Notes under the pieces: generated by a model
The model's database searches: none
What the model was told of the DNA's origin: nothing
The model's input: the letters and a program-made list of their open reading frames with translations, nothing else
Position numbers and translations under genes: made by a program
Assembly: GCA_035635555.1 (NCBI GenBank)
Contig: DASQAT010000046.1
Span: 62,001 to 126,000 of the forward strand
Source of the DNA: Candidatus Dormiibacterota bacterium
Lineage (GTDB): Bacteria; Acidobacteriota; Polarisedimenticolia; Gp22-AA2
Length of the DNA: 64,000 bases
Reading direction: 5' to 3'
In this document: positions 1 through 64,000 of the stretch, piece after piece
How the letters are laid out: the number at the start of each line of letters is the position of its first letter
Numbering within the stretch: the first letter of the stretch is position 1

Positions 1-2
1 CG

Positions 3-1469
3 AGCCTGCAGAAGGACTGCTATCTCATCGCGCAGACAATCCCGGGACTGCTCACGACGCTCTTGGGCGGAGGAATCTACGGCAGCCTACTCGTGGTGCT
101 GAACGAGATAGGTGCCCGGCGCGGCTCGAACGGGCAGATAGCGTTCACCAGGACGACCCTGGCGCAACTCACCCTGGTCCTCCTGCCGTTCCTGCTCCTG
201 ACCTTCGCCATCCCGGATGCAATCGTCGGGCTCCTGGCCCCCGGGTTGGGGGGCGAGCGGCTGCAGCTGAGCGGTCGGCTCCTGCAGCTCACGGCCGGTG
301 GCGCGGTGCTTGCGACGTGCCTCACCGTCACCCGTTGCATGTACGAGACACGCCAGCAGTTCTTCGTCCCCTGCGTGCTCACCTTGCTCGTCCCGCTCGG
401 CACCATCGTCGTCATGGTGACGTTGGTGGAAAGGGCGGGCATTTTTGTCCTGGCATTGGGGCCGCTGCTGGGGACAGCAGCGGCGGTGGGGCTCCTCCAG
501 GTCCTGGCGCGGCGCGTCCTGAGGGACCCGACCGGATTCGTGCCGACGCCGGAACGCCCCGCCGAGCGGCGCGAGTGGCGACGCCGGTTCTGGATGTCCC
601 TCATTCCGTTGAGCATCGGGGCAAACTTCGGGCAGATCAACCTCCTCGTCGACAACGCCTTCGCCTCGTTCCTGCCGGTGGGCAGCATCTCTGCGCTCGG
701 GTTCGCGTTCGTCCTCGTCTCGAACCTGCGGCTCCTGACGGTCGGCTCCATCGACTTCATCGCGCTTCCGAGGATGGCCGGGGCCACCCTGCGGAGCCCG
801 TCCGAGCTGCGGGAGACCGTCCGTTGGACCATGCGCCACATGGTCCTGATCACCGCACCCTTCACGGCCGGTGCTCTGGCCTTCGGCGTGCCGATTGTGC
901 GCATGCTGTTCCAGCGCGGAAAGTTCACTCCGCAGGATACGGTGAGCGTCGCGGTGCTCCTGGCCTTCTACGCCCCCGAGCTGACGCTGACGGGGATGGT
1001 CGCGGCCCTGACGATGGTGCTCCTCGTCCGCAAGCGCTTCGCTCTGCTGGCCTGGACATCCGGCGGCGCGATCCTTGCCAACGCCCTTCTCGATTACATC
1101 CTCATGGGGCTCTTCGGCGTCAAGGGCATCGCACTAGCCACGTCCTGCACCAGCCTTTTGCACGTGCTGCTCCTCGTTCCGTTGATTCGCGGGGAAGTGT
1201 CGGGCCTCCTGGGTGCGGACGACCTGCGATTCCTGCTCAAGATCTTCGTCTGCGCGGCGAGCATGGCCCTGCTCACCCTGGGCTGGGCCTGGGTCTTCGA
1301 GCATCTGGTGGACCCCACGTGGGAGATGGGGCGTGCTCTCGAGGTCGGCGTCGGCCTGGCCCTGGGAGCCATCGCCTACGCCGTCCTGCTCTTCCTGGCC
1401 GATGTCGCGGAGGCGCGCGACCTTCTCATCAGAACCGTCGGTAGAATCCCCTTCCTGGTCCGGCGGTAA
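3..1469 (+). CDS. MurJ/MviN-type lipid-linked oligosaccharide flippase (5' truncated)
   Basis: The reading frame is open from base 3, so the N-terminus lies outside the window. About 488 residues remain, with at least ten hydrophobic segments and no soluble domain. The segment RGKFTPQDT matches the conserved RGxFxxxDT loop of the MurJ/MviN branch of the MOP exporter superfamily. MurJ moves lipid II across the inner membrane, but relatives in polysaccharide loci act as oligosaccharide flippases. It is followed by oppositely oriented glycosyltransferase and amidotransferase genes, and no other Wzx-like protein is visible in the exopolysaccharide locus, so a polysaccharide role is as likely as cell-wall synthesis. 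This last point is inference. Confidence 0.8.
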   Translation, partial: SLQKDCYLIAQTIPGLLTTLLGGGIYGSLLVVLNEIGARRGSNGQIAFTRTTLAQLTLVLLPFLLLTFAIPDAIVGLLAPGLGGERLQLSGRLLQLTAGGAVLATCLTVTRCMYETRQQFFVPCVLTLLVPLGTIVVMVTLVERAGIFVLALGPLLGTAAAVGLLQVLARRVLRDPTGFVPTPERPAERREWRRRFWMSLIPLSIGANFGQINLLVDNAFASFLPVGSISALGFAFVLVSNLRLLTVGSIDFIALPRMAGATLRSPSELRETVRWTMRHMVLITAPFTAGALAFGVPIVRMLFQRGKFTPQDTVSVAVLLAFYAPELTLTGMVAALTMVLLVRKRFALLAWTSGGAILANALLDYILMGLFGVKGIALATSCTSLLHVLLLVPLIRGEVSGLLGADDLRFLLKIFVCAASMALLTLGWAWVFEHLVDPTWEMGRALEVGVGLALGAIAYAVLLFLADVAEARDLLIRTVGRIPFLVRR

Positions 1470-1598
1470 GGAGCTGTCCGGAGACTTGGTAGATGCAAGC
1501 CGCTGGCCCGCGCTCCTCTACCGCCTCGCGCTCCAGGGAATCGATGTCCCGGCCACGGTTCTCATGGGCTTGGTCAAGTCGGACCTCGGCGTGCGGCC

Positions 1599-2912
1599 TC
1601 AGTACGCCCGTGGCATCTGGACCTGGCGCCCGATGTGGCCGCTCGCCAATTCCTCGTAGATGGCCATGATTGCTCGCGCATGGCGCTCCGCCGCGAACCG
1701 ATCGACGACCGAGATACGTGCCGCCCGCCCCAAGGCCCCCCGACGGCTACGGTCATTGAGGAGAGAAACGATGGCAACGGCCAGATCCTCCGCCCGCGGG
1801 GGAGGCGGGATCAGGATTCCGTTCTCGTCGTGGCGGATGAGGTCGAGGATTCCCTCGACGGCGACGGACACGACCGGTCTGGCCATGGCCATCGCCTCGA
1901 TGATCGTCCTGCCGAACGACTCCGTGTGCGAAGGCAGCGCGACGACGTCCATGGCCGACAGGAGCGAGCGCACATCGTGGCGCGACCCGAGGAAACGGAT
2001 GCGATCGCCGAGACCCTGACGGTCCGCCTCCAGGCGGAGGAGCCGCAGGTGGTCGATCGCCTGCCCGAAACCGAGCAGCCGCCGGAGTCTGCTCTTCCAG
2101 GTTGATTGCGCCGAGAGGGTCCGCGGACGATCGTCTCCCCCTACGATCAGGAAGTGCGCGGAGGGAATCTCCCTGAGCACGAGCGGCATGGCCCGCAGCA
2201 GATCGAAGGCTCCCTTGCTCGGGAACAGCTTTCCGACGAAGCCGACGACGGGCGCATCCAAGGGGAGACCCAGTTTGTGGCGGGCGGAGGCGCCGTCGAT
2301 GGTCGGATCGAATCCTCTCAAATCGACCGCGTTGTGGATGACCTGCACCGGAACGTCCGCGTCTTGAAAGGGCTCGGCGGCTGCCTCGGAGACGGCGACG
2401 ATGCGGGAGGCCGAGTGAAGAATGATCCGGCGCGCCAGGCGCGCCCAGAAGCCCTGAGCGAGGATTTCGCGCACGTGCCAGACGACCGGCAGACCGAGGA
2501 GTCCCGCCGAAAGGCCGGCGGTCAGCGCGACGATCGAGTTCACATGCACGATGACCCCATGCCCGGCCCGGAGGCGACGCAGGAACAAGATTTCACCCGG
2601 CAGGGCCGCGACCGCCCTGGCGGCATTCAGGGTCTGGAGGCCCCATCGGCGCCAGCGTGCCGGATCGCGTTCGATGGCGCCCAGCACGAAGGTGGGGTCG
2701 AGACCCTCGAAGAGATGCATCCGGTGGACAACCACCCGGGCTCCTCGCTCTTCCCACCGCCGCACCATGGGACCGTCGTTGCACGTCCAGACGAGCGACC
2801 GAAAGCGGCCGGTGTCCAGATGCGTGAGCAAGACGTCCAGGCTGAATCCAGTCCCTCCCGTGCCGCTGCCGTTCTGCACGTAGATCACGTTGAGGGGAGC
2901 CCCCTCGCTCAC
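1599..2912 (-). CDS. GT4-family glycosyltransferase
   Basis: A 437-residue GT-B fold retaining glycosyltransferase. The N-terminal acceptor domain begins with a glycine-rich loop (NGSGTGGTG). The C-terminal nucleotide-sugar domain holds GFVGKLFPSKG near residue 235 and the EX7E motif ESFGRTIIE near residue 345, typical of family 4. It starts with GTG and overlaps the stop of the upstream asparagine synthetase-like gene by four bases (GTGA, on the minus strand), so the two are probably translated together. It likely adds a sugar to a lipid-linked oligosaccharide on the cytoplasmic face. Donor and acceptor cannot be read from the sequence. Confidence 0.85.
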   Translation of the reverse strand: MSEGAPLNVIYVQNGSGTGGTGFSLDVLLTHLDTGRFRSLVWTCNDGPMVRRWEERGARVVVHRMHLFEGLDPTFVLGAIERDPARWRRWGLQTLNAARAVAALPGEILFLRRLRAGHGVIVHVNSIVALTAGLSAGLLGLPVVWHVREILAQGFWARLARRIILHSASRIVAVSEAAAEPFQDADVPVQVIHNAVDLRGFDPTIDGASARHKLGLPLDAPVVGFVGKLFPSKGAFDLLRAMPLVLREIPSAHFLIVGGDDRPRTLSAQSTWKSRLRRLLGFGQAIDHLRLLRLEADRQGLGDRIRFLGSRHDVRSLLSAMDVVALPSHTESFGRTIIEAMAMARPVVSVAVEGILDLIRHDENGILIPPPPRAEDLAVAIVSLLNDRSRRGALGRAARISVVDRFAAERHARAIMAIYEELASGHIGRQVQMPRAY

Positions 2913-4885
2913 GCGGTGACTCGCTGATCAGTTGCCAGGGCGGCGGCGCCCGCGTCGAGGACCTGGCGCTGCCACAGCTCCAGTGCCGCGAGCGCCCAGA
3001 CCTGGTGCCAGGGAACGGCACCGCGAAGGAATCCTTCTACAAGTCCGGCAACGGCCTCGGGTCGGAACAGCCCCCGCCGCTGCACCGACGCCTTGGCGAG
3101 CAGGTCCTCCACGGCGGGCCGGAGAGCGCCTTTCATCCACGAGGCCATGGGCAGGTGAAATCCGCTCTTGGGCCGGTCTTCGTAACCGGCCGGCAGAAGA
3201 TCGCGCACGGATTCTATGAGGATCCGCTTCGCGCCGATCTGGCGATAGCTGGCCTCCCGTTCACCACCGGGTGGGGCGGTATCCGTGGGTTGATACTTGT
3301 AGGAGCCCGGCAGGGCGTAAGCGAACTCGACGAGTCGATGGTCGAGCAGGGGCACTCTCACCTCGAGCGAGTGTGCCATGCTCATTGCGTCCATGTCCCT
3401 CAGCAGACACTGCGCCATGTAGCCCCTGAGGTCGAGCCGGCTGACACGCGCGATCAGGTCATGGGCGCATGGGTCGTCGAGGGAGCCCAGGTAGTCGGAG
3501 GCAAGCCGTCCGATCGGGGCCGATGCCGCCAATCCAGGGGTGCAGAGTGCGCGCTGTTGCGCCGGCGGGAACAGGGTGCGTGACAGACCGTAGCGCGTGA
3601 CGAAACCGTGCTGCACGCGGGCCCAGTCCACATACCGATCCAGAGTCGTTCCCCGGAACCAGGGCTCGATCAGGTTACCTGTCGCCGCAAGAGCCGCCTT
3701 GATCTCCCGTTGGACCCTGTGGGGCCATCCCCCGTTCCGGTACTCCCAGTGGAGCCGCCAGAAGTGTGGGTAGCCGGCGAATAGCTCGTCCCCACCGACT
3801 CCCATCAGCGCCACGGTCACGCTTGTGCGTGCCACCTGCGAGACGACATAGCTGTTGATCCCATCGATAGAGGGTTGGTCGAGGGCCCGGCCGAGGCGAT
3901 CGACGATTGCCGCCGCGTCGCGGCCGGTCACGATGCGGCGCGTGTGGTCCGTTCCCAGATGCTTGGCCAGAAGGGCCGCTTCGTCGGTCTCGTCCAAGTC
4001 TTTTCCGGCCTCATCGAAGCCGACGGAGAAAGTCCTGACCGGCCCTGAGCGGGCCTCGGCCATCAGAGCCACGACGGCCCCCGAGTCGATCCCGCCGCTC
4101 AGGAAGGCACCGATCGGCACGTCGCTGATCAGCCGCAGGCGGATGCTCTCTGTCAGGAGGGCGCGGAGCTGCGCGGCCGCCTCCCGCTCTCCTGCGAGGG
4201 GAGAGGCCGGCCGGTCGCTGCCCGTCGGCAGATCCCAATAGCGTCTCACCGTCAGGCGATCCTTCTCCAGGGTCAGGTGATGCCCGGGCTGCAACGCCTG
4301 CACGCCTTCGATCAGCGTATGGGGTGAGGGGATGTAGCCGAAGGTCAAGTACATCGCCAGCCCCTCCATTGAGAGGCGATTCTCCACAAGGCCACTGGCC
4401 AGGAGGGCCTTCAACTCGGAAGCGAAGACCAGCCTGCGGCCGTTCCACACGAAGTAGAGGGGCTTGATGCCCAGGCGGTCCCGTGCCGCAAACAGGCGCC
4501 GATCCCGGGCATCCCAGACGGCGAACGCGAACATCCCGCGGAGGCGATCGACGCACGCGGGGCCCAACTCCTCGTACAGGCGCAGGATCACCTCGGTGTC
4601 CGTGTGCGATCGGAAACGAAGTCCTTTCGCCTCAAGTCGACGGCGCTCCTCCCCGAAGTTGTAGACCTCGCCGTTGTGGACGATCCACAGAGAGCCGTCA
4701 TCGGTGCCCATCGGCTGGTGGCCGGCTTGGGACAAGTCGAGGATCGCGAGGCGCGTCATTCCCAGCCCGGCGCCTTCGTCGAGGTAAGCGCCCCGATCGT
4801 CGGGACCGCGGTGGCGCATGGCGTCGCAGGCCCGATCGATCGCGGCGGGCACCGGCTCACCCACGACTCCGAAAATGCCGCACAT
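2909..4885 (-). CDS. asnB: Asparagine synthetase-like glutamine amidotransferase
   Basis: A 658-residue glutamine-dependent amidotransferase. I chose the ATG at 4885 because it places Cys2 (MCGIFG) at the N-terminus, where the Ntn-hydrolase nucleophile must be exposed; an upstream in-frame ATG at 4969 would bury it. The glutaminase domain shows RHRGPDDRG, NGEVYNF and SHTDTEVIL. The synthetase domain has the PP-loop SGGIDSGAV near residue 260. In E. coli AsnB makes asparagine, but homologues lying between glycosyltransferases in polysaccharide clusters are thought to convert uronic acids to uronamides. The GT4 neighbours on both sides favour that second role here, without proving it. Confidence 0.85.
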   Translation of the reverse strand: MCGIFGVVGEPVPAAIDRACDAMRHRGPDDRGAYLDEGAGLGMTRLAILDLSQAGHQPMGTDDGSLWIVHNGEVYNFGEERRRLEAKGLRFRSHTDTEVILRLYEELGPACVDRLRGMFAFAVWDARDRRLFAARDRLGIKPLYFVWNGRRLVFASELKALLASGLVENRLSMEGLAMYLTFGYIPSPHTLIEGVQALQPGHHLTLEKDRLTVRRYWDLPTGSDRPASPLAGEREAAAQLRALLTESIRLRLISDVPIGAFLSGGIDSGAVVALMAEARSGPVRTFSVGFDEAGKDLDETDEAALLAKHLGTDHTRRIVTGRDAAAIVDRLGRALDQPSIDGINSYVVSQVARTSVTVALMGVGGDELFAGYPHFWRLHWEYRNGGWPHRVQREIKAALAATGNLIEPWFRGTTLDRYVDWARVQHGFVTRYGLSRTLFPPAQQRALCTPGLAASAPIGRLASDYLGSLDDPCAHDLIARVSRLDLRGYMAQCLLRDMDAMSMAHSLEVRVPLLDHRLVEFAYALPGSYKYQPTDTAPPGGEREASYRQIGAKRILIESVRDLLPAGYEDRPKSGFHLPMASWMKGALRPAVEDLLAKASVQRRGLFRPEAVAGLVEGFLRGAVPWHQVWALAALELWQRQVLDAGAAALATDQRVTA

Positions 4886-4940
4886 CGCCTGTTCTCCCTC
4901 TCCCGGCGCGCCGAAGATCCGTTCTGCGCCTATTCTACCG

Positions 4941-6059
4941 TCAGCGCGGAGCCGGCCCCGGCGTCCCATGCGGCCCGTGGCCGCCCCCGCTCCCCCGTGC
5001 GTCCGCGTCGATCAGCAGCGACGCGAACAGGGACTCCCACTGAGAGCGCACCTGATCCCAGCTGGAGCGCTCGGCGAGGCGCCGGCCCGCTGCGGACAGG
5101 CGACCGGCCAGATCGGGATCGCGCAGGAGGCGTCGAATCGCCTCGACCATCGCCTCGACGTCGCCGTCGGGAGTCAGCAGCGCGGTCTCCCCATCCTTCA
5201 GCAGGTCCGCGATACCTCCGACGGTCGTGCTGACCACCGGGAGCCCCAGCGCGCCCGCCTCGAGGACCGCGACGGGCATGTTGTCGACGTGGCTCGTGTT
5301 GATGAAGATGTCGGAGGCGGATCCCTCGCGCAGTTTGCGCTCCATGTCGAGGAAGCCGGGGAGACGTACCGCGTCGCCGAGACCACGATCCCGTGCGTGG
5401 CGTTCCACGTCAGCCTGCATCCCCTTGTCCTGGCCCCCCATCACCAGAGTCGCATCGGGATGGGTCGTTCGAAGACGTTCGAGCACGTCCACCGCCATGA
5501 GCGGGTTGTACACGGGATGAAACGAGCGCATCCAGAAGAGACGGGGCCCGAGCACGCTCCGAAGGCGGAACGGGTAGAGCCTGATGTTGAGCACGTTCGG
5601 AATGACTCCGCAACGAAGGCCGTAGGGCTCGAGGGCCCGTGCGAGAAACGGGGAGGGGGCGACGATTGCATCCGCCCTCCTCAGGACGCGTCGCGTCCAG
5701 CGCGGGAAGGACGCCATGAACTCAGGCATGGCTCCGCCGTGCAGCATCATGACGATCCGGTGGCGGGAGCGGAGCGCGATCAGGCTGGCCACGTCCTCGA
5801 CGACAAAACTGGCCCCCCCGTAGACATGCAGGAACAGGATGTCGATCCGTCGACGCCGCCTGAGAAGCGTCCAGGTGATGTCCAGCAGACGCGCATAGCG
5901 GTTGGGGGAGGCGGACACGGCGGTCACGTCGTAGCCGGCGTCGCGGAAATGCCGTGACAGCCACACACCCTGGGTGACGACGTATCCGTGGCGGCTCCCG
6001 GCGAGCGGGCCGACGAAGCAGAGGCGGGGGCGTCCTTCCGCCTTCGAGGTCACGGTCAT
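4941..6059 (-). CDS. GT4-family glycosyltransferase
   Basis: A 372-residue GT-B glycosyltransferase, the first gene of the leftward flippase-side cluster. It shows an N-terminal glycine-containing loop (GPLAGSRHGYVVTQG), a GGQDKGMQADV segment near the nucleotide-binding region, and DNMPVAVLE near residue 285 at the position of the EX7E motif, with Asp instead of the first Glu. The family transfers sugars from nucleotide donors to lipid-linked acceptors with retention of configuration. Fifty-five bases separate its stop from the downstream amidotransferase start, consistent with one transcript. Specificity is unknown. Confidence 0.8.
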   Translation of the reverse strand: MTVTSKAEGRPRLCFVGPLAGSRHGYVVTQGVWLSRHFRDAGYDVTAVSASPNRYARLLDITWTLLRRRRRIDILFLHVYGGASFVVEDVASLIALRSRHRIVMMLHGGAMPEFMASFPRWTRRVLRRADAIVAPSPFLARALEPYGLRCGVIPNVLNIRLYPFRLRSVLGPRLFWMRSFHPVYNPLMAVDVLERLRTTHPDATLVMGGQDKGMQADVERHARDRGLGDAVRLPGFLDMERKLREGSASDIFINTSHVDNMPVAVLEAGALGLPVVSTTVGGIADLLKDGETALLTPDGDVEAMVEAIRRLLRDPDLAGRLSAAGRRLAERSSWDQVRSQWESLFASLLIDADARGSGGGHGPHGTPGPAPR

Positions 6060-6185
6060 CCTCCTCCAGGGGCCGTCGCGTGCGCCGGCGTCCGGCCTGA
6101 TGTCCGCGGTGGCCGCGCCCGGTGGCGGCCGCTCAACGCCACGCGTCGGACCGGGGTCGCGTCTCTCTCGGACAGAACCGATCTC

Positions 6186-7358
6186 TCAGGTGAAAGCGGA
6201 ATGCCCGGTCAGGGCCTCGCCGAGGATGAGGGTGTGGATGTCGTGCGTCCCCTCGTAGGTGTAGACCGACTCGATGTTGCACAGGTGCCGGCCGGCCTGG
6301 TACTCATCGGTGATGCCGCTGGCGCCGAGGATCTCCCGCGCGAGGCGGGCGCACTCGCGCGCGACCCAGATGTTGTTCCGCTTCCCGAGGGAGATCTGGG
6401 TGGGCGTCACTTTCGCCTCGTCCTTCAGGCGGCCGAGACGCAGCGCCAGGAGCTGCGCCTTGGTGATCTCGCTGGCCATCCACACCAGCCTCTCCTGCTG
6501 GATCTGAAAGGCGGCGATCGGCTTCCCGAAGACGACACGCTCCTTGGCGTGTGTCAGGGCCTCCTCGAACACCGCCTGCGCCGACCCGATGCCGCCCCAG
6601 GCGATGCCGTAGCGTGCCTGGTTGAGGCACTGCAGCGCGGACTTGAGGCCGTTCGTGCCGGGCAGCAGGCACGCGGCCGGGATGGCGCAATCCTGGAGCA
6701 CGAGCTCGGAGGTCACCGAGGCCCGGAGCGAGAACTTCCCACCGTGGTCCCGCGTGGAGAAGCCTGAGGTCCCTCGCTCCACGAGGAAACCGCGGATCGC
6801 CCCGTCGTCGCACTTCGCCCACACGATGGCGACGTCGGCGATCGATCCATTGGTGATCCAGGCCTTGGCGCCGTTCAGCACGTAGCGATCGCCTTTGCGG
6901 GCGGCGCGTGTCCGCATGCCTGCCGGATCACTACCGGCGTCCGACTCGGTCAGACCGAAGCATCCGATGGCCTGACCCCTGGCCATGGCCGGAAGCCAGC
7001 GTTCCTTCTGCTCGTCGGAGCCGAACGTCAGGATGGGGTACATGCACAGGGCGCCCTGGACGGACACGAACGACCGCAGGCCGCTGTCGCCCCGCTCCAG
7101 CTCCTGCATGATGAGCCCGTACGCGACATTGTTCAGCCCGGCGCACCCGAATCCGTGCAGATTCGACCCGAGCAGACCGAGCGCCGCCATCTCCGGGACG
7201 AGGTGGGCCGGGAACGTCCCGGCGCGGAAATGGGACTCGATGATCGGCAGGACCCGGTCGCCGACGAAGGCGCGCACCGTGTCGCGCACGAGACGCTCGT
7301 CGTCGCTGAGCAGGTCGTCCAGCGCGAGGAAGTCGAGCGGTTGGTAGGGGCGCTTCAT
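6186..7358 (-). CDS. gcdH: Glutaryl-CoA dehydrogenase-like acyl-CoA dehydrogenase
   Basis: A 390-residue FAD flavoprotein. The match to glutaryl-CoA dehydrogenase is specific: GCAGLNNVAYGLI, ELERGDSGLRSFVSVQ (the Arg that binds the glutaryl carboxylate lies in DSGxRS), CFGLTESDAGSDP, ARYGIAWG and the catalytic Glu in YEGTHDIH near the C-terminus. The enzyme oxidises and decarboxylates glutaryl-CoA to crotonyl-CoA in lysine, tryptophan and benzoate breakdown, passing electrons to ETF. The thiolase gene lies six bases upstream in the same direction, so the pair probably supplies acetyl-CoA from dicarboxylic or aromatic precursors. No ETF, enoyl-CoA hydratase or CoA transferase gene is nearby. 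Confidence 0.9.
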   Translation of the reverse strand: MKRPYQPLDFLALDDLLSDDERLVRDTVRAFVGDRVLPIIESHFRAGTFPAHLVPEMAALGLLGSNLHGFGCAGLNNVAYGLIMQELERGDSGLRSFVSVQGALCMYPILTFGSDEQKERWLPAMARGQAIGCFGLTESDAGSDPAGMRTRAARKGDRYVLNGAKAWITNGSIADVAIVWAKCDDGAIRGFLVERGTSGFSTRDHGGKFSLRASVTSELVLQDCAIPAACLLPGTNGLKSALQCLNQARYGIAWGGIGSAQAVFEEALTHAKERVVFGKPIAAFQIQQERLVWMASEITKAQLLALRLGRLKDEAKVTPTQISLGKRNNIWVARECARLAREILGASGITDEYQAGRHLCNIESVYTYEGTHDIHTLILGEALTGHSAFT

Positions 7359-7364
7359 GGGAGG

Positions 7365-8558
7365 TCAGGACTCGACCGGCTCGAGCAACAGGGCGATCCC
7401 GAGCCCGCCGCTGATGCAGAGCGTGGCCAGACCGCGCCGCGCCTTGCGCCGTCGCATCTCGTGGATCAGGCTCGTGGTGATGCGCGCTCCGGTCGCGCCG
7501 ATGGGGTGGCCCAGGGCGATGGCACCGCCGTTCACGTTGGTGCGCGCCAGATCGAACCCGAGATCGCGCTGGCAGGCCAGCACCTGGGAGGCGAAGGCCT
7601 CGTTGATCTCGATGAGATCCAGATCGTTGATCGTGAGCCCGGTCCGGCTCAAGAGCTCACGAACCGCGGGGACGGGGCCGATCCCCATCATCGCCGGATC
7701 GACCCCCGCCGAGCTGGAAGCCACGACGCGGACCAGGGGGTGCACACCCAGGCGGGTCGCAGCGGCTGCAGACAGAACGATCATGGCGGAGGCGCCGTCG
7801 ACCAGACCGGAGGACGATGCGGCATGGACCGTGCCGTTCTTCTTGAACACGGCCGGCAGGGTCGAGAGGGATTCCGCCGTCACTCCGTCTCGAGGATGCT
7901 CGTCCGCCGAGACCACGATTTCGCCCTTCGCCCCGGCGATCACTACAGGCACGATCTCGTCGGCGAAACGGCCCTCCTTGCGGGCACGCTCGCAGCGCTG
8001 TTGCGACTCCGCCGCGAAGGCGTCCTGCTCGGCGCGCGTGATCCGGTAGTGCTCGGCCAGGGTCTCGGCGGTCTCGCCCATGATCTGGTCGCAGAGCGGG
8101 CACAGGAAACCATCCCGGTACATCGCGTCGGTAACGCGCTGGTGTCCGATCTTGTAGCCGAAGCGCGCGCCCTCCAGCAGGTAGGGAACGCGGCTCATCG
8201 ATTCGGCCCCGCCCGCCAGCACCACCTGGCGATCGCCGGCGGCGATCGACTGGCAGGCGCTGACGATGGCACGCAGCGAGGACCCGCAGGCCATGTTCAC
8301 GGTGTAGGCCGGGGACGTGTCGGGGACACCCGCACGGCGCGCAATCTGGCGGGCGGGATTGGGGCCCACCCCGGCCGGCCGGGCGTTCCCCATGATGGTC
8401 TCCTCGATGTCCGAGGGCGTCAGGGCGGCACGGTCGATGGCCGCACGGGCCGCCACCGCACCCAGCTCGGGAGCGGTGAGTGACGACAGGGAGCCGCCGA
8501 ATTTCCCCAGAGGGGTCCGGACGGCGCCCGCGATGACGATCTCAATTACGCCGCTCAT
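7365..8558 (-). CDS. Acetyl-CoA acetyltransferase (thiolase)
   Basis: A 397-residue thiolase. The ATG at 8558 was chosen because MSGVIEIVIAGAVRTPLGKFGG aligns with the usual family start; a frame extension to 8600 adds only non-conserved residues. The acyl-accepting Cys is in NMACGSSLRAI near residue 88, and the base residues are in GHPIGATGARI and LCISGGLGIA near the C-terminus. The last motif has Ser where CIGGG is more usual. Thiolases condense or cleave acetoacetyl-CoA or 3-ketoacyl-CoA. It is the first gene of a two-gene unit with the glutaryl-CoA dehydrogenase, where it would cleave the acetoacetyl-CoA formed from crotonyl-CoA. Confidence 0.92.
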   Translation of the reverse strand: MSGVIEIVIAGAVRTPLGKFGGSLSSLTAPELGAVAARAAIDRAALTPSDIEETIMGNARPAGVGPNPARQIARRAGVPDTSPAYTVNMACGSSLRAIVSACQSIAAGDRQVVLAGGAESMSRVPYLLEGARFGYKIGHQRVTDAMYRDGFLCPLCDQIMGETAETLAEHYRITRAEQDAFAAESQQRCERARKEGRFADEIVPVVIAGAKGEIVVSADEHPRDGVTAESLSTLPAVFKKNGTVHAASSSGLVDGASAMIVLSAAAATRLGVHPLVRVVASSSAGVDPAMMGIGPVPAVRELLSRTGLTINDLDLIEINEAFASQVLACQRDLGFDLARTNVNGGAIALGHPIGATGARITTSLIHEMRRRKARRGLATLCISGGLGIALLLEPVES

Positions 8559-8965
8559 TTCCAACGAATCCCTTGTCCGCCGAGCGCTCAGGAAGAACAT
8601 ACGATAGCACGGTCCACCTCATTCGAAGCCGCGCCCCGCGGGTTGACGGTGCCTCGCGCGTTTTGGTACGATTCTCGCTCCAAGCGAAAAAGTCCGCACA
8701 CCGCGCGGTGATCGGCAATGGTCCTTCCACCCGCACAATCGGGCCAGGCAAAGGGCGAGCTGCGGCAGGAGCGGGCTTCGGGTCGGGAGGCCGCGAACGT
8801 GCTGCCGCGGTGTCGTGTTGATGACCGTCATGCCAGGATGGTCCGGTTCCGGGCGGCCCGTCCCGGCTCAACGCCCCTCTCCCACCCACGGACGCGTTCG
8901 TCCATTCCCTCGCGCGCGGAAACCCTGAAGCAGCGCTCCGCGCGGACTGCAGCGTCGGGGCGGTC
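8559..8965. other. Divergent intergenic region with no gene
   Basis: These 407 bases separate the leftward thiolase from the rightward GT2-methyltransferase gene. I find one good rightward promoter (8643-8672) and no convincing coding frame, tRNA or repeat. The short open frames here lack a usable ribosome binding site and have the Arg/Pro/Ala-rich composition expected of GC-rich non-coding DNA. The promoter would give the fusion gene a leader of roughly 290 bases, in which I see no obvious riboswitch. Confidence 0.5.
8643..8672 (+). promoter_or_regulatory. Sigma70-type promoter for the GT2-methyltransferase gene
   Basis: TTGACG at 8643-8648 and TACGAT at 8667-8672 are separated by 18 bases. 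Each differs from consensus at one or two positions. It is the best promoter in the divergent gap and points at the gene starting at 8966. Confidence 0.5.
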
Positions 8966-10534
8966 GTGAACGACCTGCCAGTCGGAGAGCCCGGCTTGCC
9001 GGACCGGGTGCGCCCGCTCCTGATCATCGTGGCCTACGAGGCCGAGCCGCACCTGCCCGAACTGATCGGGCGCCTGGCGCAGGTGGAGGGGATGAAGGAG
9101 CGCTGGTTCATCCTCTTGCTCGACGATTCGTCCGGCGATCGTACGAGCGATCGTGCGAAGGCGCTGTTTGCAGAACATGGGTTCTCCGGATGGCGGGTCG
9201 TCCGAAACGATGAGAATCAGGGCTACGGTGGAAACCAGAAGGTGGGCTACCGGTACGCCCTGAAGGTCGGCGGGTTCACTCATGTGGCTCTTCTGCACGG
9301 AGACTGTCAATATCCTCCGGAGGCCTTGCCCGTGATGCTGGGCGAGGCGATCAAGACCGGGGGGGACGTGGTGCTGGCCTCCCGCATGTGGAGCATCCGC
9401 TCCGCCCGTCGTGGAGGGATGCCGCTCTACAAGGTCGTCGGGAACCGCGTGCTGACGTGGATCCAGAACCGACTGACCGGCAGGCGCTTGAAGGAATATC
9501 ACACCGGCATGCGAATGTATTCCACCGACTTTCTTGCACGGGTCCCTTTCGAGTTGAATTCCGACGGCTTCGATTTCGACACGGAGATCCTGCTCCAGGC
9601 TTTTTATCTCGACGCCGGGGCGAGCGAAATCAAGATCCCGACCCGATATGCCGGAGAGGTCTGCCGGGTTCCCGGGATGCGGTATGCCTGGGGGGTCCTG
9701 CGGAGCAGCCTCGATTTCTGGCTTCAGACCCACGGCATGGGCTGCTCGCTCAGGTTCCGTGACCTGCAGGGTCGCCGGACGCTGTACGTGGACAAGACGC
9801 GTTTCGAAGGCTCGGCCCACGAAGCGGCCCTGCACTGCATCCGGGAGTCCCGGCCGCAGGCTGTGCTGGACCTGGGCTGCGGTGAGGGCTTCGTCGGCGC
9901 GCGCGCGAAAGAGTCCTTCCCTCATCTCCGGTACGATGGAGCGGATCGGGCGCCGCTTCGTCCCACGGCGTGCGACAGGTACTGGCCCTGCGACCTCGAT
10001 CGCGGCCTTCCGCCCACCAATCCATTCGACTACGACATGGTCCTGTGTCTCGACGTGCTCGAGCACCTCAGCGAGCCGGAGACCTTCCTGTTGCGCCTGC
10101 GCGAGTCCAGGAGGGGCGGCAAGGACACGCTCTTCGTGTTTTCGACGGCCAATGTGGCCTTTCTTTCGATCCGCCTCGGACTGCTGCTCGGACGCTTCGA
10201 GTACGGGGACCGGGGCATTCTCGATATCACGCACAGGCGCCTGATGACGCGCGGCTCGTTCAAGCGGCTCATCCGCGAAACGGGGTTCGTCGTCGAGAGA
10301 AGCCAGGGGACGCCCGTCCCGTTGCAGTTGGTCTTCGGGGACGGACGTCTGACCCGCTGGATGACCCAGTTGTGGAGGGTCCTGGCCCTGCTCTTCCCGG
10401 GTCCGTTCTCGTTCCAGACGGTGATCGTGGCGCGTGCCCGGCGCGCGATACCGGACGTCGCCCTGACGACGGAAGAGCAATCCGCGTCCCCGACTCCCGA
10501 AAGACGCGTGGCCCGGGGAGCCGGCCGGCGCTGA
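8966..10534 (+). CDS. Fused GT2 glycosyltransferase and SAM methyltransferase
   Basis: A 522-residue two-domain protein. Residues 15-240 form a GT-A family 2 glycosyltransferase with IIVAYEAE, DDSSGDRT, NDENQGYGGNQKVGYRYA and the metal-binding HGDCQYPP, close to dolichol/polyprenyl-phosphate transferases. Residues 275-480 form a class I methyltransferase with the SAM-binding loop VLDLGCGEGFVG, the acidic residue in DGADRAP and VLCLDVLEHL. No membrane segment separates the domains. The fusion suggests one enzyme adds and methylates a sugar, or that both act on a shared lipid-linked intermediate. The start is GTG. It stands alone, with promoters before it and before the next gene. Confidence 0.85.
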   Translation: MNDLPVGEPGLPDRVRPLLIIVAYEAEPHLPELIGRLAQVEGMKERWFILLLDDSSGDRTSDRAKALFAEHGFSGWRVVRNDENQGYGGNQKVGYRYALKVGGFTHVALLHGDCQYPPEALPVMLGEAIKTGGDVVLASRMWSIRSARRGGMPLYKVVGNRVLTWIQNRLTGRRLKEYHTGMRMYSTDFLARVPFELNSDGFDFDTEILLQAFYLDAGASEIKIPTRYAGEVCRVPGMRYAWGVLRSSLDFWLQTHGMGCSLRFRDLQGRRTLYVDKTRFEGSAHEAALHCIRESRPQAVLDLGCGEGFVGARAKESFPHLRYDGADRAPLRPTACDRYWPCDLDRGLPPTNPFDYDMVLCLDVLEHLSEPETFLLRLRESRRGGKDTLFVFSTANVAFLSIRLGLLLGRFEYGDRGILDITHRRLMTRGSFKRLIRETGFVVERSQGTPVPLQLVFGDGRLTRWMTQLWRVLALLFPGPFSFQTVIVARARRAIPDVALTTEEQSASPTPERRVARGAGRR

Positions 10535-10603
10535 GGCGCGGGTCGGTCGCCGCCCGACAGGCCTGTACGGCGGAAGGAACCCGAGGCCCGACGGCTCCGG
10601 TGT

Positions 10604-10632
10604 TTGACTGTCCGTTCGCCGTCTGCTAACGT
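10604..10632 (+). promoter_or_regulatory. Sigma70-type promoter directly before the secreted beta-barrel gene
   Basis: TTGACT at 10604-10609, a 17-base spacer and TAACGT at 10627-10632. The ATG of the next gene is at 10642, only nine bases after the -10 element, with no Shine-Dalgarno sequence between. Transcription would start about three bases before the ATG, implying a nearly leaderless mRNA. Confidence 0.6.
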
Positions 10633-10641
10633 CCGCTGCCC

Positions 10642-13600
10642 ATGAGCCGCTCGCTCGTCGCCGTGGTTCTCCCGATGGTGCTGGCCTTTCCGGTGTTCGC
10701 GGGCGAGGGCGGTCCGCGTCTCCCGGTGCTCGGACTCGGGTACGAGTATGACCTGAGCGGTGAGCGGGAGGAGTTTCTCCTGCCCGATCCGATCGAGGAC
10801 CCCTCCATCGCGGCGGACCATCCCTTGTACGTGCGCATCCGTGCGCCCTGGGGCCTGCTCGAGCCGCGGGCCGGACAATACGACTGGAGCGAAGTCGATC
10901 GGATCGTCGACCCGTATCGCTCGGCGCGCTTCGACGTGACGCTCTGCTTGTACGGACCGAATACGGCCGTCGACTCGTCCGCAGCGGTCCCATCGCCGGG
11001 CCGGTCGGCAATCCTCAAGAGCTGGCTCGATTTCACCCGCGCGGCCGCGCTGCATTTCAAGGGGCGCGTGAGGTACTACGAGATCTGGGACCGACCGAAC
11101 CGCGCACCCGGCTGGCCAATCGACAGGGTGGCGGAGTTTGCGTACGTCCTGAAGAACACCTCAGTCGTGATCCGTTCCGTCGACCCCGGGGCCCTGGTGG
11201 TGCAGGGGGCCCTCGCCCTTGGGGCGGACACTCTCGACGAAGACCTGGCGTGGCAGAAGGCCCTGTACGAGCAGGGGACCGCCACCTATGTCGACGTGCT
11301 GCCCGTGCGTCCGCCGCCGGCCGTCCCCGTCGAGAGGGTCGTATCGCGGGCCTACGATCTCATGCTGGAGAGCGACCCCTCGGCGCAGCTCTGGGTGGTC
11401 GGCGCGCCGCTGGAGGGACCGGACGACCGGGGGCGTGCGGCGGACCTGCTCGGCAAGTTCATCGTGACGCAGGGAGAGGGCGCCGCCGTGGTGAGCTTCG
11501 ACCTCGAGGCCGACGTCAACGGGCAGCCGGAATTCCCGGGCGTCCTCCTCGACCTCCACCGGCTTTTCCTGCCGACGTACACGCGCGTCACGGGGACCGG
11601 CGCGGTGCTCGAGGCGTCCGCCGACGCCGGATCGCGTACCGTCCAGGGGGTCACGTCCTACTCCTTCTTCGATGCGGACTCGTTCCAGGGGCTGATCGGA
11701 TTCTTCGCACGCCCGCCGGTTGAGGAGCGTGGTGGGCGTCTCGTCATTCCAACCGCGGCGGTGCGCGGTGTGGCGATCTACGACATCATCGGAGGGTCCG
11801 CAGGTCCGCCGGGCGGACCGGTGGAGCCGGACTTCAAGAGCAACACGACCCGCGTGCCGGTGCCCCTTTACGCGCGGCCGCTGGTCCTCCTGTATTCGCG
11901 GGTTCCAATCAAGGGCTTCGAGGCGGAAAAGGAGCAGGTGCAGATCAAGGGCACGGGGTTGATCACGGCCGAAGAGATCATGGCCGCGCACCAGGCGTTC
12001 ATGGTGGACCAGAGATATCGGCTCCAGAACTACCGCGCCGACGCCCTGCTGACGTACCACGGGAAGGTCGGGGGCAGCAATACAATTGACGTGAGTTTTG
12101 ACAATGCGTTTTTCTGGGACCCTGCGATGGGGGCCGAGTGGCAGCAACGTGCCCTCTATTATAACGGCGTGCTCTGGAGGGGCAAGAAGCTGCCGGAACT
12201 CCCCATTCCTCAACCCGAAAAGGTGTTCACGCTTCCTCTGGACATCAATCTCAACAAGGACTACGCCTATCAGTATGTCGGTCGGGACAAGGTCGGAGAA
12301 TTCGACTGTTATGTCGTGGATTTCAAGCCGATCGATCGCACCAAGACGCTCTATGAAGGTCGCGCCTGGATTGAGACACGCACGTTTGCGCCGGTGAAGA
12401 CGTCGACGGTGCAGACGAACCTGTCGGCGCCCGTCGTCTCAAACGAGGAAAACGACATGTTCTCGCCGCTCGCCGGACCCGACGGATCCACCTATTGGAT
12501 TCTGACCCGCGTCGAGGGGCAGCAGATTCTGACCTTCGTCGGTCAGAATCTGGTCCTCTTGCGCGAGATCGGCTTCAAGAATGTCCGGATCAACGATCCG
12601 GGATTCGCGGCCGCGAGGGAGGGGGCGTACCGCTCCGACAGTCAGATGCTGCGCGACACCGACAAGGGGCTTCGCTACCTGGAGCGCACGGAGGGTGGCG
12701 GACGGGTGGTGAAGGAGGGCTTGCAGAAATCGGCCCTCCTGGGGCTCGCCGGCCTCTACCGTCAGCCGGGGCTCGATTATCCTGTCCTGCCGCTCGCCGG
12801 GGCCGGCTACTTCAATTTCGACGTCGGCGGCCACAACACGCAACTGACCGCATTCATCGCCGGCGTGATCAACCTGTTTTCCCTGACCGATCCACACGTG
12901 TTCGACAAGAAGATCGACGCCACCGTGCAGGTGGTCGCGCTGGCCGTGAACATTACCGACCAGCTCTTCGTGCAGGGAAAGGCTCTTCCCGAGAGCAACG
13001 TGGACGTGCGCGACCAGAGCGTCTCGGGCTCGCTGGGGGCGCCGATCGGGAACTTCATGAGACTCAAGGCGACGTACGAGCTGGAGTACGCCAACCACAG
13101 TCGCGACAAGAAAACAAAGACGTTTGTGGTTCCCTCCGACACCTTCATCCAGTCACCGGGTCTCGCGTGGGAGTTCAACAGGGCCGCCTGGACGGTGAGC
13201 GCGGCCGCGCAGAAGAACTATCGCAGCACATGGGAGCCGTGGGGCGACGACACGCTCCCCTGTCCGTCGCCCGGGTCCTGTCTGGGAGAGTTCGATCCCT
13301 CCCAGAAGAACTACGAGACGTACGAGTACAGCGTCGCCAAGCAGGTGTTCCTGCCGCTGTTCCAGAAACTTCGCTTCGAGGCGATCTGGCAGAACGGCTC
13401 GCGCCTCGACCGGTTCAGCGAGTTCCAGTTCTCCTTCTTCGGAAATCGCGTGCGCGGGTTCTCCGGGTCGGGCGTGCGCTACGACCAGGGGGGGATCGGG
13501 CGCGCGCAGTATGCCTTCAACCTCGCCAACGTCGTTCGTTTCGAGGCCTCCCTCGATCACGCCTACGTCCGCGACGGCCTCACCTCGGAGGACTTCCACC

Positions 13601-13746
13601 GGTTCACGGGATTCGGGATCTCGGGGAACACCATGGGTCCGTGGGAGACCCTCCTGCAGTTCGACATCGGCGTGGCCCTGCAGTCCGACTTCGAACGCCT
13701 CCGGGGCGGCACGGAGTTCCAGATCGCCCTGTTGAAGTATTTTTGA
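10642..13746 (+). CDS. Secreted protein with degenerate glycosidase-like domain and C-terminal beta-barrel
   Basis: A 1034-residue protein. Residues 1-20 are a signal peptide (hydrophobic core ending VFA). Residues 40-380 resemble a (beta/alpha)8 glycoside hydrolase of clan A: YYEIWDRPNRAPGW sits where such enzymes have EIWNEPN, so the acid/base Glu is replaced by Arg. Residues 430-680 resemble LolA-like lipoprotein-sorting folds (YEGRAWIETRTFAPVKT). Residues 720-1034 show alternating hydrophobic/polar strands and end in LLKYF, the terminal-Phe signal of outer-membrane barrels. I infer an outer-membrane protein that binds rather than cleaves a glycan. No family name can be assigned with certainty, and the domain borders are approximate. 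Confidence 0.6.
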   Translation: MSRSLVAVVLPMVLAFPVFAGEGGPRLPVLGLGYEYDLSGEREEFLLPDPIEDPSIAADHPLYVRIRAPWGLLEPRAGQYDWSEVDRIVDPYRSARFDVTLCLYGPNTAVDSSAAVPSPGRSAILKSWLDFTRAAALHFKGRVRYYEIWDRPNRAPGWPIDRVAEFAYVLKNTSVVIRSVDPGALVVQGALALGADTLDEDLAWQKALYEQGTATYVDVLPVRPPPAVPVERVVSRAYDLMLESDPSAQLWVVGAPLEGPDDRGRAADLLGKFIVTQGEGAAVVSFDLEADVNGQPEFPGVLLDLHRLFLPTYTRVTGTGAVLEASADAGSRTVQGVTSYSFFDADSFQGLIGFFARPPVEERGGRLVIPTAAVRGVAIYDIIGGSAGPPGGPVEPDFKSNTTRVPVPLYARPLVLLYSRVPIKGFEAEKEQVQIKGTGLITAEEIMAAHQAFMVDQRYRLQNYRADALLTYHGKVGGSNTIDVSFDNAFFWDPAMGAEWQQRALYYNGVLWRGKKLPELPIPQPEKVFTLPLDINLNKDYAYQYVGRDKVGEFDCYVVDFKPIDRTKTLYEGRAWIETRTFAPVKTSTVQTNLSAPVVSNEENDMFSPLAGPDGSTYWILTRVEGQQILTFVGQNLVLLREIGFKNVRINDPGFAAAREGAYRSDSQMLRDTDKGLRYLERTEGGGRVVKEGLQKSALLGLAGLYRQPGLDYPVLPLAGAGYFNFDVGGHNTQLTAFIAGVINLFSLTDPHVFDKKIDATVQVVALAVNITDQLFVQGKALPESNVDVRDQSVSGSLGAPIGNFMRLKATYELEYANHSRDKKTKTFVVPSDTFIQSPGLAWEFNRAAWTVSAAAQKNYRSTWEPWGDDTLPCPSPGSCLGEFDPSQKNYETYEYSVAKQVFLPLFQKLRFEAIWQNGSRLDRFSEFQFSFFGNRVRGFSGSGVRYDQGGIGRAQYAFNLANVVRFEASLDHAYVRDGLTSEDFHRFTGFGISGNTMGPWETLLQFDIGVALQSDFERLRGGTEFQIALLKYF

Positions 13747-13936
13747 CGGCTCGCCGACCGGCGCGGGCGGTCGCGCCTCGAAGAGTCCTGAGGACCGGGG
13801 GATGCGTTGAACACGGGCGGCGGGGAGTGCCTGGACAACGCACGGAGTTCGGCGGCACCGGCGACCCGCCCGCGGTGTACGATGGAACACGGCGTATGGC
13901 GCGCGGGCGCCAGCCGGACACGAGCATGAAAGGGTC

Positions 13937-14689
13937 ATGGATTACGAGCATCTGGAGCGCTACTACGATCTCGGACAGTCCTACTGGTGGCTGGTCGGCA
14001 AGTACCGGATCGTGACCGACGTCGTCCGGCGCAATTTCCCGCCGAAGGTCGCCGGCCGCGCACCGCGGATTCTCGACCTGGGCTGCGGGCCTGGGAACCT
14101 GCTCGATTATCTTGCGCCCCACGGCGATACCTTCGGCACCGACTACTCGCAGGACGCCCTGCGATTCTGCGCGGGGCGGGGCTTCAGACGCATGTTCCGC
14201 GCGGACTTCCAATCGCTGCCCTTGCGCGAGGAGAGCTTCGACCTCATTACGTGCATCGACGTCCTGGAGCATCTCATCGACGATCGACGGGCCATCCGCG
14301 AGCTGGTGCGTGTCCTGCGGCCCGGCGGGGTGCTGGTCGTGAGCGTCCCGGCCTTCATGTTCCTGTGGGGAGATCACGACACGATGTACGGCCATCATCG
14401 CCGCTACACGACCGGACAGCTCCGCGAGCGTCTCGAAGCCGCCGGCCTCAGGGTGCGCAAGCTCAGCTATTTCCAGCCGCTCTTCATGCTGCCGCTGCTG
14501 CTCTACCGCAACCTCAAGAAATTCATCGGAAGCCGGGAGGGGAGCCTCGAGACGCGCGACGATTTCGTGAAGCTTCCCGGGCCGGTCAACGCGGCGCTCA
14601 GCCACCTGCTGGCGGCCGAGCGTTTTCCGCTGCGTTTCCTAAGCTTCCCTTTCGGCGTGACCGTGCTGGCCGTGGGATCGAAGTCCTGA
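13937..14689 (+). CDS. Class I SAM-dependent methyltransferase
   Basis: A 250-residue methyltransferase (Methyltransf_11 type). It has ILDLGCGPGNLLDYL near residue 40, an acidic residue in GTDYSQDAL, and DLITCIDVLEHLIDDRRAI near residue 110. The C-terminal part is hydrophobic (FQPLFMLPLLLYRNLKKF), as in relatives that act on lipid- or membrane-linked substrates. AAAGGG six bases before the ATG can serve as ribosome binding site. It converges with the acyltransferase gene 23 bases downstream. The substrate is not deducible; the surrounding glycosyltransferases suggest a glycan or polyprenyl-linked substrate. Confidence 0.85.
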   Translation: MDYEHLERYYDLGQSYWWLVGKYRIVTDVVRRNFPPKVAGRAPRILDLGCGPGNLLDYLAPHGDTFGTDYSQDALRFCAGRGFRRMFRADFQSLPLREESFDLITCIDVLEHLIDDRRAIRELVRVLRPGGVLVVSVPAFMFLWGDHDTMYGHHRRYTTGQLRERLEAAGLRVRKLSYFQPLFMLPLLLYRNLKKFIGSREGSLETRDDFVKLPGPVNAALSHLLAAERFPLRFLSFPFGVTVLAVGSKS

Positions 14690-14712
14690 CCCAGGCGAGT
14701 GCAGGGACCGGG

Positions 14713-15453
14713 TCATCGAGCCGCGGACGTCGGGGGCCTGTCGCAACAGGAGACCGGCGGACGTGCGAGACCCTCGCCGATGCGCTCGCGCACCGTGGCG
14801 ATCAGAGCGTCCTTGGTGTCGAGCGTGTAGTCCGCGGTGAGAACGGGGGCGCCGAAGACGACCTCGATCGTGCCCGGTCTCACGCGCAGACTCCCCTTGG
14901 GAAGGACATCGCGCCCGCCCCGAATCGAGACCGGGACCACGGGTACACCCGCCTGCAGGGCCAGGATGAAGCCACCCTTCTTGAAGGGAAGCAGGCGACC
15001 ATCCGGGCTGCGCGTCCCTTCGGCAAACACGATGACCGAGACGCCCCGTCGAATGATGCGCAACGTCCTCCCCAGCCGGCGGATGGCCTTTTCGCGGTCG
15101 GTCCGATCGATGAAGATGAATCCCGCGAGCCAGAGGGCCCAGCCGAATATCGGGATATAGAGAAGCTCGCGCTTGGCCACGATTCGAAAATCCGTCGGCA
15201 TGGCGACGACCAAAGCGGGAATGTCGAACTGGCTCTGGTGATTCGCGACGTAAATGCAGGGGACATCCGGGGAGAACTCCGAGTGAAACACCGCCCTGCT
15301 GCGAACTCCATAGGTCTTCAGGATCAGCCAGGACCAAAAGCGGGCCAGGGGAATCAAGGCCGATCCTCCGGGCACCAGCAGGCAGAGGACGATCCCCAGG
15401 CTCGCGAGGACAGCCGTAGAGATGATCACAATCATCAGCCTGAGAAGATACAA
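14713..15453 (-). CDS. plsC: 1-acyl-sn-glycerol-3-phosphate acyltransferase (PlsC family)
   Basis: This enzyme transfers an acyl chain to lysophosphatidic acid at the inner membrane. All four family motifs are visible: NHQSQFD, FIDRTDREKAIRR, FAEGTRSPDG and VPVVPVSIRGG. One N-terminal membrane segment precedes them. The start is uncertain. I prefer the TTG at 15453, because GGGAGG lies four bases before it and the protein then begins just ahead of the membrane helix (246 residues). ATG at 15435, or at 15543 with an unconserved 30-residue extension, are alternatives. TATACT on the minus strand near 15485 could be its -10 element, which would exclude the 15543 start. Confidence 0.88.
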   Translation of the reverse strand: MYLLRLMIVIISTAVLASLGIVLCLLVPGGSALIPLARFWSWLILKTYGVRSRAVFHSEFSPDVPCIYVANHQSQFDIPALVVAMPTDFRIVAKRELLYIPIFGWALWLAGFIFIDRTDREKAIRRLGRTLRIIRRGVSVIVFAEGTRSPDGRLLPFKKGGFILALQAGVPVVPVSIRGGRDVLPKGSLRVRPGTIEVVFGAPVLTADYTLDTKDALIATVRERIGEGLARPPVSCCDRPPTSAAR

Positions 15454-15593
15454 CGAGCCTCCCGCATGAGGCCCTGCAGTATAGTCTGGCCCGCTTCCTG
15501 TCTCGTCCGGAGGAGGGCTGCGATGCGGCACAAGGGGTCTCACGGTGTCGGGCGCCGCCCGTCAGGGCGCAACGTGGCGACCCACGGGACCGG

Positions 15594-16568
15594 GTGGGGG
15601 TCGTGACTCCGGATCTCTGCGTCGTCGTGCCGGCCTACAATGAGGAGAAGAATCTTCCCGTTCTGCTCGAAGAGCTCGGGGCCGCGCTCGGTCCCACCGG
15701 GATCGCCTTCGAGGTCCTGTTCGTGGACGATGGGAGCCGCGACCGCACCGTCGATGTCATTCGCGGGCTGGTCGCGAGCCACACGAACGTCCGGGCCGTC
15801 ATCCTCAGCCGAAACTTCGGACATCAGGCGGCCGTCTCCATCGGGCTTCAATACGCGCGCGGTCGCGCCATTGCCATCATGGACGCCGACCTGCAGGATC
15901 GACCCAGCGATCTGGTCCAGCTCCATCGCCGCTATCTGGAGGGGGCCGAGGTCGTCTACGCGGTCCGCCGCACGCGACCGGAGAACCTGTTCAAGCGCGC
16001 CGCCTACACCGTCTTCTATAGGATATTGACCCGGCTGGCGAGCGTCCCGATTCCCGTCGACTCCGGCGACTTCTGCGTCATGGGCGGGGAGTTCGTGGCG
16101 CGATTGAATCGGCTGCCCGAGAGATTGCGCTACGTCCGGGGCCTGCGCGCCTGGGTTGGCGGACGTCAGGTGGGCGTTCCTGTCGATCGCGATGCCCGCC
16201 GGAGCGGCCGACCGCAGTATACGTTCACGAAGCTCTGTCGCCTCGCCCTCGATGGAATGATTTCATTCTCCTACGTCCCGCTGCGTCTCGCGTCGATGCT
16301 CGGTCTCGCGATATCCGGCCTGGCCTTCATCGGGTTTCTCGTCGTCCTGACCTGGAAGCTGATGGGGATCCTCCCCCGCGGCGCCGGAGTGGCGACGATC
16401 GCCCTCTCCGTTCTGTTCATCGGCGGCGTGCAACTCCTCACACTCGGCATCCTGGGCGAGTACATCGGCCGCATCTTCGATGAGGTGAAGGCGAGGCCGA
16501 TCGCCATCGTCAGCGAACTCCTGGGTGACGATGTGTCTCCAGAGGACAGGTCCAGGGCATTGCGATGA
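15594..16568 (+). CDS. Polyprenyl-phosphate glycosyltransferase (GtrB/ArnC-like GT2)
   Basis: A 324-residue GT-A family 2 enzyme with PAYNEEKNLP, VDDGSRDRT, the catalytic metal motif MDADLQDRP near residue 100, and two C-terminal membrane helices (residues 230-255 and 265-290). This architecture is that of GtrB, ArnC and DPM-like proteins, which load a sugar on undecaprenyl phosphate at the cytoplasmic face. The stop overlaps the ATG of the next gene (ATGA). That gene encodes a multi-pass GT-C-like protein, so the pair matches the usual arrangement of a carrier-charging enzyme plus a periplasmic transferase. GTG at 15603 is an alternative start. Confidence 0.88.
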   Translation: MGVVTPDLCVVVPAYNEEKNLPVLLEELGAALGPTGIAFEVLFVDDGSRDRTVDVIRGLVASHTNVRAVILSRNFGHQAAVSIGLQYARGRAIAIMDADLQDRPSDLVQLHRRYLEGAEVVYAVRRTRPENLFKRAAYTVFYRILTRLASVPIPVDSGDFCVMGGEFVARLNRLPERLRYVRGLRAWVGGRQVGVPVDRDARRSGRPQYTFTKLCRLALDGMISFSYVPLRLASMLGLAISGLAFIGFLVVLTWKLMGILPRGAGVATIALSVLFIGGVQLLTLGILGEYIGRIFDEVKARPIAIVSELLGDDVSPEDRSRALR

Positions 16569-18172
16569 CCCGGCGGTCGGCAGCGGGCCGGGCGGGCGGG
16601 TCGCCTCCCTCGGGCGGTCCAGATGCCGGGGCCATGCCGACATCGCCCCGCTCGACCGGCCGATTCCTCACCGCCCTGTTCATCGCGGTCCTGGGTCTCC
16701 AGCTGCTTCTCTATCGACAGTCCTTCGGCGTGAAGCCCTCGAACGATGACTTCGTCGCACTTCACCAGGTCGACCGAGGAGACATGGAAGGCCCCTCGTC
16801 GTTCTTCCACGCCAGCAACTTCGACGACTATCGCCCTCTCATGAACGCGACGGTGTGGCTCTTCGGCAGGATCTCCCGACGCCATCTCCTGCTCTCGCTG
16901 CGCATCCTCCATGTCCTGAGTTTCGTCTTCTACGCCTCCATCGCCTTCCTTTGGATGCGTTCGTTGAGGCTCGGTCGCGTGGCCGCCATCGCGTCGGCGT
17001 GCGTCGTGTTCCTTCACCCCACCCAGGCGGGCGCCCTCGCCGGTCTGGACAACTTCGCCAGATTCGTCGTCAACGCCTGGGTGTGGCTGGGGGCATGGAT
17101 CGCCTCGAGGTGGGCCGGGCGACCGCTGCTCGCCGTGCCCCTCGTCGCGCTGTGCTTCGCCATCGGTCTTGGCTACATGGAGTACGCCATCGCTCTCATC
17201 CCGCTGGCAACCCTGTTCACCGTCTGGCCCCGGTCGAAGCATCGGGTGCGGAATGGATCGATCATGCTGGTCGCTCTGGCGACCGTCTTCATCGTCTATT
17301 TCCTGATCCGGGTGTCCGGCAGGGCCGCGACGACGTCCGGCGCGGGGTTCCTGTCGCTCGATCCTCTCCTCTGGGTCAAGAACGCAGCCATGATCCTTGT
17401 CGCGGAATTGTTCTTCGGAAACACGGTGCCCGTCATGATCGACCGTTCGCCGGCGAACCTGGCCTGGCTGGCCTCCAATGTGACGGCCGTGGCGGCCGCG
17501 CTCGGGTACGGACTGTGGGCCGCTCGTCACGAAGCGCTCCCAGATCCCGGCGGCGCACCTGCGGGCTCGCCGCGGACGGATGGCGGCCCGGGCCCCGCTC
17601 TGGGATTGCTGTGCGCCGCATGGGCCGCGTCGTTTTTTCCGATGGTCCTCATGAGGCACATCTCCGAAATCTATATCTCCTCGGTGACGCTTGGGCTGGC
17701 GCTGCTGGCCGGTCTCGCGGCCCGGGGCTGGACCACCGCGTCCCGACCGCTCCGAGTTGTCCTGATGCTCTTCGCCGGCTTTCAGCTGATGCTGGCCGCC
17801 CAGGCCATCCAGTCCAAGATCGCCGGGCTCAACGACGGCGGCGAGCGGGCGGAGGCCTTGATCCAGAGAGTCCTGGAGCGGATTCCCGACGATGGGTCCG
17901 CCAGGAGAATTGCGATGGTGTTCCTGAAACGGGATGCGGGCGCAGCCGGCGGGAGCTATTCCGTGTTCGCGATACCGGATGACCAGCTCATCCTGCCGGG
18001 AACCGGCGCATTCGCGATCCGATGGTATCGGCGCGACCTGGATGTCCGTCTCGATCAATTCCTCGTCACCGAACCTTCCGAAGTGGATGGCCGGTCCTAT
18101 GATGCGGTGCTTCTCTGGAATCCCTCGACCGGGCAATTCAGGCCGCTGTCGCCATCGGAGGGGCGGCTCTAG
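16565..18172 (+). CDS. Multi-pass membrane protein, probable GT-C glycosyltransferase
   Basis: A 535-residue protein with about ten hydrophobic helices. The first extracytoplasmic loop is acidic (PSNDDFVALHQVD, then NFDDYRPLMN near residue 80), in the place where GT-C enzymes carry their catalytic Asp residues. A soluble tail of about 110 residues follows the last helix. It overlaps the polyprenyl-phosphate glycosyltransferase gene by four bases, which supports use of the polyprenyl-linked sugar in the periplasm. I do not recognise a named family, so the function rests on topology and context. Confidence 0.65.
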   Translation: MTRRSAAGRAGGSPPSGGPDAGAMPTSPRSTGRFLTALFIAVLGLQLLLYRQSFGVKPSNDDFVALHQVDRGDMEGPSSFFHASNFDDYRPLMNATVWLFGRISRRHLLLSLRILHVLSFVFYASIAFLWMRSLRLGRVAAIASACVVFLHPTQAGALAGLDNFARFVVNAWVWLGAWIASRWAGRPLLAVPLVALCFAIGLGYMEYAIALIPLATLFTVWPRSKHRVRNGSIMLVALATVFIVYFLIRVSGRAATTSGAGFLSLDPLLWVKNAAMILVAELFFGNTVPVMIDRSPANLAWLASNVTAVAAALGYGLWAARHEALPDPGGAPAGSPRTDGGPGPALGLLCAAWAASFFPMVLMRHISEIYISSVTLGLALLAGLAARGWTTASRPLRVVLMLFAGFQLMLAAQAIQSKIAGLNDGGERAEALIQRVLERIPDDGSARRIAMVFLKRDAGAAGGSYSVFAIPDDQLILPGTGAFAIRWYRRDLDVRLDQFLVTEPSEVDGRSYDAVLLWNPSTGQFRPLSPSEGRL

Positions 18173-18185
18173 CCGGGAGGGTTTC

Positions 18186-18215
18186 TTGACTGCGCGCCCG
18201 TCCATCCGCTAGACT
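18186..18215 (+). promoter_or_regulatory. Sigma70-type promoter of the mla operon
   Basis: TTGACT at 18186-18191 and TAGACT at 18210-18215, spacing 18 bases. It lies in the 108-base gap before mlaE and is the first promoter-like sequence after the preceding membrane protein gene. Confidence 0.6.
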
Positions 18216-18280
18216 TTCAGGGACTTAGCGCCATCGAAAGGTGTCACCAGCCGGCCCCGGGAGGGCAAGGACGCCGCCGC

Positions 18281-19036
18281 ATGAACGGAGTTCTGGGTCT
18301 CGCCCTGAGCCACGTCGGGTCGATCTCCGTCCTGTTCGGTCAGACGGTGAGGGAGACGGTGCGGAGACGGCCGGAGTGGCCGGTCGTCCTCGACCAGATG
18401 CACAACCTCGGGGTGCGCTCGGTGGCGATCGCCACCGTCACGGCGCTGTTCACCGGCATGGTCCTCTCCCTGCAGACCTCCTATTCTCTGGCGGCGTATG
18501 GCGCGAAGCTCTTCGTGGGCGACATCGTGGCGCTCTCGCTCGTGCGCGAGCTCGGGCCGGTTTTGACCGCTCTCATGGTCGGGGGTCGGGTCGGGGCCGG
18601 AATCACCGCCGAGATCGGCAGCATGAAGGTCACCGAGCAGATCGACGCGATTCGCGCCATGGCCGCCAACCCCGTGCGCAAGCTGGTCGTGCCGAAGGTC
18701 CTGGCGATTGCGATCATGCTGCCGGTTCTGGTCGTGTTCGCAGATTTCGTGGGCATCATGGGCGGACTGATCATGGCGGTGTTCACGCTGCACCAGCCTG
18801 CGGCGTTCTACATGCAGCACGTGGTGCAGGCGCTGAGCGTCCAGGACGTCCTGAGCGGAGTCGGCAAGTCCATTTTCTTCGCGCTGTTCATCTCCCTCAT
18901 CGCCTGTCACAGCGGCCTGAGCGCCGAGGGCGGGGCGGACGGCGTCGGCCGCGCCACCACCGAGACCGTCGTGGCGGCCTCGCTGGCCGTCCTGGTCTCC
19001 GACTTCTTCCTCACGAAGTTTTTCCTGGCCTTCTGA
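18281..19036 (+). CDS. mlaE: ABC transporter permease MlaE
   Basis: A 251-residue integral membrane protein with five to six helices. Diagnostic segments are ELGPVLTALMVGGRVGAGITAEIGSMKVTEQIDA and the later GVGKSIFFALFISLIACHSG. MlaE is the permease of the MlaFEDB complex, which moves phospholipids between the inner membrane and the periplasmic side and maintains outer-membrane lipid asymmetry. The ATPase gene follows after two bases and the MCE-domain gene after that, the standard order. No mlaB or mlaC gene is present here. Confidence 0.95.
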   Translation: MNGVLGLALSHVGSISVLFGQTVRETVRRRPEWPVVLDQMHNLGVRSVAIATVTALFTGMVLSLQTSYSLAAYGAKLFVGDIVALSLVRELGPVLTALMVGGRVGAGITAEIGSMKVTEQIDAIRAMAANPVRKLVVPKVLAIAIMLPVLVVFADFVGIMGGLIMAVFTLHQPAAFYMQHVVQALSVQDVLSGVGKSIFFALFISLIACHSGLSAEGGADGVGRATTETVVAASLAVLVSDFFLTKFFLAF

Positions 19037-19038
19037 GC

Positions 19039-19803
19039 GTGACGGTGGGGGACGCCTTCGTCGTGTTCAAGGACGTCCACAAGGCGTTCGGGAACAAGAA
19101 GGTCCTGGACGGGATCACCTTCGACATCCGTCAGGGAGAGACCATGGTCGTTCTGGGGGGCAGCGGCAGCGGCAAGTCCGTCCTCATCAGGCACATCATC
19201 GGCCTGCACCGGCCGGACCGGGGGCACGTCCTCGTGGATGGCGACGACGTCGTCGACTACGACGAGGAGGAGCTGATTCCCGTCCGCAAGAAGGTGGCTA
19301 TGCTGTTCCAGGGCGGCGCCCTGTTCGATTCGATGAACGTGCTGGAGAACGTCGCCTATGGACTCCGGGAGCACACGGACCTGCCCGAAGAGGAGATCCG
19401 CGAAGCCGTGCGCAGGAAACTGTCCCTGGTGGGGCTGGAAGGCGTCGAGGAGCTCATGCCCTCCGAGCTCTCCGGAGGGATGAAGAAGCGGGTGGCCCTG
19501 GCGCGCTCGATTGCCATGGACCCCCGGTGTATCCTGTACGACGAGCCGACCACGGGCCTGGATCCGGTCACCGCGACGACAATCAACGAGCTCATCCGGG
19601 ATCTGCAGCGCCGGCTTCAGGTGACGTCGGTCGTGGTGACCCACGACATCGCGAGCGCCTTCTTCGTCGGCGATCGCATCGCCTACCTGTTCGACGGCAG
19701 GATGGACTTCGTGGGGTCGGTCGAGGAGGCCCGGAGCTCGAAAGTGCCGCGCCTGCGTCATTTCCTGAGCGGCGGCAGGGAAGGGTCCGTTGCGACTGTC
19801 TAG
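19039..19803 (+). CDS. mlaF: ABC transporter ATP-binding protein MlaF
   Basis: A 254-residue ATPase starting at GTG 19039, two bases after the permease stop. It shows Walker A GGSGSGKS, the Q-loop in VAMLFQGGALFDS, the signature LSGGMKKRVALARS, Walker B ILYDEPTTGLDP and the switch His in VTHD. QGGALFDSMNV is characteristic of the MlaF/TTG2A subgroup. It powers lipid transport through MlaE. Its end overlaps the start of the MCE gene by 14 bases. Confidence 0.95.
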   Translation: MTVGDAFVVFKDVHKAFGNKKVLDGITFDIRQGETMVVLGGSGSGKSVLIRHIIGLHRPDRGHVLVDGDDVVDYDEEELIPVRKKVAMLFQGGALFDSMNVLENVAYGLREHTDLPEEEIREAVRRKLSLVGLEGVEELMPSELSGGMKKRVALARSIAMDPRCILYDEPTTGLDPVTATTINELIRDLQRRLQVTSVVVTHDIASAFFVGDRIAYLFDGRMDFVGSVEEARSSKVPRLRHFLSGGREGSVATV

Positions 19804-21004
19804 GGCGACCAAGGAGATCAGTGTCGGGGCCTTCGTCTCGATCGGCCTGATCCTGTTCGCCGTGGGGGTCATGGCGATCAGCAAGGAGCAGCGACTGTTC
19901 TCCCGCAAGAGCAAGTACTGGACACGTTTCGACAATACCAGCGGCCTGACTGAAGGGTCCCCGGTGCGGCTCGTCGGCGTGCAGATCGGGACGGTGTCGG
20001 AGATCGAGTTCCCCGAAGACATCCGCGAAACGAAGATCAAGGTGGCGTTCTCGGTCGACCGGGCCTACGCGAACCGCATCCGTGAGGGGACCCAGGCCCT
20101 GCTGAAATCGCTGACCTACCTGTCCCAGGACAAGTACATCGAGCTCACGCCGGGCGACCCGGACCGGCCGACCCTGCCGCCGAATGGCTACATCGAACCG
20201 GGCGTGTCGGTGTGGGAGGAGACGCTCCAGCAGAGCCAGGGGATCGCCGACGACGTGAAGGAGATCACGGCCTCGCTGCGGGACCTTCTCATCGCCATCA
20301 ACCGCGGCGGCGGGATCATGCAGGAGATGATCCATAACCCGGAGTTCGGCCGTCAGGGGGTGGCGAACCTCGAGGGCAGCCTGGCCTCGCTGCGACGGAC
20401 CCTGGAGGGGGTGGAGAAGGGGAAGGGGCTGGCGGGAGCGATCCTGACCGACGAGGCCTTCGCCCGGAAACAGGTCGACAACATCGATACGGCGCTGACG
20501 CACGCGCGCTCGGTGATGCAGAAGCTCGATTCCGAGCAGGGGCTCGTGGCTCAGCTGGGCGACCCGAACGGCCCCGGGGCCCAGGCGATGAACGATCTGA
20601 GGACCACGGCCGCCTCCCTGCGCAAGACGGCCGAGGGCATCCAGCAGGGACGCGGACTCATCGGCCGGCTCATGCATGACGAAGGCTACGCCGACGGTCT
20701 GCTCAAGAAGATCGATGGCGCGGCCGGTCACGCCGACTCCATATTGCGCAAGGTGGACGGTGGCAAGGGCACGATTGGAGGACTCGTCAACGATCCGCAG
20801 GTCTATCAGAGTCTGAAGGATGTGGTCGCGGGGATCCAGAAGAGCCGTGTAGGGAAGGGGCTGGTGCGTCATTACGGGAAGAAGGGAGCGAAAGAGAGAG
20901 AGGGCGACGAAGGTGCGGGACAGGAGAGCGAGGGAGAGAAGCAAGGCACGTCCGATCGGGGAGGTGAACATGGCGCGGAGCCGGAAGCCACGCCAGGGCC
21001 ATAA
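19790..21004 (+). CDS. mlaD: MCE-domain lipid transport protein (MlaD-like) with long C-terminal repeats
   Basis: A 404-residue protein beginning at TTG. One N-terminal membrane anchor (residues 8-28) precedes an MCE domain (about 40-120: FDNTSGLTEGSPVRLVGVQIGTV). The family forms a hexameric lipid-binding ring under the permease. E. coli MlaD is about 180 residues; the extra 220 here are helical and carry four related segments, GKGLAGAIL, EQGLVAQLG, GRGLIGRLM and GKGTIGGLV, each next to a DEAF/DPN/DEGY/DPQVY turn. The last 50 residues are charged and low in complexity. The long helices may form a periplasmic tunnel, as in larger MCE proteins. Confidence 0.88.
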   Translation: MRLSRATKEISVGAFVSIGLILFAVGVMAISKEQRLFSRKSKYWTRFDNTSGLTEGSPVRLVGVQIGTVSEIEFPEDIRETKIKVAFSVDRAYANRIREGTQALLKSLTYLSQDKYIELTPGDPDRPTLPPNGYIEPGVSVWEETLQQSQGIADDVKEITASLRDLLIAINRGGGIMQEMIHNPEFGRQGVANLEGSLASLRRTLEGVEKGKGLAGAILTDEAFARKQVDNIDTALTHARSVMQKLDSEQGLVAQLGDPNGPGAQAMNDLRTTAASLRKTAEGIQQGRGLIGRLMHDEGYADGLLKKIDGAAGHADSILRKVDGGKGTIGGLVNDPQVYQSLKDVVAGIQKSRVGKGLVRHYGKKGAKEREGDEGAGQESEGEKQGTSDRGGEHGAEPEATPGP

Positions 21005-22367
21005 CGGACCGGCGGCGGTCGCAATCGTCGACAGGCCGCCGGCCGTCTCATCCGGAATCGCGGAGGCGCTGCTCGAAAAGATTCGAACCCGCCAGGCCAG
21101 GCTGGGGGTCATCGGGCTGGGATACGTCGGGTTGCCGCTTGCGTGCGAGTTCGCGCGGAGCGGATTCACGGTCCTCGGGATCGACATCGATGGATCGAAG
21201 ATCGAGAGTCTGCGGGAAGGACGATCGTACGTTCAGGATGTCACCGAGGATCAGCTCCGTCCTCTCGTCAAGCGTCAGTCGCTGCGGCCCACGCGCGAGT
21301 TCTCGGCGCTGTCGGAATGCGACGCGGCGATCATCTGTGTCCCGACGCCCCTGCGCAAGACCCGCGATCCGGACATCTCCTACATCGTGGCGGCGGTGGA
21401 TGAGATCGTGCGCCACCTTCACCCCGGGCTCCTCGCGGTCCTGGAGAGCACCACCTATCCCGGGACGACGGAGGAGATCATCCTCCCGAAACTCGAGTCC
21501 ACCGGTCTCAAGGTGGGACGGGATTTCTTCCTGGCGTTCTCCCCGGAGCGGGTCGATCCAGGAAACCTGCGGTACAACACGCGCAATACGCCCAAGATCA
21601 TCGGCGGCGTGACCGAGGCCTGCGGCCGCGTCGCCCGGGCCCTGTACGAGCAGGCCATCGATCGCCTCATTCCCATGTCCGGCACGCGCGCCGCCGAGAT
21701 GGTGAAGCTGCTGGAAAATACCTTCCGGAGCGTGAACATAGGACTGGTCAACGAGGTCGCCCTGATGTGCGATCGTCTGGGGCTCAACGTCTGGGAGGTC
21801 ATCGACGCGGCCGCCACAAAACCGTTCGGGTTCATGCCGTTCTATCCCGGCCCGGGGCTGGGGGGCCACTGCATCCCGATCGATCCTCATTATCTCTCCT
21901 GGAAGCTGAAGACGCTCAATTACACGGCCCGGTTCATCGAGCTCGCCTCCGAGATCAACGGCAACATGCCGCAGTACGTCGTCAGCAAGGCGGTCGACGC
22001 GCTCAACGACCAGCGCAAGAGCGTCCGCGGGGCAAGGATCCTCGTGCTGGGCGTGGCCTACAAGAGGGACGTCGGGGATGTCCGGGAGTCGCCGGCGCTC
22101 GATGTCATCAAGCTGCTGCTCGACCGGGGGGCCGAGGTCCGTTACAACGATCCGTTCGCGCCCGAAATCGCGATCGATGGCGGGCAGAAGTATCGCTCGG
22201 TCGACCTGGGGCGCGACGAGCTCGAGGCGTCGGATCTCGTGGTCATCGTCACGAACCACTCGACCTACGACTACGATTTCATCGTCCGCCACTCGCAGTG
22301 CGTGCTCGACACGCGCAACGCCACCCGCGGCGTGACCTCCGGCCGCGAGCGGATCCGGAGGCTCTAG
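20970..22367 (+). CDS. wbpA: UDP-N-acetyl-D-glucosamine 6-dehydrogenase (WbpA-like)
   Basis: A 465-residue nucleotide-sugar dehydrogenase. The ATG at 20970 has GGGGAGGTG just upstream and lies within the last 35 bases of the MCE gene. It has a Rossmann loop GVIGLGYVGLPLA, the conserved SYVQDV and ICVPTPLRKTRDPD typical of WbpA rather than Ugd, and the catalytic Cys in GGHCIPIDP at about residue 301. It would oxidise UDP-GlcNAc to the uronic acid with two NAD. It opens the exopolysaccharide locus; the following genes extend sugar-nucleotide synthesis. The first 50 residues are unconserved. Confidence 0.88.
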   Translation: MARSRKPRQGHNGPAAVAIVDRPPAVSSGIAEALLEKIRTRQARLGVIGLGYVGLPLACEFARSGFTVLGIDIDGSKIESLREGRSYVQDVTEDQLRPLVKRQSLRPTREFSALSECDAAIICVPTPLRKTRDPDISYIVAAVDEIVRHLHPGLLAVLESTTYPGTTEEIILPKLESTGLKVGRDFFLAFSPERVDPGNLRYNTRNTPKIIGGVTEACGRVARALYEQAIDRLIPMSGTRAAEMVKLLENTFRSVNIGLVNEVALMCDRLGLNVWEVIDAAATKPFGFMPFYPGPGLGGHCIPIDPHYLSWKLKTLNYTARFIELASEINGNMPQYVVSKAVDALNDQRKSVRGARILVLGVAYKRDVGDVRESPALDVIKLLLDRGAEVRYNDPFAPEIAIDGGQKYRSVDLGRDELEASDLVVIVTNHSTYDYDFIVRHSQCVLDTRNATRGVTSGRERIRRL

Positions 22368-22373
22368 GACCGA

Positions 22374-23333
22374 ATGTCCCACATCCTGGTCACCGGCGGG
22401 GCGGGCTTCATCGGCTCGCATCTGGTCGACGCGCTGGTCAAGGAAGGTCGCGAGGTCGTGGCCCTGGACAGCTTCGATGATTTCTACCTCCCGGAGATCA
22501 AGCGCAGGAATCTCGAGTCCCTCGCGGGGCGCCCCGGCTTCACTCTGATCGAGGGCGACATCCGGGACGAGACGCTCGTCGAGAAGGTGTTCGCGACGCA
22601 TCCGATCAGCGTGGTGGTGCACCTCGCGGCCAGGGCGGGTGTGCGGCCGTCGATCCGTCAGCCGGCGCTCTACTGCGACGTCAATGTGCGCGGGACCACC
22701 ACGCTTCTCGAGGCGTGCCGCAGCCACGGCGTGGCGAAATTCATCTTCGGATCTTCGTCGTCGGTCTACGGCAACAACGCGAAGCTGCCGTTCTCCGAAA
22801 AGGACGATGTGGATCGTCCGATCTCGCCCTACGCGGCCACGAAGCGGTCCGGAGAGCTCCTGTGCGCGACCTATCACGAGCTGTACAGGCTGAACGTGTT
22901 CGCTCTGCGCTTCTTCACGGTCTACGGCCCCCGACAGCGGCCGGAGATGGCCATCCATAGATTCACCCGGCTCATCGACCGCGGTCTTCCGCTGCCGCGC
23001 TTCGGAGACGGCTCGACCCGCCGCGACTACACCTACATCACGGACATCATCGATGGCATCCAGCGCGCGATGGAGCGTGTGCAGGGATTCGAGATCATCA
23101 ACCTGGGCGGGGCGCGGACCACGAGCCTCGCCGAGCTGATCACCCTCCTCGAAAAGAACCTTCATCAGCGCGCGATCGTCGAGCAGGAGCCGGGCCAGCC
23201 TGGAGACGTCGTCGCGACATTCGCGGATGTCGAGAAGGCTCAGCGTCTCCTGGGATACGAGCCCAAGGTCGGCGTCGACGAGGGGATCGGCCGATTCGTG
23301 GAATGGTACCGGAGCCTGAAGGTGCACGCATGA
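22374..23333 (+). CDS. UDP-glucuronate 4-epimerase-like SDR protein
   Basis: A 319-residue extended short-chain dehydrogenase. It shows the NAD loop [17 protein letters not shown], the catalytic YAATK near residue 148, and AARAGVRPSI with RFFTVYGPRQRPEMA, both typical of UDP-glucuronate 4-epimerases (CapI group). It would convert UDP-glucuronate to UDP-galacturonate. The next gene makes UDP-glucuronate and overlaps it by four bases (ATGA), which fits. A UDP-GlcNAcA epimerase role is a possible alternative, because the UDP-GlcNAc dehydrogenase gene is six bases upstream. Confidence 0.85.
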   Translation: MSHILVTGGAGFIGSHLVDALVKEGREVVALDSFDDFYLPEIKRRNLESLAGRPGFTLIEGDIRDETLVEKVFATHPISVVVHLAARAGVRPSIRQPALYCDVNVRGTTTLLEACRSHGVAKFIFGSSSSVYGNNAKLPFSEKDDVDRPISPYAATKRSGELLCATYHELYRLNVFALRFFTVYGPRQRPEMAIHRFTRLIDRGLPLPRFGDGSTRRDYTYITDIIDGIQRAMERVQGFEIINLGGARTTSLAELITLLEKNLHQRAIVEQEPGQPGDVVATFADVEKAQRLLGYEPKVGVDEGIGRFVEWYRSLKVHA

Positions 23334-24628
23334 ACATCACGGTCGTCGGCACGGGTTACGTGGGTGTGGTCACGGCCGCCTGCTTCGCGGAATTCGGCCT
23401 TCAGGTGGTCGGGGTGGACAAGGACGACGCGAAGATCGATCTCCTCCAGAAAGGCCAGGTGCCGTTCTTCGAGCCGGGTCTGGAGGAGATGGTGCGGCGC
23501 AACATGCGAGAGGACCGGCTGGCCTTCTCGACGGACCTGAAGGCTGCCGTCGAGAAATCGCTCGTCATCCTGATCGCCGTGGGCACGCCCCTGGGCGACG
23601 GGGGCGCCGCCGACCTGGGTTCCGTGAAGGAGGTCGTTCTGGGAATCGCCCGCTGCATGAACGGTTACAAAGTGATCGTGACCAAGAGCACGGTGCCGAT
23701 GGGAACCGGGGCGATGATCAGGGGCCTGATCGAGGGGAACCAGTCCCAGAACGTTCCCTTCAGCGTCGCCAGCAACCCCGAGTTCCTGCGCGAGGGAGCC
23801 GCGATCGAGGACTTCATGCGCCCCAACCGTGTCGTGATCGGGGCGGAGGACCCCCAGGCCATCGCGATCATGAAGGACCTCTACAAGCCCCTCTTTCTGA
23901 TCGAGACGCCTTTCGTCATCACGAACGTGGTGAGCGCCGAGATGATCAAGTATGCCAGCAACGCCTTCCTGGCGACGAAGATCTCCTTCATCAACGAGAT
24001 CGCCCGCTTGTGCGAGGCGGTCGGGGCCGACGTGCACGAGGTGGCGCGGGGGATGGGGCTCGACAACCGCATCGGCAGGAAGTTCCTCCATCCGGGCCCG
24101 GGGTTCGGGGGATCCTGCTTTCCCAAGGATACGCACGCCGTGGTGAAGATGGCCGGGGAACGGGGTGTCCCCGCGCGCATCGTCCAGGCGGCGATCGAGG
24201 TGAATCGGCACCAGGTCGGATGGATGGTCGAGAAGATCACCCGCGCCGTGGGTGGATTGAAGGGGAGGACGATCGCGTGTCTCGGTCTGTCGTTCAAGCC
24301 GAACACGAGCGACACGCGCGATTCACCCGCGATCCGCATCATCCAGGAGCTGCTGAAGGGCGGAGCCCGCGTCCGGGCCTATGATCCCGCGGCGATGCAG
24401 GAGGCGCGCCATGCCCTCCCGGACGTCGCCTTCGCCGAAGACGCCTACGACGCCGCTCGAGGCTGCGATGCGCTGGTGATCGTGACCGAGTGGAACCAGT
24501 TCCGCAGCCTGGATTGGGAGCGCATCAAAACGACGCTGAATTCACCGACGGTCGTCGACCTGCGCAACGTCTATGAGCCCGACCAGATGAAGCGCCTGGG
24601 GATCGCCTACACGGGAGTGGGGCGATGA
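23330..24628 (+). CDS. ugd: UDP-glucose 6-dehydrogenase
   Basis: A 432-residue enzyme. The ATG at 23330 overlaps the previous stop. It has GTGYVGVVTAACFAEFG, GVDKDDAKI, VGTPLGDGGAADLG, and the catalytic Cys in GFGGSCFPKDT at about residue 263. It oxidises UDP-glucose to UDP-glucuronate with two NAD. The product feeds the adjacent 4-epimerase and also the UDP-xylose synthase encoded at 46.0-47.0 kb. Its stop overlaps the next gene by four bases. Confidence 0.95.
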   Translation: MNITVVGTGYVGVVTAACFAEFGLQVVGVDKDDAKIDLLQKGQVPFFEPGLEEMVRRNMREDRLAFSTDLKAAVEKSLVILIAVGTPLGDGGAADLGSVKEVVLGIARCMNGYKVIVTKSTVPMGTGAMIRGLIEGNQSQNVPFSVASNPEFLREGAAIEDFMRPNRVVIGAEDPQAIAIMKDLYKPLFLIETPFVITNVVSAEMIKYASNAFLATKISFINEIARLCEAVGADVHEVARGMGLDNRIGRKFLHPGPGFGGSCFPKDTHAVVKMAGERGVPARIVQAAIEVNRHQVGWMVEKITRAVGGLKGRTIACLGLSFKPNTSDTRDSPAIRIIQELLKGGARVRAYDPAAMQEARHALPDVAFAEDAYDAARGCDALVIVTEWNQFRSLDWERIKTTLNSPTVVDLRNVYEPDQMKRLGIAYTGVGR

Positions 24629-25590
24629 CGACGTCGGAGCGGCGCTATCTCGTGACCGGAGGGGCGGGCTTCATCGGCTCCCACGTCGTCGAGGCTCTGG
24701 TGCGACGCGGCGAGAGGGTGGTGGTCCTGGACAACTTCTCCACCGGACGACGGCAGAACCTGGAGGCCGCCCTGCGGCCCCGGCCGTCCGGCGCGCCGGA
24801 GCCGGAGGTGATCGACGGGGATATCCGGGATCAGAGCGCCGTGCGGCGGGCTCTGCGCGGTGTCACGCACGTCCTGCACCAGGCGGCCCTGCCCTCCGTT
24901 CAGCGTTCGGTGGAGGATCCGGCCTCCAGCCATGAAGTGAACGCCAGCGGAACGCTCCACCTGCTGGTCGCCTCACGCGAGGCGGGCGTGAAGCGCTTCG
25001 TCTACGCCTCCTCGTCCTCGGCGTACGGCGACAATCCCGCGCTGCCCAAGGTCGAAACGATGACGACGGCCCCCCTGTCTCCCTACGCGGTGAGCAAGCT
25101 GGCGGGCGAGCATTACTGCCGGGTGTTTCACGGCCTGTACGGCCTGGAGACGGTCGCCCTGCGTTACTTCAACGTGTTCGGACCGCGGCAGGATCCGACC
25201 TCTCAGTACGCCGCCGTCGTCCCCAATTTCGTGACCGCGGTCCTCGCGGGGCGGGCGCCGATCATCTACGGCGACGGCCTTCAGTCGCGCGACTTCACGT
25301 TCATCGACAATGCCGTCGACGCAAACCTGAAGGCGTGCGATGCGCCCGCCAGCGCCCTCGGCCGCGCCTACAACATCGCCTGCGGGACCGCCGCGACGCT
25401 CCTGGATCTTCTGCGCATCCTGGAGCGTCTGACCGGCTCGCCCATCCGGCCCATCCACGAGAAGGCGCGAGCCGGAGACGTCCGGCATTCCCTGGCCGCG
25501 ATCGACGAGGCCCGCCTGCGTCTGGGTTACGAGCCGAAGATCGGCATCGAAGAGGGCCTGCGTCGGACCGTAGACGCCTTTCGAGCATGA
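24625..25590 (+). CDS. UDP-GlcNAc C4 epimerase-like SDR protein (WbpP group)
   Basis: A 321-residue extended SDR enzyme. The NAD loop [42 protein letters not shown], the catalytic YAVSK and [21 protein letters not shown] correspond closely to WbpP/TviC, which interconvert UDP-GlcNAc/UDP-GalNAc or their uronates. With the WbpA-like dehydrogenase this would give UDP-GalNAcA, a building block of acidic capsules. It is coupled on both sides by ATGA overlaps. Confidence 0.85.
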
Positions 25591-26267
25591 GGCTTTCGGT
25601 CGTCATCCCCGTCTACAACGAGATCGGCACCATCCGGGAGATCCTCGAACGAGTCCGCGCCGTCCCGATCCCGAAGGAGGTCATCATCGTCGACGACGGA
25701 TCGAGCGACGGGACCGGTGATGTTCTCCGGAGCCTGAGCTCGCCGGAGCTCGTGATCCTGTATCACGATAAGAACCGCGGCAAGGGGGCGGCTCTGAGAA
25801 CCGGATTTGCGAGAGTCACGGGAGACGTCGTCCTGGTGCAGGACGCCGACCTCGAATACGACCCGTTCGAATACCCACGCCTGCTCAAACCGATCCTCGA
25901 GGACAAAGCGGACGTCGTGTATGGGTCGCGATTCGGGGGAGAGACGCATCGGGTGCTTTTCTTCTGGCACTATGTCGGGAACCGGTTCCTGACGACACTT
26001 TCCAACATGTTCACGAATCTCAACCTTGCGGACATGGAGACGTGCTACAAGGTCTTCCGGGCGGACCTCCTCAAGCGCCTGCGGCTCCGGTCGAATCGCT
26101 TCGGGTTCGAGCCCGAGTTCACCCTCAAGGTCGCGCGACTCGGCTGCCGAATTTATGAAGTTGCCGTGTCCTATCACGGGCGGAATTATGCATCGGGGAA
26201 GAAGATCACCTGGAAGGACGGCGTCAGTGCGATCTGGTGCATCATCTGGTACCGGTTCTTCGATTAA
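25587..26267 (+). CDS. GT2 glycosyltransferase (dolichyl/polyprenyl-phosphate type)
   Basis: A 226-residue GT-A enzyme without membrane helices. It has [19 protein letters not shown], the metal motif QDADLEYDP near residue 90, and [14 protein letters not shown] with [17 protein letters not shown] near the end. This matches soluble DPM1-like transferases that attach a sugar to polyprenyl phosphate. The ATG at 25587 overlaps the previous stop. It may supply a polyprenyl-linked side-chain sugar or assemble the repeat unit. Confidence 0.85.
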
Positions 26268-27336
26268 CTCCCGGCCCGCGGTCGTGGCCGTGATCCTCGC
26301 GGGTGGCGGGGGCACGCGGTTGTGGCCGCTCGCCCGGCACGGGCTGCCCAAGCCCTTCCTCTCGCTGGAGGGCGGGTCGAGCATGTTCCGCCGCACCTAT
26401 GAGAGGATCGCGCCGCTGGTCGGTCGTTTCCGGGTCCTGGTCGCGACGGCCGCGTCCGACGTTCCCTGGGTGCGCAGGCAGGCGCCGGAGATACCGCCGC
26501 GACACATCCTGGCGGAAGAGGCCGGCCGCGACACGGCCACAGCCGTGGCAATCGCGGCGCACTGGCTGCGGTCGAGGCACGGCGATGCGATCATGGTGGT
26601 GCTGCCGGCCGACCACTCCATCCGGCCTGCAACGGTGTTCCGCTCGGCGATGCGCACCGCCATCCGGGCCGCGCGGATGACCGGGGGGCTGGTCACGATC
26701 GGCGTGCCGCCCCTCGCCCCTGAAACGGGGCTGGGCTACATCCGGCCCGCGGGCCGAGAGGTGATGCCGGGAGTGCGCAGGGTCGAATCATTCGTGGAGA
26801 AGCCGGTCGCCGCGCGCGCGGCCCGCATGGTCCGTTCGGGCCGCTACCTGTGGAACAGCGGGATCTTCGTCTGGAAGGCTTCGTCGATTCTCCAGGCGCT
26901 CGCGCGCTACCGACCGGACATAGCGACCCCCCTGGAAAGGTGGGCCCGTCAGGCTTCCCGAGGTGTCTGGAGGGTGCCGGCGGCGGTGTTGCGTCGGATC
27001 CCGCGGGCACCGATCGATCGCGCCGTGCTCGAGCGCTCCCGGGAGCTCCTGGTCATCCGAGCGCCGTTCGACTGGTCGGACGTCGGCAACTGGGACGCGG
27101 TCGGCGGCCTGCTGCAGAATGACGCACGGGGAAACTCAGCCATCGGCCGCATGGTCGCTCTGGACGCGAGCCGCTGCCTCGGGGTCAACGGGGGAGGGCT
27201 GACAGTGTTCATCGGGCTTCAGGACGTCGTGGCGGTCCGTTCTGGGGACGTGGTGCTGGTCTGCCGCAGGTCCGCCGTACAGCGGGTGCGGGAGGCCGTG
27301 CGCCGGCTGCGAGGCCCCCTGGCCACATACCGCTAA
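26227..27336 (+). CDS. manC: Mannose-1-phosphate guanylyltransferase
   Basis: A nucleotidyltransferase of about 369 residues. It shows [56 protein letters not shown] and [10 protein letters not shown], the series seen in GDP-mannose pyrophosphorylases. The C-terminal phosphomannose isomerase domain of bifunctional ManC is absent. It makes GDP-mannose for glycan synthesis. The start is uncertain: GTG 26227 has AAGGA eight bases upstream but overlaps the GT2 gene by 41 bases, while GTG 26284 and 26290 lie just before the conserved part. No GDP-mannose-modifying enzyme is seen here. Confidence 0.85.
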
Positions 27337-27345
27337 GGAGGGGAC

Positions 27346-28938
27346 GTGTCGATCGTCCATAGAACCTGCGACCGGATCATTCGCGGGGGCCTCATGGGGC
27401 TCATCGTCTTCACTCCTCTGGCCTACGGCACCGTGGAGCCGTGGTCAATCGCCATCATGGAGTGGGGTGTCGTATCGCTGCTTCTCATCTATCTTCTGTC
27501 GCGTGTTTTTCCGGGACGCGATGACACGGCGACCTCTTCGAATGCGGCTCGCCCGCGGCTTCTTGGCGTGTCGATGTCGATCGGGCTGTTCGTCGTCTTG
27601 TGCATCCTGCAGACCGTGCCCCTCCCGATCCGATGGCTACGGATCGTCTCTCCAGGTTCCGCGCGCATGTACGAGAGCATCGACTTCGGATCGTGGGAGC
27701 GCACCGAGGAAAAGACCGAGACCGTGAGACAGCGGCCCGGCGACCCGCTCCTCCAGACCCGCGCGAGCGAGCAACGACCGATCAGCGTGAACCCGGGCCG
27801 AACCGAGCGACGCACCCTGCAGCTCGTGACTCTGGTGGCGCTGTTCTTCCTGGTGGCGGCGTGGGCCGACGAAGAGAGGGCCGTCTCGATCCTGCGCTGG
27901 GTGGTCATCGTCGCGTTCCTGGTCTCGTTGTTCGGATTGGTACAGCTGCTGACCTGGAACGGCAAGATATACTGGGTTCGCAAGGTCCCGGCGGTGTCCG
28001 CGACCTATCCCTCGACCTTCGGCCCGTTCGTGAACCACGATCATTTTGCCGGCTATGTCGAGATGGCGATCCCCGTGGCCCTGAGCCTGGTCTTCTGGCT
28101 GGTCGACCGAAGACGCCGCCCATCGGTGTCCGCGCGCTCTTCGTCGACAGGGAGCACCTCGGGTTCTGCGCTCCTGGACACACTCGGCGAGGAGCGTGGA
28201 CGCCTCGGCAAGGTGTCGCTGGCGCTCTTCGCAGGCGTGATCCTGATCGTGTCCCTGTTCTTCTCGCTCTCGCGCGGTGGAATCCTTGCCGCCTTCATCA
28301 GCGGAGCGGTGCTCCTGGCCCTGCTGTGCCGTCGCGTGACCTCGAAGAGCCTGCGGTGGTCCATGGCCCTGGCGCTGCCACTTGTCGTGGTGTCCCTGAT
28401 CTCCTTCATTGGTGCGGAGACGGTCAAGAAGCAGCTGAGCACCTACGGGAACCTCACCGGAGAGGCCTCCTTTCAACTACGGGCGATCCTCTGGAAACGT
28501 GTCGTTCGAGAGTTGCCGGCGTATGCCTGGGTGGGGTCCGGCCTGGGGACTTTTGAGGACAGCTTCGCGCCTCTCACGCCGGCGGGCTCCGGAAAGCGAT
28601 GGGACAAGGCGCACAACGACTACCTGCAGCTCGTGTGGGAGACGGGGATTGTCGGCGGCCTGCTCTTTCTCGCGGGGGTTGCGGTATTCGTCCTGCGCTT
28701 CTGGTGGCCGGCGTTGCGGGACTTCAGACACCCCATCGACGTTTTCCGCGTCGGCATCGCGGTGGCTCTCATGAGCATCGCTCTTCATTCCATCGTCGAT
28801 TTCGGTCTCCAGATCGGGGCGAACGGCTTTCTGTGCGCGCTTCTGGCGGGGCTTCTCGTCGCGCTTCACGTTCCCTCGCCCACGGTAGCACAGGACATGC
28901 TCAGGGTCCGGGCGATCGAAGGGCCCTGGTCGGAATGA
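27346..28938 (+). CDS. O-antigen polymerase/ligase family membrane protein (Wzy_C)
   Basis: A 530-residue protein with about twelve hydrophobic helices. It carries FVNHDHFAGYVEMAIP near residue 228, SLSRGGILAAF, and the large periplasmic loop ending HNDYLQLVWETGIVGGL, all hallmarks of the Wzy/WaaL family. Such proteins join lipid-linked repeat units into polymer or ligate them to an acceptor in the periplasm. The GTG start follows a strong AAGGAGGGG ribosome binding site. A second homologue is encoded two genes downstream, so one may polymerise and the other ligate. This split is inference. Confidence 0.85.
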   Translation: MSIVHRTCDRIIRGGLMGLIVFTPLAYGTVEPWSIAIMEWGVVSLLLIYLLSRVFPGRDDTATSSNAARPRLLGVSMSIGLFVVLCILQTVPLPIRWLRIVSPGSARMYESIDFGSWERTEEKTETVRQRPGDPLLQTRASEQRPISVNPGRTERRTLQLVTLVALFFLVAAWADEERAVSILRWVVIVAFLVSLFGLVQLLTWNGKIYWVRKVPAVSATYPSTFGPFVNHDHFAGYVEMAIPVALSLVFWLVDRRRRPSVSARSSSTGSTSGSALLDTLGEERGRLGKVSLALFAGVILIVSLFFSLSRGGILAAFISGAVLLALLCRRVTSKSLRWSMALALPLVVVSLISFIGAETVKKQLSTYGNLTGEASFQLRAILWKRVVRELPAYAWVGSGLGTFEDSFAPLTPAGSGKRWDKAHNDYLQLVWETGIVGGLLFLAGVAVFVLRFWWPALRDFRHPIDVFRVGIAVALMSIALHSIVDFGLQIGANGFLCALLAGLLVALHVPSPTVAQDMLRVRAIEGPWSE

Positions 28939-28995
28939 GATTGCCGGGCCACCGGTGGCGTCGTATATTCCTGGGCCTGACCCCGTGACGAGGGT

Positions 28996-30279
28996 GTGAT
29001 CTCCTTGGCCCGCAAAGTGTTTCTGCTCCTCGGTTTTTTCGTCGTGTTCGCGGCGGAGAGCGCGTACTTCGCTCGCCAGTGCGCGGCGGGCATCCTGCGC
29101 CTGCGCGGGGAGCGCGCCTTCTTCAGGAACGACCATACAGGTGCCTGGACGTTTTATCGCAGGGCGCTATCCCTCGGGGGCGAACGAGAGACCCTCGAGA
29201 ATGACCTGGCCGAGCTGCTCCTCTTCGGCCTGGATCAGACTTGGGCGGGTGTACGCATCCGCACGGCGTTACCCTCAGAGGACGCGGTCCGCGCCGGGCT
29301 CGACTTCGTGGCCCGCCGCATCCGGGAGACCCCCTACAAGGCCTACGAATGGTCGCTGGCCTCGGATGTCTACTTCCACGAGGCCCGTCTGCACCGGCAG
29401 AACACATCCCTCGACCTCTCGATGCTCACGGAAGACCCGCTGGACATCCTGCTCCCCGAGGAAAGGCTGGGCCTCGCCGCGCTCGAAACGGCGGCCCGGC
29501 TGGAGCCCACCAACTACATCTACCAGGACCTGCTGACAGAGAAATTCCTGGAGCTGGGGAGCGTCAGCCGGGCCGCGGTCTACTGCCGGCGGTCCGTCGC
29601 CTCGCTCCCCGTGCTCTCGGAGCACTCGTTCCTGGGCCGTCCCGACCTTGCCCCGGAGCTTCTGGAGGCGGCGATTGGCGGGGTCGAGGATTCGCGGCTG
29701 CAGGACTCGATGATCCCACGCGCTACGGTCGAGAGCGCCGCTGGGGACTTCCTGTGGCGCAACGGCCAGACCCAGCGCTCCCTGGACTTCCTGAAGCGGG
29801 CGGTGTCCCTGGCCCCGGACCTGTTCGAGGCCCAGTATGGCCTTGGGCTCGCCGCCTACACACTCGGAGACTATGACGAGGCCCTCCGGCACCTCGAGGA
29901 GGCCAGCCGGATCCAGCCGGACAATCCGACGCCGAACGTGCACATGGGGCTCTCGTACACGGCGCTGGGAGACCTGCCGGCCGCTATCGATCAGTTCCGG
30001 AGCGCGCGCGAGAAGGACGCCCGGGGTCTGTGGTATTTCCTTCTTCTGGGTGACGCTCTGGAGAAATCCGGGCAGATCCGGGAGGCTGAAAGACAGTTCG
30101 TGGCCGGCGCCAACGTCAATCCGGACAGCAGCGAGGCATGGGCCGCGCTCCTGACCTTCTATACACGCCACCGCGACCTTCGGCCTGCAACCGAGGCCTG
30201 CAGCCGGCTCCGGGTGCTGAGCCCCGCAGAGACCCGCTACAAGGAGCAGTGCGTCACGCTCGGACTGGAGACCCGTTGA
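28996..30279 (+). CDS. Membrane-anchored TPR-repeat protein
   Basis: A 427-residue protein. Residues 5-25 form one hydrophobic anchor, so the rest is probably periplasmic. From about residue 240 there are four to five tetratricopeptide repeats, for example LFEAQYGLGLAAYTLGDYDE and NPTPNVHMGLSYTALGDLPA. It lies between two O-antigen polymerase/ligase homologues and overlaps the second by four bases (TTGA). TPR proteins with Wzy-type proteins are often assembly scaffolds or regulators of polymerisation. Here that is inferred from position only. Confidence 0.75.
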   Translation: MISLARKVFLLLGFFVVFAAESAYFARQCAAGILRLRGERAFFRNDHTGAWTFYRRALSLGGERETLENDLAELLLFGLDQTWAGVRIRTALPSEDAVRAGLDFVARRIRETPYKAYEWSLASDVYFHEARLHRQNTSLDLSMLTEDPLDILLPEERLGLAALETAARLEPTNYIYQDLLTEKFLELGSVSRAAVYCRRSVASLPVLSEHSFLGRPDLAPELLEAAIGGVEDSRLQDSMIPRATVESAAGDFLWRNGQTQRSLDFLKRAVSLAPDLFEAQYGLGLAAYTLGDYDEALRHLEEASRIQPDNPTPNVHMGLSYTALGDLPAAIDQFRSAREKDARGLWYFLLLGDALEKSGQIREAERQFVAGANVNPDSSEAWAALLTFYTRHRDLRPATEACSRLRVLSPAETRYKEQCVTLGLETR

Positions 30280-31700
30280 GCCCGGTCGGCACCGCCCCGG
30301 GCAGGCCGGTCCTTTTCCTGGCGGCGATCGGTTATTTCGTCTTCCTGGGCCTCGCCCTGATCCAATGGCACCTCGCGCCGGAAGTCGTCCTCGGACTGAC
30401 CCTCGCGGGGATCGGCATCGGGATCATGTCATTGCGGCCGTACCTCGGCCTGCACGTCCTCATCCTGACCCTTTTCGTGGAGAACGCTGTCGGTTCGACG
30501 GAAGCGATCTCGCCGATGAAAACTGTCGGGCTGGTCATTCTCCTCAGCTGGCTGGTGAACGTCGCCATGCGGAGAAGGACCGGCCTCGTGTTCGACGGAT
30601 TTGCTGCCATTCTTCTCCTCTTCCTGGTCTGGTCCAGCGTCTCCGTGGTCTACGCGATCGACACCCGGGTGGCGCTGAACCGCACCTTCCAGTACGCTCA
30701 ATATGCCCTCACGATGTTCATGTTCAGCTCCGTGGTGAATACGCCGGCCCGGATCCGGGGCGTGTACTGGAGCTTCGCGATCGCGACGACGATCAGCACG
30801 GTCGTGGCCCTGGTGATGTACTACCTCGGCATGACCCCCGCCGCCAGCGGACTGCTCGTCAACAGGAATCTCCTCGCAACCTACATCAATGTCGCCATTG
30901 TCTGCGCCTATCTCCTGCACCAGGGGACGAGATCAGGCGCGGGCCGCACGGTCCTCCTCACGGCGCTGCCCGTGCTCTTTCTCGGCATCGGATTGACGTT
31001 CTCGCGCGGCGGTCTTATTTCGCTGGCTCTGACCCTCCTGGTCGTCTGGTACAGGTTGGCAAGGAAGGGAGGATTCCTCCTGCTCGCGGTATCGATGGGA
31101 ATGATCTGCCTGCTCACCTACCTGCTGCCGGACGCCTTCTGGGAGAGGGCCCAGAGCATTGTTCCCGCCATCAGCAGGGAACGGGGCACATTCGGTGCCC
31201 GGGTGAAGATCTGGCGTGCCGCGTTGCGCATGATCGAGGATCGGCCGGTGTTCGGCGTGGGGCCGGGGAACTTCGTGAAGGCCTTTCCGCGCTATGCCAG
31301 AGGCAAGGAGTGGGTCTATCAGAATCTGGCGAGCCACAACGCCTTCGTCGGTGTGACGGCCGAAAACGGACTGCCCGGGGGGGTGCTGTTCTTGCTCCTC
31401 TTCGGCTTCGCGCTCCGCAGCGCGCGGCGATGCATGCGGCTCGGAAGGGCGACGGCGCGATCGGACCTTGAGATGCACGCGATCGTCGCGGAAGTCAGCC
31501 TTCTCACATTCCTCGTGGCGGGTCTTACGGGTGACGTCTATGGGATCAAAAGCCTGTGGATGTTCTTCGGACTGGCGGTCGCGCTGGAGCGGATGGCGGA
31601 GCGGGCCGTCATCGACAAGCGAGCGAAGGCGGCGGAGGTGTCACCCACCGCGCCGATGGAAGGCTTGGCCCCATGGGCCCTGGCGCGACCCCGGCAGTAG
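30276..31700 (+). CDS. Second O-antigen polymerase/ligase family membrane protein (Wzy_C)
   Basis: A 474-residue multi-pass protein starting at TTG 30276, which overlaps the TPR gene stop. It has LLVNRNLLATYINVAIV, LTFSRGGLISLAL near residue 240, a large loop with IWRAALRMIEDRPVFGVGPGNF, and SHNAFVGVTAENGLPGG. These match the Wzy_C domain more closely than generic transporters. It is distinct from the homologue at 27.3-28.9 kb, so this is not a recent duplication. Confidence 0.85.
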   Translation: MSPVGTAPGRPVLFLAAIGYFVFLGLALIQWHLAPEVVLGLTLAGIGIGIMSLRPYLGLHVLILTLFVENAVGSTEAISPMKTVGLVILLSWLVNVAMRRRTGLVFDGFAAILLLFLVWSSVSVVYAIDTRVALNRTFQYAQYALTMFMFSSVVNTPARIRGVYWSFAIATTISTVVALVMYYLGMTPAASGLLVNRNLLATYINVAIVCAYLLHQGTRSGAGRTVLLTALPVLFLGIGLTFSRGGLISLALTLLVVWYRLARKGGFLLLAVSMGMICLLTYLLPDAFWERAQSIVPAISRERGTFGARVKIWRAALRMIEDRPVFGVGPGNFVKAFPRYARGKEWVYQNLASHNAFVGVTAENGLPGGVLFLLLFGFALRSARRCMRLGRATARSDLEMHAIVAEVSLLTFLVAGLTGDVYGIKSLWMFFGLAVALERMAERAVIDKRAKAAEVSPTAPMEGLAPWALARPRQ

Positions 31701-32869
31701 GCGAGCGCGGGGAGCGCCCCAGGGTCTGCCTGGTGGTGGGGCAGCTCGCGATCGGCGGGCTGGAGAGGCAGGTCTACCTGCTCGCCTCGGGTCTCGTCCG
31801 CGGTCCCTTCGACGTCACCGTGGTTTCGATGGCGAGCGGAGGCGAATGGGCGACGGCTCTCAGGCAGGCGAACGTGAAGGTGGTAGAATTGCGACGCCGC
31901 GGTCGTCTGGACTGGAGGCGTTTCCTGGCGATGCGGCGTGCGTTCAAGACGATCCATCCGCACCTGGTCTACTCGTTCAATTACGAAGGGAACGCCTACG
32001 CGCGGCTCGCCGGTCTCGTGGCCGGTGTGCCGATCCTCGTGACCGGCGAGCGCGGGATCTATATGTCGTGGTTCATGGCTTTCGTCGAGCGGACGCTGAT
32101 CCGATTCACCGAAGCCGTCATTTGCAACTCCGAGGCCATTCGACTGGATCTGGTGGATCGCGTCGGTCTCCCAAGGAACAAGGTGTTCACCATCCGCAGC
32201 GCCGTCGTGATCCCGCCCCTGGCCAGCCCGGTGGAGCGTCAGGCGGCCCGGCGCATGATCGGAGCGGGTGAAGACGAAATAGTCGTGGGCACCATAGCCA
32301 GGATGGCGGCAATCAAGAACCTTGCGATGTTGGCGAGGGCCGCGTCATTTTGCGCAGAGGGGCCGGTGCCGCTGCGTTTCTGCATCGTGGGAGGGGGCCC
32401 TGACGAGGAGGCGGTACGCACCGCCATCCGTGACTGCGGTGTTGCGGATCGCTTCACATTGCTGGGACTCAAGAAGGACGCCCGTTCCTTCCTCCCCGGC
32501 TTCGATCTGTTCGTTCTCACGTCGAAGAGCGAAGGGCTGCCCAACACGGTCATGGAGGCGATGGCGGCCGGACTGCCGTGCGTGTGCACCGACGTCGGGG
32601 GCTGCCGCGAGCTGGTCGAGCACGGCGTGACGGGATACCTGGTTCCACGGGATGATGCGCAGGCTCTCGCCGCGCGCGTCCTTGAACTGGCCGGCAATCC
32701 GGAACGACGCGCAGCGATGGGGCGGGCGGGCGTGCTGAGGATCTCGCACGGCTACTCTGTCGAGCGTCTCGTGTCCCAGGTGCAGAATCTCTTTCTGCGA
32801 CTCCTCGAGTCTGCCCGGACACGCCGGCGCGGGCGCCGCCTGCCGACCGATCTGGCCGAGGCGAGGTAG
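31673..32869 (+). CDS. GT4-family glycosyltransferase
   Basis: A 398-residue GT-B glycosyltransferase. The ATG at 31673 (GGAAGG nine bases upstream) lies in the last 28 bases of the polymerase gene. It has GQLAIGGLERQVYLLA at the acceptor loop, VGTIARMAAIKNLAML and the EX7E motif EGLPNTVME near residue 285, followed by AAGLPCVCTDVGG. It probably extends the lipid-linked repeat unit in the cytoplasm. The sugar is unknown. Confidence 0.88.
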   Translation: MGPGATPAVGERGERPRVCLVVGQLAIGGLERQVYLLASGLVRGPFDVTVVSMASGGEWATALRQANVKVVELRRRGRLDWRRFLAMRRAFKTIHPHLVYSFNYEGNAYARLAGLVAGVPILVTGERGIYMSWFMAFVERTLIRFTEAVICNSEAIRLDLVDRVGLPRNKVFTIRSAVVIPPLASPVERQAARRMIGAGEDEIVVGTIARMAAIKNLAMLARAASFCAEGPVPLRFCIVGGGPDEEAVRTAIRDCGVADRFTLLGLKKDARSFLPGFDLFVLTSKSEGLPNTVMEAMAAGLPCVCTDVGGCRELVEHGVTGYLVPRDDAQALAARVLELAGNPERRAAMGRAGVLRISHGYSVERLVSQVQNLFLRLLESARTRRRGRRLPTDLAEAR

Positions 32870-32875
32870 ACCTCC

Positions 32876-34033
32876 ATGCAGGCCACACTGTACAGCCGCC
32901 CCGATCCAGCCGCGGGCGCCACCTGCCGGCTGGTCGCCGTGGGGGATCTGATGCTCTCGGGGGAGGTCAGCCGCCGTCACCCTCCGGATCGCGGCCCGGT
33001 GCATCTGTTCGATGACGTCGCGCCGATCCTGCGCTCGGGGGACATCGTCTTCGGAAACCTCGAGACTCCGTTGTGCGATCCTCCGGTCAAAAGAACGATG
33101 TTCCGGGCGCACCCGGCGTTTGCGCAGACCCTGGCCACGGCGGGATTCAACGTGCTTTCGCTCGCGAACAACCACATCCTCGAATACGGTCCGGACAGTC
33201 TGCAGCAATGTGCCCGTGTGGTTTCCGAGTGCGGCATCGCGGTGCTCGGCGCGGGTGAAAACCAGGCGGCCGCGTGCCGTCCGGTGATCGTGAATCGCCA
33301 CGGGCTGCGGGTCGGTTTTCTCGGGTTCGGACGCACGCTGCAGACCCAGAAGGATCCGTCCCGGCCGGGCTTTGTCGAATGGGACGAGGATCTCGCGGTC
33401 CGGGAGGTGCGGGATCTCAAGGGTTCGGTGGACATCCTCGTCGTGTCCATCCATATCGGCTACATGTGGCTCGACTATCCCAGCCCGGAGTTCAAGGCGG
33501 CTGCCGACAGGCTGCTCGCCGAAGGGGCCCATGTCGTCCTGATGCACCACGCCCATGTCCTGCAGGGTTATCAGGTCCGGGACGGGCGCCTGGCGATCTT
33601 CAACCTCGGCAACTTCATCGCGGACATCACCGAGGGCGAGACCAGGGTCGAGCCGGTCCCGGAGCTGCAGATCGAGTCGGCCGTCTTCCTGATCGACCTG
33701 GATCGGCGCGGAGTCGTCGCGGTGGCGGCCGTGCCGATCGTGATGACACCCGACCTGAGGGTCGTCGTCGCCCCGGACGAGCACGCGCGGCGCATCATCG
33801 ACAGGAACGAGAGAATCGCGCTGGAGATCGAGTCGGGAGCGTATCGCTCGGGGTTCTGGCGCCAGCGGGCGGAGCTCAACACGGGCCACACCCTGGACTG
33901 GCTCGTGGTCCACCTCAGAAATCGCGACTGGCGGGAGCTCGGGACGAACCTCGCGAAGACGCGGCCGCACCACCTGGCCATGCTGGCCCGCTATGCCGTC
34001 GGGAGACTGGAGACGCTGTGGAAGCGTCTCTGA
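32876..34033 (+). CDS. CapA-family (PGA_cap) metallophosphoesterase-like protein
   Basis: A 385-residue protein with VAVGDLMLSGEV near residue 22, FGNLETPL, SLANNHILEYG, SIHIGYMW and LMHHAHVLQGYQ, the metal-site motifs of the CapA/PGA_cap calcineurin-like fold. CapA is required for poly-gamma-glutamate export in Bacillus, and homologues occur in many capsule loci. No signal peptide or membrane anchor is visible, unlike CapA itself, so a cytoplasmic role is possible. The C-terminal 80 residues are outside the domain. Confidence 0.85.
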   Translation: MQATLYSRPDPAAGATCRLVAVGDLMLSGEVSRRHPPDRGPVHLFDDVAPILRSGDIVFGNLETPLCDPPVKRTMFRAHPAFAQTLATAGFNVLSLANNHILEYGPDSLQQCARVVSECGIAVLGAGENQAAACRPVIVNRHGLRVGFLGFGRTLQTQKDPSRPGFVEWDEDLAVREVRDLKGSVDILVVSIHIGYMWLDYPSPEFKAAADRLLAEGAHVVLMHHAHVLQGYQVRDGRLAIFNLGNFIADITEGETRVEPVPELQIESAVFLIDLDRRGVVAVAAVPIVMTPDLRVVVAPDEHARRIIDRNERIALEIESGAYRSGFWRQRAELNTGHTLDWLVVHLRNRDWRELGTNLAKTRPHHLAMLARYAVGRLETLWKRL

Positions 34034-35073
34034 AGGAACCGATCTTCGTCACGGTCGTCGTGCCTGTCCGCAACGAGGCGGCGTTCATAGGGCGCAGCCT
34101 CGGGGCGGTCCTCGACCAGGACTACCCCTCCGATTTCATGGAGGTCATCGTCGCGGATGGTCGATCTGAAGACGCGACCCGGGAGGCTGTGCGGGAGATG
34201 ATGAAGCACCACGCCAACCTCAAGTTGATCGACAATCCTTCGCGCATCGTCCCCACGGGGTTGAACCTGGCCATCCGCGAGGCGAAGGGCGTTATCATCA
34301 TCCGCGTGGACGGTCACACGCTCGTCGCCCGCGATTACGTCTCGGAGTGCGTCGACGCGCTGCGCCGCACCGGGGCGGACAACGTAGGCGGTCCGATGCG
34401 GGCCGGGGGGGAAGGCCGGTTCGGGCGCGCGGTGGCCGCGGCGACGAGCTCGCGGTTCGGGGTCGGCGGAGCCCGATTCCATTACTCGGACAAGGAGGAG
34501 TGGGTCGACACGGTCTACATGGGAGCCTGGCGGCGTGCGGCGCTCGATCGTGCGGGCCTGTTCGACGAAGAGATGGTGCGCGACCAGGACGACGAGCTGA
34601 ATTATCGCCTTCTCGATCGCGGGGGTCGTATCCTGCTCAGCCCTCGCATCCAGTCGTCCTACACGGTGCGGGGGAATTCCCGTTCGCTGTGGCGCCAGTA
34701 TTTCCAGTACGGATACTGGAAGGTGCGCGTCATTCAGAAGCATCCACGCCAGGTCCGCCTGCGGCATCTCGTTCCGCCGGCGTTCGCGGCCGCGCTGGTC
34801 GGATCGGTCATCGCCGCCTGTCTCGTGCCGCGCGCCGTATTCCTCTGGGCGGCGGTACCCGCGTCGTACGCCGCCGCCAACCTCCTTGCGTCGATCGCCT
34901 CGGCGAGGCGCGCGGGCGGGTCGCTGCTGGCGCATCTCGCGATGATCTATGCCATTCTCCACCTGTCCTATGGGGTCGGCTTCCTCGCAGGCGTGGCGAG
35001 GTTTTGCGGGAGGTGGCGCGAGCCGGCCGCCCGCCGGTCGAGCCCCGTGACGGGCGGTGACGCCTCGGCGTGA
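34018..35073 (+). CDS. GT2 glycosyltransferase with C-terminal membrane helices (ExoA-like)
   Basis: A 351-residue family 2 enzyme. GTG 34018, preceded by GGAGA, overlaps the CapA-like gene by 16 bases. It has VVPVRNEAAFI, VADGRSEDAT, the metal site VDGHT, a WVDTVYMGAWRR segment and RDQDDELNYRL, which correspond to ExoA-type beta-glycosyltransferases of exopolysaccharide pathways. Two or three hydrophobic segments at residues 255-340 anchor it to the inner membrane. Confidence 0.85.
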   Translation: MEASLKEPIFVTVVVPVRNEAAFIGRSLGAVLDQDYPSDFMEVIVADGRSEDATREAVREMMKHHANLKLIDNPSRIVPTGLNLAIREAKGVIIIRVDGHTLVARDYVSECVDALRRTGADNVGGPMRAGGEGRFGRAVAAATSSRFGVGGARFHYSDKEEWVDTVYMGAWRRAALDRAGLFDEEMVRDQDDELNYRLLDRGGRILLSPRIQSSYTVRGNSRSLWRQYFQYGYWKVRVIQKHPRQVRLRHLVPPAFAAALVGSVIAACLVPRAVFLWAAVPASYAAANLLASIASARRAGGSLLAHLAMIYAILHLSYGVGFLAGVARFCGRWREPAARRSSPVTGGDASA

Positions 35074-36521
35074 ACCCCTGGCTGGAGACGATTTACGGGC
35101 GCAGCCCGATCCCGTTTCAGAACCTGTACGTCTCCTTGTACGGGCGCCGCGTCCGACGCCAGCGATTCAACCGCGCGTTCGACAGCTGGATGGCGCTCTT
35201 CGAGCGCTCGCAGTGGTGGGGCCCGGAGGATCTCGGCGCCCATCAGGATCAAGCGCTGGCCGGGCTGGTCGCCCATTGCTACGAGACCGTCCCCTTCTAT
35301 CGCAAGGTCATGGAGGATCGAGGACTGCGTCCGGCGGACGTGACGACGCGGCGTGACCTCCACAAGCTGCCGATCATCAGCAAGGACACCATCCGCCGGG
35401 ATCCGGCCGCCTTCCTTGCGCGGGGAGTGAAGGCCGGAGACTTGAAGGAATCGCCCACGTCGGGCACCACCGGGGCCTCGTTCACCGTCCTCTGGGATCG
35501 GGACACGGACGTTCTATGGAACGCCCTTCTCTGGCGCCACCGTTCCTGGTCGGGCTTCCGCTTCGGGGCTCGGTACGCGACCCTGCTCGGCCGGGTGGTG
35601 GTGCCTCTCCGTCAGTCGGGGCCGCCGTTCTGGAGATGGAACCGCCCCTGGAACCAGATCCTGTTCTCCTCCTTCCATCTCAAAGCGGACAACATCGGCG
35701 CCTATGTGGACGCCATGCGGGGGTTCAAAATCCGGGCGCTGGAATGCTACCCATCCACGGGGTACATCCTGGCCCGCTTCCTCGAGGACCGGGGAGAGGC
35801 CCTCCCGCTCGAGCACGTGGTCACGTCCTCGGAGACGCTTCTGCCGATCCAGCGCGACCTGATGGAGAGGGTGTTCCAGACGAAGGTCCTGGATTATTAC
35901 GGGATGTCCGAGGCGGTGCTGTTCGCGGGGGAATGCGGCCGGGGCACCGGCGGCCATCTGAGCGCCGAAATCGGCATCGCGGAGGTCGTCGACGAGCGCG
36001 GGGAGCCCGTGCCGGCGGGGTGTCACGGCCGTCTGCTGGGAAGCGGTCTGGTCAACCGTGCGATGCCGCTGTTGCGCTACGAGATCGGGGACGTGTCCGC
36101 CCTGCGGACTGAGCGTTGTCCCTGCGGTCGCGGGCTGCCCCTCCTCGACCCGGTGACCACCAAGGCCGAGGACATCGTGATCGCCCCTGACGGCCGTCTG
36201 ATATCCTCGTCCACTCTCACGCACCCGTTCAAGCCGCTGGCGCGGGTCGAGAAGAGCCAGATCGTCCAGGAGGCGATCGACCGGCTGCTGATCCGAATCG
36301 TCCCGCGGACGGGGTACGGCGAAGAGGACACGCGGCACCTGCTGCGCGAGATGCAGCGACGCGTGGGGCCGGACATGCGCATCCGCGTCGAGATCGTGGA
36401 CGACATCCCTCCCGGGAGATCGGGCAAGTACCGCTGGGTCGTCTCGAAGATCCCGCTGGACTTCAGCCGGGGCCGGACCGGGAATCTGTTCGACGCAGGG
36501 ACGGGAGAGAGCAGCAGGTGA
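35070..36521 (+). CDS. CapK-like adenylate-forming enzyme (phenylacetate-CoA ligase related)
   Basis: A 483-residue member of the PaaK/CapK branch of adenylating enzymes. The P-loop-like SPTSGTTGASF is near residue 132, followed by YYGMSEAVLFAGEC near residue 275 and YEIGD near residue 335. A CPCGRGLP cysteine pair is present. The C-terminal Lys is in SGKYRWV. Such proteins in capsule clusters activate a carboxylic acid as AMP ester, but no substrate is proven. The GTG start overlaps the previous stop (GTGA). Confidence 0.85.
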   Translation: MNPWLETIYGRSPIPFQNLYVSLYGRRVRRQRFNRAFDSWMALFERSQWWGPEDLGAHQDQALAGLVAHCYETVPFYRKVMEDRGLRPADVTTRRDLHKLPIISKDTIRRDPAAFLARGVKAGDLKESPTSGTTGASFTVLWDRDTDVLWNALLWRHRSWSGFRFGARYATLLGRVVVPLRQSGPPFWRWNRPWNQILFSSFHLKADNIGAYVDAMRGFKIRALECYPSTGYILARFLEDRGEALPLEHVVTSSETLLPIQRDLMERVFQTKVLDYYGMSEAVLFAGECGRGTGGHLSAEIGIAEVVDERGEPVPAGCHGRLLGSGLVNRAMPLLRYEIGDVSALRTERCPCGRGLPLLDPVTTKAEDIVIAPDGRLISSSTLTHPFKPLARVEKSQIVQEAIDRLLIRIVPRTGYGEEDTRHLLREMQRRVGPDMRIRVEIVDDIPPGRSGKYRWVVSKIPLDFSRGRTGNLFDAGTGESSR

Positions 36522-37684
36522 CGGTGAGAAGGAATCACATACCGTTCTACAAGCCCTGGACCGACGCTCGAGAGATCGCCCAGGCCAGCGGTGCGATCCG
36601 ATCGGGATGGCTCACGACCGGGCCCAGGGTCGGGCGTTTCGAGGAGCGGATCCGCCGGATGGTGCGCGCGCGCCACGCGGTCGCCCTCAACTCGTGCACC
36701 GCCGCCCTGCACCTCTCCCTCGCCGCCGCCGGCGTCGGGCGCGGCGACGAGGTGATTACCAGCCCGTACACGTTCGCCGCCACGGGGGAGGCCATCCTGT
36801 ACCTCGGCGCCCGCCCGGTTCTTGCCGACATCGATCCTCGTACGCTGAACATCGACCCCGAAGCGGCGGCGCGCGCGGTGACCCGCAGGACGCGGGCCCT
36901 CGTCCCCGTGCACATAGCGGGACTGCCGTGCGACATGCGTTCGCTCCTGGGTCTCGCGCGACGGAAGCGACTGAAGGTCGTGGACGACGCCGCCCACGCG
37001 CTCGGCTCGTGGGTGGACGGCCGTCCCATCGGGTCCCTCTCGGACCTGACCTGCTTCAGCTTCTACGCGACGAAGAACCTGACGACGGGGGAGGGGGGGA
37101 TGGTCACGACGGACGACGCCGAGGCGGCGCAACGCGTCCGGCGCCTGAGCCTCCACGGTCTGACTCACGATGCCTGGAAGCGCTACACGCGCGCCGGATC
37201 CTGGAAATATGACGTCGTCGAAATGGGGTTCAAGTACAACATGACCGACCTTGCGGCCGGTCTCGGGCTGGCCCAGGCCGCCAAGTTTCCGGCCATGCAG
37301 GCGAGGCGTCGCCGTCTGGCGCGCCGATACACCGCCCTGCTCGCAGGTGTCGATGCGTTCGATCCTCCGCCCGAGCCGCGTGGCGTGGTGCACGCCTGGC
37401 ACCTGTACATCCTCCGCCTGCGCCCGGGCGTCCTCCGGATCGGTCGCGACCAGCTCATTGAACTCCTCAAGGAGCGGGGCATCGCGACGAGCGTGCACTT
37501 CCTGCCCCTCCACCTCCATTCCTTCTACCGCGCGACCTTCGGATTCCGCAGGGGGAATTTTCCGCACACGGAGCGCGAATCCGCCCGGGCGCTCTCGCTC
37601 CCCCTGTATCCGGGACTGACCCGGGCGGCCCAGGACCGCGTCGCGGGAACGCTCCTGGACCTGGCTCGCCGCTACCGTAGATGA
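36518..37684 (+). CDS. DegT/DnrJ/EryC1-type sugar aminotransferase
   Basis: A 388-residue PLP enzyme with GWLTTGPRVGRFEE, LNSCTAALHL, VDDAAHALGS, and the PLP-binding Lys in FYATKNLTTGEGG at about residue 186. The family transaminates 4-keto or 3-keto sugar nucleotides using glutamate. Its direct neighbours are a PglC-type transferase and a WbpM-type 4,6-dehydratase, so the likely substrate is UDP-4-keto-6-deoxy-GlcNAc, giving a 4-amino sugar as PglE does. It overlaps both neighbours by four bases. Confidence 0.9.
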   Translation: MTVRRNHIPFYKPWTDAREIAQASGAIRSGWLTTGPRVGRFEERIRRMVRARHAVALNSCTAALHLSLAAAGVGRGDEVITSPYTFAATGEAILYLGARPVLADIDPRTLNIDPEAAARAVTRRTRALVPVHIAGLPCDMRSLLGLARRKRLKVVDDAAHALGSWVDGRPIGSLSDLTCFSFYATKNLTTGEGGMVTTDDAEAAQRVRRLSLHGLTHDAWKRYTRAGSWKYDVVEMGFKYNMTDLAAGLGLAQAAKFPAMQARRRRLARRYTALLAGVDAFDPPPEPRGVVHAWHLYILRLRPGVLRIGRDQLIELLKERGIATSVHFLPLHLHSFYRATFGFRRGNFPHTERESARALSLPLYPGLTRAAQDRVAGTLLDLARRYRR

Positions 37685-38316
37685 CCCTGGGGCGCGCCTA
37701 CTGCCGGGGGCCGGTCAAGAGGGTCTTCGATGTCGCGATTTCCGTCGCTGCCCTGATCGTCCTTGCGCCTGTATTCCTGATCGTCTCCATCGTCGTCCTC
37801 CTGGCGTCCGGGCGGCCCGTGCTGTTCACGCAGGAGCGCGTCGGGATGGACGGGCGTCCGTTCCGGCTGGTCAAATTCAGGACCATGCACCGCGCCGCGG
37901 CAGCCGGTCTGCCCCTCACCGGGAGGGGGGATCCGCGCGTCACGCGGCCGGGTCGCTTCCTGCGTGCCGCCAAGCTGGACGAATTGCCTCAGCTGTGGAA
38001 TGTCCTCCGGGGAGGGATGTCCCTGGTCGGGCCCCGCCCCGAGGTGCCCCGCTACGTGGCGCTCTACACGATCGAGCAGCGACGGGTCCTGGAGGTGCGG
38101 CCGGGTCTCACCGACCCGGCCAGCGTGCTGTTCCGGGACGAAGAGGCGCTCATCGGCTCCGTTCCGGAGAGACAACGGGAGACGTTCTACCTCGAGACAG
38201 TTCTCCCGAAAAAACTGCGGATGAACCTGGAGTACATCGACCGGGCGAGCGTGGCCTACGACCTCGCTTTGGTGCTGAAGACGATCCGCATCGTCCTCTG
38301 GCCGGCTTCCTCCTGA
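37681..38316 (+). CDS. Initiating sugar-1-phosphate transferase (PglC/WcaJ C-terminal type)
   Basis: A 211-residue polyprenyl-phosphate glycosyl-1-phosphate transferase. It has one N-terminal re-entrant hydrophobic helix (residues 14-40), VKFRTMH, and KLDELPQLWNVLRGGMSLVGPRPEVP, which includes the catalytic Asp-Glu pair. The short form without extra helices resembles PglC. It would transfer a phospho-sugar from UDP to undecaprenyl phosphate, the first step of repeat-unit synthesis. It is the last gene of the coupled run starting at 20970. Confidence 0.92.
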   Translation: MTLGRAYCRGPVKRVFDVAISVAALIVLAPVFLIVSIVVLLASGRPVLFTQERVGMDGRPFRLVKFRTMHRAAAAGLPLTGRGDPRVTRPGRFLRAAKLDELPQLWNVLRGGMSLVGPRPEVPRYVALYTIEQRRVLEVRPGLTDPASVLFRDEEALIGSVPERQRETFYLETVLPKKLRMNLEYIDRASVAYDLALVLKTIRIVLWPASS

Positions 38317-38386
38317 CCGTCCCCCCCTTACCAAAGTGTACGAAGCAGACGCTCCGCGAATAACCCCTGCCGCGCGCGGGTTCTTG

Positions 38387-38415
38387 TTGACAATGCGTTG
38401 ATACGACGGTATATA
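38387..38415 (+). promoter_or_regulatory. Strong sigma70-type promoter before the dehydratase-export genes
   Basis: A perfect TTGACA at 38387-38392, a 17-base spacer and TATATA at 38410-38415. It lies in the 178-base gap after the transferase gene. The leader of about 70 bases holds a perfect hairpin at 38465-38480 (six-pair stem ACGCCG/CGGCGT, loop TTCC), 14 bases before the ATG at 38495. No clear ribosome binding site precedes that ATG. Confidence 0.7.
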
Positions 38416-38494
38416 GGGTTCATTCCGAGAAACAGGGAAGGCGGGTAAACGTGCCGCGTCGCATACGCCGTTCCCGGCGTGGCGCATCAAGCGA

Positions 38495-40408
38495 ATGCAG
38501 CTGAACCGGCACAGAACCAGGATCCTCTTCGTGGCGGGCGATGTTCTTGCCGTCCTGCTCGCCAATATCCTTGCTCTTGCCCTCCGTTTCGACTTCAGGT
38601 GGTCCAGCATCACAGAGCCGGCCTTCCGGGCCACCGAGCTCCTCCTGATCGACGTCATCCTCACACCCGTCGTGTTCTTCACCGTGGGTTTGTACCAGAG
38701 CTACTGGAAGTACACGAGCCTGGACGACCTCCTGCGCCTGGTGCGCGCCGTGACCTACAGGACCGTGGGGCTCATCGTCCTGTTCTACGCCCTCGGATTC
38801 ACCGGACTCTCGCGGGCGGTCGTGATCATCAACACGGTGCTGCTCCTGATGTTCACGGGAACGCTGCGGCTCGCGCCGCGCTTCCACTTCGAGTTCTTCT
38901 CCGCCCGCCGGCGCAGCCCCGGCAGCAGGACGCTGATCATCGGCGCCGGCGACACGGGGGAGTCGCTCCTCCGAGAGCTGAAGAAGACGCCCCATCTGGA
39001 CTACAACCCCATCGGTTTCATCGATGACGACCTGGAGAAGAGGGGCATCAAGATTCACGGCGTGCCGGTCCTGGGGAACACCCGCTCCTTGGAGAAAATC
39101 ATCGAGGAATTCGGCGCGCGGCAGGTGATTATCGCCATCCCTGGGGTGACGGGGACCGCGATGCGGGAGATCTTCGAGGTCTGCCGGCGGACAGGCGCGC
39201 ATTTCCGGACGGTCCCGACACGGGGCGAGCTGCAGCGCGGTGCCGCCCGCGTGAGCCAGATCCGCCTGGTGGACATGGAGGACCTTCTGGGACGGGAGGT
39301 GGTCAGCCTGGACAACCAGTCGCTCCGCCGGAGCCTGAGCGGAAAGAGGGTGGTCGTCACGGGAGCGGCGGGGTCGATCGGCCGGGAGCTGGCCCGGCAG
39401 ATCGCCACTTACGAGCCGGAGCAGCTGATCGTCCTGGACCGCAACGAGAACAACCTGTTCTATCTCGAAGCGGAGCTGCGCGAGGCGCACCCTCTGCTCA
39501 ACCTCCTGGCGATCGTGGGAGATGTCCTGGATCGCAAGAAGATCGACCGGCTCTTCGCACACGCTCTTCCCCACGTGCTTTTCCACGCCGCCGCCTTCAA
39601 GCACGTGCCGCTCATGGAGCACAATGCCGCGGAGGCGGTGAAGAACAATGTCCTGGCGACGCGCGGCCTGGCGCTGTCCGCGCTCGAACACGGGGTGGAA
39701 CGATTCGTCTACATCTCGACAGACAAGGCGGTTCGGCCCACCAGCGTCATGGGAGCGACAAAACGCCTGGGCGAGCGGCTGATCAAAAGCCTCGGGGGGG
39801 AGCGCACCCGGTTCATCTCGGTGCGGTTCGGCAACGTCCTGGGCAGCGACGGATCGGTCATCCCGACGTTTCGCAGGCAGATCGCAGCCGGAGGGCCGGT
39901 CACGGTCACCCATCCGGAGGCGTCGCGCTATTTCATGACGATCCCCGAGGCGGTGCAGCTCGTCCTGATGGCCGGGGCGATGGGAGAAGAGAACGAAACC
40001 TTCCTGCTGCAGATGGGACAACCGGTGCGAATCGTGGACATGGCGAGGAACATGATCGAGCTTTCGGGCCTGAGGCCTGAGGAGGACATCAAGATCGTCT
40101 TCACCGGCCTGCGCCCCGGAGAAAAGCTGCACGAGGAGCTGAAGAACGACTCCGAGGAGGCCCTCCCGACATCCAACGACAAGATCATGGTGCTGACCGG
40201 AGTCGAGCCCCTGGGAGCGGAGGATTGGCGCCATTACGAGACCCTGGAGGAGGCCGCCCTGGAGGGCGGGGCGGAGGAGGTCATCTCCGCCCTGAGACGG
40301 CTGGTGCTCGATTACGTCCCGGATTTGCCAGCCACGCGCCCCGGGGCGACGGCCGACCAGAAGGTCGTTGATCTCTTTCCGAAGAGGCGTCTCGATGCGC
40401 AGGCGTAG
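38495..40408 (+). CDS. WbpM/PglF/CapD-type UDP-GlcNAc 4,6-dehydratase
   Basis: A 637-residue membrane-bound dehydratase. Four N-terminal helices (residues 10-125) are followed by a first Rossmann domain (IIGAGDTGESLLRELK) and a second SDR domain from about residue 283 (VVVTGAAGSIGRELARQ). The catalytic region reads STDKAVRPTSVMGATKR, with the Met-x3-Lys that replaces Tyr-x3-Lys in this family. It makes UDP-4-keto-6-deoxy sugars, the substrate expected for the DegT aminotransferase just upstream. The strong promoter before it separates it from that operon. Confidence 0.92.
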   Translation: MQLNRHRTRILFVAGDVLAVLLANILALALRFDFRWSSITEPAFRATELLLIDVILTPVVFFTVGLYQSYWKYTSLDDLLRLVRAVTYRTVGLIVLFYALGFTGLSRAVVIINTVLLLMFTGTLRLAPRFHFEFFSARRRSPGSRTLIIGAGDTGESLLRELKKTPHLDYNPIGFIDDDLEKRGIKIHGVPVLGNTRSLEKIIEEFGARQVIIAIPGVTGTAMREIFEVCRRTGAHFRTVPTRGELQRGAARVSQIRLVDMEDLLGREVVSLDNQSLRRSLSGKRVVVTGAAGSIGRELARQIATYEPEQLIVLDRNENNLFYLEAELREAHPLLNLLAIVGDVLDRKKIDRLFAHALPHVLFHAAAFKHVPLMEHNAAEAVKNNVLATRGLALSALEHGVERFVYISTDKAVRPTSVMGATKRLGERLIKSLGGERTRFISVRFGNVLGSDGSVIPTFRRQIAAGGPVTVTHPEASRYFMTIPEAVQLVLMAGAMGEENETFLLQMGQPVRIVDMARNMIELSGLRPEEDIKIVFTGLRPGEKLHEELKNDSEEALPTSNDKIMVLTGVEPLGAEDWRHYETLEEAALEGGAEEVISALRRLVLDYVPDLPATRPGATADQKVVDLFPKRRLDAQA

Positions 40409-40443
40409 GAGTCCCTGAAATCGTATCTCCGCGTCCGGCCTTC

Positions 40444-41814
40444 ATGCGCACCGCCCGTAGCACCGGTGCAATCTCCGGGTCCAGAGTCGCTTTCGGCCTC
40501 ACGCTGGTGGTCTGGGTGCTCTCCGCCGGTATCGCGCGCGCGCAGGTCTTCCGCACCACGAGCGAGGGGCTGAACGTGGGGCACTTCGTGCTCTATCCTT
40601 CGGTCGCGTTCGAATACACGGACGACGACAATATCTTCTACGAGAGCCGGGAGCTGCCCGGCGATCAAATCATCAAGTCGGGCGTGAGGATTATCCGCCC
40701 CCGCATCCTGATGGACCTGCCGTTCAGGGCGAATCGCGTCCGCTGGGTCTACTCACCGGTCTACCGGGATTACACCAGCAAGAGCTTCGATCAGGCGCAG
40801 CGCATCAGCCATTTCTTCGATTTCGAGGCGACGCATCTTGGTCCTGTGTTCAGCATGCGTGCCTCGGATCACCTCGTCCTGGGCACCGTGGAGTTGCAGG
40901 AAGTGGACCGCGGAGGTGAGGCAGTCTTCGGGACGACCCCGTTCCGATCCTCTACGACGGAGGGGGAATTGACGCTCAACATGGGCGCCCGGAACGGCAT
41001 CTCGTTCCTGCCCGTGTACACGGCGGTCACGTTCGACGACAGCAAGTCGGCTTCGTTCCTGGGCTACAGCAGGAAGCAGGTCGAGCTGCGTTTTCAGCAC
41101 ACCGTCAGCCTGCCGAGCCTGCTCTACGCCTTCTACTCCTTCGACGACACTCATCAGCAGCGCGAGCAGGTGCTTTTCGGAAAAGTCTCCTACGGCGCCC
41201 GCACCGCGGGCGTCGGCTTGCGCCGGTCCCTCAACCAGGAAGTCGTGACGTCTCTCAACGCGGGATACAAGGTGATCGATTTCACGGGCGGGTCCAGGAG
41301 CAATTTCGCGGGGCCTGTCTTCGACGCGAATGCCACCTGGCAGCTCGGCGACGCCACGGTGCTCGCAATGACGGCCGGACACCAGGCGTACCAGTCCTTT
41401 TATGTCAACAACAACTACTACGTCGATACGGAGCTGAGGCTCCACCTGACGCACCAGATCGGGCATAACGTCTTCTGGGACTCCTCGATCGCCTACACCA
41501 ACAACCACTATGCGGACAAGCTGGACATATCGGTCACCCCGGAGACGCCGCCCAGTCAGGATCTGAATGCCGACGGGAGGATCGACGTCTATGAGTCGCT
41601 TCAGCCGTCGGTGGGCCGGCGACGACGCGATCACGTGTACCATGCCGAAATCGGCGCCGGCTGGCAGATCTCCCGGACCCTGCGGGTTTTCATCGGCTAT
41701 AATTCCGATCGGCGCAGGTCGAACGTCGAACAGGTCGTTTCCGGAGAGACCATCGATCCCTTCGATTACAGCGTCAACCGCGTCCTCTTCCGGCTTGAAG
41801 CGGGGTGGCAGTGA
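40444..41814 (+). CDS. Outer-membrane beta-barrel protein of the export module (BBP2_2-like)
   Basis: A 456-residue protein with a signal peptide (about residues 1-33, ending ARA-Q). The mature start YPSVAFEYTDDDNIFYES is the typical opening of the putative beta-barrel porin 2 family. Amphipathic strands continue to the C-terminus (VLFRLEAGWQ). DLNADGRIDVYES near residue 380 resembles a calcium-binding loop. It is encoded directly before Wza and overlaps it by four bases, so it may be an outer-membrane partner of the polysaccharide export channel. Confidence 0.75.
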   Translation: MRTARSTGAISGSRVAFGLTLVVWVLSAGIARAQVFRTTSEGLNVGHFVLYPSVAFEYTDDDNIFYESRELPGDQIIKSGVRIIRPRILMDLPFRANRVRWVYSPVYRDYTSKSFDQAQRISHFFDFEATHLGPVFSMRASDHLVLGTVELQEVDRGGEAVFGTTPFRSSTTEGELTLNMGARNGISFLPVYTAVTFDDSKSASFLGYSRKQVELRFQHTVSLPSLLYAFYSFDDTHQQREQVLFGKVSYGARTAGVGLRRSLNQEVVTSLNAGYKVIDFTGGSRSNFAGPVFDANATWQLGDATVLAMTAGHQAYQSFYVNNNYYVDTELRLHLTHQIGHNVFWDSSIAYTNNHYADKLDISVTPETPPSQDLNADGRIDVYESLQPSVGRRRRDHVYHAEIGAGWQISRTLRVFIGYNSDRRRSNVEQVVSGETIDPFDYSVNRVLFRLEAGWQ

Positions 41815-42989
41815 GACTGCGACAGCTCGTCCTCATGGGTCTCGTGGTGCTGGTGCACTTTGCCACCGGGCCTTCCGGCCCGGTTTTTGGGCAGGGCCAG
41901 CCGGTTGCAACGACGCTCGAAGGCGTGAGCTTCAAGGAGGCCGACGACGGGGGGGTTCTCCAGGTCCAGATCGCCGGTCCGCTCCCGGCGTTTTCGTGCA
42001 CGGTTCCGGCTCCCGGGACGAGGGACCTCGTCATCGAGCTGGCGGGCACGGGCACGCGCCTCCCGGATCGTCTCGACCTCAAGAATGCCGTCGTCCCTGA
42101 GGCCGTCATCGAGAGAGGAGCGAGCGGCGCGTCCGGTGTGCGGGTCAGGCTCGCGATCGAGCGGGGATTCCTGGCGCGCATCGAACAGTCGGAACACGGG
42201 CTGATCCTTCGATTCGCGCGCTCGAGTCCCCTGGAGATGACTGAGTACCGTGTCGGGGTGGGTGACAAGCTCGAGATCAACGTATTTGGCCACGAGGATC
42301 TCTCCAAGGTGGTGGAGGTACGTGCCGACGGGTCGATCAACTACCCCCTGATCGGAGACCTGCGCGTCGCCGGCAAGACCGTGGCGGAGATCGACGGCGA
42401 GGTCACGCGGATCCTGGGGAAGGACTACCTCGTCGATCCCCAGGTGAGCGTCGACGTCCGGGAATACCAGAGCCAGTGGGTGACGATCATCGGCGAAGTC
42501 CGGACTCCCGGGAAGTATGTCCTGAGGCGGAACATGCGAGTGATCGACGTCCTGGCGGAGGCCGGCGGGGCCTCGAAGGAGGCCGGGTCGCAGATCCTGA
42601 TCACACGCCAGAGCGAAGACGGCGCACCTCGACAGATTGTCGTGGACCGCGATCGCCTGCTCAGCCAGAACAACCAGGACTCCAACATTCTCCTCCAGCA
42701 TGGGGACATCCTGGCTGTCGGAGAGAAGGAGGTCTTCTACATCCGTGGTGAAGTGAACAAACCGGGCGCCTATCTTCTCGAGAGCGGAATGACGGTCCTG
42801 AAGGCGATCAGCCTCGCGGGCGGGTTCACGCAGTTCGCCAACCGAAAGCAGGTGGACGTTCTGCGGGCGGGCGGCAGCGGGGTCCAGTCGAAGTCCAGGG
42901 TCAACGTGAAGGCGATCGAAGACGGGAAGAAGGAAGACCCGCCGATCCGTCCGAACGATACCATTATCGTACCTCGCCGCATTTTCTAG
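41811..42989 (+). CDS. wza: Polysaccharide export protein (Wza-like) with N-terminal AMIN-like domain
   Basis: A 392-residue secreted protein. After the signal peptide, residues 35-135 resemble an AMIN domain (LEGVSFKEADDGGVLQVQIAG), followed by the Poly_export domain (YRVGVGDKLEINVFGHEDLS, from residue 145) and two SLBB domains (VTIIGEVRTPGKYVL and VFYIRGEVNKPGAYLLE). Wza forms the outer-membrane channel for capsule. I see no lipobox Cys. GTG 41811 overlaps the previous stop (GTGA); GTG 41805 is an equally possible start. Confidence 0.9.
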   Translation: MRLRQLVLMGLVVLVHFATGPSGPVFGQGQPVATTLEGVSFKEADDGGVLQVQIAGPLPAFSCTVPAPGTRDLVIELAGTGTRLPDRLDLKNAVVPEAVIERGASGASGVRVRLAIERGFLARIEQSEHGLILRFARSSPLEMTEYRVGVGDKLEINVFGHEDLSKVVEVRADGSINYPLIGDLRVAGKTVAEIDGEVTRILGKDYLVDPQVSVDVREYQSQWVTIIGEVRTPGKYVLRRNMRVIDVLAEAGGASKEAGSQILITRQSEDGAPRQIVVDRDRLLSQNNQDSNILLQHGDILAVGEKEVFYIRGEVNKPGAYLLESGMTVLKAISLAGGFTQFANRKQVDVLRAGGSGVQSKSRVNVKAIEDGKKEDPPIRPNDTIIVPRRIF

Positions 42990-43045
42990 CAGGGGAGATC
43001 TCACAAAGTCCTTGCAAACCGCGGCTTTGGTGATAGGATTACGTC

Positions 43046-45199
43046 ATGCCTGACAGCCTCACCCCCGTCGAAGAAAAGCGGGAAGTCCATCTCCTCGATT
43101 ACTGGCGGACCATCTGGCGCGGCCGCTGGACCATCCTGAGCATTTTCGTGGTGGTGTTCACGCTCGTGGCCATCGGCACCTTCACGCAGAAACCGTCGTA
43201 CCGGGCCCAGGCTACGGTCGAGATCACGCCCCAGTCGCGCAAGGTCTCTCCGGTTGCCGAGGCCGCGGAGACAGGGATGGCGCAATACGGCTGGTTCGCA
43301 GAGGAGCGTTACTTCAACACTCAGTACGAAATCATCAAGAGCCGCGACATCGCCCGGCGGGTTTTCGATCGTCTCGATCTTTACAACCACCCCTTGTTCA
43401 AGGAGAGCACCGACCCGATCGGGGAGTTCACGCAGATGATCCTGGTCGCGCCGGTGAAGGACACGGGCATCGTTCAGGTCAGCATGGAGGGACTCAACCC
43501 GGAAGAAGTGGCGACGTGGGTGAACACGATCTCCGAGGCCTATGTCGATCGCAACCTGGACCAGGCCGTGGAGGTGACCTCGAAGTCGGTGAAGGCGCTC
43601 CTGAGCGAGATTGCCCCTCTGAAGGAGAAACTGGAAGACAGCCAGCGCACGAGCTTCGAGTTCGCCGAGAAGGCCAATCTGTACGTTCCGGAGAATCAGC
43701 AGAAGATCACCAACGACCGCCTGTCGACGCTGCAGAGTGAGCTCACGGAGACCCAGGTCAAGCGAGGGGAAATCGAGGGGCTGCTCAAGCAGATCGACTC
43801 GAACCATCAGAGCGGGGGGGCGTACGAGAGCATTCCTCAGATCAGCGGGGATCCCGTCGTCCGGGAGCTGTACGCGTCGAAGGTCGGCCTGGAGAGGGAG
43901 TATGAGCGCCTCCTGGTGACCTACAAGGACAAGCACATCCGCGTCCAGGAGAAACAGAAGGAGATCGAAGAAACAACCCAGAAGATAGCGTCGGAGGTCG
44001 ACCGGATCATCATGGGCCTGAGGTCACAGTACGATCTTCTCAAGGACCGCGAGACGAAACTGGTCAGGGCAATTGATGAAACGCGGTCCGAGAGTCTCCA
44101 GGTCAATCGCAAGGCCTCGAGCTACGAGATGGTCCGAGGGGAGGCGACGGAGACCAAGCGCATCTATGACCTGATCAGCACCCGGGTCAAGGAGATCGAC
44201 CTGAGCTCGAGTCTCATGAGCAACAACCTGAGAATCCTGGACAAGGCGCCCGTCCCGAAGGTGCCAGTCCGGCCACGCACCGTCCTCAACCTGACCGTCG
44301 GTCTGCTTCTCGGGCTTTTTCTGGGTGTGGGAATGGTTTTCTTCCTGGACTACATGGACAACACCGTGAGGACGGCCGAGGACGTGGAGCAGTATCTGAG
44401 GCTGAACCTTCTTGCGATCGTTCCCAAGCAGGCGGAGGGCACGCACTCCGCCGTCAAGGAGGCCTACCAGACCCTGCGGACGAGCCTTCTCTTCTCGCGG
44501 AAGCACCGTGGCGCCAACACGGTGCTGATCACCAGCGCCGGCCCACAGGAGGGCAAGAGCTGCACGGCCGTCAACGTGGCCCGGACGCTGGCCACGGCGG
44601 GCGAAAAGGTGATCATCGTGGACTGCGATCTTCGGCGCCCGGCGATCCACACGCGCCTCAATCTCAGCAGGGACGGCGGCGTGACCAACTACATCCTGTC
44701 GACGCAGGGGGATGATTGGCGCACCTACGTCAAGAGCACGGACCAGTCGAACCTGTTTGCCTTGACCTGCGGGCCGATTCCGCCGAACCCTGCCGACGTC
44801 TTCGGTCACGAGCGGTTCGTGAGTCTCCTCAAGGAGCTGCGCGCCGAGTTCGATTGGGTGTTCATCGACTCTCCGCCTGTCGTCTCTCTCGCCGACTCCA
44901 TGATCCTCGCGTCGCTGGCCGATATGGTGGCCTTTGTCATCCGGCACAACGAGAACGACAAGGAATTGATCCGGCGGTGCGTGATGAACGTCCGGAAGAT
45001 CAATCCCAACGTGATCGGCGCGGTGCTCAACAGCATCGATCTCGATCGCTCGCACTATAAGGATTACTACTACGTCGGCTACTACTACTATGGCGAGTCC
45101 TCCTCCACCAAAAAGAGCAGGAAGCGCAGGACGTCGCCGCCCATCGCCGCCGTGACGGATCCCGACTCGGAAGACAAGGTCACCCGTATCGTCGGGTGA
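43046..45199 (+). CDS. wzc: Wzc-type chain-length regulator and tyrosine autokinase
   Basis: A 717-residue inner-membrane co-polymerase. There is a Wzz domain (residues 10-110), a helix at about 28-50, long coiled coils (190-400), a second helix (about 415-435), then the BY-kinase: Walker A AGPQEGKSCTAVN near residue 500, Walker A' VDCDLRRP near 525, Walker B WVFIDSPP near 605. The tail YKDYYYVGYYYYGES (from about 671) is the autophosphorylated tyrosine cluster. It sets polymer length and couples synthesis to Wza. TTGCAA/TAGGAT at 43012-43038 may be its own promoter, just before the ATG. Confidence 0.95.
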   Translation: MPDSLTPVEEKREVHLLDYWRTIWRGRWTILSIFVVVFTLVAIGTFTQKPSYRAQATVEITPQSRKVSPVAEAAETGMAQYGWFAEERYFNTQYEIIKSRDIARRVFDRLDLYNHPLFKESTDPIGEFTQMILVAPVKDTGIVQVSMEGLNPEEVATWVNTISEAYVDRNLDQAVEVTSKSVKALLSEIAPLKEKLEDSQRTSFEFAEKANLYVPENQQKITNDRLSTLQSELTETQVKRGEIEGLLKQIDSNHQSGGAYESIPQISGDPVVRELYASKVGLEREYERLLVTYKDKHIRVQEKQKEIEETTQKIASEVDRIIMGLRSQYDLLKDRETKLVRAIDETRSESLQVNRKASSYEMVRGEATETKRIYDLISTRVKEIDLSSSLMSNNLRILDKAPVPKVPVRPRTVLNLTVGLLLGLFLGVGMVFFLDYMDNTVRTAEDVEQYLRLNLLAIVPKQAEGTHSAVKEAYQTLRTSLLFSRKHRGANTVLITSAGPQEGKSCTAVNVARTLATAGEKVIIVDCDLRRPAIHTRLNLSRDGGVTNYILSTQGDDWRTYVKSTDQSNLFALTCGPIPPNPADVFGHERFVSLLKELRAEFDWVFIDSPPVVSLADSMILASLADMVAFVIRHNENDKELIRRCVMNVRKINPNVIGAVLNSIDLDRSHYKDYYYVGYYYYGESSSTKKSRKRRTSPPIAAVTDPDSEDKVTRIVG

Positions 45200-45218
45200 G
45201 CCTGCCGCAGGGCACCCG

Positions 45219-45947
45219 ATGGATCACGCCCGCGACCACCGGCCGCACCCCGTCGAGGAACAGCGGGCGGAGCGCAGCCGGATAGAGCGCGTCTACAGCG
45301 CCTATTCCTCAGATCCCTATTACGGAAAAATCTGGAGCGACGATACCGCCCGTTTCATCCTCGAACGGAAGTGGGAAGAGATCGGCCGCGTGCTGGGCGC
45401 AGAGGGCGTGGACACTTCCATGACGCGCCTCCTTGATCTGGGTGCCGGTAGTGGGGGAGATTGCGACCGATTCAGGCATCTCGGGCTTCGTCCCGAGCGT
45501 ATCGTCGCCCTCGACCTCCTTCGGGAATACCCCCCCATAGCCAGGAGGTCCCACCCCTGGCTGGCTGCAGTGCAGGCGGATGGTGCGCTCCTCCCGTTGC
45601 GCGACGATTCGTTCGACGTCGTCTACCAGTCGACCATGCTGTCGAGCGTCCTTGACCGGGACCGGAGGACTCGGATTCTCCGCGAGGTCGGGCGGGTTCT
45701 CGCGCGCGGCGGGTTGTTCGTATCCTACGACACGCGTTACCCGAACCCCTGGAACAGGAACACGTGTCCCGTGTCGTCCGCCGAGATCGGCGCAGCCTTC
45801 CCGGGATGCCAGGTCCGCGTCCACAGCACGACGCCGATCCCCCAGCTCATTCGCCTTGTCCGATTCCTTCCCCGCGCGGTGTGGCGCGCCATCGAGAGGA
45901 TTCCCCCGCTCCGCTCGCATCTTCTCGTTGTCGTACGGAAGGTGTGA
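45219..45947 (+). CDS. Class I SAM-dependent methyltransferase
   Basis: A 242-residue methyltransferase with RLLDLGAGSGGDCDRF near residue 70, the acidic residue in IVALDLLREY, and DSFDVVYQSTMLSSVLD. It begins 20 bases after wzc in the same direction and ends 31 bases before the oppositely oriented UDP-xylose synthase gene, so it closes the exopolysaccharide run. It could methylate a sugar of the polymer or terminate chain growth. Neither is shown by the sequence. Confidence 0.82.
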   Translation: MDHARDHRPHPVEEQRAERSRIERVYSAYSSDPYYGKIWSDDTARFILERKWEEIGRVLGAEGVDTSMTRLLDLGAGSGGDCDRFRHLGLRPERIVALDLLREYPPIARRSHPWLAAVQADGALLPLRDDSFDVVYQSTMLSSVLDRDRRTRILREVGRVLARGGLFVSYDTRYPNPWNRNTCPVSSAEIGAAFPGCQVRVHSTTPIPQLIRLVRFLPRAVWRAIERIPPLRSHLLVVVRKV

Positions 45948-45978
45948 AGGGGGATCGGTCGAGGGGACGGTGCGCCGT

Positions 45979-46974
45979 CTACCTGCCGCGGTCTTTTCCG
46001 ACGCGTTTCCTGAAGTACGCGACCGTTCGGGACAGTCCCCGCTCGAGGGACACCGTCGGCCGCCAGCCGAGAACCTTTCGAGCGAGCGTGATATCGGGCT
46101 GGCGGACTTTAGGATCGTCGGTGGGCAGCGGATGGAAGACGATGCGACTCTTCGAATCGGTCTGCCGGATCACCTGGCGCGCCATCTCCAGCAGGGACAG
46201 CTCGTCCGGGTTGCCGAGGTTCATGGGTCCGGGGTGGGAGGACATCAGCAGCCGATAAAGGCCTTCGACCATGTCGTCGATGAAACAGAAGGAGCGAGTC
46301 TGGCTGCCATCCCCGAAGACGGTCACGGGTCTCCTGGTGAGGCTCTGGGTCATGAAGGCAGGGATGGCGCGGCCATCGTTCAGGCGCATGCGCGGGCCGT
46401 AGGTGTTGAAGATCCGCGCGATCTTGGCGTCGACACCGTGCGTGTCCCGGTAGGCCACGGTCAGCGCCTCCCCGAATCGCTTGGCTTCGTCGTAGACACC
46501 GCGCGGTCCGACCGGGTTGACATTTCCCCAATAGGACTCCTTCTGCGGGTGCACGAGCGGATCGCCGTAGACCTCGGATGTCGAGGCCAGGAGGAACGTT
46601 GCCCCCTTCGCCTTCGCCAGCCCGAGCGCCTTGTGCGTGCCGAGAGAACCGACCTTGAGAGTCTGGATCGGAAGCTCAAGGTAATCCCTCGGACTCGCCG
46701 GGCTGGCGAAATGCAGGATATAGTCCACCGGCCCCTCGATGTAGATGTAGTTCGTGACGTCGAGGTTGATGAACGTGAAGCGCGGGTTACGGATGTGTGC
46801 GATGTTGTCGGTGCTGCCTGTCAGCAGATTGTCGACGCAGACGACCTCGAAGCCGCGTCGAAGAAAAGAATCGCAGAGGTGGGAGCCGATGAACCCGGCG
46901 CCGCCGGTGATCAGGACACGGCGAGGACGGCGGGATCCCGATCGGCGCGAGCGGCGCAAACCTGACTTCTTCAT
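45979..46974 (-). CDS. uxs: UDP-glucuronate decarboxylase (UDP-xylose synthase)
   Basis: A 331-residue SDR enzyme after a basic 18-residue N-terminus. [16 protein letters not shown], the family-specific [35 protein letters not shown], the catalytic YDEAK, and [16 protein letters not shown] identify UDP-xylose synthase. It decarboxylates UDP-glucuronate, made by the Ugd of the main locus, to UDP-xylose. It is transcribed toward the methyltransferase gene from its own promoter (TATAGT on the minus strand at 47009-47014). Confidence 0.93.
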
Positions 46975-47008
46975 GATTCCCAGGGCCCCCTCAACGCATG
47001 AAGCGCAG

Positions 47009-47014
47009 ACTATA
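47009..47014 (-). promoter_or_regulatory. -10 element for the UDP-xylose synthase gene
   Basis: TATAGT on the minus strand, 35 bases before the start codon at 46974. No good -35 element is present at the usual distance, so confidence is limited. Confidence 0.35.
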
Positions 47015-47192
47015 TCACCAGGCCGAGCCCGTACGTTTCGCGGCGCCGCCTGCTGCGTCGCTCTGATGAGAGGCGCGGCTCAGGGCCCTGGCCGACACGG
47101 TCATTCCGCTCCTGGCGTCGTGGGGGCTGTCGTCCGGTCCCGGTCCGCCGCGCCACAACGGCCGAAACATGCTGCCTTTTCCAGGCGGTTGC

Positions 47193-47198
47193 TATAAT
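47193..47198 (+). promoter_or_regulatory. -10 element for the acyltransferase-lpxB operon
   Basis: A consensus TATAAT in the 272-base divergent gap, 48 bases before the TTG start at 47247. The -35 region is not recognisable. The rest of this gap shows no gene. Confidence 0.45.
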
Positions 47199-47246
47199 GC
47201 CCGCCCAAGCGGCGACGCGTTCACGGACGACCGCAAGGGGGCGCCT

Positions 47247-47953
47247 TTGAGGGACCGGTTCTCACTCTGGCTGGGCCCGATCCTCGCCAGCGGGTTGATA
47301 CGAACGATGCGCCACCTTCTTCGCTTGACCCGCGTCGGCGAGAACGTGGTTCTCGACCTGCACCAGTCAGGCCGTCCCTACGTGCACGCCTTCTACCACG
47401 ACCAGCTTCTCATGATGACCTACTCCTACCTGGGGCAGCCGCACGGGCGGAGGCTTGTGGTCCTGAGCAGCCGCCACCGGGATGGAGAGTACGTGTCGCG
47501 CACCTTGGAGAGGTTCGGGCACCAGATGGTGCGCGGGTCCACGGGGCGCGGCGCGGTGGCCGGCCTGAAGGAGATGATCCGCCATCTGCGGGACGGCCGG
47601 GACGTCGCCTTCGCGACCGACGGCCCGCGCGGCCCGCGCCACCAGGTGCAGATGGGCGCGATCGAGGCCGCCCGACTGGGACGCGCCCCGCTGGTCCCGG
47701 TTGTCTTCGCCGCATCTAAAAAAAAACTCTCCGATCCTGGGACGCCTTCCAGATCCCGCTGCCATTCGCCAGGGCCATCATCGTCTACGGTGACGCAGTC
47801 GAGGTTCCGTTCGAAGCAGACCGCCACGTCATGGAGTTGAAGCGACTCGCCCTCCAGGGAGCACTCGATCGTCTGACCGAAGAGGCGGAGACACTGGCCC
47901 GCGGCGATCGCAAAGCATCGGCCTCGGGGTCGCGTGCCGTGGACACGCGATGA
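47247..47953 (+). CDS. DUF374 lysophospholipid acyltransferase, frame interrupted at an A9 tract
   Basis: A predicted membrane-associated acyltransferase of the DUF374 group, which lies beside lipid A genes in many bacteria. TTG 47247 has AAGGGGG upstream. Motifs are FYHDQLLMM, GRDVAFATDGPRGPRHQVQMGAI and LVPVVFAASKK. At codons 158-160 the frame enters nine A residues (47718-47726). The zero frame then gives an unconserved tail ending at 47840 (197 residues). The -1 frame gives TLRSWDAFQIPLPFARAI plus VYGDAVEVP, exactly the family C-terminus, and ends at 47953 in an ATGA overlap with lpxB. The full product, about 235 residues, therefore requires slippage, or the tract is a sequencing error. 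Confidence 0.8.
47718..47726 (+). other. A9 slippery tract in the acyltransferase gene
   Basis: Nine adenines read TCT AAA AAA AAA CTC in the upstream frame. The phasing A-AAA-AAA suits -1 ribosomal slippage, and the length suits RNA polymerase slippage adding one A. The sequence TAAAAAAAAACTC is identical to that in coaBC at 53363-53375. Confidence 0.7.
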
Positions 47954-49209
47954 GCGTAGGCGGTGTCGCGCGCGTCCTGATCGTCGCGGGGGAAGCTTCG
48001 GGCGATCTCTACGGCAGCCTGGTGATGCGCGCGATGGCCGAGCCTTTGCATCCCCCCGGCGGCCGGATCGGCGCGTCGTCCGGAGCCGAGACGCCCAGTC
48101 CTGGTGTCCGGTTCACCGGCATCGGCGGGCCGGCCATGCGCGCCGCCGGTCTCGCGCCTCTGGGCGACGCCGGGACGTTGGGGGTCACCGGCTTTCTCGA
48201 GGTCCTCGGGAGCGCGCGCGCCATCTGGCGCGCCTACCGCGAGGCCCGGGCCCTCCTGTCTTCGGCGGAGCGACCCGACCTGGTGCTGCTGATCGATTAT
48301 CCCGACTTCAACCTGCGCCTGGCGACGCATGCCAGGAATGCCCGGGTGCCGATCCTCTATTTCGTCAGCCCGCAAGTCTGGGCCTGGCGCAAGGGTCGGG
48401 TGAAGCAGATCGCCAGGACGGTCGATCGGATGCTGGTGATCCTGCCGTTCGAAGAGGAGATCTACCGGCAGGCGGGTGTTCCGGTGGAGTTCGTCGGACA
48501 CCCTCTCCTGGATCTCGTCCATCCGGTGCTCACCCGGGATCAGGCGCTACGTCCCCTGGGTCTCGATCCGGGGCGGCCGACCGTGGCGTTGCTCCCCGGG
48601 AGCCGCCGGAACGAGCTTCGCGCCCACCTGGGGATCATGCGGGCCGCGGCGCTGCGTTTGCGCGAGGAGTTCCGCGACCTGCAGGTCCTTCTGCCCGTCG
48701 CGCCGACTCTCGCGACGGGCGACGTGGAGCAGATCCTGCGCGCGGGGCGCAGGCGAGGCCCAGGGGCCGGCGCCGGGGGGGCCGACTTCGAGTGCGTCCT
48801 CGTGCGCGAGGGTCGCTACGATGCCTTGGCGGCTTGTGATGCCGCGATAGTGGCCTCCGGAACGGCGACGGTGGAGACCGCCCTCCTGGGGGTCCCGATG
48901 GTGATCGTCTACAGGATGAACGCGCTCACCTTCGCCCTCGCCCGCCTCATCTCCGACGTGCCGCACGTCGGGATGCCGAATCTGATCGCCGGCGAGAGGA
49001 TCGCCCCCGAGCTGGTGCAGAACGAGTGCACGCCGGAGCGCATCGCCGTCGAGCTGCGGCGCCTCCTGACCGATCCGCCCGCGGCGGAGACGATGCGCCG
49101 GGCCTTGTCCGGCGTGCGCTCGCGACTAGGCCGGCCGGGCGCCATCGCGAGGGTCGCGGCGGCCGCTTGGGATATGATCGGCGCGCGCGGCCGCAAGCAC
49201 GCGGCCTGA
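47950..49209 (+). CDS. lpxB: Lipid-A-disaccharide synthase
   Basis: A 419-residue GT19 enzyme. It has VLIVAGEASGDLYGSLVMRAM, FTGIGGPAMRAAG, LIDYPDFNLRLA, YFVSPQVWAWRKGRVKQIA, FVGHPLLDLV, LLPGSRRNELRAHL and ASGTATVETALLGVPMVIVYR. It condenses UDP-diacylglucosamine with lipid X to form lipid A disaccharide at the inner membrane. The ATG overlaps the end of the shifted frame of the acyltransferase gene, which implies co-translation. An insert of about 20 residues near residue 35 (proline-rich) is unusual. Confidence 0.96.
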   Translation: MSVGGVARVLIVAGEASGDLYGSLVMRAMAEPLHPPGGRIGASSGAETPSPGVRFTGIGGPAMRAAGLAPLGDAGTLGVTGFLEVLGSARAIWRAYREARALLSSAERPDLVLLIDYPDFNLRLATHARNARVPILYFVSPQVWAWRKGRVKQIARTVDRMLVILPFEEEIYRQAGVPVEFVGHPLLDLVHPVLTRDQALRPLGLDPGRPTVALLPGSRRNELRAHLGIMRAAALRLREEFRDLQVLLPVAPTLATGDVEQILRAGRRRGPGAGAGGADFECVLVREGRYDALAACDAAIVASGTATVETALLGVPMVIVYRMNALTFALARLISDVPHVGMPNLIAGERIAPELVQNECTPERIAVELRRLLTDPPAAETMRRALSGVRSRLGRPGAIARVAAAAWDMIGARGRKHAA

Positions 49210-49243
49210 GCCGTCACGAGGACAGACGAGGAACGAGGACGGG

Positions 49244-50155
49244 ATGAGGAGGGAGGGCCATCTCGGGCAGGTCATGAGCATGACCGGGTTCGGCCAGGGA
49301 GTGGTCGAGCGCGACGGCGTACGGGTCCAGGTTGAGCTGAAGGGGGTCAACCACCGGTTCCTGGACGTCAAGATGAGGCTGCCGGGCGAGGTCGGTCTGC
49401 TGGAGCCCGCGCTGCGCACCGTGATCCAGGAGCGGGTGTCGCGTGCGCGCATCGACATCGCCGTGGTGATCGTCTCATCGCGCCCCGCGTCCTCGCAGGT
49501 CGTGATCAATCGGGGCCTCGTGTCCGAATACTTGCGCGCGGTCGACACCCTCAAGACGGAGTTCAGCCTGACGGGGGCAGTCGGTGTGGAGTCGATCCTG
49601 AGTCTGCCGGGGGTGGTTGTGTTCCAGGCGGAGGCGGCGCAGGCTGATGGTGTCGCCGCGGCCCTCCTCACCGAGGCTTTGTGTCGGGCGCTCGACGTGT
49701 ACGACACGATGCGCGCTTCGGAGGGGAGGCGCCTGGCGGATGATCTCAAGGTCCGCCTGCAGGATATCCGCGCCGCGGGGCGCCGCATCGCGGAGGAGGC
49801 CCGTGGACTCCCGGAGACGTACGCGCGCCGGCTCAAGGAGCGCGTCGCAACGCTCCTGAGCGGCGAGCGGGCGCTTGACGAGTCCCGGCTAGCGCAGGAG
49901 GTGGCCCTTCTGGCGAGCCGAGCGGACATCACCGAAGAGCTGGTCCGGCTTCAGGGTTACCTGGACCAGGCGGAGGAGACGCTGTCCCGGCCGCAAGGGT
50001 CGATCGGCAAGACACTCGATTTCATCATGCAGGAAATGAACCGGGAGGCGAACACGATCTCCTCGAAGTCAGAGACGCTGCCAATCTGCCAGGGGGCGCT
50101 CTTGATCAAGGCCGAGGTAGAGAAGATCCGCGAGCAGGCGCAGAACCTCGAATGA
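49244..50155 (+). CDS. yicC: YicC/YloC-family endoribonuclease
   Basis: A 303-residue protein. SMTGFGQG at the start, VELKGVNHRFLDVKMRLP, and the C-terminal DITEELVRLQGYLDQ and IGKTLDFIMQEMNREANTISSKS are the two conserved blocks of the family, whose members cleave RNA. The gene precedes gmk, as in many bacteria. ATG 49244 has GAGGAC upstream; ATG 49274 would start at the conserved SMTGFG and is an alternative. Confidence 0.92.
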   Translation: MRREGHLGQVMSMTGFGQGVVERDGVRVQVELKGVNHRFLDVKMRLPGEVGLLEPALRTVIQERVSRARIDIAVVIVSSRPASSQVVINRGLVSEYLRAVDTLKTEFSLTGAVGVESILSLPGVVVFQAEAAQADGVAAALLTEALCRALDVYDTMRASEGRRLADDLKVRLQDIRAAGRRIAEEARGLPETYARRLKERVATLLSGERALDESRLAQEVALLASRADITEELVRLQGYLDQAEETLSRPQGSIGKTLDFIMQEMNREANTISSKSETLPICQGALLIKAEVEKIREQAQNLE

Positions 50156-50189
50156 GCGCGGGCGCGTGCGACGGAGAAAGGAGGGGCGC

Positions 50190-50852
50190 GTGACCCGGGC
50201 CGCCGGCGGAAGGGCCGCCGACCGGGATCGTGATCCGCAAGGATCGGTCCTGGTAATCTCCGCCCCCTCCGGCGCGGGCAAGACCACGCTCTGCAAGCGC
50301 CTCCTGGAGGAGGACCGGAAGGTTGATTTCTCCGTGTCGTTCACCACACGCCCGCCACGCGCCGGGGAGAGGGATGGCGCGGATTACTTCTTCGTGGATC
50401 GAGAGGAGTTCGAGCGCCGGCGCGATCGGGGGGAGTTCGTCGAATGGGCCGTGGTCGGAGGGCATCTCTACGGCACGTCGGTGGAGGGGGTGAAGGAGGC
50501 GGCGGCGCGCGGCCGCGACATCCTCCTCGACATCGATACGCAGGGGGCCGTGAACATCCGCCGCCTGATCCCCGAGGCGGTGCTCATCTTCATTCTTCCC
50601 CCCGGCAGGGCGGCGCTCAAGGAGCGGCTCACCAAGCGCGGCACAGACGGGCCCGAGGAGATGGCCCGCCGGCTGCGGCTGGCGCGGGGCGAGGTGGAGA
50701 GGAGTCCGACCTACGACTACGTCATCATCAACGACGATTTCGAGGTCGCCTACCGTCAGCTGCGAGCAGTCGTGGAGGCGGCGCGCTGCCGGACCGATAG
50801 GCAGAAGGCGCGCCTGGAAGCAATTCTGCGCGAGTTCACCGATCATTGCTAG
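50190..50852 (+). CDS. gmk: Guanylate kinase
   Basis: A 220-residue enzyme phosphorylating GMP to GDP. The P-loop APSGAGKTTLCKRLL, TTRPPRAGERDGADYFFV, GEFVEWAVVGGHLYGTS and LLDIDTQGAVNIR are all present. GTG 50190 was chosen because AAAGGAGGGG lies six bases before it; an upstream GTG at 50166 has no such site. The first 25 residues are unconserved. Confidence 0.95.
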   Translation: MTRAAGGRAADRDRDPQGSVLVISAPSGAGKTTLCKRLLEEDRKVDFSVSFTTRPPRAGERDGADYFFVDREEFERRRDRGEFVEWAVVGGHLYGTSVEGVKEAAARGRDILLDIDTQGAVNIRRLIPEAVLIFILPPGRAALKERLTKRGTDGPEEMARRLRLARGEVERSPTYDYVIINDDFEVAYRQLRAVVEAARCRTDRQKARLEAILREFTDHC

Positions 50853-50910
50853 AAACCTGACCGAAAAACGGAGCGGGCAAGAATCGTCCAGTGCGGATGA
50901 TCGGTTGACG

Positions 50911-52290
50911 ATGAGCGAGACTCCTGAATCCAGACGAAACAGTGTTCTCTCGCCTCCGCGCGGAACCGCCCGCAGGAGCGTCTTGTGGGTCGTGTTCGGT
51001 GTCGCTCTTCTCGCGCGTCTTTCGGTGTTCTCGGTCAATTCTTTGAGGGGCGAGCCTTTCTTCCAGCTGCCGGATTCCCACAGTTACATCGAAACCGCGA
51101 GGAGTCTCCTGGAGCACGGTGCCATTCAAGATGATGCGGGGAAGCCGGCCGAGGGGCGCGTCCCGGGCTACCCCCTGGTGCTGGCTCTCATTTTTGCGAC
51201 AGGCATCGCCTCACCTCTTCGGGTGACGGGTGCGGTCCTCGTGCAGTGTCTCCTGGGGGCATGGGTCGTTGTTCTCGCCGCGCGATCGTCCCGGGCGCTG
51301 CCAGGATACCTCGGCGTTCTTCCTGTCGGGCTTCTTCTGGCGATGGAACCCTCAGCCATGGCCTACTCGAATGTGATTCTGTCGGAGATGCTGTACTCCC
51401 TGGTCCTTCTTCTGGCGCTCCAGGCCTGGGAACGTTATCTGAGACTTCAGGATACCGGTACCCTGCTGTGGCTGGGTGCGGTTCTGGGGGTCTTGCCTCT
51501 GGTTCGCCCGATCGGTCAGTTCTTTCCGCTGGCAGTCCTGCCGGTTCTCGTGTGGGCGCGGTGGGGCAGGGCGGGGATGGTCCGCGGAATCGGTATTTTC
51601 ATGCTGGTTGCATTGTCGCCGGCCATCGCCTGGTCTTTGCGCAACTACATTGAACTGGGATTCTATGAACTGCACTCGACCGGCCCATGGGCCCAGGCCA
51701 TATTCGCCCAGGACGTGGAGAGCCACAGCAGTCGGAACGACCCGTCTCCGACCGACAGCTACATCAAACCATGGGAGCCCGGTTTCGGCACGGACCAGGG
51801 CCTCACATCGCGGGAAGCCTCCGTTCAGCGCACGGCGTACTTCCGCACGACCCTCGCCGCCCATCCAGGTGTGGCTGCCCGACAGTGGCTGACCAACTGC
51901 ATCTTCCTGATGGGTGTGCCGGACTCCATGCTGGCCGCGATCCTTCTGGAGCACCCGCCGAAAATCCCGGAGGGCAGTGTGCGTGGCCGGATCGGGTGGC
52001 TCGGCGAGCTGGGGCTGCTGGCTGTGCCGGTGGCCCTGGGCATGATGATTTCCCTCGGGGGGATGGCAGCCATCCCCTGGCTCCTGGCGCGCTGGGGACG
52101 GTGGACTCCTCATATGCAAAAAGTCATGTGTTTCGTCGTGATCGCGGTCCTGTATCACTGCGCAATCTCTTCGTTCGTGGGTCATCAGGGCGAGCGCTAT
52201 CGCGTCCCCATCATACCTTTCCTGGCCCTTCTGCTCAGCTCGGGCGTGGGGCACCTTATTCGAGGAACGGAGTCAACCTCGGGAGGGTGA
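50911..52290 (+). CDS. Multi-pass GT39-like glycosyltransferase
   Basis: A 459-residue membrane protein with ten or more helices. The first periplasmic loop has LPDSHSYIETARSLLEHG, where GT-C enzymes of the ArnT/PMT type carry catalytic acidic residues, followed by GRVPGYPLVLALI. A long loop holds DPSPTDSYIKPWEPGFG. It probably transfers a sugar from a polyprenyl carrier in the periplasm. It sits between gmk and rpoZ, which are usually adjacent. ATG 50911 is preferred; TTG 50905 is in frame just upstream. Confidence 0.72.
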   Translation: MSETPESRRNSVLSPPRGTARRSVLWVVFGVALLARLSVFSVNSLRGEPFFQLPDSHSYIETARSLLEHGAIQDDAGKPAEGRVPGYPLVLALIFATGIASPLRVTGAVLVQCLLGAWVVVLAARSSRALPGYLGVLPVGLLLAMEPSAMAYSNVILSEMLYSLVLLLALQAWERYLRLQDTGTLLWLGAVLGVLPLVRPIGQFFPLAVLPVLVWARWGRAGMVRGIGIFMLVALSPAIAWSLRNYIELGFYELHSTGPWAQAIFAQDVESHSSRNDPSPTDSYIKPWEPGFGTDQGLTSREASVQRTAYFRTTLAAHPGVAARQWLTNCIFLMGVPDSMLAAILLEHPPKIPEGSVRGRIGWLGELGLLAVPVALGMMISLGGMAAIPWLLARWGRWTPHMQKVMCFVVIAVLYHCAISSFVGHQGERYRVPIIPFLALLLSSGVGHLIRGTESTSGG

Positions 52291-52471
52291 TGGTCCACCC
52301 GACAGAACCTCACCCCGCGCGGGCAGCATGACATCTCATGACTCTTCCTGGAGCGTCTCCCCCGGCGGAATCGCCGGCCGGGGCCCGGACGGCCTTCTTC
52401 TCGATCCAGCAGCCCCTTTTCGTCTAGAATAAGGCCTGGAACGCCCTTCACTTCCGGTTCATGGAGGTTCG

Positions 52472-52744
52472 ATGATTCCCACCGAGAACATCGGCAACAA
52501 GTTCGAGTTCATCTCCGTAGCGGGCGAACGCTGCAAGCAGCTGCAGCGGGGGGCCCGTGCGCGGGTGGAGACGATGGCGCACAAGCCCGTGACCATCGCG
52601 ATGCAGGAAGTGATCGCCGGCGCGATTCCTTACAGCTACGGTCCCTTCCCCGAGGAGTACCCGGTCGAGGAGGTCGCCGAAGTGACGACGGAGACGTACC
52701 CCGCCGACGGCGCCGGTCTGGAGAACCGTGAGCCGGGAAGCTGA
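52472..52744 (+). CDS. rpoZ: RNA polymerase omega subunit
   Basis: A 90-residue protein with NKFEFISVAGERCKQLQRGARARV followed by KPVTIAMQEVIAGAIPY, corresponding to the conserved N-terminal helices of omega. GGAGG lies four bases before the ATG. It lies between gmk and coaBC, the typical neighbours of rpoZ. TAGAAT at 52425-52430 is a possible -10 element. Its end overlaps the coaBC start by 17 bases. Confidence 0.88.
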   Translation: MIPTENIGNKFEFISVAGERCKQLQRGARARVETMAHKPVTIAMQEVIAGAIPYSYGPFPEEYPVEEVAEVTTETYPADGAGLENREPGS

Positions 52745-54121
52745 CGGTCGGAAGCGACGGTCGGCCGGCGGGGTCGTGACGGACGGCAGGCGCCCGGACC
52801 TCTCCGAGGATCGTGGTGCGGAGGCGGGGCGCGCCGATCTGCGCATCGCCCTCGGCGTGAGCGGAGGAATCGCGGCGTACAAGGCGGCCGAGGTGGTGCG
52901 GGGGCTGGTGAAGGCCGGCGCGGAAGTGCACGTGATCATGACCCCGGGGGGGCAGCGGTTCATCACGCCGCTCACCCTGCAGACGCTCAGCGGGCAGCCG
53001 GTGATCACGGGTCAATGGGACCTGTCGCGGGGCGCCGACGTGCAGCACATCACCCTGGCGCGCGGACTCGACCTGTTCCTGGTCGCCCCCGCGACCGCCG
53101 ACATTCTGGCCAAGCTGGCGCACGGCATCGCCGACGATTTCCTGAGCACCTTCTATCTGGCGGTGACGGCGCCGGTCGCGGTGGCGCCCGCCATGAACGT
53201 GTGGATGTGGGAGCACCCCGCCACGCAGGCCAACCTCGCCCTCCTGAAGACGCGCGGCGTGCGCGTCATCGAGCCTGGGATCGGGGACCTGGCGTGCGGC
53301 GACGAGGGGGTGGGCCGCATGGCGGAGCCCGATGTCATCGTCGACGCCGCGCTGGCGGTCGTTAAAAAAAAACTCCGCGGTCGCTTGAAGGCCGCCGCGT
53401 CCTCGTGACGGCGGGGCCGACGCGCGAGGCGCTCGACCCGGCCCGATTCCTCAGCAACCCTTCCACCGGAAAGATGGGGTACGCCCTCGCGTCCGAGGCG
53501 CTGGCGCGCGGCGCCGAGGTCACCCTGATCTCGGGCCCGACGATGCTCGCTCCGCCCGCGGGAGCCAGCCTCGTCCGGGTGATCACGGCGGACGAGATGT
53601 TCCGCGCCGCCCTCAACCAGGCCCCCGGCGTCGACCTCGTCCTCAAGGCGGCGGCGGTCGCCGACTACCGTCCCGAGGAGCGCTCCCGCGGCAAGATCAA
53701 GAAGGAGTCGCTGCGTCGCAAGGCACTCAAGGGGCGCGGCGCCGATCGCGCCATCCTTCTGCGCCTCATGCCCACTCCCGACATCCTGGAGGAGCTTGGA
53801 CGGCGCAAGAAGCCGGGGCAGGTCCTGGTCGGATTCGCGGCGGAGACCGGCGACCTCGAGTCGAATTCGCTGAAGAAGCTCCGGAAGAAGAACCTCGATC
53901 TGGTCGTCGCCAACCGCATCGGCAGGGAGGGGGAGGGATTCGAAGCGGACACGAACCGCGCCCTGGCGATCGATGCAGGAGGACGCAGGACCGAGTTGCC
54001 CCTGATGTCCAAGGAGGCGATGGCGTCGAGGATTCTCGACCTGGCGGAGCGGTTGCTGCGTGAAGGGGATGCGGGGCGGCCCCGCCGTCGCCCGGCGGAC
54101 GCCCGGCCGGAGGCGCCCTGA
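52728..54121 (+). CDS. coaBC: Bifunctional CoaBC, frame interrupted at an A9 tract
   Basis: This protein makes 4'-phosphopantetheine from phosphopantothenate and cysteine. The CoaC half (residues 40-212) has [14 protein letters not shown], the catalytic His in [17 protein letters not shown] and [13 protein letters not shown]. At codons 213-215 an A9 tract (53364-53372) ends the zero frame soon after, at 53408 (226 residues). The -1 frame continues as [19 protein letters not shown] into a complete CoaB half with AAAVADYRP and the Lys motif GKIKKE, ending at 54121; the full product is about 464 residues. GTG 53405 could start a separate CoaB, but would lose its first beta strand. Confidence 0.9.
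53364..53372 (+). other. A9 slippery tract between coaC and coaB
   Basis: The zero frame reads GTT AAA AAA AAA CTC. A gain of one A in the mRNA, or a -1 ribosomal shift, joins the CoaC and CoaB frames. Three consecutive AAA codons are striking, because Lys is almost always AAG in the surrounding genes. Confidence 0.75.
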
Positions 54122-54975
54122 TGCAGGCACACGACGACCTTGGGACTCTGCGGGCGCGGCTCGAGTGGCTGCGTCTCCTGGGCGTGGAGGATCTGCCGGT
54201 CCCCCGGGCGGCGAGCCGGTCGGTCGCGTCCGAGCCGCCGGCCGCCGCCCGCTCCGGGGCGGCCCCGGAGGATCGCCGCAGGGGCGCGCAGGCCGGCCTG
54301 TTCGGGGGGGTGGAGGATGTCGACGTCCCCGCGCCATCCGCTGCGGGGGGGCGCGGTCGTGGAGCCGAACGAGCGACTTCGCCGCTCGCCGCTGCGCGGG
54401 CGCCCGAGGCGCCGGACTCGGAAACGGCGCTGCGAATCGTCCGGGACGATCTCGGCGAGTGCACCCGCTGCGGGCTGCACCGCAACCGCACCAACATCGT
54501 GTTCGGCGTTGGCGATCCGAAGGCGCGTCTGTTTTTCGTCGGCGAAGGTCCGGGGGCCGATGAGGATCTGAGAGGGGAGCCGTTCGTCGGGCGGGCCGGC
54601 CAGCTCCTCACCCGGATCATCGAGTCGATGGGAATGGAGCGAAAGGACGTCTACATCGCCAACGTGGTGAAATGCCGGCCACCGGAGAACCGCACGCCGC
54701 TGCCCGACGAGATCGCCACCTGTTCACCCTTCCTGTTCCAGCAGATCATGGCGATCCGACCGCGCGTGGTCGTCTGCCTCGGAACGCCCGCTGCGCAGAC
54801 GGTCCTGGGCACGCGGGACACCATCACGCGGCTCCGCGGGACGTTCCATCATATCGGCGGCATCCGCGTCATGCCGACCTTCCACCCGGCCTACCTTCTG
54901 CGTAATCCCTCCGCCAAGAGGGAGGTCTGGGACGACATGAAGAAGGTCATGGCCGAGCTGAAGACACCGGAATGA
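54121..54975 (+). CDS. Type 4 uracil-DNA glycosylase (4Fe-4S)
   Basis: A 284-residue DNA repair enzyme that removes uracil. [16 protein letters not shown] near residue 117 supplies two cluster cysteines, with others in VKCRPP and the following TCSPF. Motif A is [23 protein letters not shown] and motif B is HPAYLLRNP. Residues 25-100 are a low-complexity Ala/Gly/Arg linker. The ATG shares a base with the coaBC stop (TGATG), and the end overlaps priA by four bases. Confidence 0.92.
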
Positions 54976-57506
54976 GCCTCCTCGTCGCCTCGGTCGCCGT
55001 GCCGCGGCCGGTGCGACGCCTGTTCACCTACTCGGTCCCTCCCGCGCTCGCCCCGCGCTGCCGGCCGGGTGTGCGCGTGATCGTTCCGTTCGGCCGGAGT
55101 CTGCTGACCGGGTACCTGCTCGACGTGCACGAGTCGGGGAAGGATCGGGGAACGTCCCCTCCGCTCAAGCCGATCGAGGAGGTCCTCGATTCCGAGCCGG
55201 TCCTGGACGCGCAGGTCCTCGAGCTGACCCGGTTCGCCGCGGACTACTACGTGTCGTCCCTGGGCGAAATGATCCGATCCGCCCTGCCGGGGATGAAGGC
55301 CCGCGTCGAGAAGGTCGTATCGATGACCGCCGCCGGTCGTGCCGCGCTCGGGGGCGGTGGCGGGGTTCTCCTGGACGCTTCGCTCCCCCGTATCGCGTCG
55401 GACCCTCTGGCGCGGGAGATCCTCGGGGTCGTCGCGGAGTTCACCTCCGCGCACGGTGCCGCGCTCCGTCTGCCCGACCTGAAGCGCCGGGTCGGCCCGC
55501 GGTTCAAGCCGGCCCTCCTGGAGAGGCTCCGCCGGGGGAGTCTCGTCGAGGTGACCGAGATCGCCACGTCCCCCGGGCTGCGACCGCGCGTCGAGGAGCA
55601 TGCCCTGCTGCGGGAGAGACCCGGGGGAGGAAGGGTGCCCGTCCCTGGCGACGCGACGGTCCTCGATCTGGAGGAGGCTCCGCGTGGCAGGCGCCGGAAG
55701 CGTCTTCTGGACGTCCTGACCGGGCACGGCGGGACAATGCCGGTCGCCGATCTCCTCCGCCTTGCGGGCGCTCCGCGCGCGACGCTGCGGAGCCTCGAGG
55801 CGGCCGGGCGTGTGAGCATCGAGGGGGTCGAGTCACCCCGGCGTCCAGCGTCCCTCGAGATGGCCCTGGAGCCGCGGGTGCCTGTCACGCCCACTCCGGA
55901 CCAGGCGCGGGCGATCGAGACGATCCGGGAAGCCCTCGAGTCGCAGAGCTTCTCCCCGTTCCTCCTGCACGGCGTGACGGGGAGCGGCAAGACCGAGATC
56001 TACCTCCGCGCGATCGAGGCGGCCGTCGCCTCGGGGCGCAGGGCCCTCTACCTGGTGCCGGAGATCGGACTGACCCCGCTTCTGGCGCGGCGGATGCGCT
56101 CGCGGTTCGGAGAGGTCCTGGCTCTCCTGCACTCCGGTCTGACGGACGGAGAGCGCTACGACGAGTGGCGGCGCATCCGCGACGGCAGGGTCGACGTCGT
56201 CCTGGGAGCGCGCTCGGCCGTGTTCGCCCCGATCCCCGGACTCGGGCTGATCGTCGTCGACGAGGAGCACGACGCCTCCTACAAGCAGGAGGAGCACCCT
56301 CGTTACAACGGCCGCGACCTGGCGATCCTGCGTGGCAAGCTGGCGAAGGCGGTCGTCATCCTGGGGTCGGCCACGCCGTCGATGGAGACCTTCCTGCAGG
56401 CGCGGCGCGGCCGTTACCGGATGCTGTCGCTTCCGGGACGGATCGGCAGCGCCGGTCTGCCGCTGGTGGAGCGTGTCGACATGCGGCGGGAATTCCAGGA
56501 GGTCGGGCGGGAAACGATCCTGTCGCGGCGGCTGATCGCGGGACTCGAGGAACGCCTGCGGCGGGGCGAGCAGAGCCTGGTGCTGCTGAATCGGCGCGGC
56601 TTCTCCACCTTCGTCCTGTGCCGTTCCTGCGGGGAGCAGGTCCAGTGCCGGCAGTGCAGCATCCCGATGACGCTGCACCTGCGCCGGAAGCGCCTGAACT
56701 GTCACTATTGCGACGACAGCAGACCGGTCCCTTCGGCCTGCCCGATCTGCGGCAGCGCGCACCTGCATTTCGGCGGGACCGGCACCGAACGGCTGGAGGA
56801 GGTCCTGAAGACCGCCCTGCCGGGGGCGCGCGTCGCCAGACTGGATCGCGACACGGCGCGCGGCCGGGGTGCCGTGGAGAGTCTCCTGACGCGCGTCGAG
56901 CGCGGCGAGGTGGACATCCTGCTGGGCACCCAGATGATCGCCAAGGGGCACGATTTCCCGAACGTCACTCTCGTCGGGGTCGTGGCCGCGGACGCCCTTC
57001 TCGCGCTCCCCGATTTCAGGGCGGGGGAGCGGGCCTTCCAGCTCCTGGCGCAGGTCGCCGGGCGCAGCGGCCGCGGTGAGCGGGCCGGTGAAGTGATCGT
57101 GCAGGCGTACTATGCCGACCATCACGCCATCCGTCACGCCTGCGATCACGACTACGCCGGCTTCGCGGCCCGCGAGCTGACCTTTCGTCGGGCCATGAAC
57201 TACCCGCCCTACGCCGCGCTTGCGGTTCTGCTGGTCAAGGGACGAGTCTTCGAGCGCGCCCGGGAGGAGGCGGGGGGCATCGCGCGGATCCTCCGCGGAC
57301 TGGCGGGGCGGCGCATCCAGGTCCTGGGCCCCGCGCCGGCCCCCCTCGAGCGTCTGCGCGGCGACTACCGCGTGCAGATTATCGTGAAGGCCCCGAACCG
57401 GAAGGACCTGCAGGCGACCGTCGCCGACACTCTGCAGGCGCTCGACCGGATCAAGCCGAACGTGGAGAACCTCGTGATCGACATCGATCCGATGTCGACG
57501 CTCTAG
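54972..57506 (+). CDS. priA: Primosomal protein N' (PriA helicase)
   Basis: An 844-residue replication restart helicase. The N-terminal 3'-DNA-binding domain is followed by Walker [17 protein letters not shown] near residue 335, the DEEH box [22 protein letters not shown] near 430, eight zinc-binding cysteines ([13 protein letters not shown] to CPICGS, about 550-600), and [14 protein letters not shown] plus [13 protein letters not shown]. It reloads the replisome at stalled forks. Length is slightly above the usual 730, due to a winged-helix insert around residues 150-280. Confidence 0.96.
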
Positions 57507-57525
57507 GACAGGTCGGCGGGGAGGT

Positions 57526-58587
57526 CTATTTCAGGAACTCGAGGCCGGGCCGGCCGTCGGCCGGAACGACCTCGCCGATCACCGCGGCGATCGCGTTGCC
57601 ACGCTCGCGCAGTCGCGCGACGAGCGCAGGCGCCTGGTCGGCCGGCAGAGTGATGAGCAGGCCGCCCGACGTCTGCGGGTCGACGATCAGCCACTTCTCG
57701 TCGTCGCTGAACGTGCCGGAGAAGGTCATGGCGTCCTGGGCCACCTGCATGTTGGAGCCGGTGACGGATGTCGCGATACCCTGTCCGATCAGGTCCAGAC
57801 TCTCCTCGTACTTCGGGATGTCCGGGAAGCGGAGCCGCATCCTGACCTTGCTCGCCTTGGCCATGCCCAGGGCGTGGCCGCTCAGACCGAAGCCGGTGAT
57901 GTCGGTGCAGGCGTGCGAGTCGAACTCGAGCATGGTCTCGCAAGCCGTCCGGTTCAAGGCCGCCATCCAGTTCACGGCGCGCATCAGGAGCTCCTCGGAC
58001 ACCGCCCCCCGCCTGTACCCCGTGATGATGACGCCGGTGCCGATCGGCTTCGTCAGGACGAGATGGTCCCCGGGCCGCGCGGCCGCGTTGGTCAGGATCC
58101 TTCTGGGATCGATGAGCCCGGTGACCGACAGGCCGTACTTCAGCTCATCGTCACGCACCGTGTGCCCGCCGACCAGCGTCGCACCGGCCTCCTTGATCTT
58201 GCTGAAGCCGCCCTCGAGGATCCTGCGCAGGGAGGCCTTGTCGATGTTCTTAGCCGGGAAATTGCAGCAGTTCATGGCGGTCAGCGGGCGGCCACCCATG
58301 GCATAGACGTCGGAGATCGAGTTGGCCGCCGCGACCTGGCCGAAGAGAAACGGATCGTCCACGACCGGCGTGATGTAATCGACGGTCTGGACCAGCGCCA
58401 GGTCGTCGGTGAGGCGGTACACACCGGCGTCGTCGCCGGTCTCGAAGCCGACGAGCAGGTTGGGGTCGGTCTTGGCCGCCCCGGCGAATTCCCTGACGAT
58501 TTCGCTCAAGTCCACCGGACTGAGCTTGGCCGCTCAGCCCCCGGAACGGGCGTGGCTCGTCAACTTGGCCGCGGTCTGCTCGGTCAT
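57526..58587 (-). CDS. selD: Selenide, water dikinase; a selenocysteine-containing SelD
   Basis: This enzyme makes selenophosphate from selenide and ATP. Translation from ATG 58587 (AGGAGG four bases upstream) gives MTEQTAAKLTSHARSGG, then an in-frame TGA at 58534-58536, then AAKLSPVDLSEIVREF and the rest of SelD. SelD proteins have Cys or selenocysteine at exactly this place (GCGCK in E. coli, GGUAAK in selenoprotein forms), so TGA encodes Sec18. Other motifs are GDDAGVY, ANSISDVYAMGG, GGHTVRDDELKYG, DITGFGLSGHALGMAK and DPQTSGGLL. The full length is 353 residues. A conventional gene call would begin after the TGA and lose the active site. Confidence 0.93.
58504..58525 (-). promoter_or_regulatory. 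SECIS-like hairpin downstream of the selD UGA
   Basis: On the minus strand, eight bases after the TGA, two stacked stems form: GCTCA with TGAGC and GTCC with GGAC, closing a GGT apical loop and leaving one unpaired T. Bacterial SECIS elements lie right after the UGA and present a short G-containing apical loop near a bulged U for SelB. Distance and shape fit; the bulge lies on the 3' side, unlike E. coli fdhF. Confidence 0.75.
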
Positions 58588-58683
58588 CCTGCCTCCTCGA
58601 AGCGTGACGCGCAACGTGAAATGCTAGCGTCGCGCCGACGCTCTTGTCAATTGCGCCAGGGGACACGCTCTTCGACGGTGCAC

Positions 58684-58689
58684 TATAAT
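58684..58689 (+). promoter_or_regulatory. Consensus -10 element before the cysteine synthase gene
   Basis: A perfect TATAAT, nine bases before the ATG at 58699. No Shine-Dalgarno sequence follows it, so the transcript probably starts at or very near the ATG. The -35 region is weak. Confidence 0.55.
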
Positions 58690-58698
58690 GCCGCCGCC

Positions 58699-59622
58699 AT
58701 GGACGTTCCCGCCGCCTGCGACAGCATCCTCGACACCATCGGCAGCACGCCGCTCGTGCGCATCCGGAGGATGTTCAGCGAACCGGGTATCGTGATTCAT
58801 GCCAAGGTGGAAGGGTTCAATCCGATGGGGAGCGTCAAGGAGCGGATCGCCCTGCGGATCGTCGAGGAGGCGGAGAGACGCGGGGAGCTCAGGCCGGGCA
58901 TGACGCTCCTGGAGTCCTCCAGCGGCAACACCGGGATCGGTCTGGCGCTGGTGGGCGCGGTCAAGGGGTACCCGGTCGTCATCACCATGGCGCAGAAGGT
59001 TTCGGTCGAACGACGGCAGATCCTGCTGGCTCTGGGGGCCGAGATCGTGTTCACGTCGAAGGACGGCGGCTCGGACGAGGCGTGGGATCTCGCCGACCGG
59101 ATGCATGCCGGGGATCCGCGGAAGTATTTCCGGGTGGGACAATACGTCAACCCGGACAACGTCCGCGCGCACTACGAGGGAACGGCGGAGGAGGCGTGGC
59201 TCCAGACGGGCGGGCGGATCGACTGGCTGGTCCTGACGCTCGGCACGTGCGGCACGCTCGTCGGCATGGCGCGCCGGCTCAAGGAGCGGAACCCGAGGCT
59301 GCGGGTCGTCTCGGTCGAGCCGCAGACGAAGCACACGCAGCAGGGCCTCAGGAACATGTCCGAGTCGCGCGTGCCGGAGATCATGGACTGGTCGCTCGTC
59401 GACGAGCGCATGACGGTCACGGACGAGGACGCCTGCCGCACCGCGCGCGAGCTGGCTCTCAAGGAAGGGATCTTCGCGGGCATCTCGTCGGGGACCGCGA
59501 TGTTCGCGGTCCTCGCGATCGCCCGGCGCATCGGAACAGGGCACATTCTCACGCTCCTGCCGGACCGCGGTGAAAAATACCTGAGCACGTCGCTGTTTCC
59601 GCGCGGCGCCGACCCGTCCTGA
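58699..59622 (+). CDS. cysK: Cysteine synthase family PLP enzyme
   Basis: A 307-residue fold-type II PLP enzyme. SILDTIGSTPLVRI, the PLP Lys in NPMGSVKERIAL near residue 40, the substrate loop LLESSSGNTGIGLAL, GTCGTLVGMARRLKE and GISSGTAM are present. It joins O-acetylserine (or O-phosphoserine) and sulfide to form cysteine. It diverges from selD; the same enzyme class can also use selenide, but nothing here shows that. CysM and cystathionine beta-synthase are alternatives within the family. Confidence 0.9.
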   Translation: MDVPAACDSILDTIGSTPLVRIRRMFSEPGIVIHAKVEGFNPMGSVKERIALRIVEEAERRGELRPGMTLLESSSGNTGIGLALVGAVKGYPVVITMAQKVSVERRQILLALGAEIVFTSKDGGSDEAWDLADRMHAGDPRKYFRVGQYVNPDNVRAHYEGTAEEAWLQTGGRIDWLVLTLGTCGTLVGMARRLKERNPRLRVVSVEPQTKHTQQGLRNMSESRVPEIMDWSLVDERMTVTDEDACRTARELALKEGIFAGISSGTAMFAVLAIARRIGTGHILTLLPDRGEKYLSTSLFPRGADPS

Positions 59623-59645
59623 GCCGCCGCCCGGCGGAGGATCCC

Positions 59646-61229
59646 GTGCCGCCCCGCTCCCTCGTCGTCCAGGTGGTGGCCTGCGACACCACCGAGGCGA
59701 TGCGCAGCGCCTACCTGTCGCCCGATCCGCGGGCGGATATCGTTGAGCTTCGTCTCGACCTCGTCCGAGATCTGGATGCGGATCGTCTGCTCCGTCTCCC
59801 GGGAAAACCGAAGCTCATCACCGTGCGCAGCCGGCAGCAGGGTGGGCGCGCCCGGCCCGCCGATCGCGAGCCGCTCCTGCGCAGGGCCCTGACGGCCGGT
59901 GTGGACTACGTCGACCTGGAGTACGGCGGCCAGGACCTGCACCTGCTGACAGGACCGGGGCGCTCCCGGCGCATCCTCTCGTACCACGACCTCCAGGGGA
60001 CGCCCGCCGACCTGCAGGGGCTCCATCGGGAGATGCGAGCGGCCGGAAGGGACGCGCTTCTCAAGATCGTGACGCTCGCCGATGCCGCCTCGGACGTCCT
60101 GCGCGTGCGCGACCTCCTGAGGACCGCGGAGCCCGGGCAGCTGGTGTCCTTCTGCATGGGGCCTAAGGGAGTGCCGAGCCGGATCCTGGCGCGCCTGTGG
60201 GGGTCGGCGGCCGTGTACGCGCCGCGCCGGGGCGCGCCCGGCAGCTCTTCAGGACAGGTGGCGCTCGAGGATCTGTTCGATGTGTACCGCTTCGATCGCA
60301 TCGGCCCCACGACCCGACTGCTGGGTGTCCTCGGGTCGCCGATCGCCCACTCCCTGTCGCCGTGGGTCCACAATACCGCCCTGACGGCGCTCGGTCTCGA
60401 TTACCGTTACCTGCCGTTCGAGGCGGGGACGCTCGCGGAATTCCTGCCTCTTCTGAGCGAGCTGCGCCTGGCCGGCTTCAGCGTCACGCTGCCCCACAAG
60501 GAGACGATTCTGCCGCACCTCGACGCGCTGGACGAGACCGCGCGGCGCGTCGGGGCGGTCAACACGGTCGTGAAGGTGTGGAACCGCCTCGAGGGGCACA
60601 ACACCGACGTGGAGGCGGCTCTTCTTCCGCTGCGCCGGCGGATGACGCTGCGCGGAGCCCGCGTCGCGCTCATGGGCGCCGGGGGCGCGGCGCGCGCCCT
60701 GGTCTATGGTCTTTCCGCCGAGGGAGGCCGGGTCACGCTGTTCAACCGCTCGGCCGGTCGCGGCCGCGATCTGGCGCGGGCCTTCGGGGTTCGGCATCTT
60801 CCCTGGGATCGACTGCGGCGATTCCCGTGCGATGTCCTGATCAACGCCACCTCCGTCGGACTTGCACCGGACGCTGAGCAGTCCCCCCTGCCGGCCTCCT
60901 GGATCGCCGCCCCCTGGGTCTACGACATCGTCTACAACCCTCCCCGGACCAGGCTTCTCCGCGAGGCGCTGGCGCGCGGGCACCACATCGTCGACGGAGT
61001 CGAGATGTTCGTGGCGCAGGCGGCCGCGCAGTTCCTCCTGTTCACGGGCACAGAGGCCCCCATCAAGCTGATGCAGGAGACGGCTCTCAGGATCCTCGGA
61101 CACGAGGCGCCCATCACCGGGCCCGCCCGCCCCCGACCCCGCGCGGCCGCGCCGGCGCGTCCTGCGAAGACTCGCCCGGCGCGGGCGCGCCCGGTGCGCC
61201 GGCGCTCCCGGCGGGCGCGACATCGCTGA
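59646..61229 (+). CDS. aroDE: Bifunctional type I dehydroquinase-shikimate dehydrogenase
   Basis: A 527-residue fusion. The AroD half (residues 5-215) has VELRLDLVRD, the catalytic His in SYHDLQGTP and the Schiff-base Lys in LLKIVTLAD. The AroE half (about 220-490) has GSPIAHSLSPWVHN, SVTLPHKE, GAVNTVV, GAGGAARALVYG and NATSVGL. It performs the third and fourth steps of the shikimate pathway. The last 45 residues are an Arg/Pro/Ala-rich basic tail with no counterpart in the family. The trp leader and trpE lie just downstream, so aromatic synthesis genes are grouped. Confidence 0.93.
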   Translation: MPPRSLVVQVVACDTTEAMRSAYLSPDPRADIVELRLDLVRDLDADRLLRLPGKPKLITVRSRQQGGRARPADREPLLRRALTAGVDYVDLEYGGQDLHLLTGPGRSRRILSYHDLQGTPADLQGLHREMRAAGRDALLKIVTLADAASDVLRVRDLLRTAEPGQLVSFCMGPKGVPSRILARLWGSAAVYAPRRGAPGSSSGQVALEDLFDVYRFDRIGPTTRLLGVLGSPIAHSLSPWVHNTALTALGLDYRYLPFEAGTLAEFLPLLSELRLAGFSVTLPHKETILPHLDALDETARRVGAVNTVVKVWNRLEGHNTDVEAALLPLRRRMTLRGARVALMGAGGAARALVYGLSAEGGRVTLFNRSAGRGRDLARAFGVRHLPWDRLRRFPCDVLINATSVGLAPDAEQSPLPASWIAAPWVYDIVYNPPRTRLLREALARGHHIVDGVEMFVAQAAAQFLLFTGTEAPIKLMQETALRILGHEAPITGPARPRPRAAAPARPAKTRPARARPVRRRSRRARHR

Positions 61230-61288
61230 GCGCGCCGACGGGCCTGTCGCCGCGGGTCCTGCCTCGGGCCTCTGCCTGTCCCACGCGA

Positions 61289-61317
61289 TTGACAGCCCGG
61301 AGGGTGTGCAGTAGAGT
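61289..61317 (+). promoter_or_regulatory. Strong sigma70-type promoter of the trp leader operon
   Basis: A perfect TTGACA at 61289-61294, 17 bases, then TAGAGT at 61312-61317. The predicted start near 61324 places the leader peptide frame 20-55 bases into the transcript. Confidence 0.75.
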
Positions 61318-61344
61318 AACGGCGCTTCTTTCGGGAGAACCGCC

Positions 61345-61464
61345 GTGTACGCCAGGCCCGCCGGCGAGGACGACTTTGTGGACCTCACGATCCGCGAGGC
61401 GGCACGGCCCCGTCGCTCCGCCCTGTTCCACATCACAAACTACTTTTATTATTGGTGGCGCTGA
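61345..61464 (+). CDS. trpL: Aromatic amino acid leader peptide (trp attenuator leader)
   Basis: A 39-codon frame, GTG start, with GGGAGA seven bases upstream; GTG 61378 (28 codons, AGGA upstream) is an alternative start. It ends ITNYFYYWWR-stop: three Tyr, one Phe and two adjacent Trp in the last eight residues. The codons TAC TTT TAT TAT TGG TGG form an AT-rich island in very GC-rich DNA. Ribosome stalling at the Trp/Tyr codons would sense charged tRNA levels and control the lipoprotein-trpE-trpG operon that follows, as in known trp leaders. It sits between a strong promoter and alternative RNA hairpins. Confidence 0.78.
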   Translation: MYARPAGEDDFVDLTIREAARPRRSALFHITNYFYYWWR

Positions 61465-61474
61465 CCGAGGCGCC

Positions 61475-61536
61475 GGCGGGACGCGTCCGACCCGCCGCTC
61501 CCGGGATGCGCAGGCACCCGGGGGAGAGTGCGTCCC
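61475..61536 (+). promoter_or_regulatory. Alternative RNA hairpins after the leader peptide
   Basis: Three competing pairings follow the leader stop: GGCGGG (61475-61480) with CCCGCC (61491-61496); CTCCCGGG (61498-61505) with CCCGGGGGAG (61517-61526); and GGGACGC (61478-61484) with GCGTCCC (61530-61536). The first and third exclude each other, the layout expected of an attenuator. No U-run follows, so control may be Rho-dependent or act on translation. Confidence 0.5.
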
Positions 61537-61601
61537 GTTGCAGGGCGTCCGTGCCTGCCCCACGGCGCGTCACGCTGTCGTTCAGGATGAGGTCAACCGC
61601 G

Positions 61602-62267
61602 ATGCATGAGACACGAGCGTCCCGTCGAGTGCCGATCACGTTCGCCCTGATCGGAGCCTGTCTTCTCTCCGGATGCGCGTCCGTCGAACGCAATCCCAAT
61701 GTGGTGTCACCGTACAGCGACAAGCTGAGCCCGTTCAACTACAAGGAAGAGGGAACGGTCGCCCGCATGGTGGTCGGGGTCGAGGCCGCCCGGTTCATCC
61801 GCAACGAACATTACTTCCCGCTGTTCGTGCAGGTCATCAACCGGTCGAAGAAGACGTTCGAGATCACGCGCGAATCGTTCACGCTCGAGGATCCTCTGGG
61901 GAACCAGTACTCGATCGTGCCGGCCCGGGAGCTGTCGGAGAACTACCCGCGTCTCGAGCTGGACCGGCGGCTGTTTCGTCAGAACCGCCAGTTCACGTCC
62001 ATCGGCGCCGGGCTCTACACCTATGTCGAGAGCGGGTTCTACCCGGTGTCCGGGCCGCGCTCCCTGCTCATCGACAAGGTATCGCTCCCGCCGCAGGCCT
62101 ACATGGAGGATGTGCTCTACTTCCCGGTCCCGCAATCGGGTCTCAACGGCGTGCCCCTGCGCCTGCTCTTCAAGGTGAGCGGGCTCGACGACCCGATCCA
62201 GGTCGTCTTCGAAGTGCCGCGCACGCTCGGGATCTTCGAGAAGGACAAGGGCAGGGGGGACCGTTGA
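61602..62267 (+). CDS. Lipoprotein of unknown function in the trp operon
   Basis: A 221-residue protein. The ATG at 61602 has GAGG upstream. The signal peptide ends in the lipobox LLSGC near residue 25, so it is lipid-modified. The mature part, with VEAARFIRNEHYFPLFVQVINRSKKTFEITRESFTLED and a C-terminal VPLRLLFKVSGLDDPIQVVFEVP, looks like a compact beta sandwich. I do not recognise a family. Its stop overlaps the trpE start by four bases (TTGA), so expression is coupled to tryptophan synthesis, an unexpected partner. Confidence 0.8.
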   Translation: MHETRASRRVPITFALIGACLLSGCASVERNPNVVSPYSDKLSPFNYKEEGTVARMVVGVEAARFIRNEHYFPLFVQVINRSKKTFEITRESFTLEDPLGNQYSIVPARELSENYPRLELDRRLFRQNRQFTSIGAGLYTYVESGFYPVSGPRSLLIDKVSLPPQAYMEDVLYFPVPQSGLNGVPLRLLFKVSGLDDPIQVVFEVPRTLGIFEKDKGRGDR

Positions 62268-63729
62268 CGAACGGCTTCAGCGTCGATGCGGCGGATCTCC
62301 CCGGACTGGCGCGCCAGGGCAATATCATCCCGGTGTGTCGCGAGATGGAGGCGGACCTGCTCACGCCGGTCGCCGCCTTCCTCCGCATCGCGCGGGGAGC
62401 GCGCCAGCCGTTCCTCCTCGAGTCGGTGGAAGGGGGCGAGGCGATCGCCCGCTACTCGTTCCTCGGACGCGATCCCACGGCGCTCGTGCGCTCCACGGTC
62501 GACGGCGAACTGTCGGGCGGCGATCCGCTGCGGGCGCTGCGACGGGCGATGTCCGGGAACCGGCCGGTGCGCCTGGGGGATCTGCCGCGCTTCACGGGCG
62601 GGGCGGTCGGTTACCTGTCATACGACGTCGTGCGGCTCCTCGAGCGGCTGCCGCGCTCGATCGAGGACGACGTGCGCCTCCCGGACATGATGTTCGGGAT
62701 CTACGACACGGTCCTGGCGTTCGATCACCTGAAGCAGCGGATCCAGATCGTCTCGAACATCCGGACGGAGGAGGGGGGCCGTCCTCTGGGGGCCGGCGCC
62801 CTGCGCGAGCGCCACGGTGCGGCCTGCCGGCGCATCGAGGCGATGGAGAGGCTGCTGCTCCGCCCCGCGCCGGCACCGGCGCCTCGGCGGCACCGGCGGG
62901 GTCGCTGGAAGGCGAACATCAGCGAGGCGCTCTACAAGGAGAATGTCAGGCACGCCAAGGACTACATCCGGGCGGGCGACATCTTCCAGGTGGTCCTGTC
63001 GCAGCGCTTCGAGCGGCGGGCCGCGGCCGCGCCGTTCTCCATCTACCGCGCCCTGCGGCGCATCAATCCGTCGCCGTACATGTACTACGTCGACTTCGGC
63101 GAGGTGGCCCTGGCGGGCGCCTCGCCGGAGATGCTGGTCCGGGTCGAGGGGGACAGGATCAGGACCCGGCCGATCGCCGGCACGCGGCCGCGCGGGCGGG
63201 ACGAGGAGGAGGACCTGGCCCTCGAGGATGAGCTGCGGACCGACCCCAAGGAGAGGGCGGAGCACGTCATGCTCGTGGACCTCGGCCGGAACGACCTGGG
63301 GCGCGTCAGCCGGCCCGGCACGGTCGAGGTCAGCCGCTTCATGGGCGTGGAGCGTTTCTCGCACGTCATGCATCTGGTCTCCGAGGTCACCGGACGGCTG
63401 CGGGCCGACCGGGACGCGTTCGACGGCCTGCTGGCCTGCTTCCCGGCGGGCACGGTCTCCGGCGCCCCGAAAGTGCGCGCCATGGAGATCATCGAAGAGC
63501 TCGAGACCAGCCGGCGCGGCCCGTATGCCGGTGCCATCGGCTACGTCGATTATTCGGGAAACCTCGATTCCTGCATCACCATAAGGACGACCGTCCTGGC
63601 GCGGGGGGTGGCGCACGTGCAGGCGGGGGCCGGGATCGTGGCCGATTCGGTGCCGCAGCAGGAGTACCGCGAGTGCGTCAGCAAGGCCGGGGCGCTCATC
63701 GACGCCATCGAGCGCGCGGAGGCCCGGGC

Positions 63730-63733
<4 letters not shown>
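62264..63733 (+). CDS. trpE: Anthranilate synthase component I
   Basis: A 489-residue enzyme starting at TTG with AGGGGGG upstream. The N-terminal [20 protein letters not shown] contains the LLES motif that binds feedback tryptophan. The chorismate-binding part has [71 protein letters not shown] and [17 protein letters not shown]. It converts chorismate to anthranilate with ammonia from TrpG. It overlaps trpG by four bases and lies under the NYFYYWWR leader. Confidence 0.95.

Positions 63734-64000
<267 letters not shown>

Follow-up and report, generated by a model that had tools for sequence, protein, structure and literature searches.

How a soil acidobacterium obtains a complete lipid A acyltransferase (LpxJ/DUF374 family) from a gene that is split between two reading frames at a run of nine A residues is the question raised by the locus preceding lpxB in the 64,000-nucleotide stretch of DNA analysed here (referred to as the window). 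The answer favoured in the following is that, in a gene of the lpxJ type, the A9 run likely serves as a conserved site of recoding, acting mostly through transcriptional slippage. While the sequence evidence for recoding is strong, the split between a transcriptional and a ribosomal mechanism is a matter of inference, and no transcript or protein data are available. The locus consists of the following features:

47247 to 47726, forward strand: frame-0 N-terminal part of the lpxJ/DUF374 acyltransferase gene (PF04028, E 6.8e-27), with homologues in 9 of 12 genomes of the order
47717 to 47719, forward strand: TAA by which the -1 frame is closed at the start of the A9 run, bounding the site of the frame change
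47718 to 47726, forward strand: putatively slippery A9 run, TCT AAA AAA AAA CTC, read from the sequence; A9/A10 is conserved in relatives
47720 to 47953, forward strand: C-terminal part, read in the -1 frame (KKTLRSWDAFQIPLPF...VDTR), with stop codon TGA at 47951-47953, by sequence reading
47735 to 47743, forward strand: codons for S-W-D, read in the -1 frame; the W and D match the essential W172 and D173 of R. typhi LpxJ
47838 to 47840, forward strand: TGA, frame-0 stop of the unshifted lpxJ product, by sequence reading
47950 to 49209, forward strand: lpxB, its ATG at 47950 overlapping the -1 frame stop (ATGA); TIGR00215, E 8.6e-85

The upstream part scores 92-93 bits against PF04028 (cut-off 26.8) and hence meets the criterion for a DUF374 domain; its start codon is uncertain, the frame being open from the ATG at 47169 and homology beginning at about 47247. 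The C-terminal third of the product is open in the -1 frame only, and both SWDAFQIPLPF and VYGDAVEVP are encoded there. Since the -1 frame is closed by the TAA at 47717-47719, the frame change must fall inside the run. Its 3' limit is pinned as well by early frame-0 stops in other genomes, which occur no more than two codons past the run (CTC TGA in Nitrospirota, TTC TAA in G009). A first-pass annotation of this sequence had claimed an A9 tract at 47718-47726, family residues in frame 0 before it and in the -1 frame after it, and an ATGA overlap of the shifted frame with lpxB. All three claims held: the position is exact, the DUF374 domain lies upstream with the two motifs in the -1 frame, and TGA 47951-47953 overlaps ATG 47950. 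The sequence and its frame relation are thereby shown.

It is likewise shown that the codon-position bias of substitutions goes on in the -1 frame past the run: in family f1, substitutions by codon position amount to 0.08/0.07/0.39 in frame 0 before the run and to 0.24/0.18/0.43 in the -1 frame after it. The criterion for realignment genes of a conserved frame transition with coding constraint on both sides is thus met. Moreover, residues W164 and D165, the conserved W-D of region 4, which are reached only via the -1 frame, are invariant in 38 homologues. The corresponding R. typhi LpxJ mutants W172A and D173A are inactive (PMC6148475), and the spacing is similar, with 39 residues from D125 to W164 here and 40 from D132 to W172 in the R. 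typhi enzyme. Neither residue, each essential to the Rickettsia enzyme (PMC6148475), is present in the unshifted product. The tail of this product is not conserved, as the distance from the run to the frame-0 stop varies from 7 to 150 nt between genomes. At the other end, the -1 stop overlaps lpxB as RTGA in all nine f1 and f2 genomes and as TTGA in the single f5 genome. In both distant relatives tested, the gene 3' of lpxJ codes for a KDO transferase (PF04413), which is also the next gene in most other distant relatives as judged by N-terminus similarity. That the product is a lipid A late acyltransferase is inferred from the DUF374 domain and motifs, and secondary acylation itself is an inference; the sole solved-structure profile match is the distant PlsC 5kym (E 0.0074).

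A referee might object that homopolymers are error prone and that the source genome is a draft of 59 contigs, so that a pseudogene or an assembly or sequencing indel could account for the split. This explanation is all but excluded by the comparison of homologues. All nine genomes of the order that have lpxJ (9/12) carry A9 or A10 and need the -1 change. Across the class, where the named relatives are Acidobacteria 'gp22' assemblies, the tract is present in families f1, f2 and f5, and 10/10 genomes keep both A9/A10 and the -1 need; in those other families whose loci were read (f3, f4, f7-f10 and f12) lpxJ is continuous and without the run. The -1 need is kept despite a change of TCT-A9 to TC-A10 in G004, and likewise with TCG-A10 in G007, a member of another genus. 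Altogether, 159 distinct homologues were classified, 80 of which need -1 (50 with A9, 30 with A10) and 79 of which are in frame (69 with a run below 9, 10 with a run of 9-11). The shifted homologues belong to Acidobacteriota, 'Deltaproteobacteria', Nitrospirota and Syntrophorhabdaceae; in one Nitrospirota class, each of the six genomes searched is in the -1 state. Against an indel, 80 distinct sequences produced by unrelated projects, one of them on a single-contig genome (L287, G166), share the site and the direction, while codon constraint persists past the run and the RTGA overlap with lpxB is kept. Conservation of the site is hence shown, although the homologues share ancestry, so that these counts are not independent trials, and most relatives are metagenome assemblies.

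These data also bear on what else the first-pass annotation had proposed. Its homologue comparison, now carried out, found A9/A10 and the frame relation in many independent assemblies, which makes its refuting outcome, an A10 or A7 run in accurate reads, very unlikely. Its view that the native coding path crosses the tract is supported by -1 conservation (10/10 in the class, 80 homologues), substitution bias and the W-D pair; that a -1 change is 'required' remains inferred without RNA or protein data. One genome of family f1 (G006, 95% complete) gave no match to lpxJ or coaBC, which may be a real loss or an assembly gap.

Another explanation is a phase-variable contingency locus, in which DNA replication slippage would toggle the gene between on (in frame) and off. 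In its favour, the homopolymeric run is located in a surface-lipid gene, in-frame relatives with A9-A11 exist (10/159), and the in-frame A11 lpxJ of L191 is sister to eight -1 genomes with A10. However, no +1 state was found among the 159 distinct homologues, so that all 80 shifted states are -1 and the criterion that all three frames occur is not met. Furthermore, the -1 state is found in all tract-bearing genomes of the class (10/10) and in the searched genomes of the Nitrospirota class (6/6), and the housekeeping gene coaBC has the same arrangement. Phase variation is accordingly considered very unlikely. The L191 case suggests that a one-A deletion began the -1 layout in this part of the tree. 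Supported branches force at least 6 state changes, and the best tree has 17; this tree rests on a short alignment and many of its forks are open. It is thus on the basis of conservation, direction and codon-position constraint that a sequencing error, a pseudogene or random phase variation is regarded as unlikely.

A/T run lengths in the window reach 6 and then jump to 9; 0.01 A9 runs are expected per shuffled window, and two are observed, both TAAAAAAAAACTC. As AAA makes up only 0.12 of Lys codons in the window genes, AAA AAA AAA would arise by neutral codon choice with a probability of about 0.002. The whole assembly (4.28 Mb) contains six runs of nine or more A residues, four of which, by reading, lie next to G+C-rich hairpins of the kind seen at terminators; one of these four may fall within the final codons of an ORF. 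Only the lpxJ and coaBC runs are flanked by coding sequence on either side, and both need -1. In three G+C-rich relatives with assemblies of 3.1-4.6 Mb (G001, G004 and G007), these two sites are the only runs of nine or more A residues.

The second site lies 5.6 kb downstream of the first and also needs -1:

52728 to 53408, forward strand: coaBC, frame-0 CoaC (flavoprotein) half, ending with TGA at 53406-53408; PF02441, TIGR00521
53364 to 53372, forward strand: A9 run of coaBC, lying between its CoaC and CoaB domains, in TAAAAAAAAACTC context, needing -1
53366 to 54121, forward strand: CoaB half of coaBC, open in the -1 frame, its stop overlapping the ATG of the next gene (TGATG); PF04127, E 1.8e-62

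All six f1 genomes having coaBC need -1 in this gene, and a long open frame is found in the f2 genomes and in 17 of 18 distant genomes tested. For coaBC only, coupled restart of a shortened CoaB instead of a shift is possible, as the frame-0 TGA overlaps a GTG at 53405, a candidate restart codon. Two other genes of the cluster may be mentioned: rpoZ (52472-52744), encoding the RNA polymerase omega subunit (PF01192), sits between lpxJ and coaBC, and a 461-aa predicted membrane protein (50905-52290) between gmk and rpoZ breaks an otherwise housekeeping cluster.

By which mechanism, then, would the frame be changed? Ribosomal -1 frameshifting at the A run is a possible alternative. Every run of nine or more A residues includes A_AAA_AAA in frame 0, so that the heptamer criterion is met. 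The f2 and f5 lpxJ runs give A_AAA_AAC, and in L287 and the coaBC of G007 (L039) A9 is followed by G, so that frame 0 reads A_AAA_AAG, the heptamer classically associated with -1 shifting in bacteria. In addition, the direction is always -1, and a magnesium chelatase A9 cassette gave a 40% shift in E. coli, with the mechanism not separated (PMC3711429). Against it, seven A residues suffice for the heptamer, yet runs below nine occur in 0/80 shifted homologues. Neither of the stimulators looked for was detected: upstream SD-like sequences showed no clear excess (0.24 versus 0.15 in run-free homologues), and a search for downstream RNA structure returned a mean z of -0.06, although mononucleotide shuffles make this a weak test. 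With the same caveat, the criterion for stimulated -1 frameshifting of the E. coli dnaX type (SD-like element plus hairpin) is not met.

Transcriptional slippage is preferred over the ribosomal alternative because of the sharp nine-A threshold, the single direction and the absence of detectable stimulators. The threshold and direction are shown: the run is A9 or A10 in all 80 shifted homologues, which meets the realignment-gene criterion that the transition lie in a run of some 9 or more A/T. Selection against A/T runs begins at length 9 in many bacteria (PMC1088944). On poly(A), rescue by E. coli RNA polymerase was seen by insertion, with no deletion (PMC6260861); given insertion-only slippage, -1 and not +1 states are expected. 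Against this, A runs provoke less slippage by the E. coli enzyme than T runs do, so that its efficiency in the present organisms is uncertain. That slippage occurs, and that it is mainly transcriptional, is itself inferred.

According to this slippage model, RNA polymerase would slip on A9, so that some transcripts gain one extra A. On these, ribosomes would enter the -1 frame, finish the enzyme including the essential S-W-D motif and terminate at the lpxB start codon, while faithful transcripts would end translation early and yield a truncated, probably inactive product. The A run would thereby determine what fraction of the enzyme is full length and also, in this group, the number of ribosomes reaching the lpxB start. 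The coaBC run in family f1 probably works likewise, separating CoaC from CoaB.

Only a few cellular genes rely on slippage to make a core enzyme. With representatives in several phyla, no fewer than six forced changes of state and a sharp nine-A threshold, lpxJ would offer a natural panel for studying selection on RNA polymerase slippage. A bolder reading, considered less likely than not, takes selected slippage sites to be fixed-ratio valves that govern late acylation of lipid A in several phyla; selection on output or ratio is an inference only. If this reading is true, the presence of two such sites in one rpoZ-bearing cluster of subgroup 22 Acidobacteria, where in some genomes no other runs of nine or more A residues are left, would tie the stoichiometry of lipid A and coenzyme A enzymes to RNA polymerase slippage. 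On the practical side, lpxJ and coaBC would be called broken genes or pseudogenes in these genomes though their products are probably made, for which protein data are lacking.

Among the closest known systems are dnaX of Thermus thermophilus and the two-ORF dnaX genes, cases of programmed transcriptional realignment at A9/A10 (PMC3711429, PMC1088944). They share with lpxJ an A9/A10 run inside a housekeeping gene, in-frame and -1 layouts among relatives, and the nine-A threshold. In contrast to dnaX, lpxJ is a different gene in which the -1 layout dominates, and its short product lacks essential residues of the catalytic region, whereas that of dnaX is a known subunit. The magnesium chelatase genes of a GeneTack cluster likewise pass into the -1 frame at a long A run, the nine-A cassette reaching a 40% shift in E. 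coli (PMC3711429), but this is another gene, whose two halves had been annotated as separate genes of about 1000 nt. In Shigella mxiE and spa13, the longer product needs slippage, which in spa13 also affects an overlapping downstream gene (PMC1088944, PMC5009743); however, mxiE slips at a U run, and both belong to type III secretion and not to core lipid A synthesis. Described LpxJ (DUF374) late acyltransferases share the DUF374 domain, the DGPRG and S-W-D motifs and a lipid A neighbourhood, but their genes are single ORFs, and PMC6148475 mentions no recoding. Recoding of lpxJ/DUF374 or coaBC was not described in the literature searched; a 2011 survey of disrupted ORFs (PMC3199440) lay outside this search and may include them. 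Hence, programmed realignment at A9/A10 as such is known, while lpxJ and coaBC appear to be new as sites, lpxJ with an unusual breadth of phyla.

Follow-up and report, generated by a model that had tools for sequence, protein, structure and literature searches.

Two genes in the window (the whole 64,000-nucleotide stretch of DNA analysed), lpxJ and coaBC, each contain a stretch of nine As at which the reading frame breaks. Our best reading is programmed RNA-polymerase slippage of the kind known from Thermus dnaX and Shigella mxiE, which would produce full-length LpxJ and CoaBC from some of their transcripts. Recoding of some kind in both genes is close to certain, and slippage by RNA polymerase is, judging from sequence features, its probable main mechanism. 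The sequence T-A9-CTC is found twice (47717–47729 and 53363–53375), each run being preceded by T, followed by CTC and read in the zero frame as AAA AAA AAA CTC. In both genes the zero frame departs from the family sequence 3' of the run, and the family sequence resumes one base back (−1, meaning one nucleotide added or two removed): as SWDAFQIPLPF in lpxJ and as a 16-residue family stretch in coaBC. Coordinates and reading frames confirm an earlier sequence-only reading of this DNA, which had described two identical tracts with equal codon phase and an equal −1 need.

The window derives from a GC-rich genome, kin of Acidobacteria "gp22" MAGs, and its two A9 runs, both in the candidate genes, compare with a shuffled expectation of 0.01. 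They are the window's only homopolymers of 8–11 bases; A/T runs otherwise end at six and C/G runs at seven, so that the earlier statement that no other A or T run exceeds six is right. The sequence-only reading had also remarked that A10 runs coding KKKT would be odd here; a triple AAA is unexpected because the Lys codons of eight neighbouring genes are mostly AAG (58, vs 7 AAA). TAAAAAAAAACTC occurs exactly twice in the 4.28-Mb genome and not at all in a reversed control. A genome-wide check of A9 frames, which had been proposed with the earlier reading, returned only four further A9 runs (six in total), each adjoining a strong, terminator-like hairpin; one of these four, L005, also lies where an open frame ends, within its final codons.

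The first gene is lpxJ (DUF374, lipid A acyltransferase) by its sequence, with predicted activity; its start codon is unsure (TTG 47247 or ATG 47169), and its 3' part, searched alone, matched no Pfam family. H51, D125, W164 and D165 are invariant among 11 aligned LpxJ sequences. By our own motif matching, the catalytic H and D and the W-D residues of the window's LpxJ were equated with those of Rickettsia typhi LpxJ, where they are reported as essential, W172 and D173 among them (PMC6148475). The window's protein resembles this lipid A 3' secondary acyltransferase in its PF04028 domain and in the essential residues kept, but differs in that the frame breaks at the A-run directly before W-D. 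A structure model of the read-through protein is predicted to be coherent (pLDDT 83.3, pTM 0.82) and matches PatA and LpxM.

The second gene is coaBC, a coenzyme A gene, as judged from its domain order of CoaC followed by CoaB, with halves that score 212.2 and 212.8 bits against TIGR00521, each just below the cut-off of 219.7. The −1-frame stop of CoaB overlaps the ATG of the next gene (TGATG).

Table 1. Features of the lpxJ–coaBC region (positions in the window)
Feature	Position	Strand	Basis or remark
Putative A9 slippery run, lpxJ	47718–47726	+	A9–A11 needing −1 at the equivalent place in relatives
Putative A9 slippery run, coaBC, linker between domains	53364–53372	+	A9 in six judgeable family members and G045
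lpxJ 5' part (DUF374), zero frame	47247–47717	+	PF04028, E 1.5e-26; invariant H and DGPRGP residues before run
lpxJ 3' part, −1 frame	47727–47953	+	W-D at 47738–47743; stop overlaps lpxB start by 4 nt (ATGA)
lpxJ zero-frame tail to stop	47727–47840	+	Predicted unslipped product, without W-D; ORF 47169–47840
lpxB, lipid-A-disaccharide synthase	47950–49209	+	TIGR00215, E 8.6e-85; start overlaps end of shifted lpxJ frame
YicC/YloC-family endoribonuclease, between lpxJ and coaBC	49244–50155	+	TIGR00255
gmk, guanylate kinase	50166–50852	+	TIGR03263
rpoZ, RNA polymerase omega	52472–52744	+	TIGR00690, 28.2 bits (cut-off 23.6)
CoaC part of coaBC, zero frame, start codon unsure	52728–53363	+	PF02441; TIGR00521 positions 5–181
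CoaB part of coaBC, −1 frame	53373–54121	+	PF04127, E 3.2e-66; TIGR00521 positions 183–389
Zero-frame tail after CoaC, 11 residues then stop	53373–53408	+	ORF list and translation
Family 4 uracil-DNA glycosylase, gene after coaBC	54121–54975	+	TIGR00758

Conservation among relatives, another check named with the sequence-only reading, revealed that the A-run and its −1 offset are kept between species in both genes. For lpxJ within the own phylum (88 of 90 match rows examined, second matches in G048 and G056 omitted), 82 loci were classified: 16 carry A≥9 and are −1, and the 66 without such a run are in frame, three of them with A7 (16/16 vs 66/66; Fisher 2.4e-17). L117, L194, L198, L204, L228 and L229 were unclassified; three of these (L194, L198, L204) were read as runless and in frame. 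In Nitrospira relatives (110 of 113 loci; G136, G181 and G184 outside), A≥9 occurs out of frame in 105/110 and specifically at −1 in 104/110, and four runless loci are in frame; L303 contains an N and has an ill-fitting frame. In "Deltaproteobacteria" relatives (best 30 of 53 matches, L393 ending at a contig edge), 21/29 loci have A≥9 and are −1. Four genomes of this set encode A10 or A11 in frame, and the −1 offset is therefore not obligatory. Overlapping A9 matches number 38 in G103 and 37 in G104, two genomes of this last set, and hence are not rare there.

Across the three sets, A≥9 is present in all 141 lpxJ genes that are off by −1, and 141 of 147 runs share one of the three frame states (binomial p 6e-59 vs 1/3, ignoring relatedness). 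This bias fits the earlier suggestion of slippage as a decoding strategy, probably by RNA polymerase and less probably by the ribosome. The codon phase of the run varies between families (TCT AAA AAA AAA; TCA AAA AAA AAC) with the −1 need unchanged, and the calls also include A10 and A11, most of which are likewise off by one. The 13-base context that the sequence-only reading had stressed is identical at both sites of the window, yet relatives keep their runs with other flanks; the 13-mer was rejected as a signal, its presence in both genes is, to judge from those relatives, a coincidence, and the conserved part is the A-run. The lpxJ tree (122 columns) has 72 of 152 inner branches drawn open, which leaves the count of run gains and losses unsure, and an independent-pairs test with unresolved forks gave p of only 0.0625. 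Locus L325 is runless and in frame; its sister L345 has A9 and is −1.

A global scan, confined to GPRGP genes with A≥9 and a downstream TGGGA and therefore giving a lower bound, yielded at least 68 loci: 54 at −1, 13 in frame (nine with a locus GC up to 0.41) and one, L142, in the third frame. L124, L126 and L160 carry GPKGP, matched one base off the coding frame, and all three are −1. A separate motif search hit 131 of 296 genomes; many of these were chance matches and GPKGP genes escaped it, and it did not serve as a denominator. L276 (A10), the same gene as L142, reads in the third frame, possibly through an assembly error.

For coaBC, 83 of 98 matching genomes were classified. In the window's family (six judgeable genomes) and in the distant G045, the run separates the CoaC domain from the CoaB domain and the need is always −1; all seven have about nine or more As at the break. 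Among these, G003 was counted as −1 by local reading despite a scripted in-frame score, which arises because its CoaC part holds a second break; G002 is a fragment. PF04127 gave one match each in G000, G001, G003, G004, G005 and G007, so that a spare CoaB domain is not in sight. The coaBC arrangement of G071 differs.

Programmed −1 ribosomal frameshifting, in which two tRNA-Lys positioned on A AAA AAA or A AAA AAG would slip backwards by one base with the mRNA unchanged, would give an identical protein product, and we consider it unlikely. It is possible in principle because slippery heptamers of the form X XXY YYZ are present: A AAA AAA in both codon phases, and also A AAA AAG/AAC. GTC directly follows the run in 22/122 loci, which in the TCA AAA AAA AAG phase yields A AAA AAG, and such sites are known from E. 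coli dnaX (PMC3711429). Against this mechanism, seven As would suffice, yet every lpxJ gene off by −1 has at least nine, and lysine in the window's neighbouring genes is encoded mainly by AAG. Shine–Dalgarno-like tetramers at −20 to −4 were found in 0/122 lpxJ loci, a weak test given only 6/122 in the control window. Downstream folding, pseudoknots aside, appears weak, with a mean z of −0.57 (+1 to +60) and −0.84 (+6 to +46) for 50 of the 102 distinct sequences, vs 0.03 for the control window. Relatives with in-frame A10 or A11 retain the run; this fits polymerase slippage, a mechanism that depends on the run itself and in which the encoded frame determines the ratio. A point against polymerase slippage is that the upstream 60 nt fold slightly more stably than their shuffled counterparts (mean z −1.02 for 50 sequences).

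Under RNA-polymerase slippage, the nascent A-run would slip against the template T-run, adding to some mRNAs a single A or its equivalent modulo 3. Full-length CoaBC, and full-length LpxJ with its W-D, would come from these alone, LpxJ then being read in the frame that has its stop codon within the overlap with lpxB. Transcripts that have not slipped would be translated into a short-tailed CoaC domain and into an LpxJ that lacks W-D and is expected to be inactive. The expected consequence, which we offer as a guess, is that the full-length share would be fixed and lowered; this would act as a set point in the late acylation of lipid A and, for coaBC, would leave more CoaC than CoaB, by analogy with the gamma/tau ratio of dnaX. 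Possibly, though with a probability well below even, slippage on a kept A-run could set late lipid A acylation in nearly all examined Nitrospira relatives and in parts of the Acidobacteria and the "Deltaproteobacteria" lineage, and the CoaC:CoaB ratio in one acidobacterial family; nucleotide pools, temperature or the state of the polymerase might then tune it.

Most known cases of slippage-dependent expression concern mobile elements, genes for secretion, dnaX or viruses (PMC1088944, PMC5009743). Thermus thermophilus dnaX, in which A9 transcriptional slippage gives two protein lengths and 50% short product (PMC1088944), is alike in having a nine-A run within a coding gene; its long product, however, corresponds to the encoded frame, whereas that of lpxJ and coaBC would need the slip. 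The longer product of Shigella mxiE does require slippage (PMC1088944), but on a run of Us rather than As. In Shigella spa13, slippage also affects the next gene (PMC5009743), an effect that the lpxJ–lpxB overlap would allow. Both Shigella genes serve secretion, in contrast to lpxJ and coaBC, whose envelope and cofactor functions are housekeeping ones and whose runs persist across lineages. The GeneTack frame-transition clusters (dnaX with two ORFs, magnesium chelatase, DUF111) likewise have conserved −1 transitions at A-rich runs; values reported for magnesium chelatase cassettes are 63% with 11 As, 40% with 9 and 10% with 7 (PMC3711429). The terms lysophospholipid, DUF374 and coaBC have no occurrences in the main text of PMC3711429, and a literature search for slippage in lpxJ or coaBC found no paper.

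If slippage does set late lipid A acylation in this way, few slippage sites known in non-mobile bacterial genes would be as widely conserved as the lpxJ runs. Slippage would govern an outer-membrane enzyme in 105/110 examined loci of Nitrospira relatives, organisms central to nitrification, and an enzyme of cofactor synthesis in one acidobacterial family. Such genes are likely to be split or truncated by gene callers, and lipid A pathways of these phyla may therefore be misannotated. The runs would also serve as natural experiments on the strength of selection for slippage.

Chance, phase variation, internal initiation and caller error were rejected on the points against each. A tolerated frameshift, rescued by chance slippage, appears very unlikely: A9 slippage would rescue the genes without any selected role, and such rescue of frameshifted genes has been reported for AT-rich endosymbionts, but the window's genome is GC-rich with its six A9 runs in 4.28 Mb, the run and offset are kept across lineages, and the own-phylum and Nitrospira lpxJ surveys showed no close relatives whose runs fell in random frames. 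Phase variation, a hypermutable tract switching lpxJ on and off, is highly improbable. The role of coaBC is essential, and this gene, with one PF04127 match per genome, is biased likewise; lpxJ shapes the cell surface and poly-A tracts are a known switch type (PMC3711429), but its frame states are not mixed. Equally improbable are split genes whose halves would be made separately by internal initiation. Some bacteria do have CoaC and CoaB as distinct proteins (NCBIfam models coaC_strep, coaB_strep), and GTG 53405 is the first listed start of the shifted coaB frame, but it falls within a conserved VLVTAGPT stretch; in lpxJ, a shifted-frame GTG or TTG lies within 60 nt upstream of the run in 17/122 loci, an ATG in 0/122 and no start in 105/122, and a fragment of the modelled acyltransferase fold would be unlikely to function alone. 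The least probable explanation is assembly or base-calling error: the named records of the global scan are mostly metagenome assemblies and A-runs are error-prone, but the systematic shortening of A10 to A9 that the sequence-only reading had considered is excluded in practice by 141 loci in three sets of separately assembled genomes that share the off-by-one state in two codon phases, by the off-by-one A10 and A11 calls, and by nine Nitrospira-set loci, from nine genomes, all A9 or A10 and −1, on contigs of 2.4–4.8 Mb.

The first of the two genes interrupted by a run of nine adenines matches PF04028 (DUF374). LpxJ, an enzyme of late lipid A acylation, is a member of this family; according to PMC6148475, all LpxJ homologs belong to DUF374. 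The second encodes CoaBC, its CoaC half matching positions 5–181 of TIGR00521 and its CoaB half 183–389, which places the coaBC run in the linker. The gene rpoZ, for an RNA polymerase subunit, sits between these two slippage candidates.

Positions of the A9 runs, shifted frames and neighboring genes, with two A9 loci outside the window
Feature	Sequence	Position	Detail
Gene order lpxJ, lpxB, yicC, gmk, ORF without NCBIfam match, rpoZ, coaBC, udg, priA	window	47247–57506	same strand; yicC, YicC-family gene; udg, family 4 uracil-DNA glycosylase
A9 run in lpxJ	window	47718–47726	T-A9-CTC
End of shifted lpxJ frame	window	47953	four-base overlap with lpxB ATG
A9 run in coaBC	window	53364–53372	T-A9-CTC
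End of shifted coaBC frame	window		TGATG at next gene
A9 beside a hairpin	L005 (genome G000, contig C41)	1501–1509	also within last codons of open frame (FFRQKKTTGP, stop)
A9 in dnaX	L019 (genome G012, same class as window)	1501–1509	in frame; T before, CTC after

The sequence-only reading had described two identical T-A9-CTC tracts requiring the same frame correction. Both tracts are present, read as AAA AAA AAA in the zero frame, and moving one frame back (−1, one added nucleotide) restores family sequence in each gene. No other homopolymer of 8 to 11 bases occurs in the 64 kb window, and the 13-mer has no copy elsewhere in the 4.28 Mb genome. A genome-wide search found six A9 runs, these two included; each of the other four lies next to a strong hairpin (−16 to −27 kcal/mol), placed as for a terminator of the opposite strand. 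The open frame at one of these four, L005, has a coding-like composition. Nine A8 runs are also present in the genome, some within open frames.

Within the window's own phylum, Acidobacteriota, PF04028 was found in 86 of 100 genomes, and 82 of the 88 lpxJ loci examined were classified: all 16 with a run of 9–11 As require the −1 frame, and all 66 without such a run (three with A7) are in frame (Fisher 2.4e-17, relatedness ignored). Among relatives of a Nitrospira genome, 113 of 116 have lpxJ; A9 or A10 is combined with −1 in 104 of 110 loci, including all nine on contigs of 2.4–4.8 Mb, and four loci lack the run and are in frame. Of the other two, L303 contains an N and its frame does not fit, and L276 (also numbered L142; genome G212) has A10 in the third frame, either an assembly error or real, its near-identical sister L285 being in the usual frame. 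The gene also occurs in 53 of 59 relatives of a 'Deltaproteobacteria' genome; among the best 30 of these 53, 29 were classified, with run and −1 in 21, A10/A11 in frame in four, A8 in frame in one and no run, in frame, in three. When the three sets are pooled, 147 genes have at least nine As at this site, and 141 of these share the one frame state; every gene off by −1 (141/141) has such a run. Its flanks vary, and it is found in two codon phases. A broader scan of one genome per species in genome_contigs, covering GPRGP-type lpxJ genes with A≥9, gave 68, a lower bound; of these, 54 are at −1, 13 in frame and one in the third frame.

On the LpxJ tree (155 rows, 122 columns), the run state must have changed ten times or more and the frame fourteen times or more; the sister loci L325 and L345 are, respectively, in frame without a run and A9 with −1. 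Two loci from family f34 of the window's phylum, L044 (G079, A11) and L190 (G067, A10), both requiring −1, are placed on a long branch within the Nitrospira rows, which suggests transfer of lpxJ together with its run. In the Delta lineage, L405, L408, L413 and L416 encode A10/A11 at the lpxJ site in frame, so that types encoding the long product directly and types reaching it by a slip occur within one clade.

For coaBC, 83 of 98 matching genomes were classified, 75 of them in frame without a run. A9 with −1 occurs in six genomes of the window's family (G003 judged locally) and in G045 of another family. The G045 locus (L225) belongs to a distant family, f17, has its run in the linker and apparently acquired it independently. 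When 396 genomes of the phylum were scanned with a sequence pattern, the run turned up in the six family members only, a lower bound because G045 escapes the pattern. The G003 locus (L085) has a second break inside the CoaC part, probably an assembly deletion. In G071 (L226), the CoaC and CoaB parts lie in different frames at TTTAAAAAAAT, an offset of another kind that reflects either separate genes or another recoding.

Both shifted frames of the window end at operon-type junctions, which marks them as the real ones; overlapping stop/start junctions are common within operons. For lpxJ, the four-base overlap with the following start recurs in 7/7 same-class loci inspected and in 0/3 of those inspected from the Nitrospira set. 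Of 116 measurable shifted lpxJ frames, 82 have an ATG or GTG no more than 10 nt from their end and 34 do not. Read-through LpxJ gave a good structure model (pLDDT 83.3, pTM 0.82) with the run between strands 149–156 and 175–180; Foldseek matched it to PatA and to LpxM, which acylates lipid A, at TM-scores of about 0.5. PMC6148475 proposes H61 and D132 of R. typhi LpxJ as the catalytic pair and describes W172 and D173 as likewise essential. W164–D165 of the window protein is invariant in our alignment and encoded just after the run, and the unslipped product thus lacks it. Slippage would yield two products, the short LpxJ being presumably inactive, and may have a set-point role.

Judging from these sequences, RNA-polymerase slippage is the probable mechanism, for which the run itself is the sole requirement. 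Cassette frameshifting reached 63% with 11 As, 40% with 9 and 10% with 7 (PMC3711429), and at a length of nine a sizeable proportion of genomes show that such runs are selected against (PMC1088944, which also describes dnaX and mxiE as slippage cases). The lpxJ runs measure 9–11. Ribosomal frameshifting at the run appears unlikely. Shine-Dalgarno-like tetramers were found upstream in 0/122 loci, against 6/122 in a control window, and the sequence after the run seems to fold only weakly. These two features, the run lengths, the occurrence in both phases and the in-frame variants lead us to prefer slippage; the in-frame A10/A11 relatives fit it, since the run would give a mixture whichever frame is encoded.

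The main texts of open papers yielded no report of slippage in DUF374, of programmed frameshifting in lysophospholipid acyltransferases or of transcriptional slippage in coaBC. The accessible parts of open papers on transcriptional slippage in Nitrospira or Acidobacteria contained nothing on lpxJ or coaBC; open papers pairing transcriptional slippage with lipid A acyltransferase, or frameshift with DUF374 or LpxJ, were unrelated by title; and 'acyltransferase' and 'phosphopantothen' are absent from the portion of the review PMC5009743 consulted. Finally, dnaX (DNA polymerase III gamma/tau) at L019 has its A9 downstream of the conserved N-terminal region, as in Thermus, and may therefore be a third slippage gene in this class.

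Follow-up and report, generated by a model that had tools for sequence, protein, structure and literature searches.

The trpL leader of E. coli and other enterobacteria is a well-described form of Trp attenuator, in which a short translated leader lies behind the promoter, tandem UGG codons and an Arg codon stand near its end, a structured RNA begins in the control codons and the trp operon follows downstream. The E. coli version includes a U-run terminator, and its Arg codon is separated from the stop codon by two further sense codons. Within the 64,000-nt stretch of DNA analyzed here (hereafter the window), which belongs to a genome assembly of 4.28 Mb, one small ORF shares with trpL the promoter, the short and presumably translated leader, the tandem Trp and Arg codons and the downstream trp operon, with a structured RNA predicted to begin in the control codons, whereas its stop codon follows directly after Trp-Trp-Arg (WWR) and a U-run is lacking.

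The Trp attenuators known from Corynebacterium and Streptomyces (PMC1262725) resemble this leader in belonging to GC-rich bacteria and in placing double or triple UGG codons before a trp operon. The same source describes the leaders of Mycobacterium cys operons, where the control codons lie near the leader stop and no obvious terminator is present (PMC1262725). With its WWR-stop ending and the lack of a U-run, the leader in the window has this cys-type layout. The two are set side by side by layout and not by sequence, the control codons being Cys there and Trp here, and no kinship is claimed. Mycobacterial ORFs are called leaderless in the title of Canestrari et al. 2020 (cited in PMC9094748), whereas the ORF in the window has a Shine-Dalgarno (SD) sequence. 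The attenuator is of a known kind, and its layout is a variant. In the literature searched, with most subscription journals outside the search, no paper on Trp attenuation in Acidobacteria was found, and the leaders reported here likely document it in a class of Acidobacteriota for which that literature held no description.

Leader ORF and operon

The 39-codon ORF at 61345-61464 reads MYARPAGEDDFVDLTIREAARPRRSALFHITNYFYYWWR from a GTG start codon to the stop. The sigma-70 type promoter upstream matches 10 of 12 consensus bases (TTGACA-17-TAGAGT), and one such site is present in the region, where shuffled sequence gives 0.1 on average. Its -10 element ends 27 nt before the leader start codon, so the untranslated leader would measure about 20 nt. 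A sequence-only reading of this DNA had proposed a leader ORF with a ribosome binding site and a strong promoter; the ORF is real, and both its coordinates and its reading were right. That reading also placed trpE-trpG downstream. Both genes are present in the operon, but the gene directly behind the leader encodes a lipoprotein, and trpE comes next. The features are collected in Table 1.

Table 1. Coordinates of the leader, its RNA elements and the flanking genes in the window
Feature	Position	Strand	Remarks
aroD-aroE fusion	59646..61229	+	type I dehydroquinase + shikimate dehydrogenase; upstream of leader
Sigma-70 type promoter TTGACA-17-TAGAGT	61289..61317	+	aligned in 6/6 family genomes
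Shine-Dalgarno GGGAGA of leader ORF	61333..61338	+	GGAGA equivalently placed before GTG/TTG in 6/6
Leader peptide ORF, 39 aa	61345..61464	+	GTG start; ends NYFYYWWR-stop; homologues in family
A/U-rich Tyr/Phe codons TAC TTT TAT TAT	61441..61452	+	adjoin the Trp codons on the 5' side; one Tyr codon conserved
Tandem Trp (control) codons TGG TGG	61453..61458	+	identical in 6/6 family genomes
Conserved nucleotide block TGGTGGCGCTGAMCG-N5-CCGGCG	61453..61478	+	half beyond the stop codon; all 6 family genomes
Predicted hairpin	61458..61511	+	starts in second Trp codon; stop codon in internal loop; no U-run after
Arg codon at leader end	61459-61461	+	
Leader stop codon TGA	61462-61464	+	
Lipoprotein gene	61602..62267	+	first in operon; no Pfam family; alternative start ATG 61587
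trpE	62264..63733	+	TTG start overlapping lipoprotein stop; Pfam Anth_synt_I_N and Chorismate_bind
trpG	63730..64000	+	runs off window end; Pfam GATase

After trpG, which runs off the window, the operon continues on the same contig with trpD, trpC, trpF, trpB, trpA, a chorismate mutase-like ORF, DAHP synthase and a tyrA-like ORF; the trp and DAHP synthase genes were assigned by Pfam, and the chorismate mutase-like and tyrA-like ORFs were read from the sequence. Trp accounts for 15 of 3422 codons (0.44%) in the operon proteins counted. The lipoprotein gene precedes trpE in the family of the window (f1), in its sister family (f2) and, judging by inspection, elsewhere in the class. Among named records, relatives of the lipoprotein come from MAGs listed as Acidobacteria, including one 'gp22', and a contig scan with the lipoprotein as query returned no new members. 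Two minor observations concern this neighbourhood: lipoprotein-like proteins occur at the same place before trpE in other class families, and in f2 (L042, L043 and L049) the aroD-aroE fusion is separated from the lipoprotein gene by an extra ORF of ThiF/HesA-type appearance.

Conservation of the leader in the family

Homologous leaders were found by sequence in three further species of the genus and in another member of the family (G011), and by position before the operon in a further one (G010), so the leader is kept in every family genome, six in all, where the region is assembled. It is missing from two other assemblies (G005 and G009) because their contigs end inside the operon, about 1 kb upstream of trpC and short of trpE. 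In G010 and G011 another gene, an M20 peptidase by Pfam in the former and a similar sequence in the latter, separates the leader from the lipoprotein gene, and the leader is retained. The sequence-only reading had named loss of the frame or of the aromatic codon run in close relatives as grounds for giving it up; neither the frame nor the Trp codons were lost wherever the region is assembled.

Across the six genomes, the start codon, the SD sequence and the promoter align, with TTGACA followed by a -10 element of TAGAGT, TAAAGT or TACAGT, and the indels within the leader are all multiples of three. The Trp-Trp-Arg-stop sequence TGGTGGCGCTGA (TGG TGG CGC TGA) is identical to the base in 6/6; the G010 peptide is just 26% identical to that of the window, yet its TGGTGGCGCTGA is unchanged. 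Conservation extends 3' of the stop codon into non-coding sequence, where MCG-N5-CCGGCG keeps a fixed spacing in every one of the six. Retention of the frame, promoter, SD sequence and WWR-stop in six genomes, with in-frame indels only, is more than chance, as is the Trp pair given the rarity of Trp in the operon proteins counted.

A search for the whole block across 396 genomes of the phylum returned the six and one unrelated place, the latter (G253) being a chance match inside a long frame that resembles an RND efflux pump. Other candidates were rejected as well: a weak match in the class (G018) is a shifted frame inside a gene, and the WW-ending frames that other relatives show within the lipoprotein gene and the genes upstream are shadow frames.

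Canonical-looking Trp leaders elsewhere in the class

Ten genomes from six other families (f3, f7-f11) carry canonical-looking Trp attenuators directly before trpE (loci L051, L052, L053, L054, L060, L063, L064, L066, L067 and L073). Their Trp runs comprise two to four adjacent Trp codons, and the leaders close with endings such as AAAGWWWTAFIEVAPARD, AASWWWWTPSRTEAGPAVR and SRYYWWWCHSRMARGGV, each followed by the stop codon; CCCACCTCC...GGGGGTGGG-TTTTTT is an example of the U-run terminators before trpE. In the nine genomes that passed the scan, the stop codon stands 12-16 codons after the first tandem pair, and a further 46-68 nt lie between it and the start of the U-run; the U-run hairpin of the tenth (G027) was read by eye. 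The leader in the window shares with these a run of Trp codons upstream of trpE, and differs in that its WW lies three codons from the end, no U-run follows and a lipoprotein gene comes first.

Two genomes of the sister family f2 have a U-run terminator (CCTCTTC..GAAGAGG, followed by a T-run) upstream of the lipoprotein gene; one (L049) may carry a leader in which two Trp codons stand apart, and the other (L043) shows no evident leader ORF. The class holds a natural series, from canonical U-run attenuators in six families, through U-runs with other leaders in f2, to the lack of a U-run in f1, and this family series lets the loss or replacement of the terminator be followed.

RNA structure and the search for a terminator

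Single-sequence folds of all six family genomes gave a similar hairpin architecture, in which an outer helix from the second Trp/Arg codon, weak in G010 and G011, is followed by an internal loop holding the stop codon, a middle helix of short length and, at the apex, a GC-rich helix. In the five relatives that were aligned, 88.6% of cells were paired versus 39-56% with the partner slid, and no pair had changed on both sides. The hairpin is accordingly a prediction supported by conservation and not by covariation. RNAalifold returned five pairs with changes on both sides from a six-sequence alignment (A4), which were not taken as covariation evidence because G010 is misaligned there. Folding z-scores of single sequences against shuffles varied by relative, from -3.5 to +1.0; the whole-leader fold of the window was not more stable than shuffles (z -0.05), and pairing of the CCGGCG arm alone was weakly above them (p 0.03).

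The classical three-segment model (pairings 1:2, 2:3 and 3:4) was tried and rejected: its arms can be drawn in most relatives, 3:4 is inconsistent, and against shuffles 1:2 was not above (p 0.16) and 2:3 weakly above (p 0.03). The 3' strand of the middle helix could pair downstream instead in the window, G010 and G011, and no competing or further downstream structure was common to all six family genomes. As a separate observation, GAGGACGACTTTGTGGACCTC inside the leader (61365-61385), which does not differ by a single base among the four genus members, could fold into a small hairpin of GAGG with CCTC.

The six f1 leaders lack a U-run terminator, the longest T-run in the 120 nt after the stop being 1-3, a point on which the sequence-only reading is silent. 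A 60-kb survey of the genome of the window gave few U-run terminators beyond the chance number, so the absence of a U-run here may partly reflect the habit of the genome. With respect to Rho, the C/G ratios after the leader were 0.83-1.02; they displayed no C-rich bias and gave no positive sign of Rho. The Rfam 15 covariance models gave no match to the leader up to E = 10, nor at gathering thresholds, and the canonical relatives of the class gave chance-level matches only.

Proposed mechanism and its output

The ORF is probably the leader peptide of a ribosome-dependent Trp attenuator that controls the operon from the lipoprotein gene through trpEGDCFBA, chorismate mutase and DAHP synthase to tyrA. 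It is a short ORF with an SD sequence, a start codon and tandem Trp codons behind the promoter of a trp operon, and the Trp codons are conserved with identical bases in 6/6; the U-run intrinsic terminator before the first structural gene, which marks the classical form, is absent from all six leaders. The earlier proposal of an attenuator leader for a trp operon is supported by this conservation, by the content of the operon and by the canonical trpE leaders in six other families.

Transcription would start about 20 nt before the leader start codon. With charged tRNA-Trp scarce, the ribosome would wait on the two Trp codons, and from either of them its footprint would cover the 5' strand of the hairpin that begins there; the hairpin could not close, and the operon would be expressed. 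With Trp plentiful, the ribosome would reach the stop codon and leave, following which the hairpin would close and expression would be lowered. Stalling, the direction of its effect and the output step are what we infer from this arrangement. For the output, we favour termination that needs no U-run, at the GC-rich hairpin or beyond it, or termination by Rho, over translation control of the lipoprotein gene. More tentatively, the locus may represent a Trp switch that works with one hairpin and no intrinsic terminator and has Rho-dependent termination or translation as its output; such a switch would have arisen from, or beside, the canonical U-run attenuators within the class, with Tyr perhaps as a second signal.

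Translation control would use the same Trp sensor in another way, the RNA of an unstalled leader folding to close the start site of the lipoprotein gene and stalling opening it. The lack of a U-run in the leader is in keeping with this, and in the window and in G006 the lipoprotein start is preceded by TGAGGTC, the complement of GACCTCA within the conserved block GAGGACGACTTTGTGGACCTCA. However, this complementarity spans 7 nt, a length that chance often gives, and it is not kept in G008, G010 and G011. In G010 and G011, moreover, the M20 peptidase gene and not the lipoprotein gene comes first, and in such a long operon it is not obvious that closing a single start site would affect trpE, all of which makes closure of the lipoprotein start unlikely as the explanation.

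The signal and the role of the peptide

Judged from the codons, the conserved signal of the leader attenuator is Trp. The runs before Arg-stop in the six family genomes are YFYYWW, HSYYWW, HYFWW, HYHWW, TSYYWW and DSYCWW, the residues preceding WWR being NYFYY, NHSYY, NHYF, NHYH, DTSYY and YDSYC; Trp-Trp and one Tyr codon are present in 6/6 and Phe codons in 2/6. The sequence-only reading took the mixture as a sensor of all three aromatic amino acids, and a leader that sensed Trp and Tyr (and Phe) would open the operon by a stall at any codon of YFYYWW. A Tyr codon does stand two codons before the Trp pair in every one of the six, the leader codons TTT (3/97 Phe) and TAT (9/74 Tyr) are rare in the operon proteins counted, and the genes for DAHP synthase, chorismate mutase and TyrA belong to the operon, which through them also makes DAHP and Tyr/Phe precursors. 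Against this, the positions of Phe in two genomes hold His, Ser or Cys elsewhere, the Trp runs in most of the canonical leaders found in the class are not flanked by Tyr or Phe, and the A/U-rich stretch may simply keep the path of the ribosome free of structure. Conserved Tyr, Phe and Trp codons do not occur together in the control run of the six genomes, and the claim for all three aromatics was not upheld. A leader that senses several aromatic amino acids is improbable, and a part of Tyr in sensing is possible.

A further alternative is action of the leader peptide in trans after its release, of the kind reported for peTrpL of Sinorhizobium meliloti. A Trp leader peptide that acts in trans has been described (PMC7298713), and GEDDFVDL, part of the N-terminal half, is conserved within the genus. 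However, this block lacks synonymous changes in the genus, which suggests that the RNA and not the peptide may be kept, and the N-terminal half is not retained in G010; action in trans is very improbable. The N-terminal-half stretch GGCGAGGACGACTTTGTGGACCTC is base-identical in the four genus members, and this identity to the base points to the RNA as the conserved element. Among the five closest leaders, changes at codon positions 1, 2 and 3 number 22, 22 and 17; the positions change about equally, and the peptide itself would therefore be under little constraint. Although a conserved stable protein would not be expected to give such counts, the reading as a chance frame, or as a small protein that stands on its own and takes no part in regulation, is the least credible of all, since a chance frame would not keep the start codon, SD sequence, in-frame indels and WWR-stop in six genomes and a free protein would not need the conserved bases after the stop codon.

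A neighbouring selenoprotein candidate

Elsewhere in the window, the frame of selD (57526-58590, minus strand) runs on upstream through a TGA codon as ...ARSGG-U-AAKLSPVDLSEIV..., so its listed GTG start at 58515 is probably not real and the protein is probably a selenoprotein.
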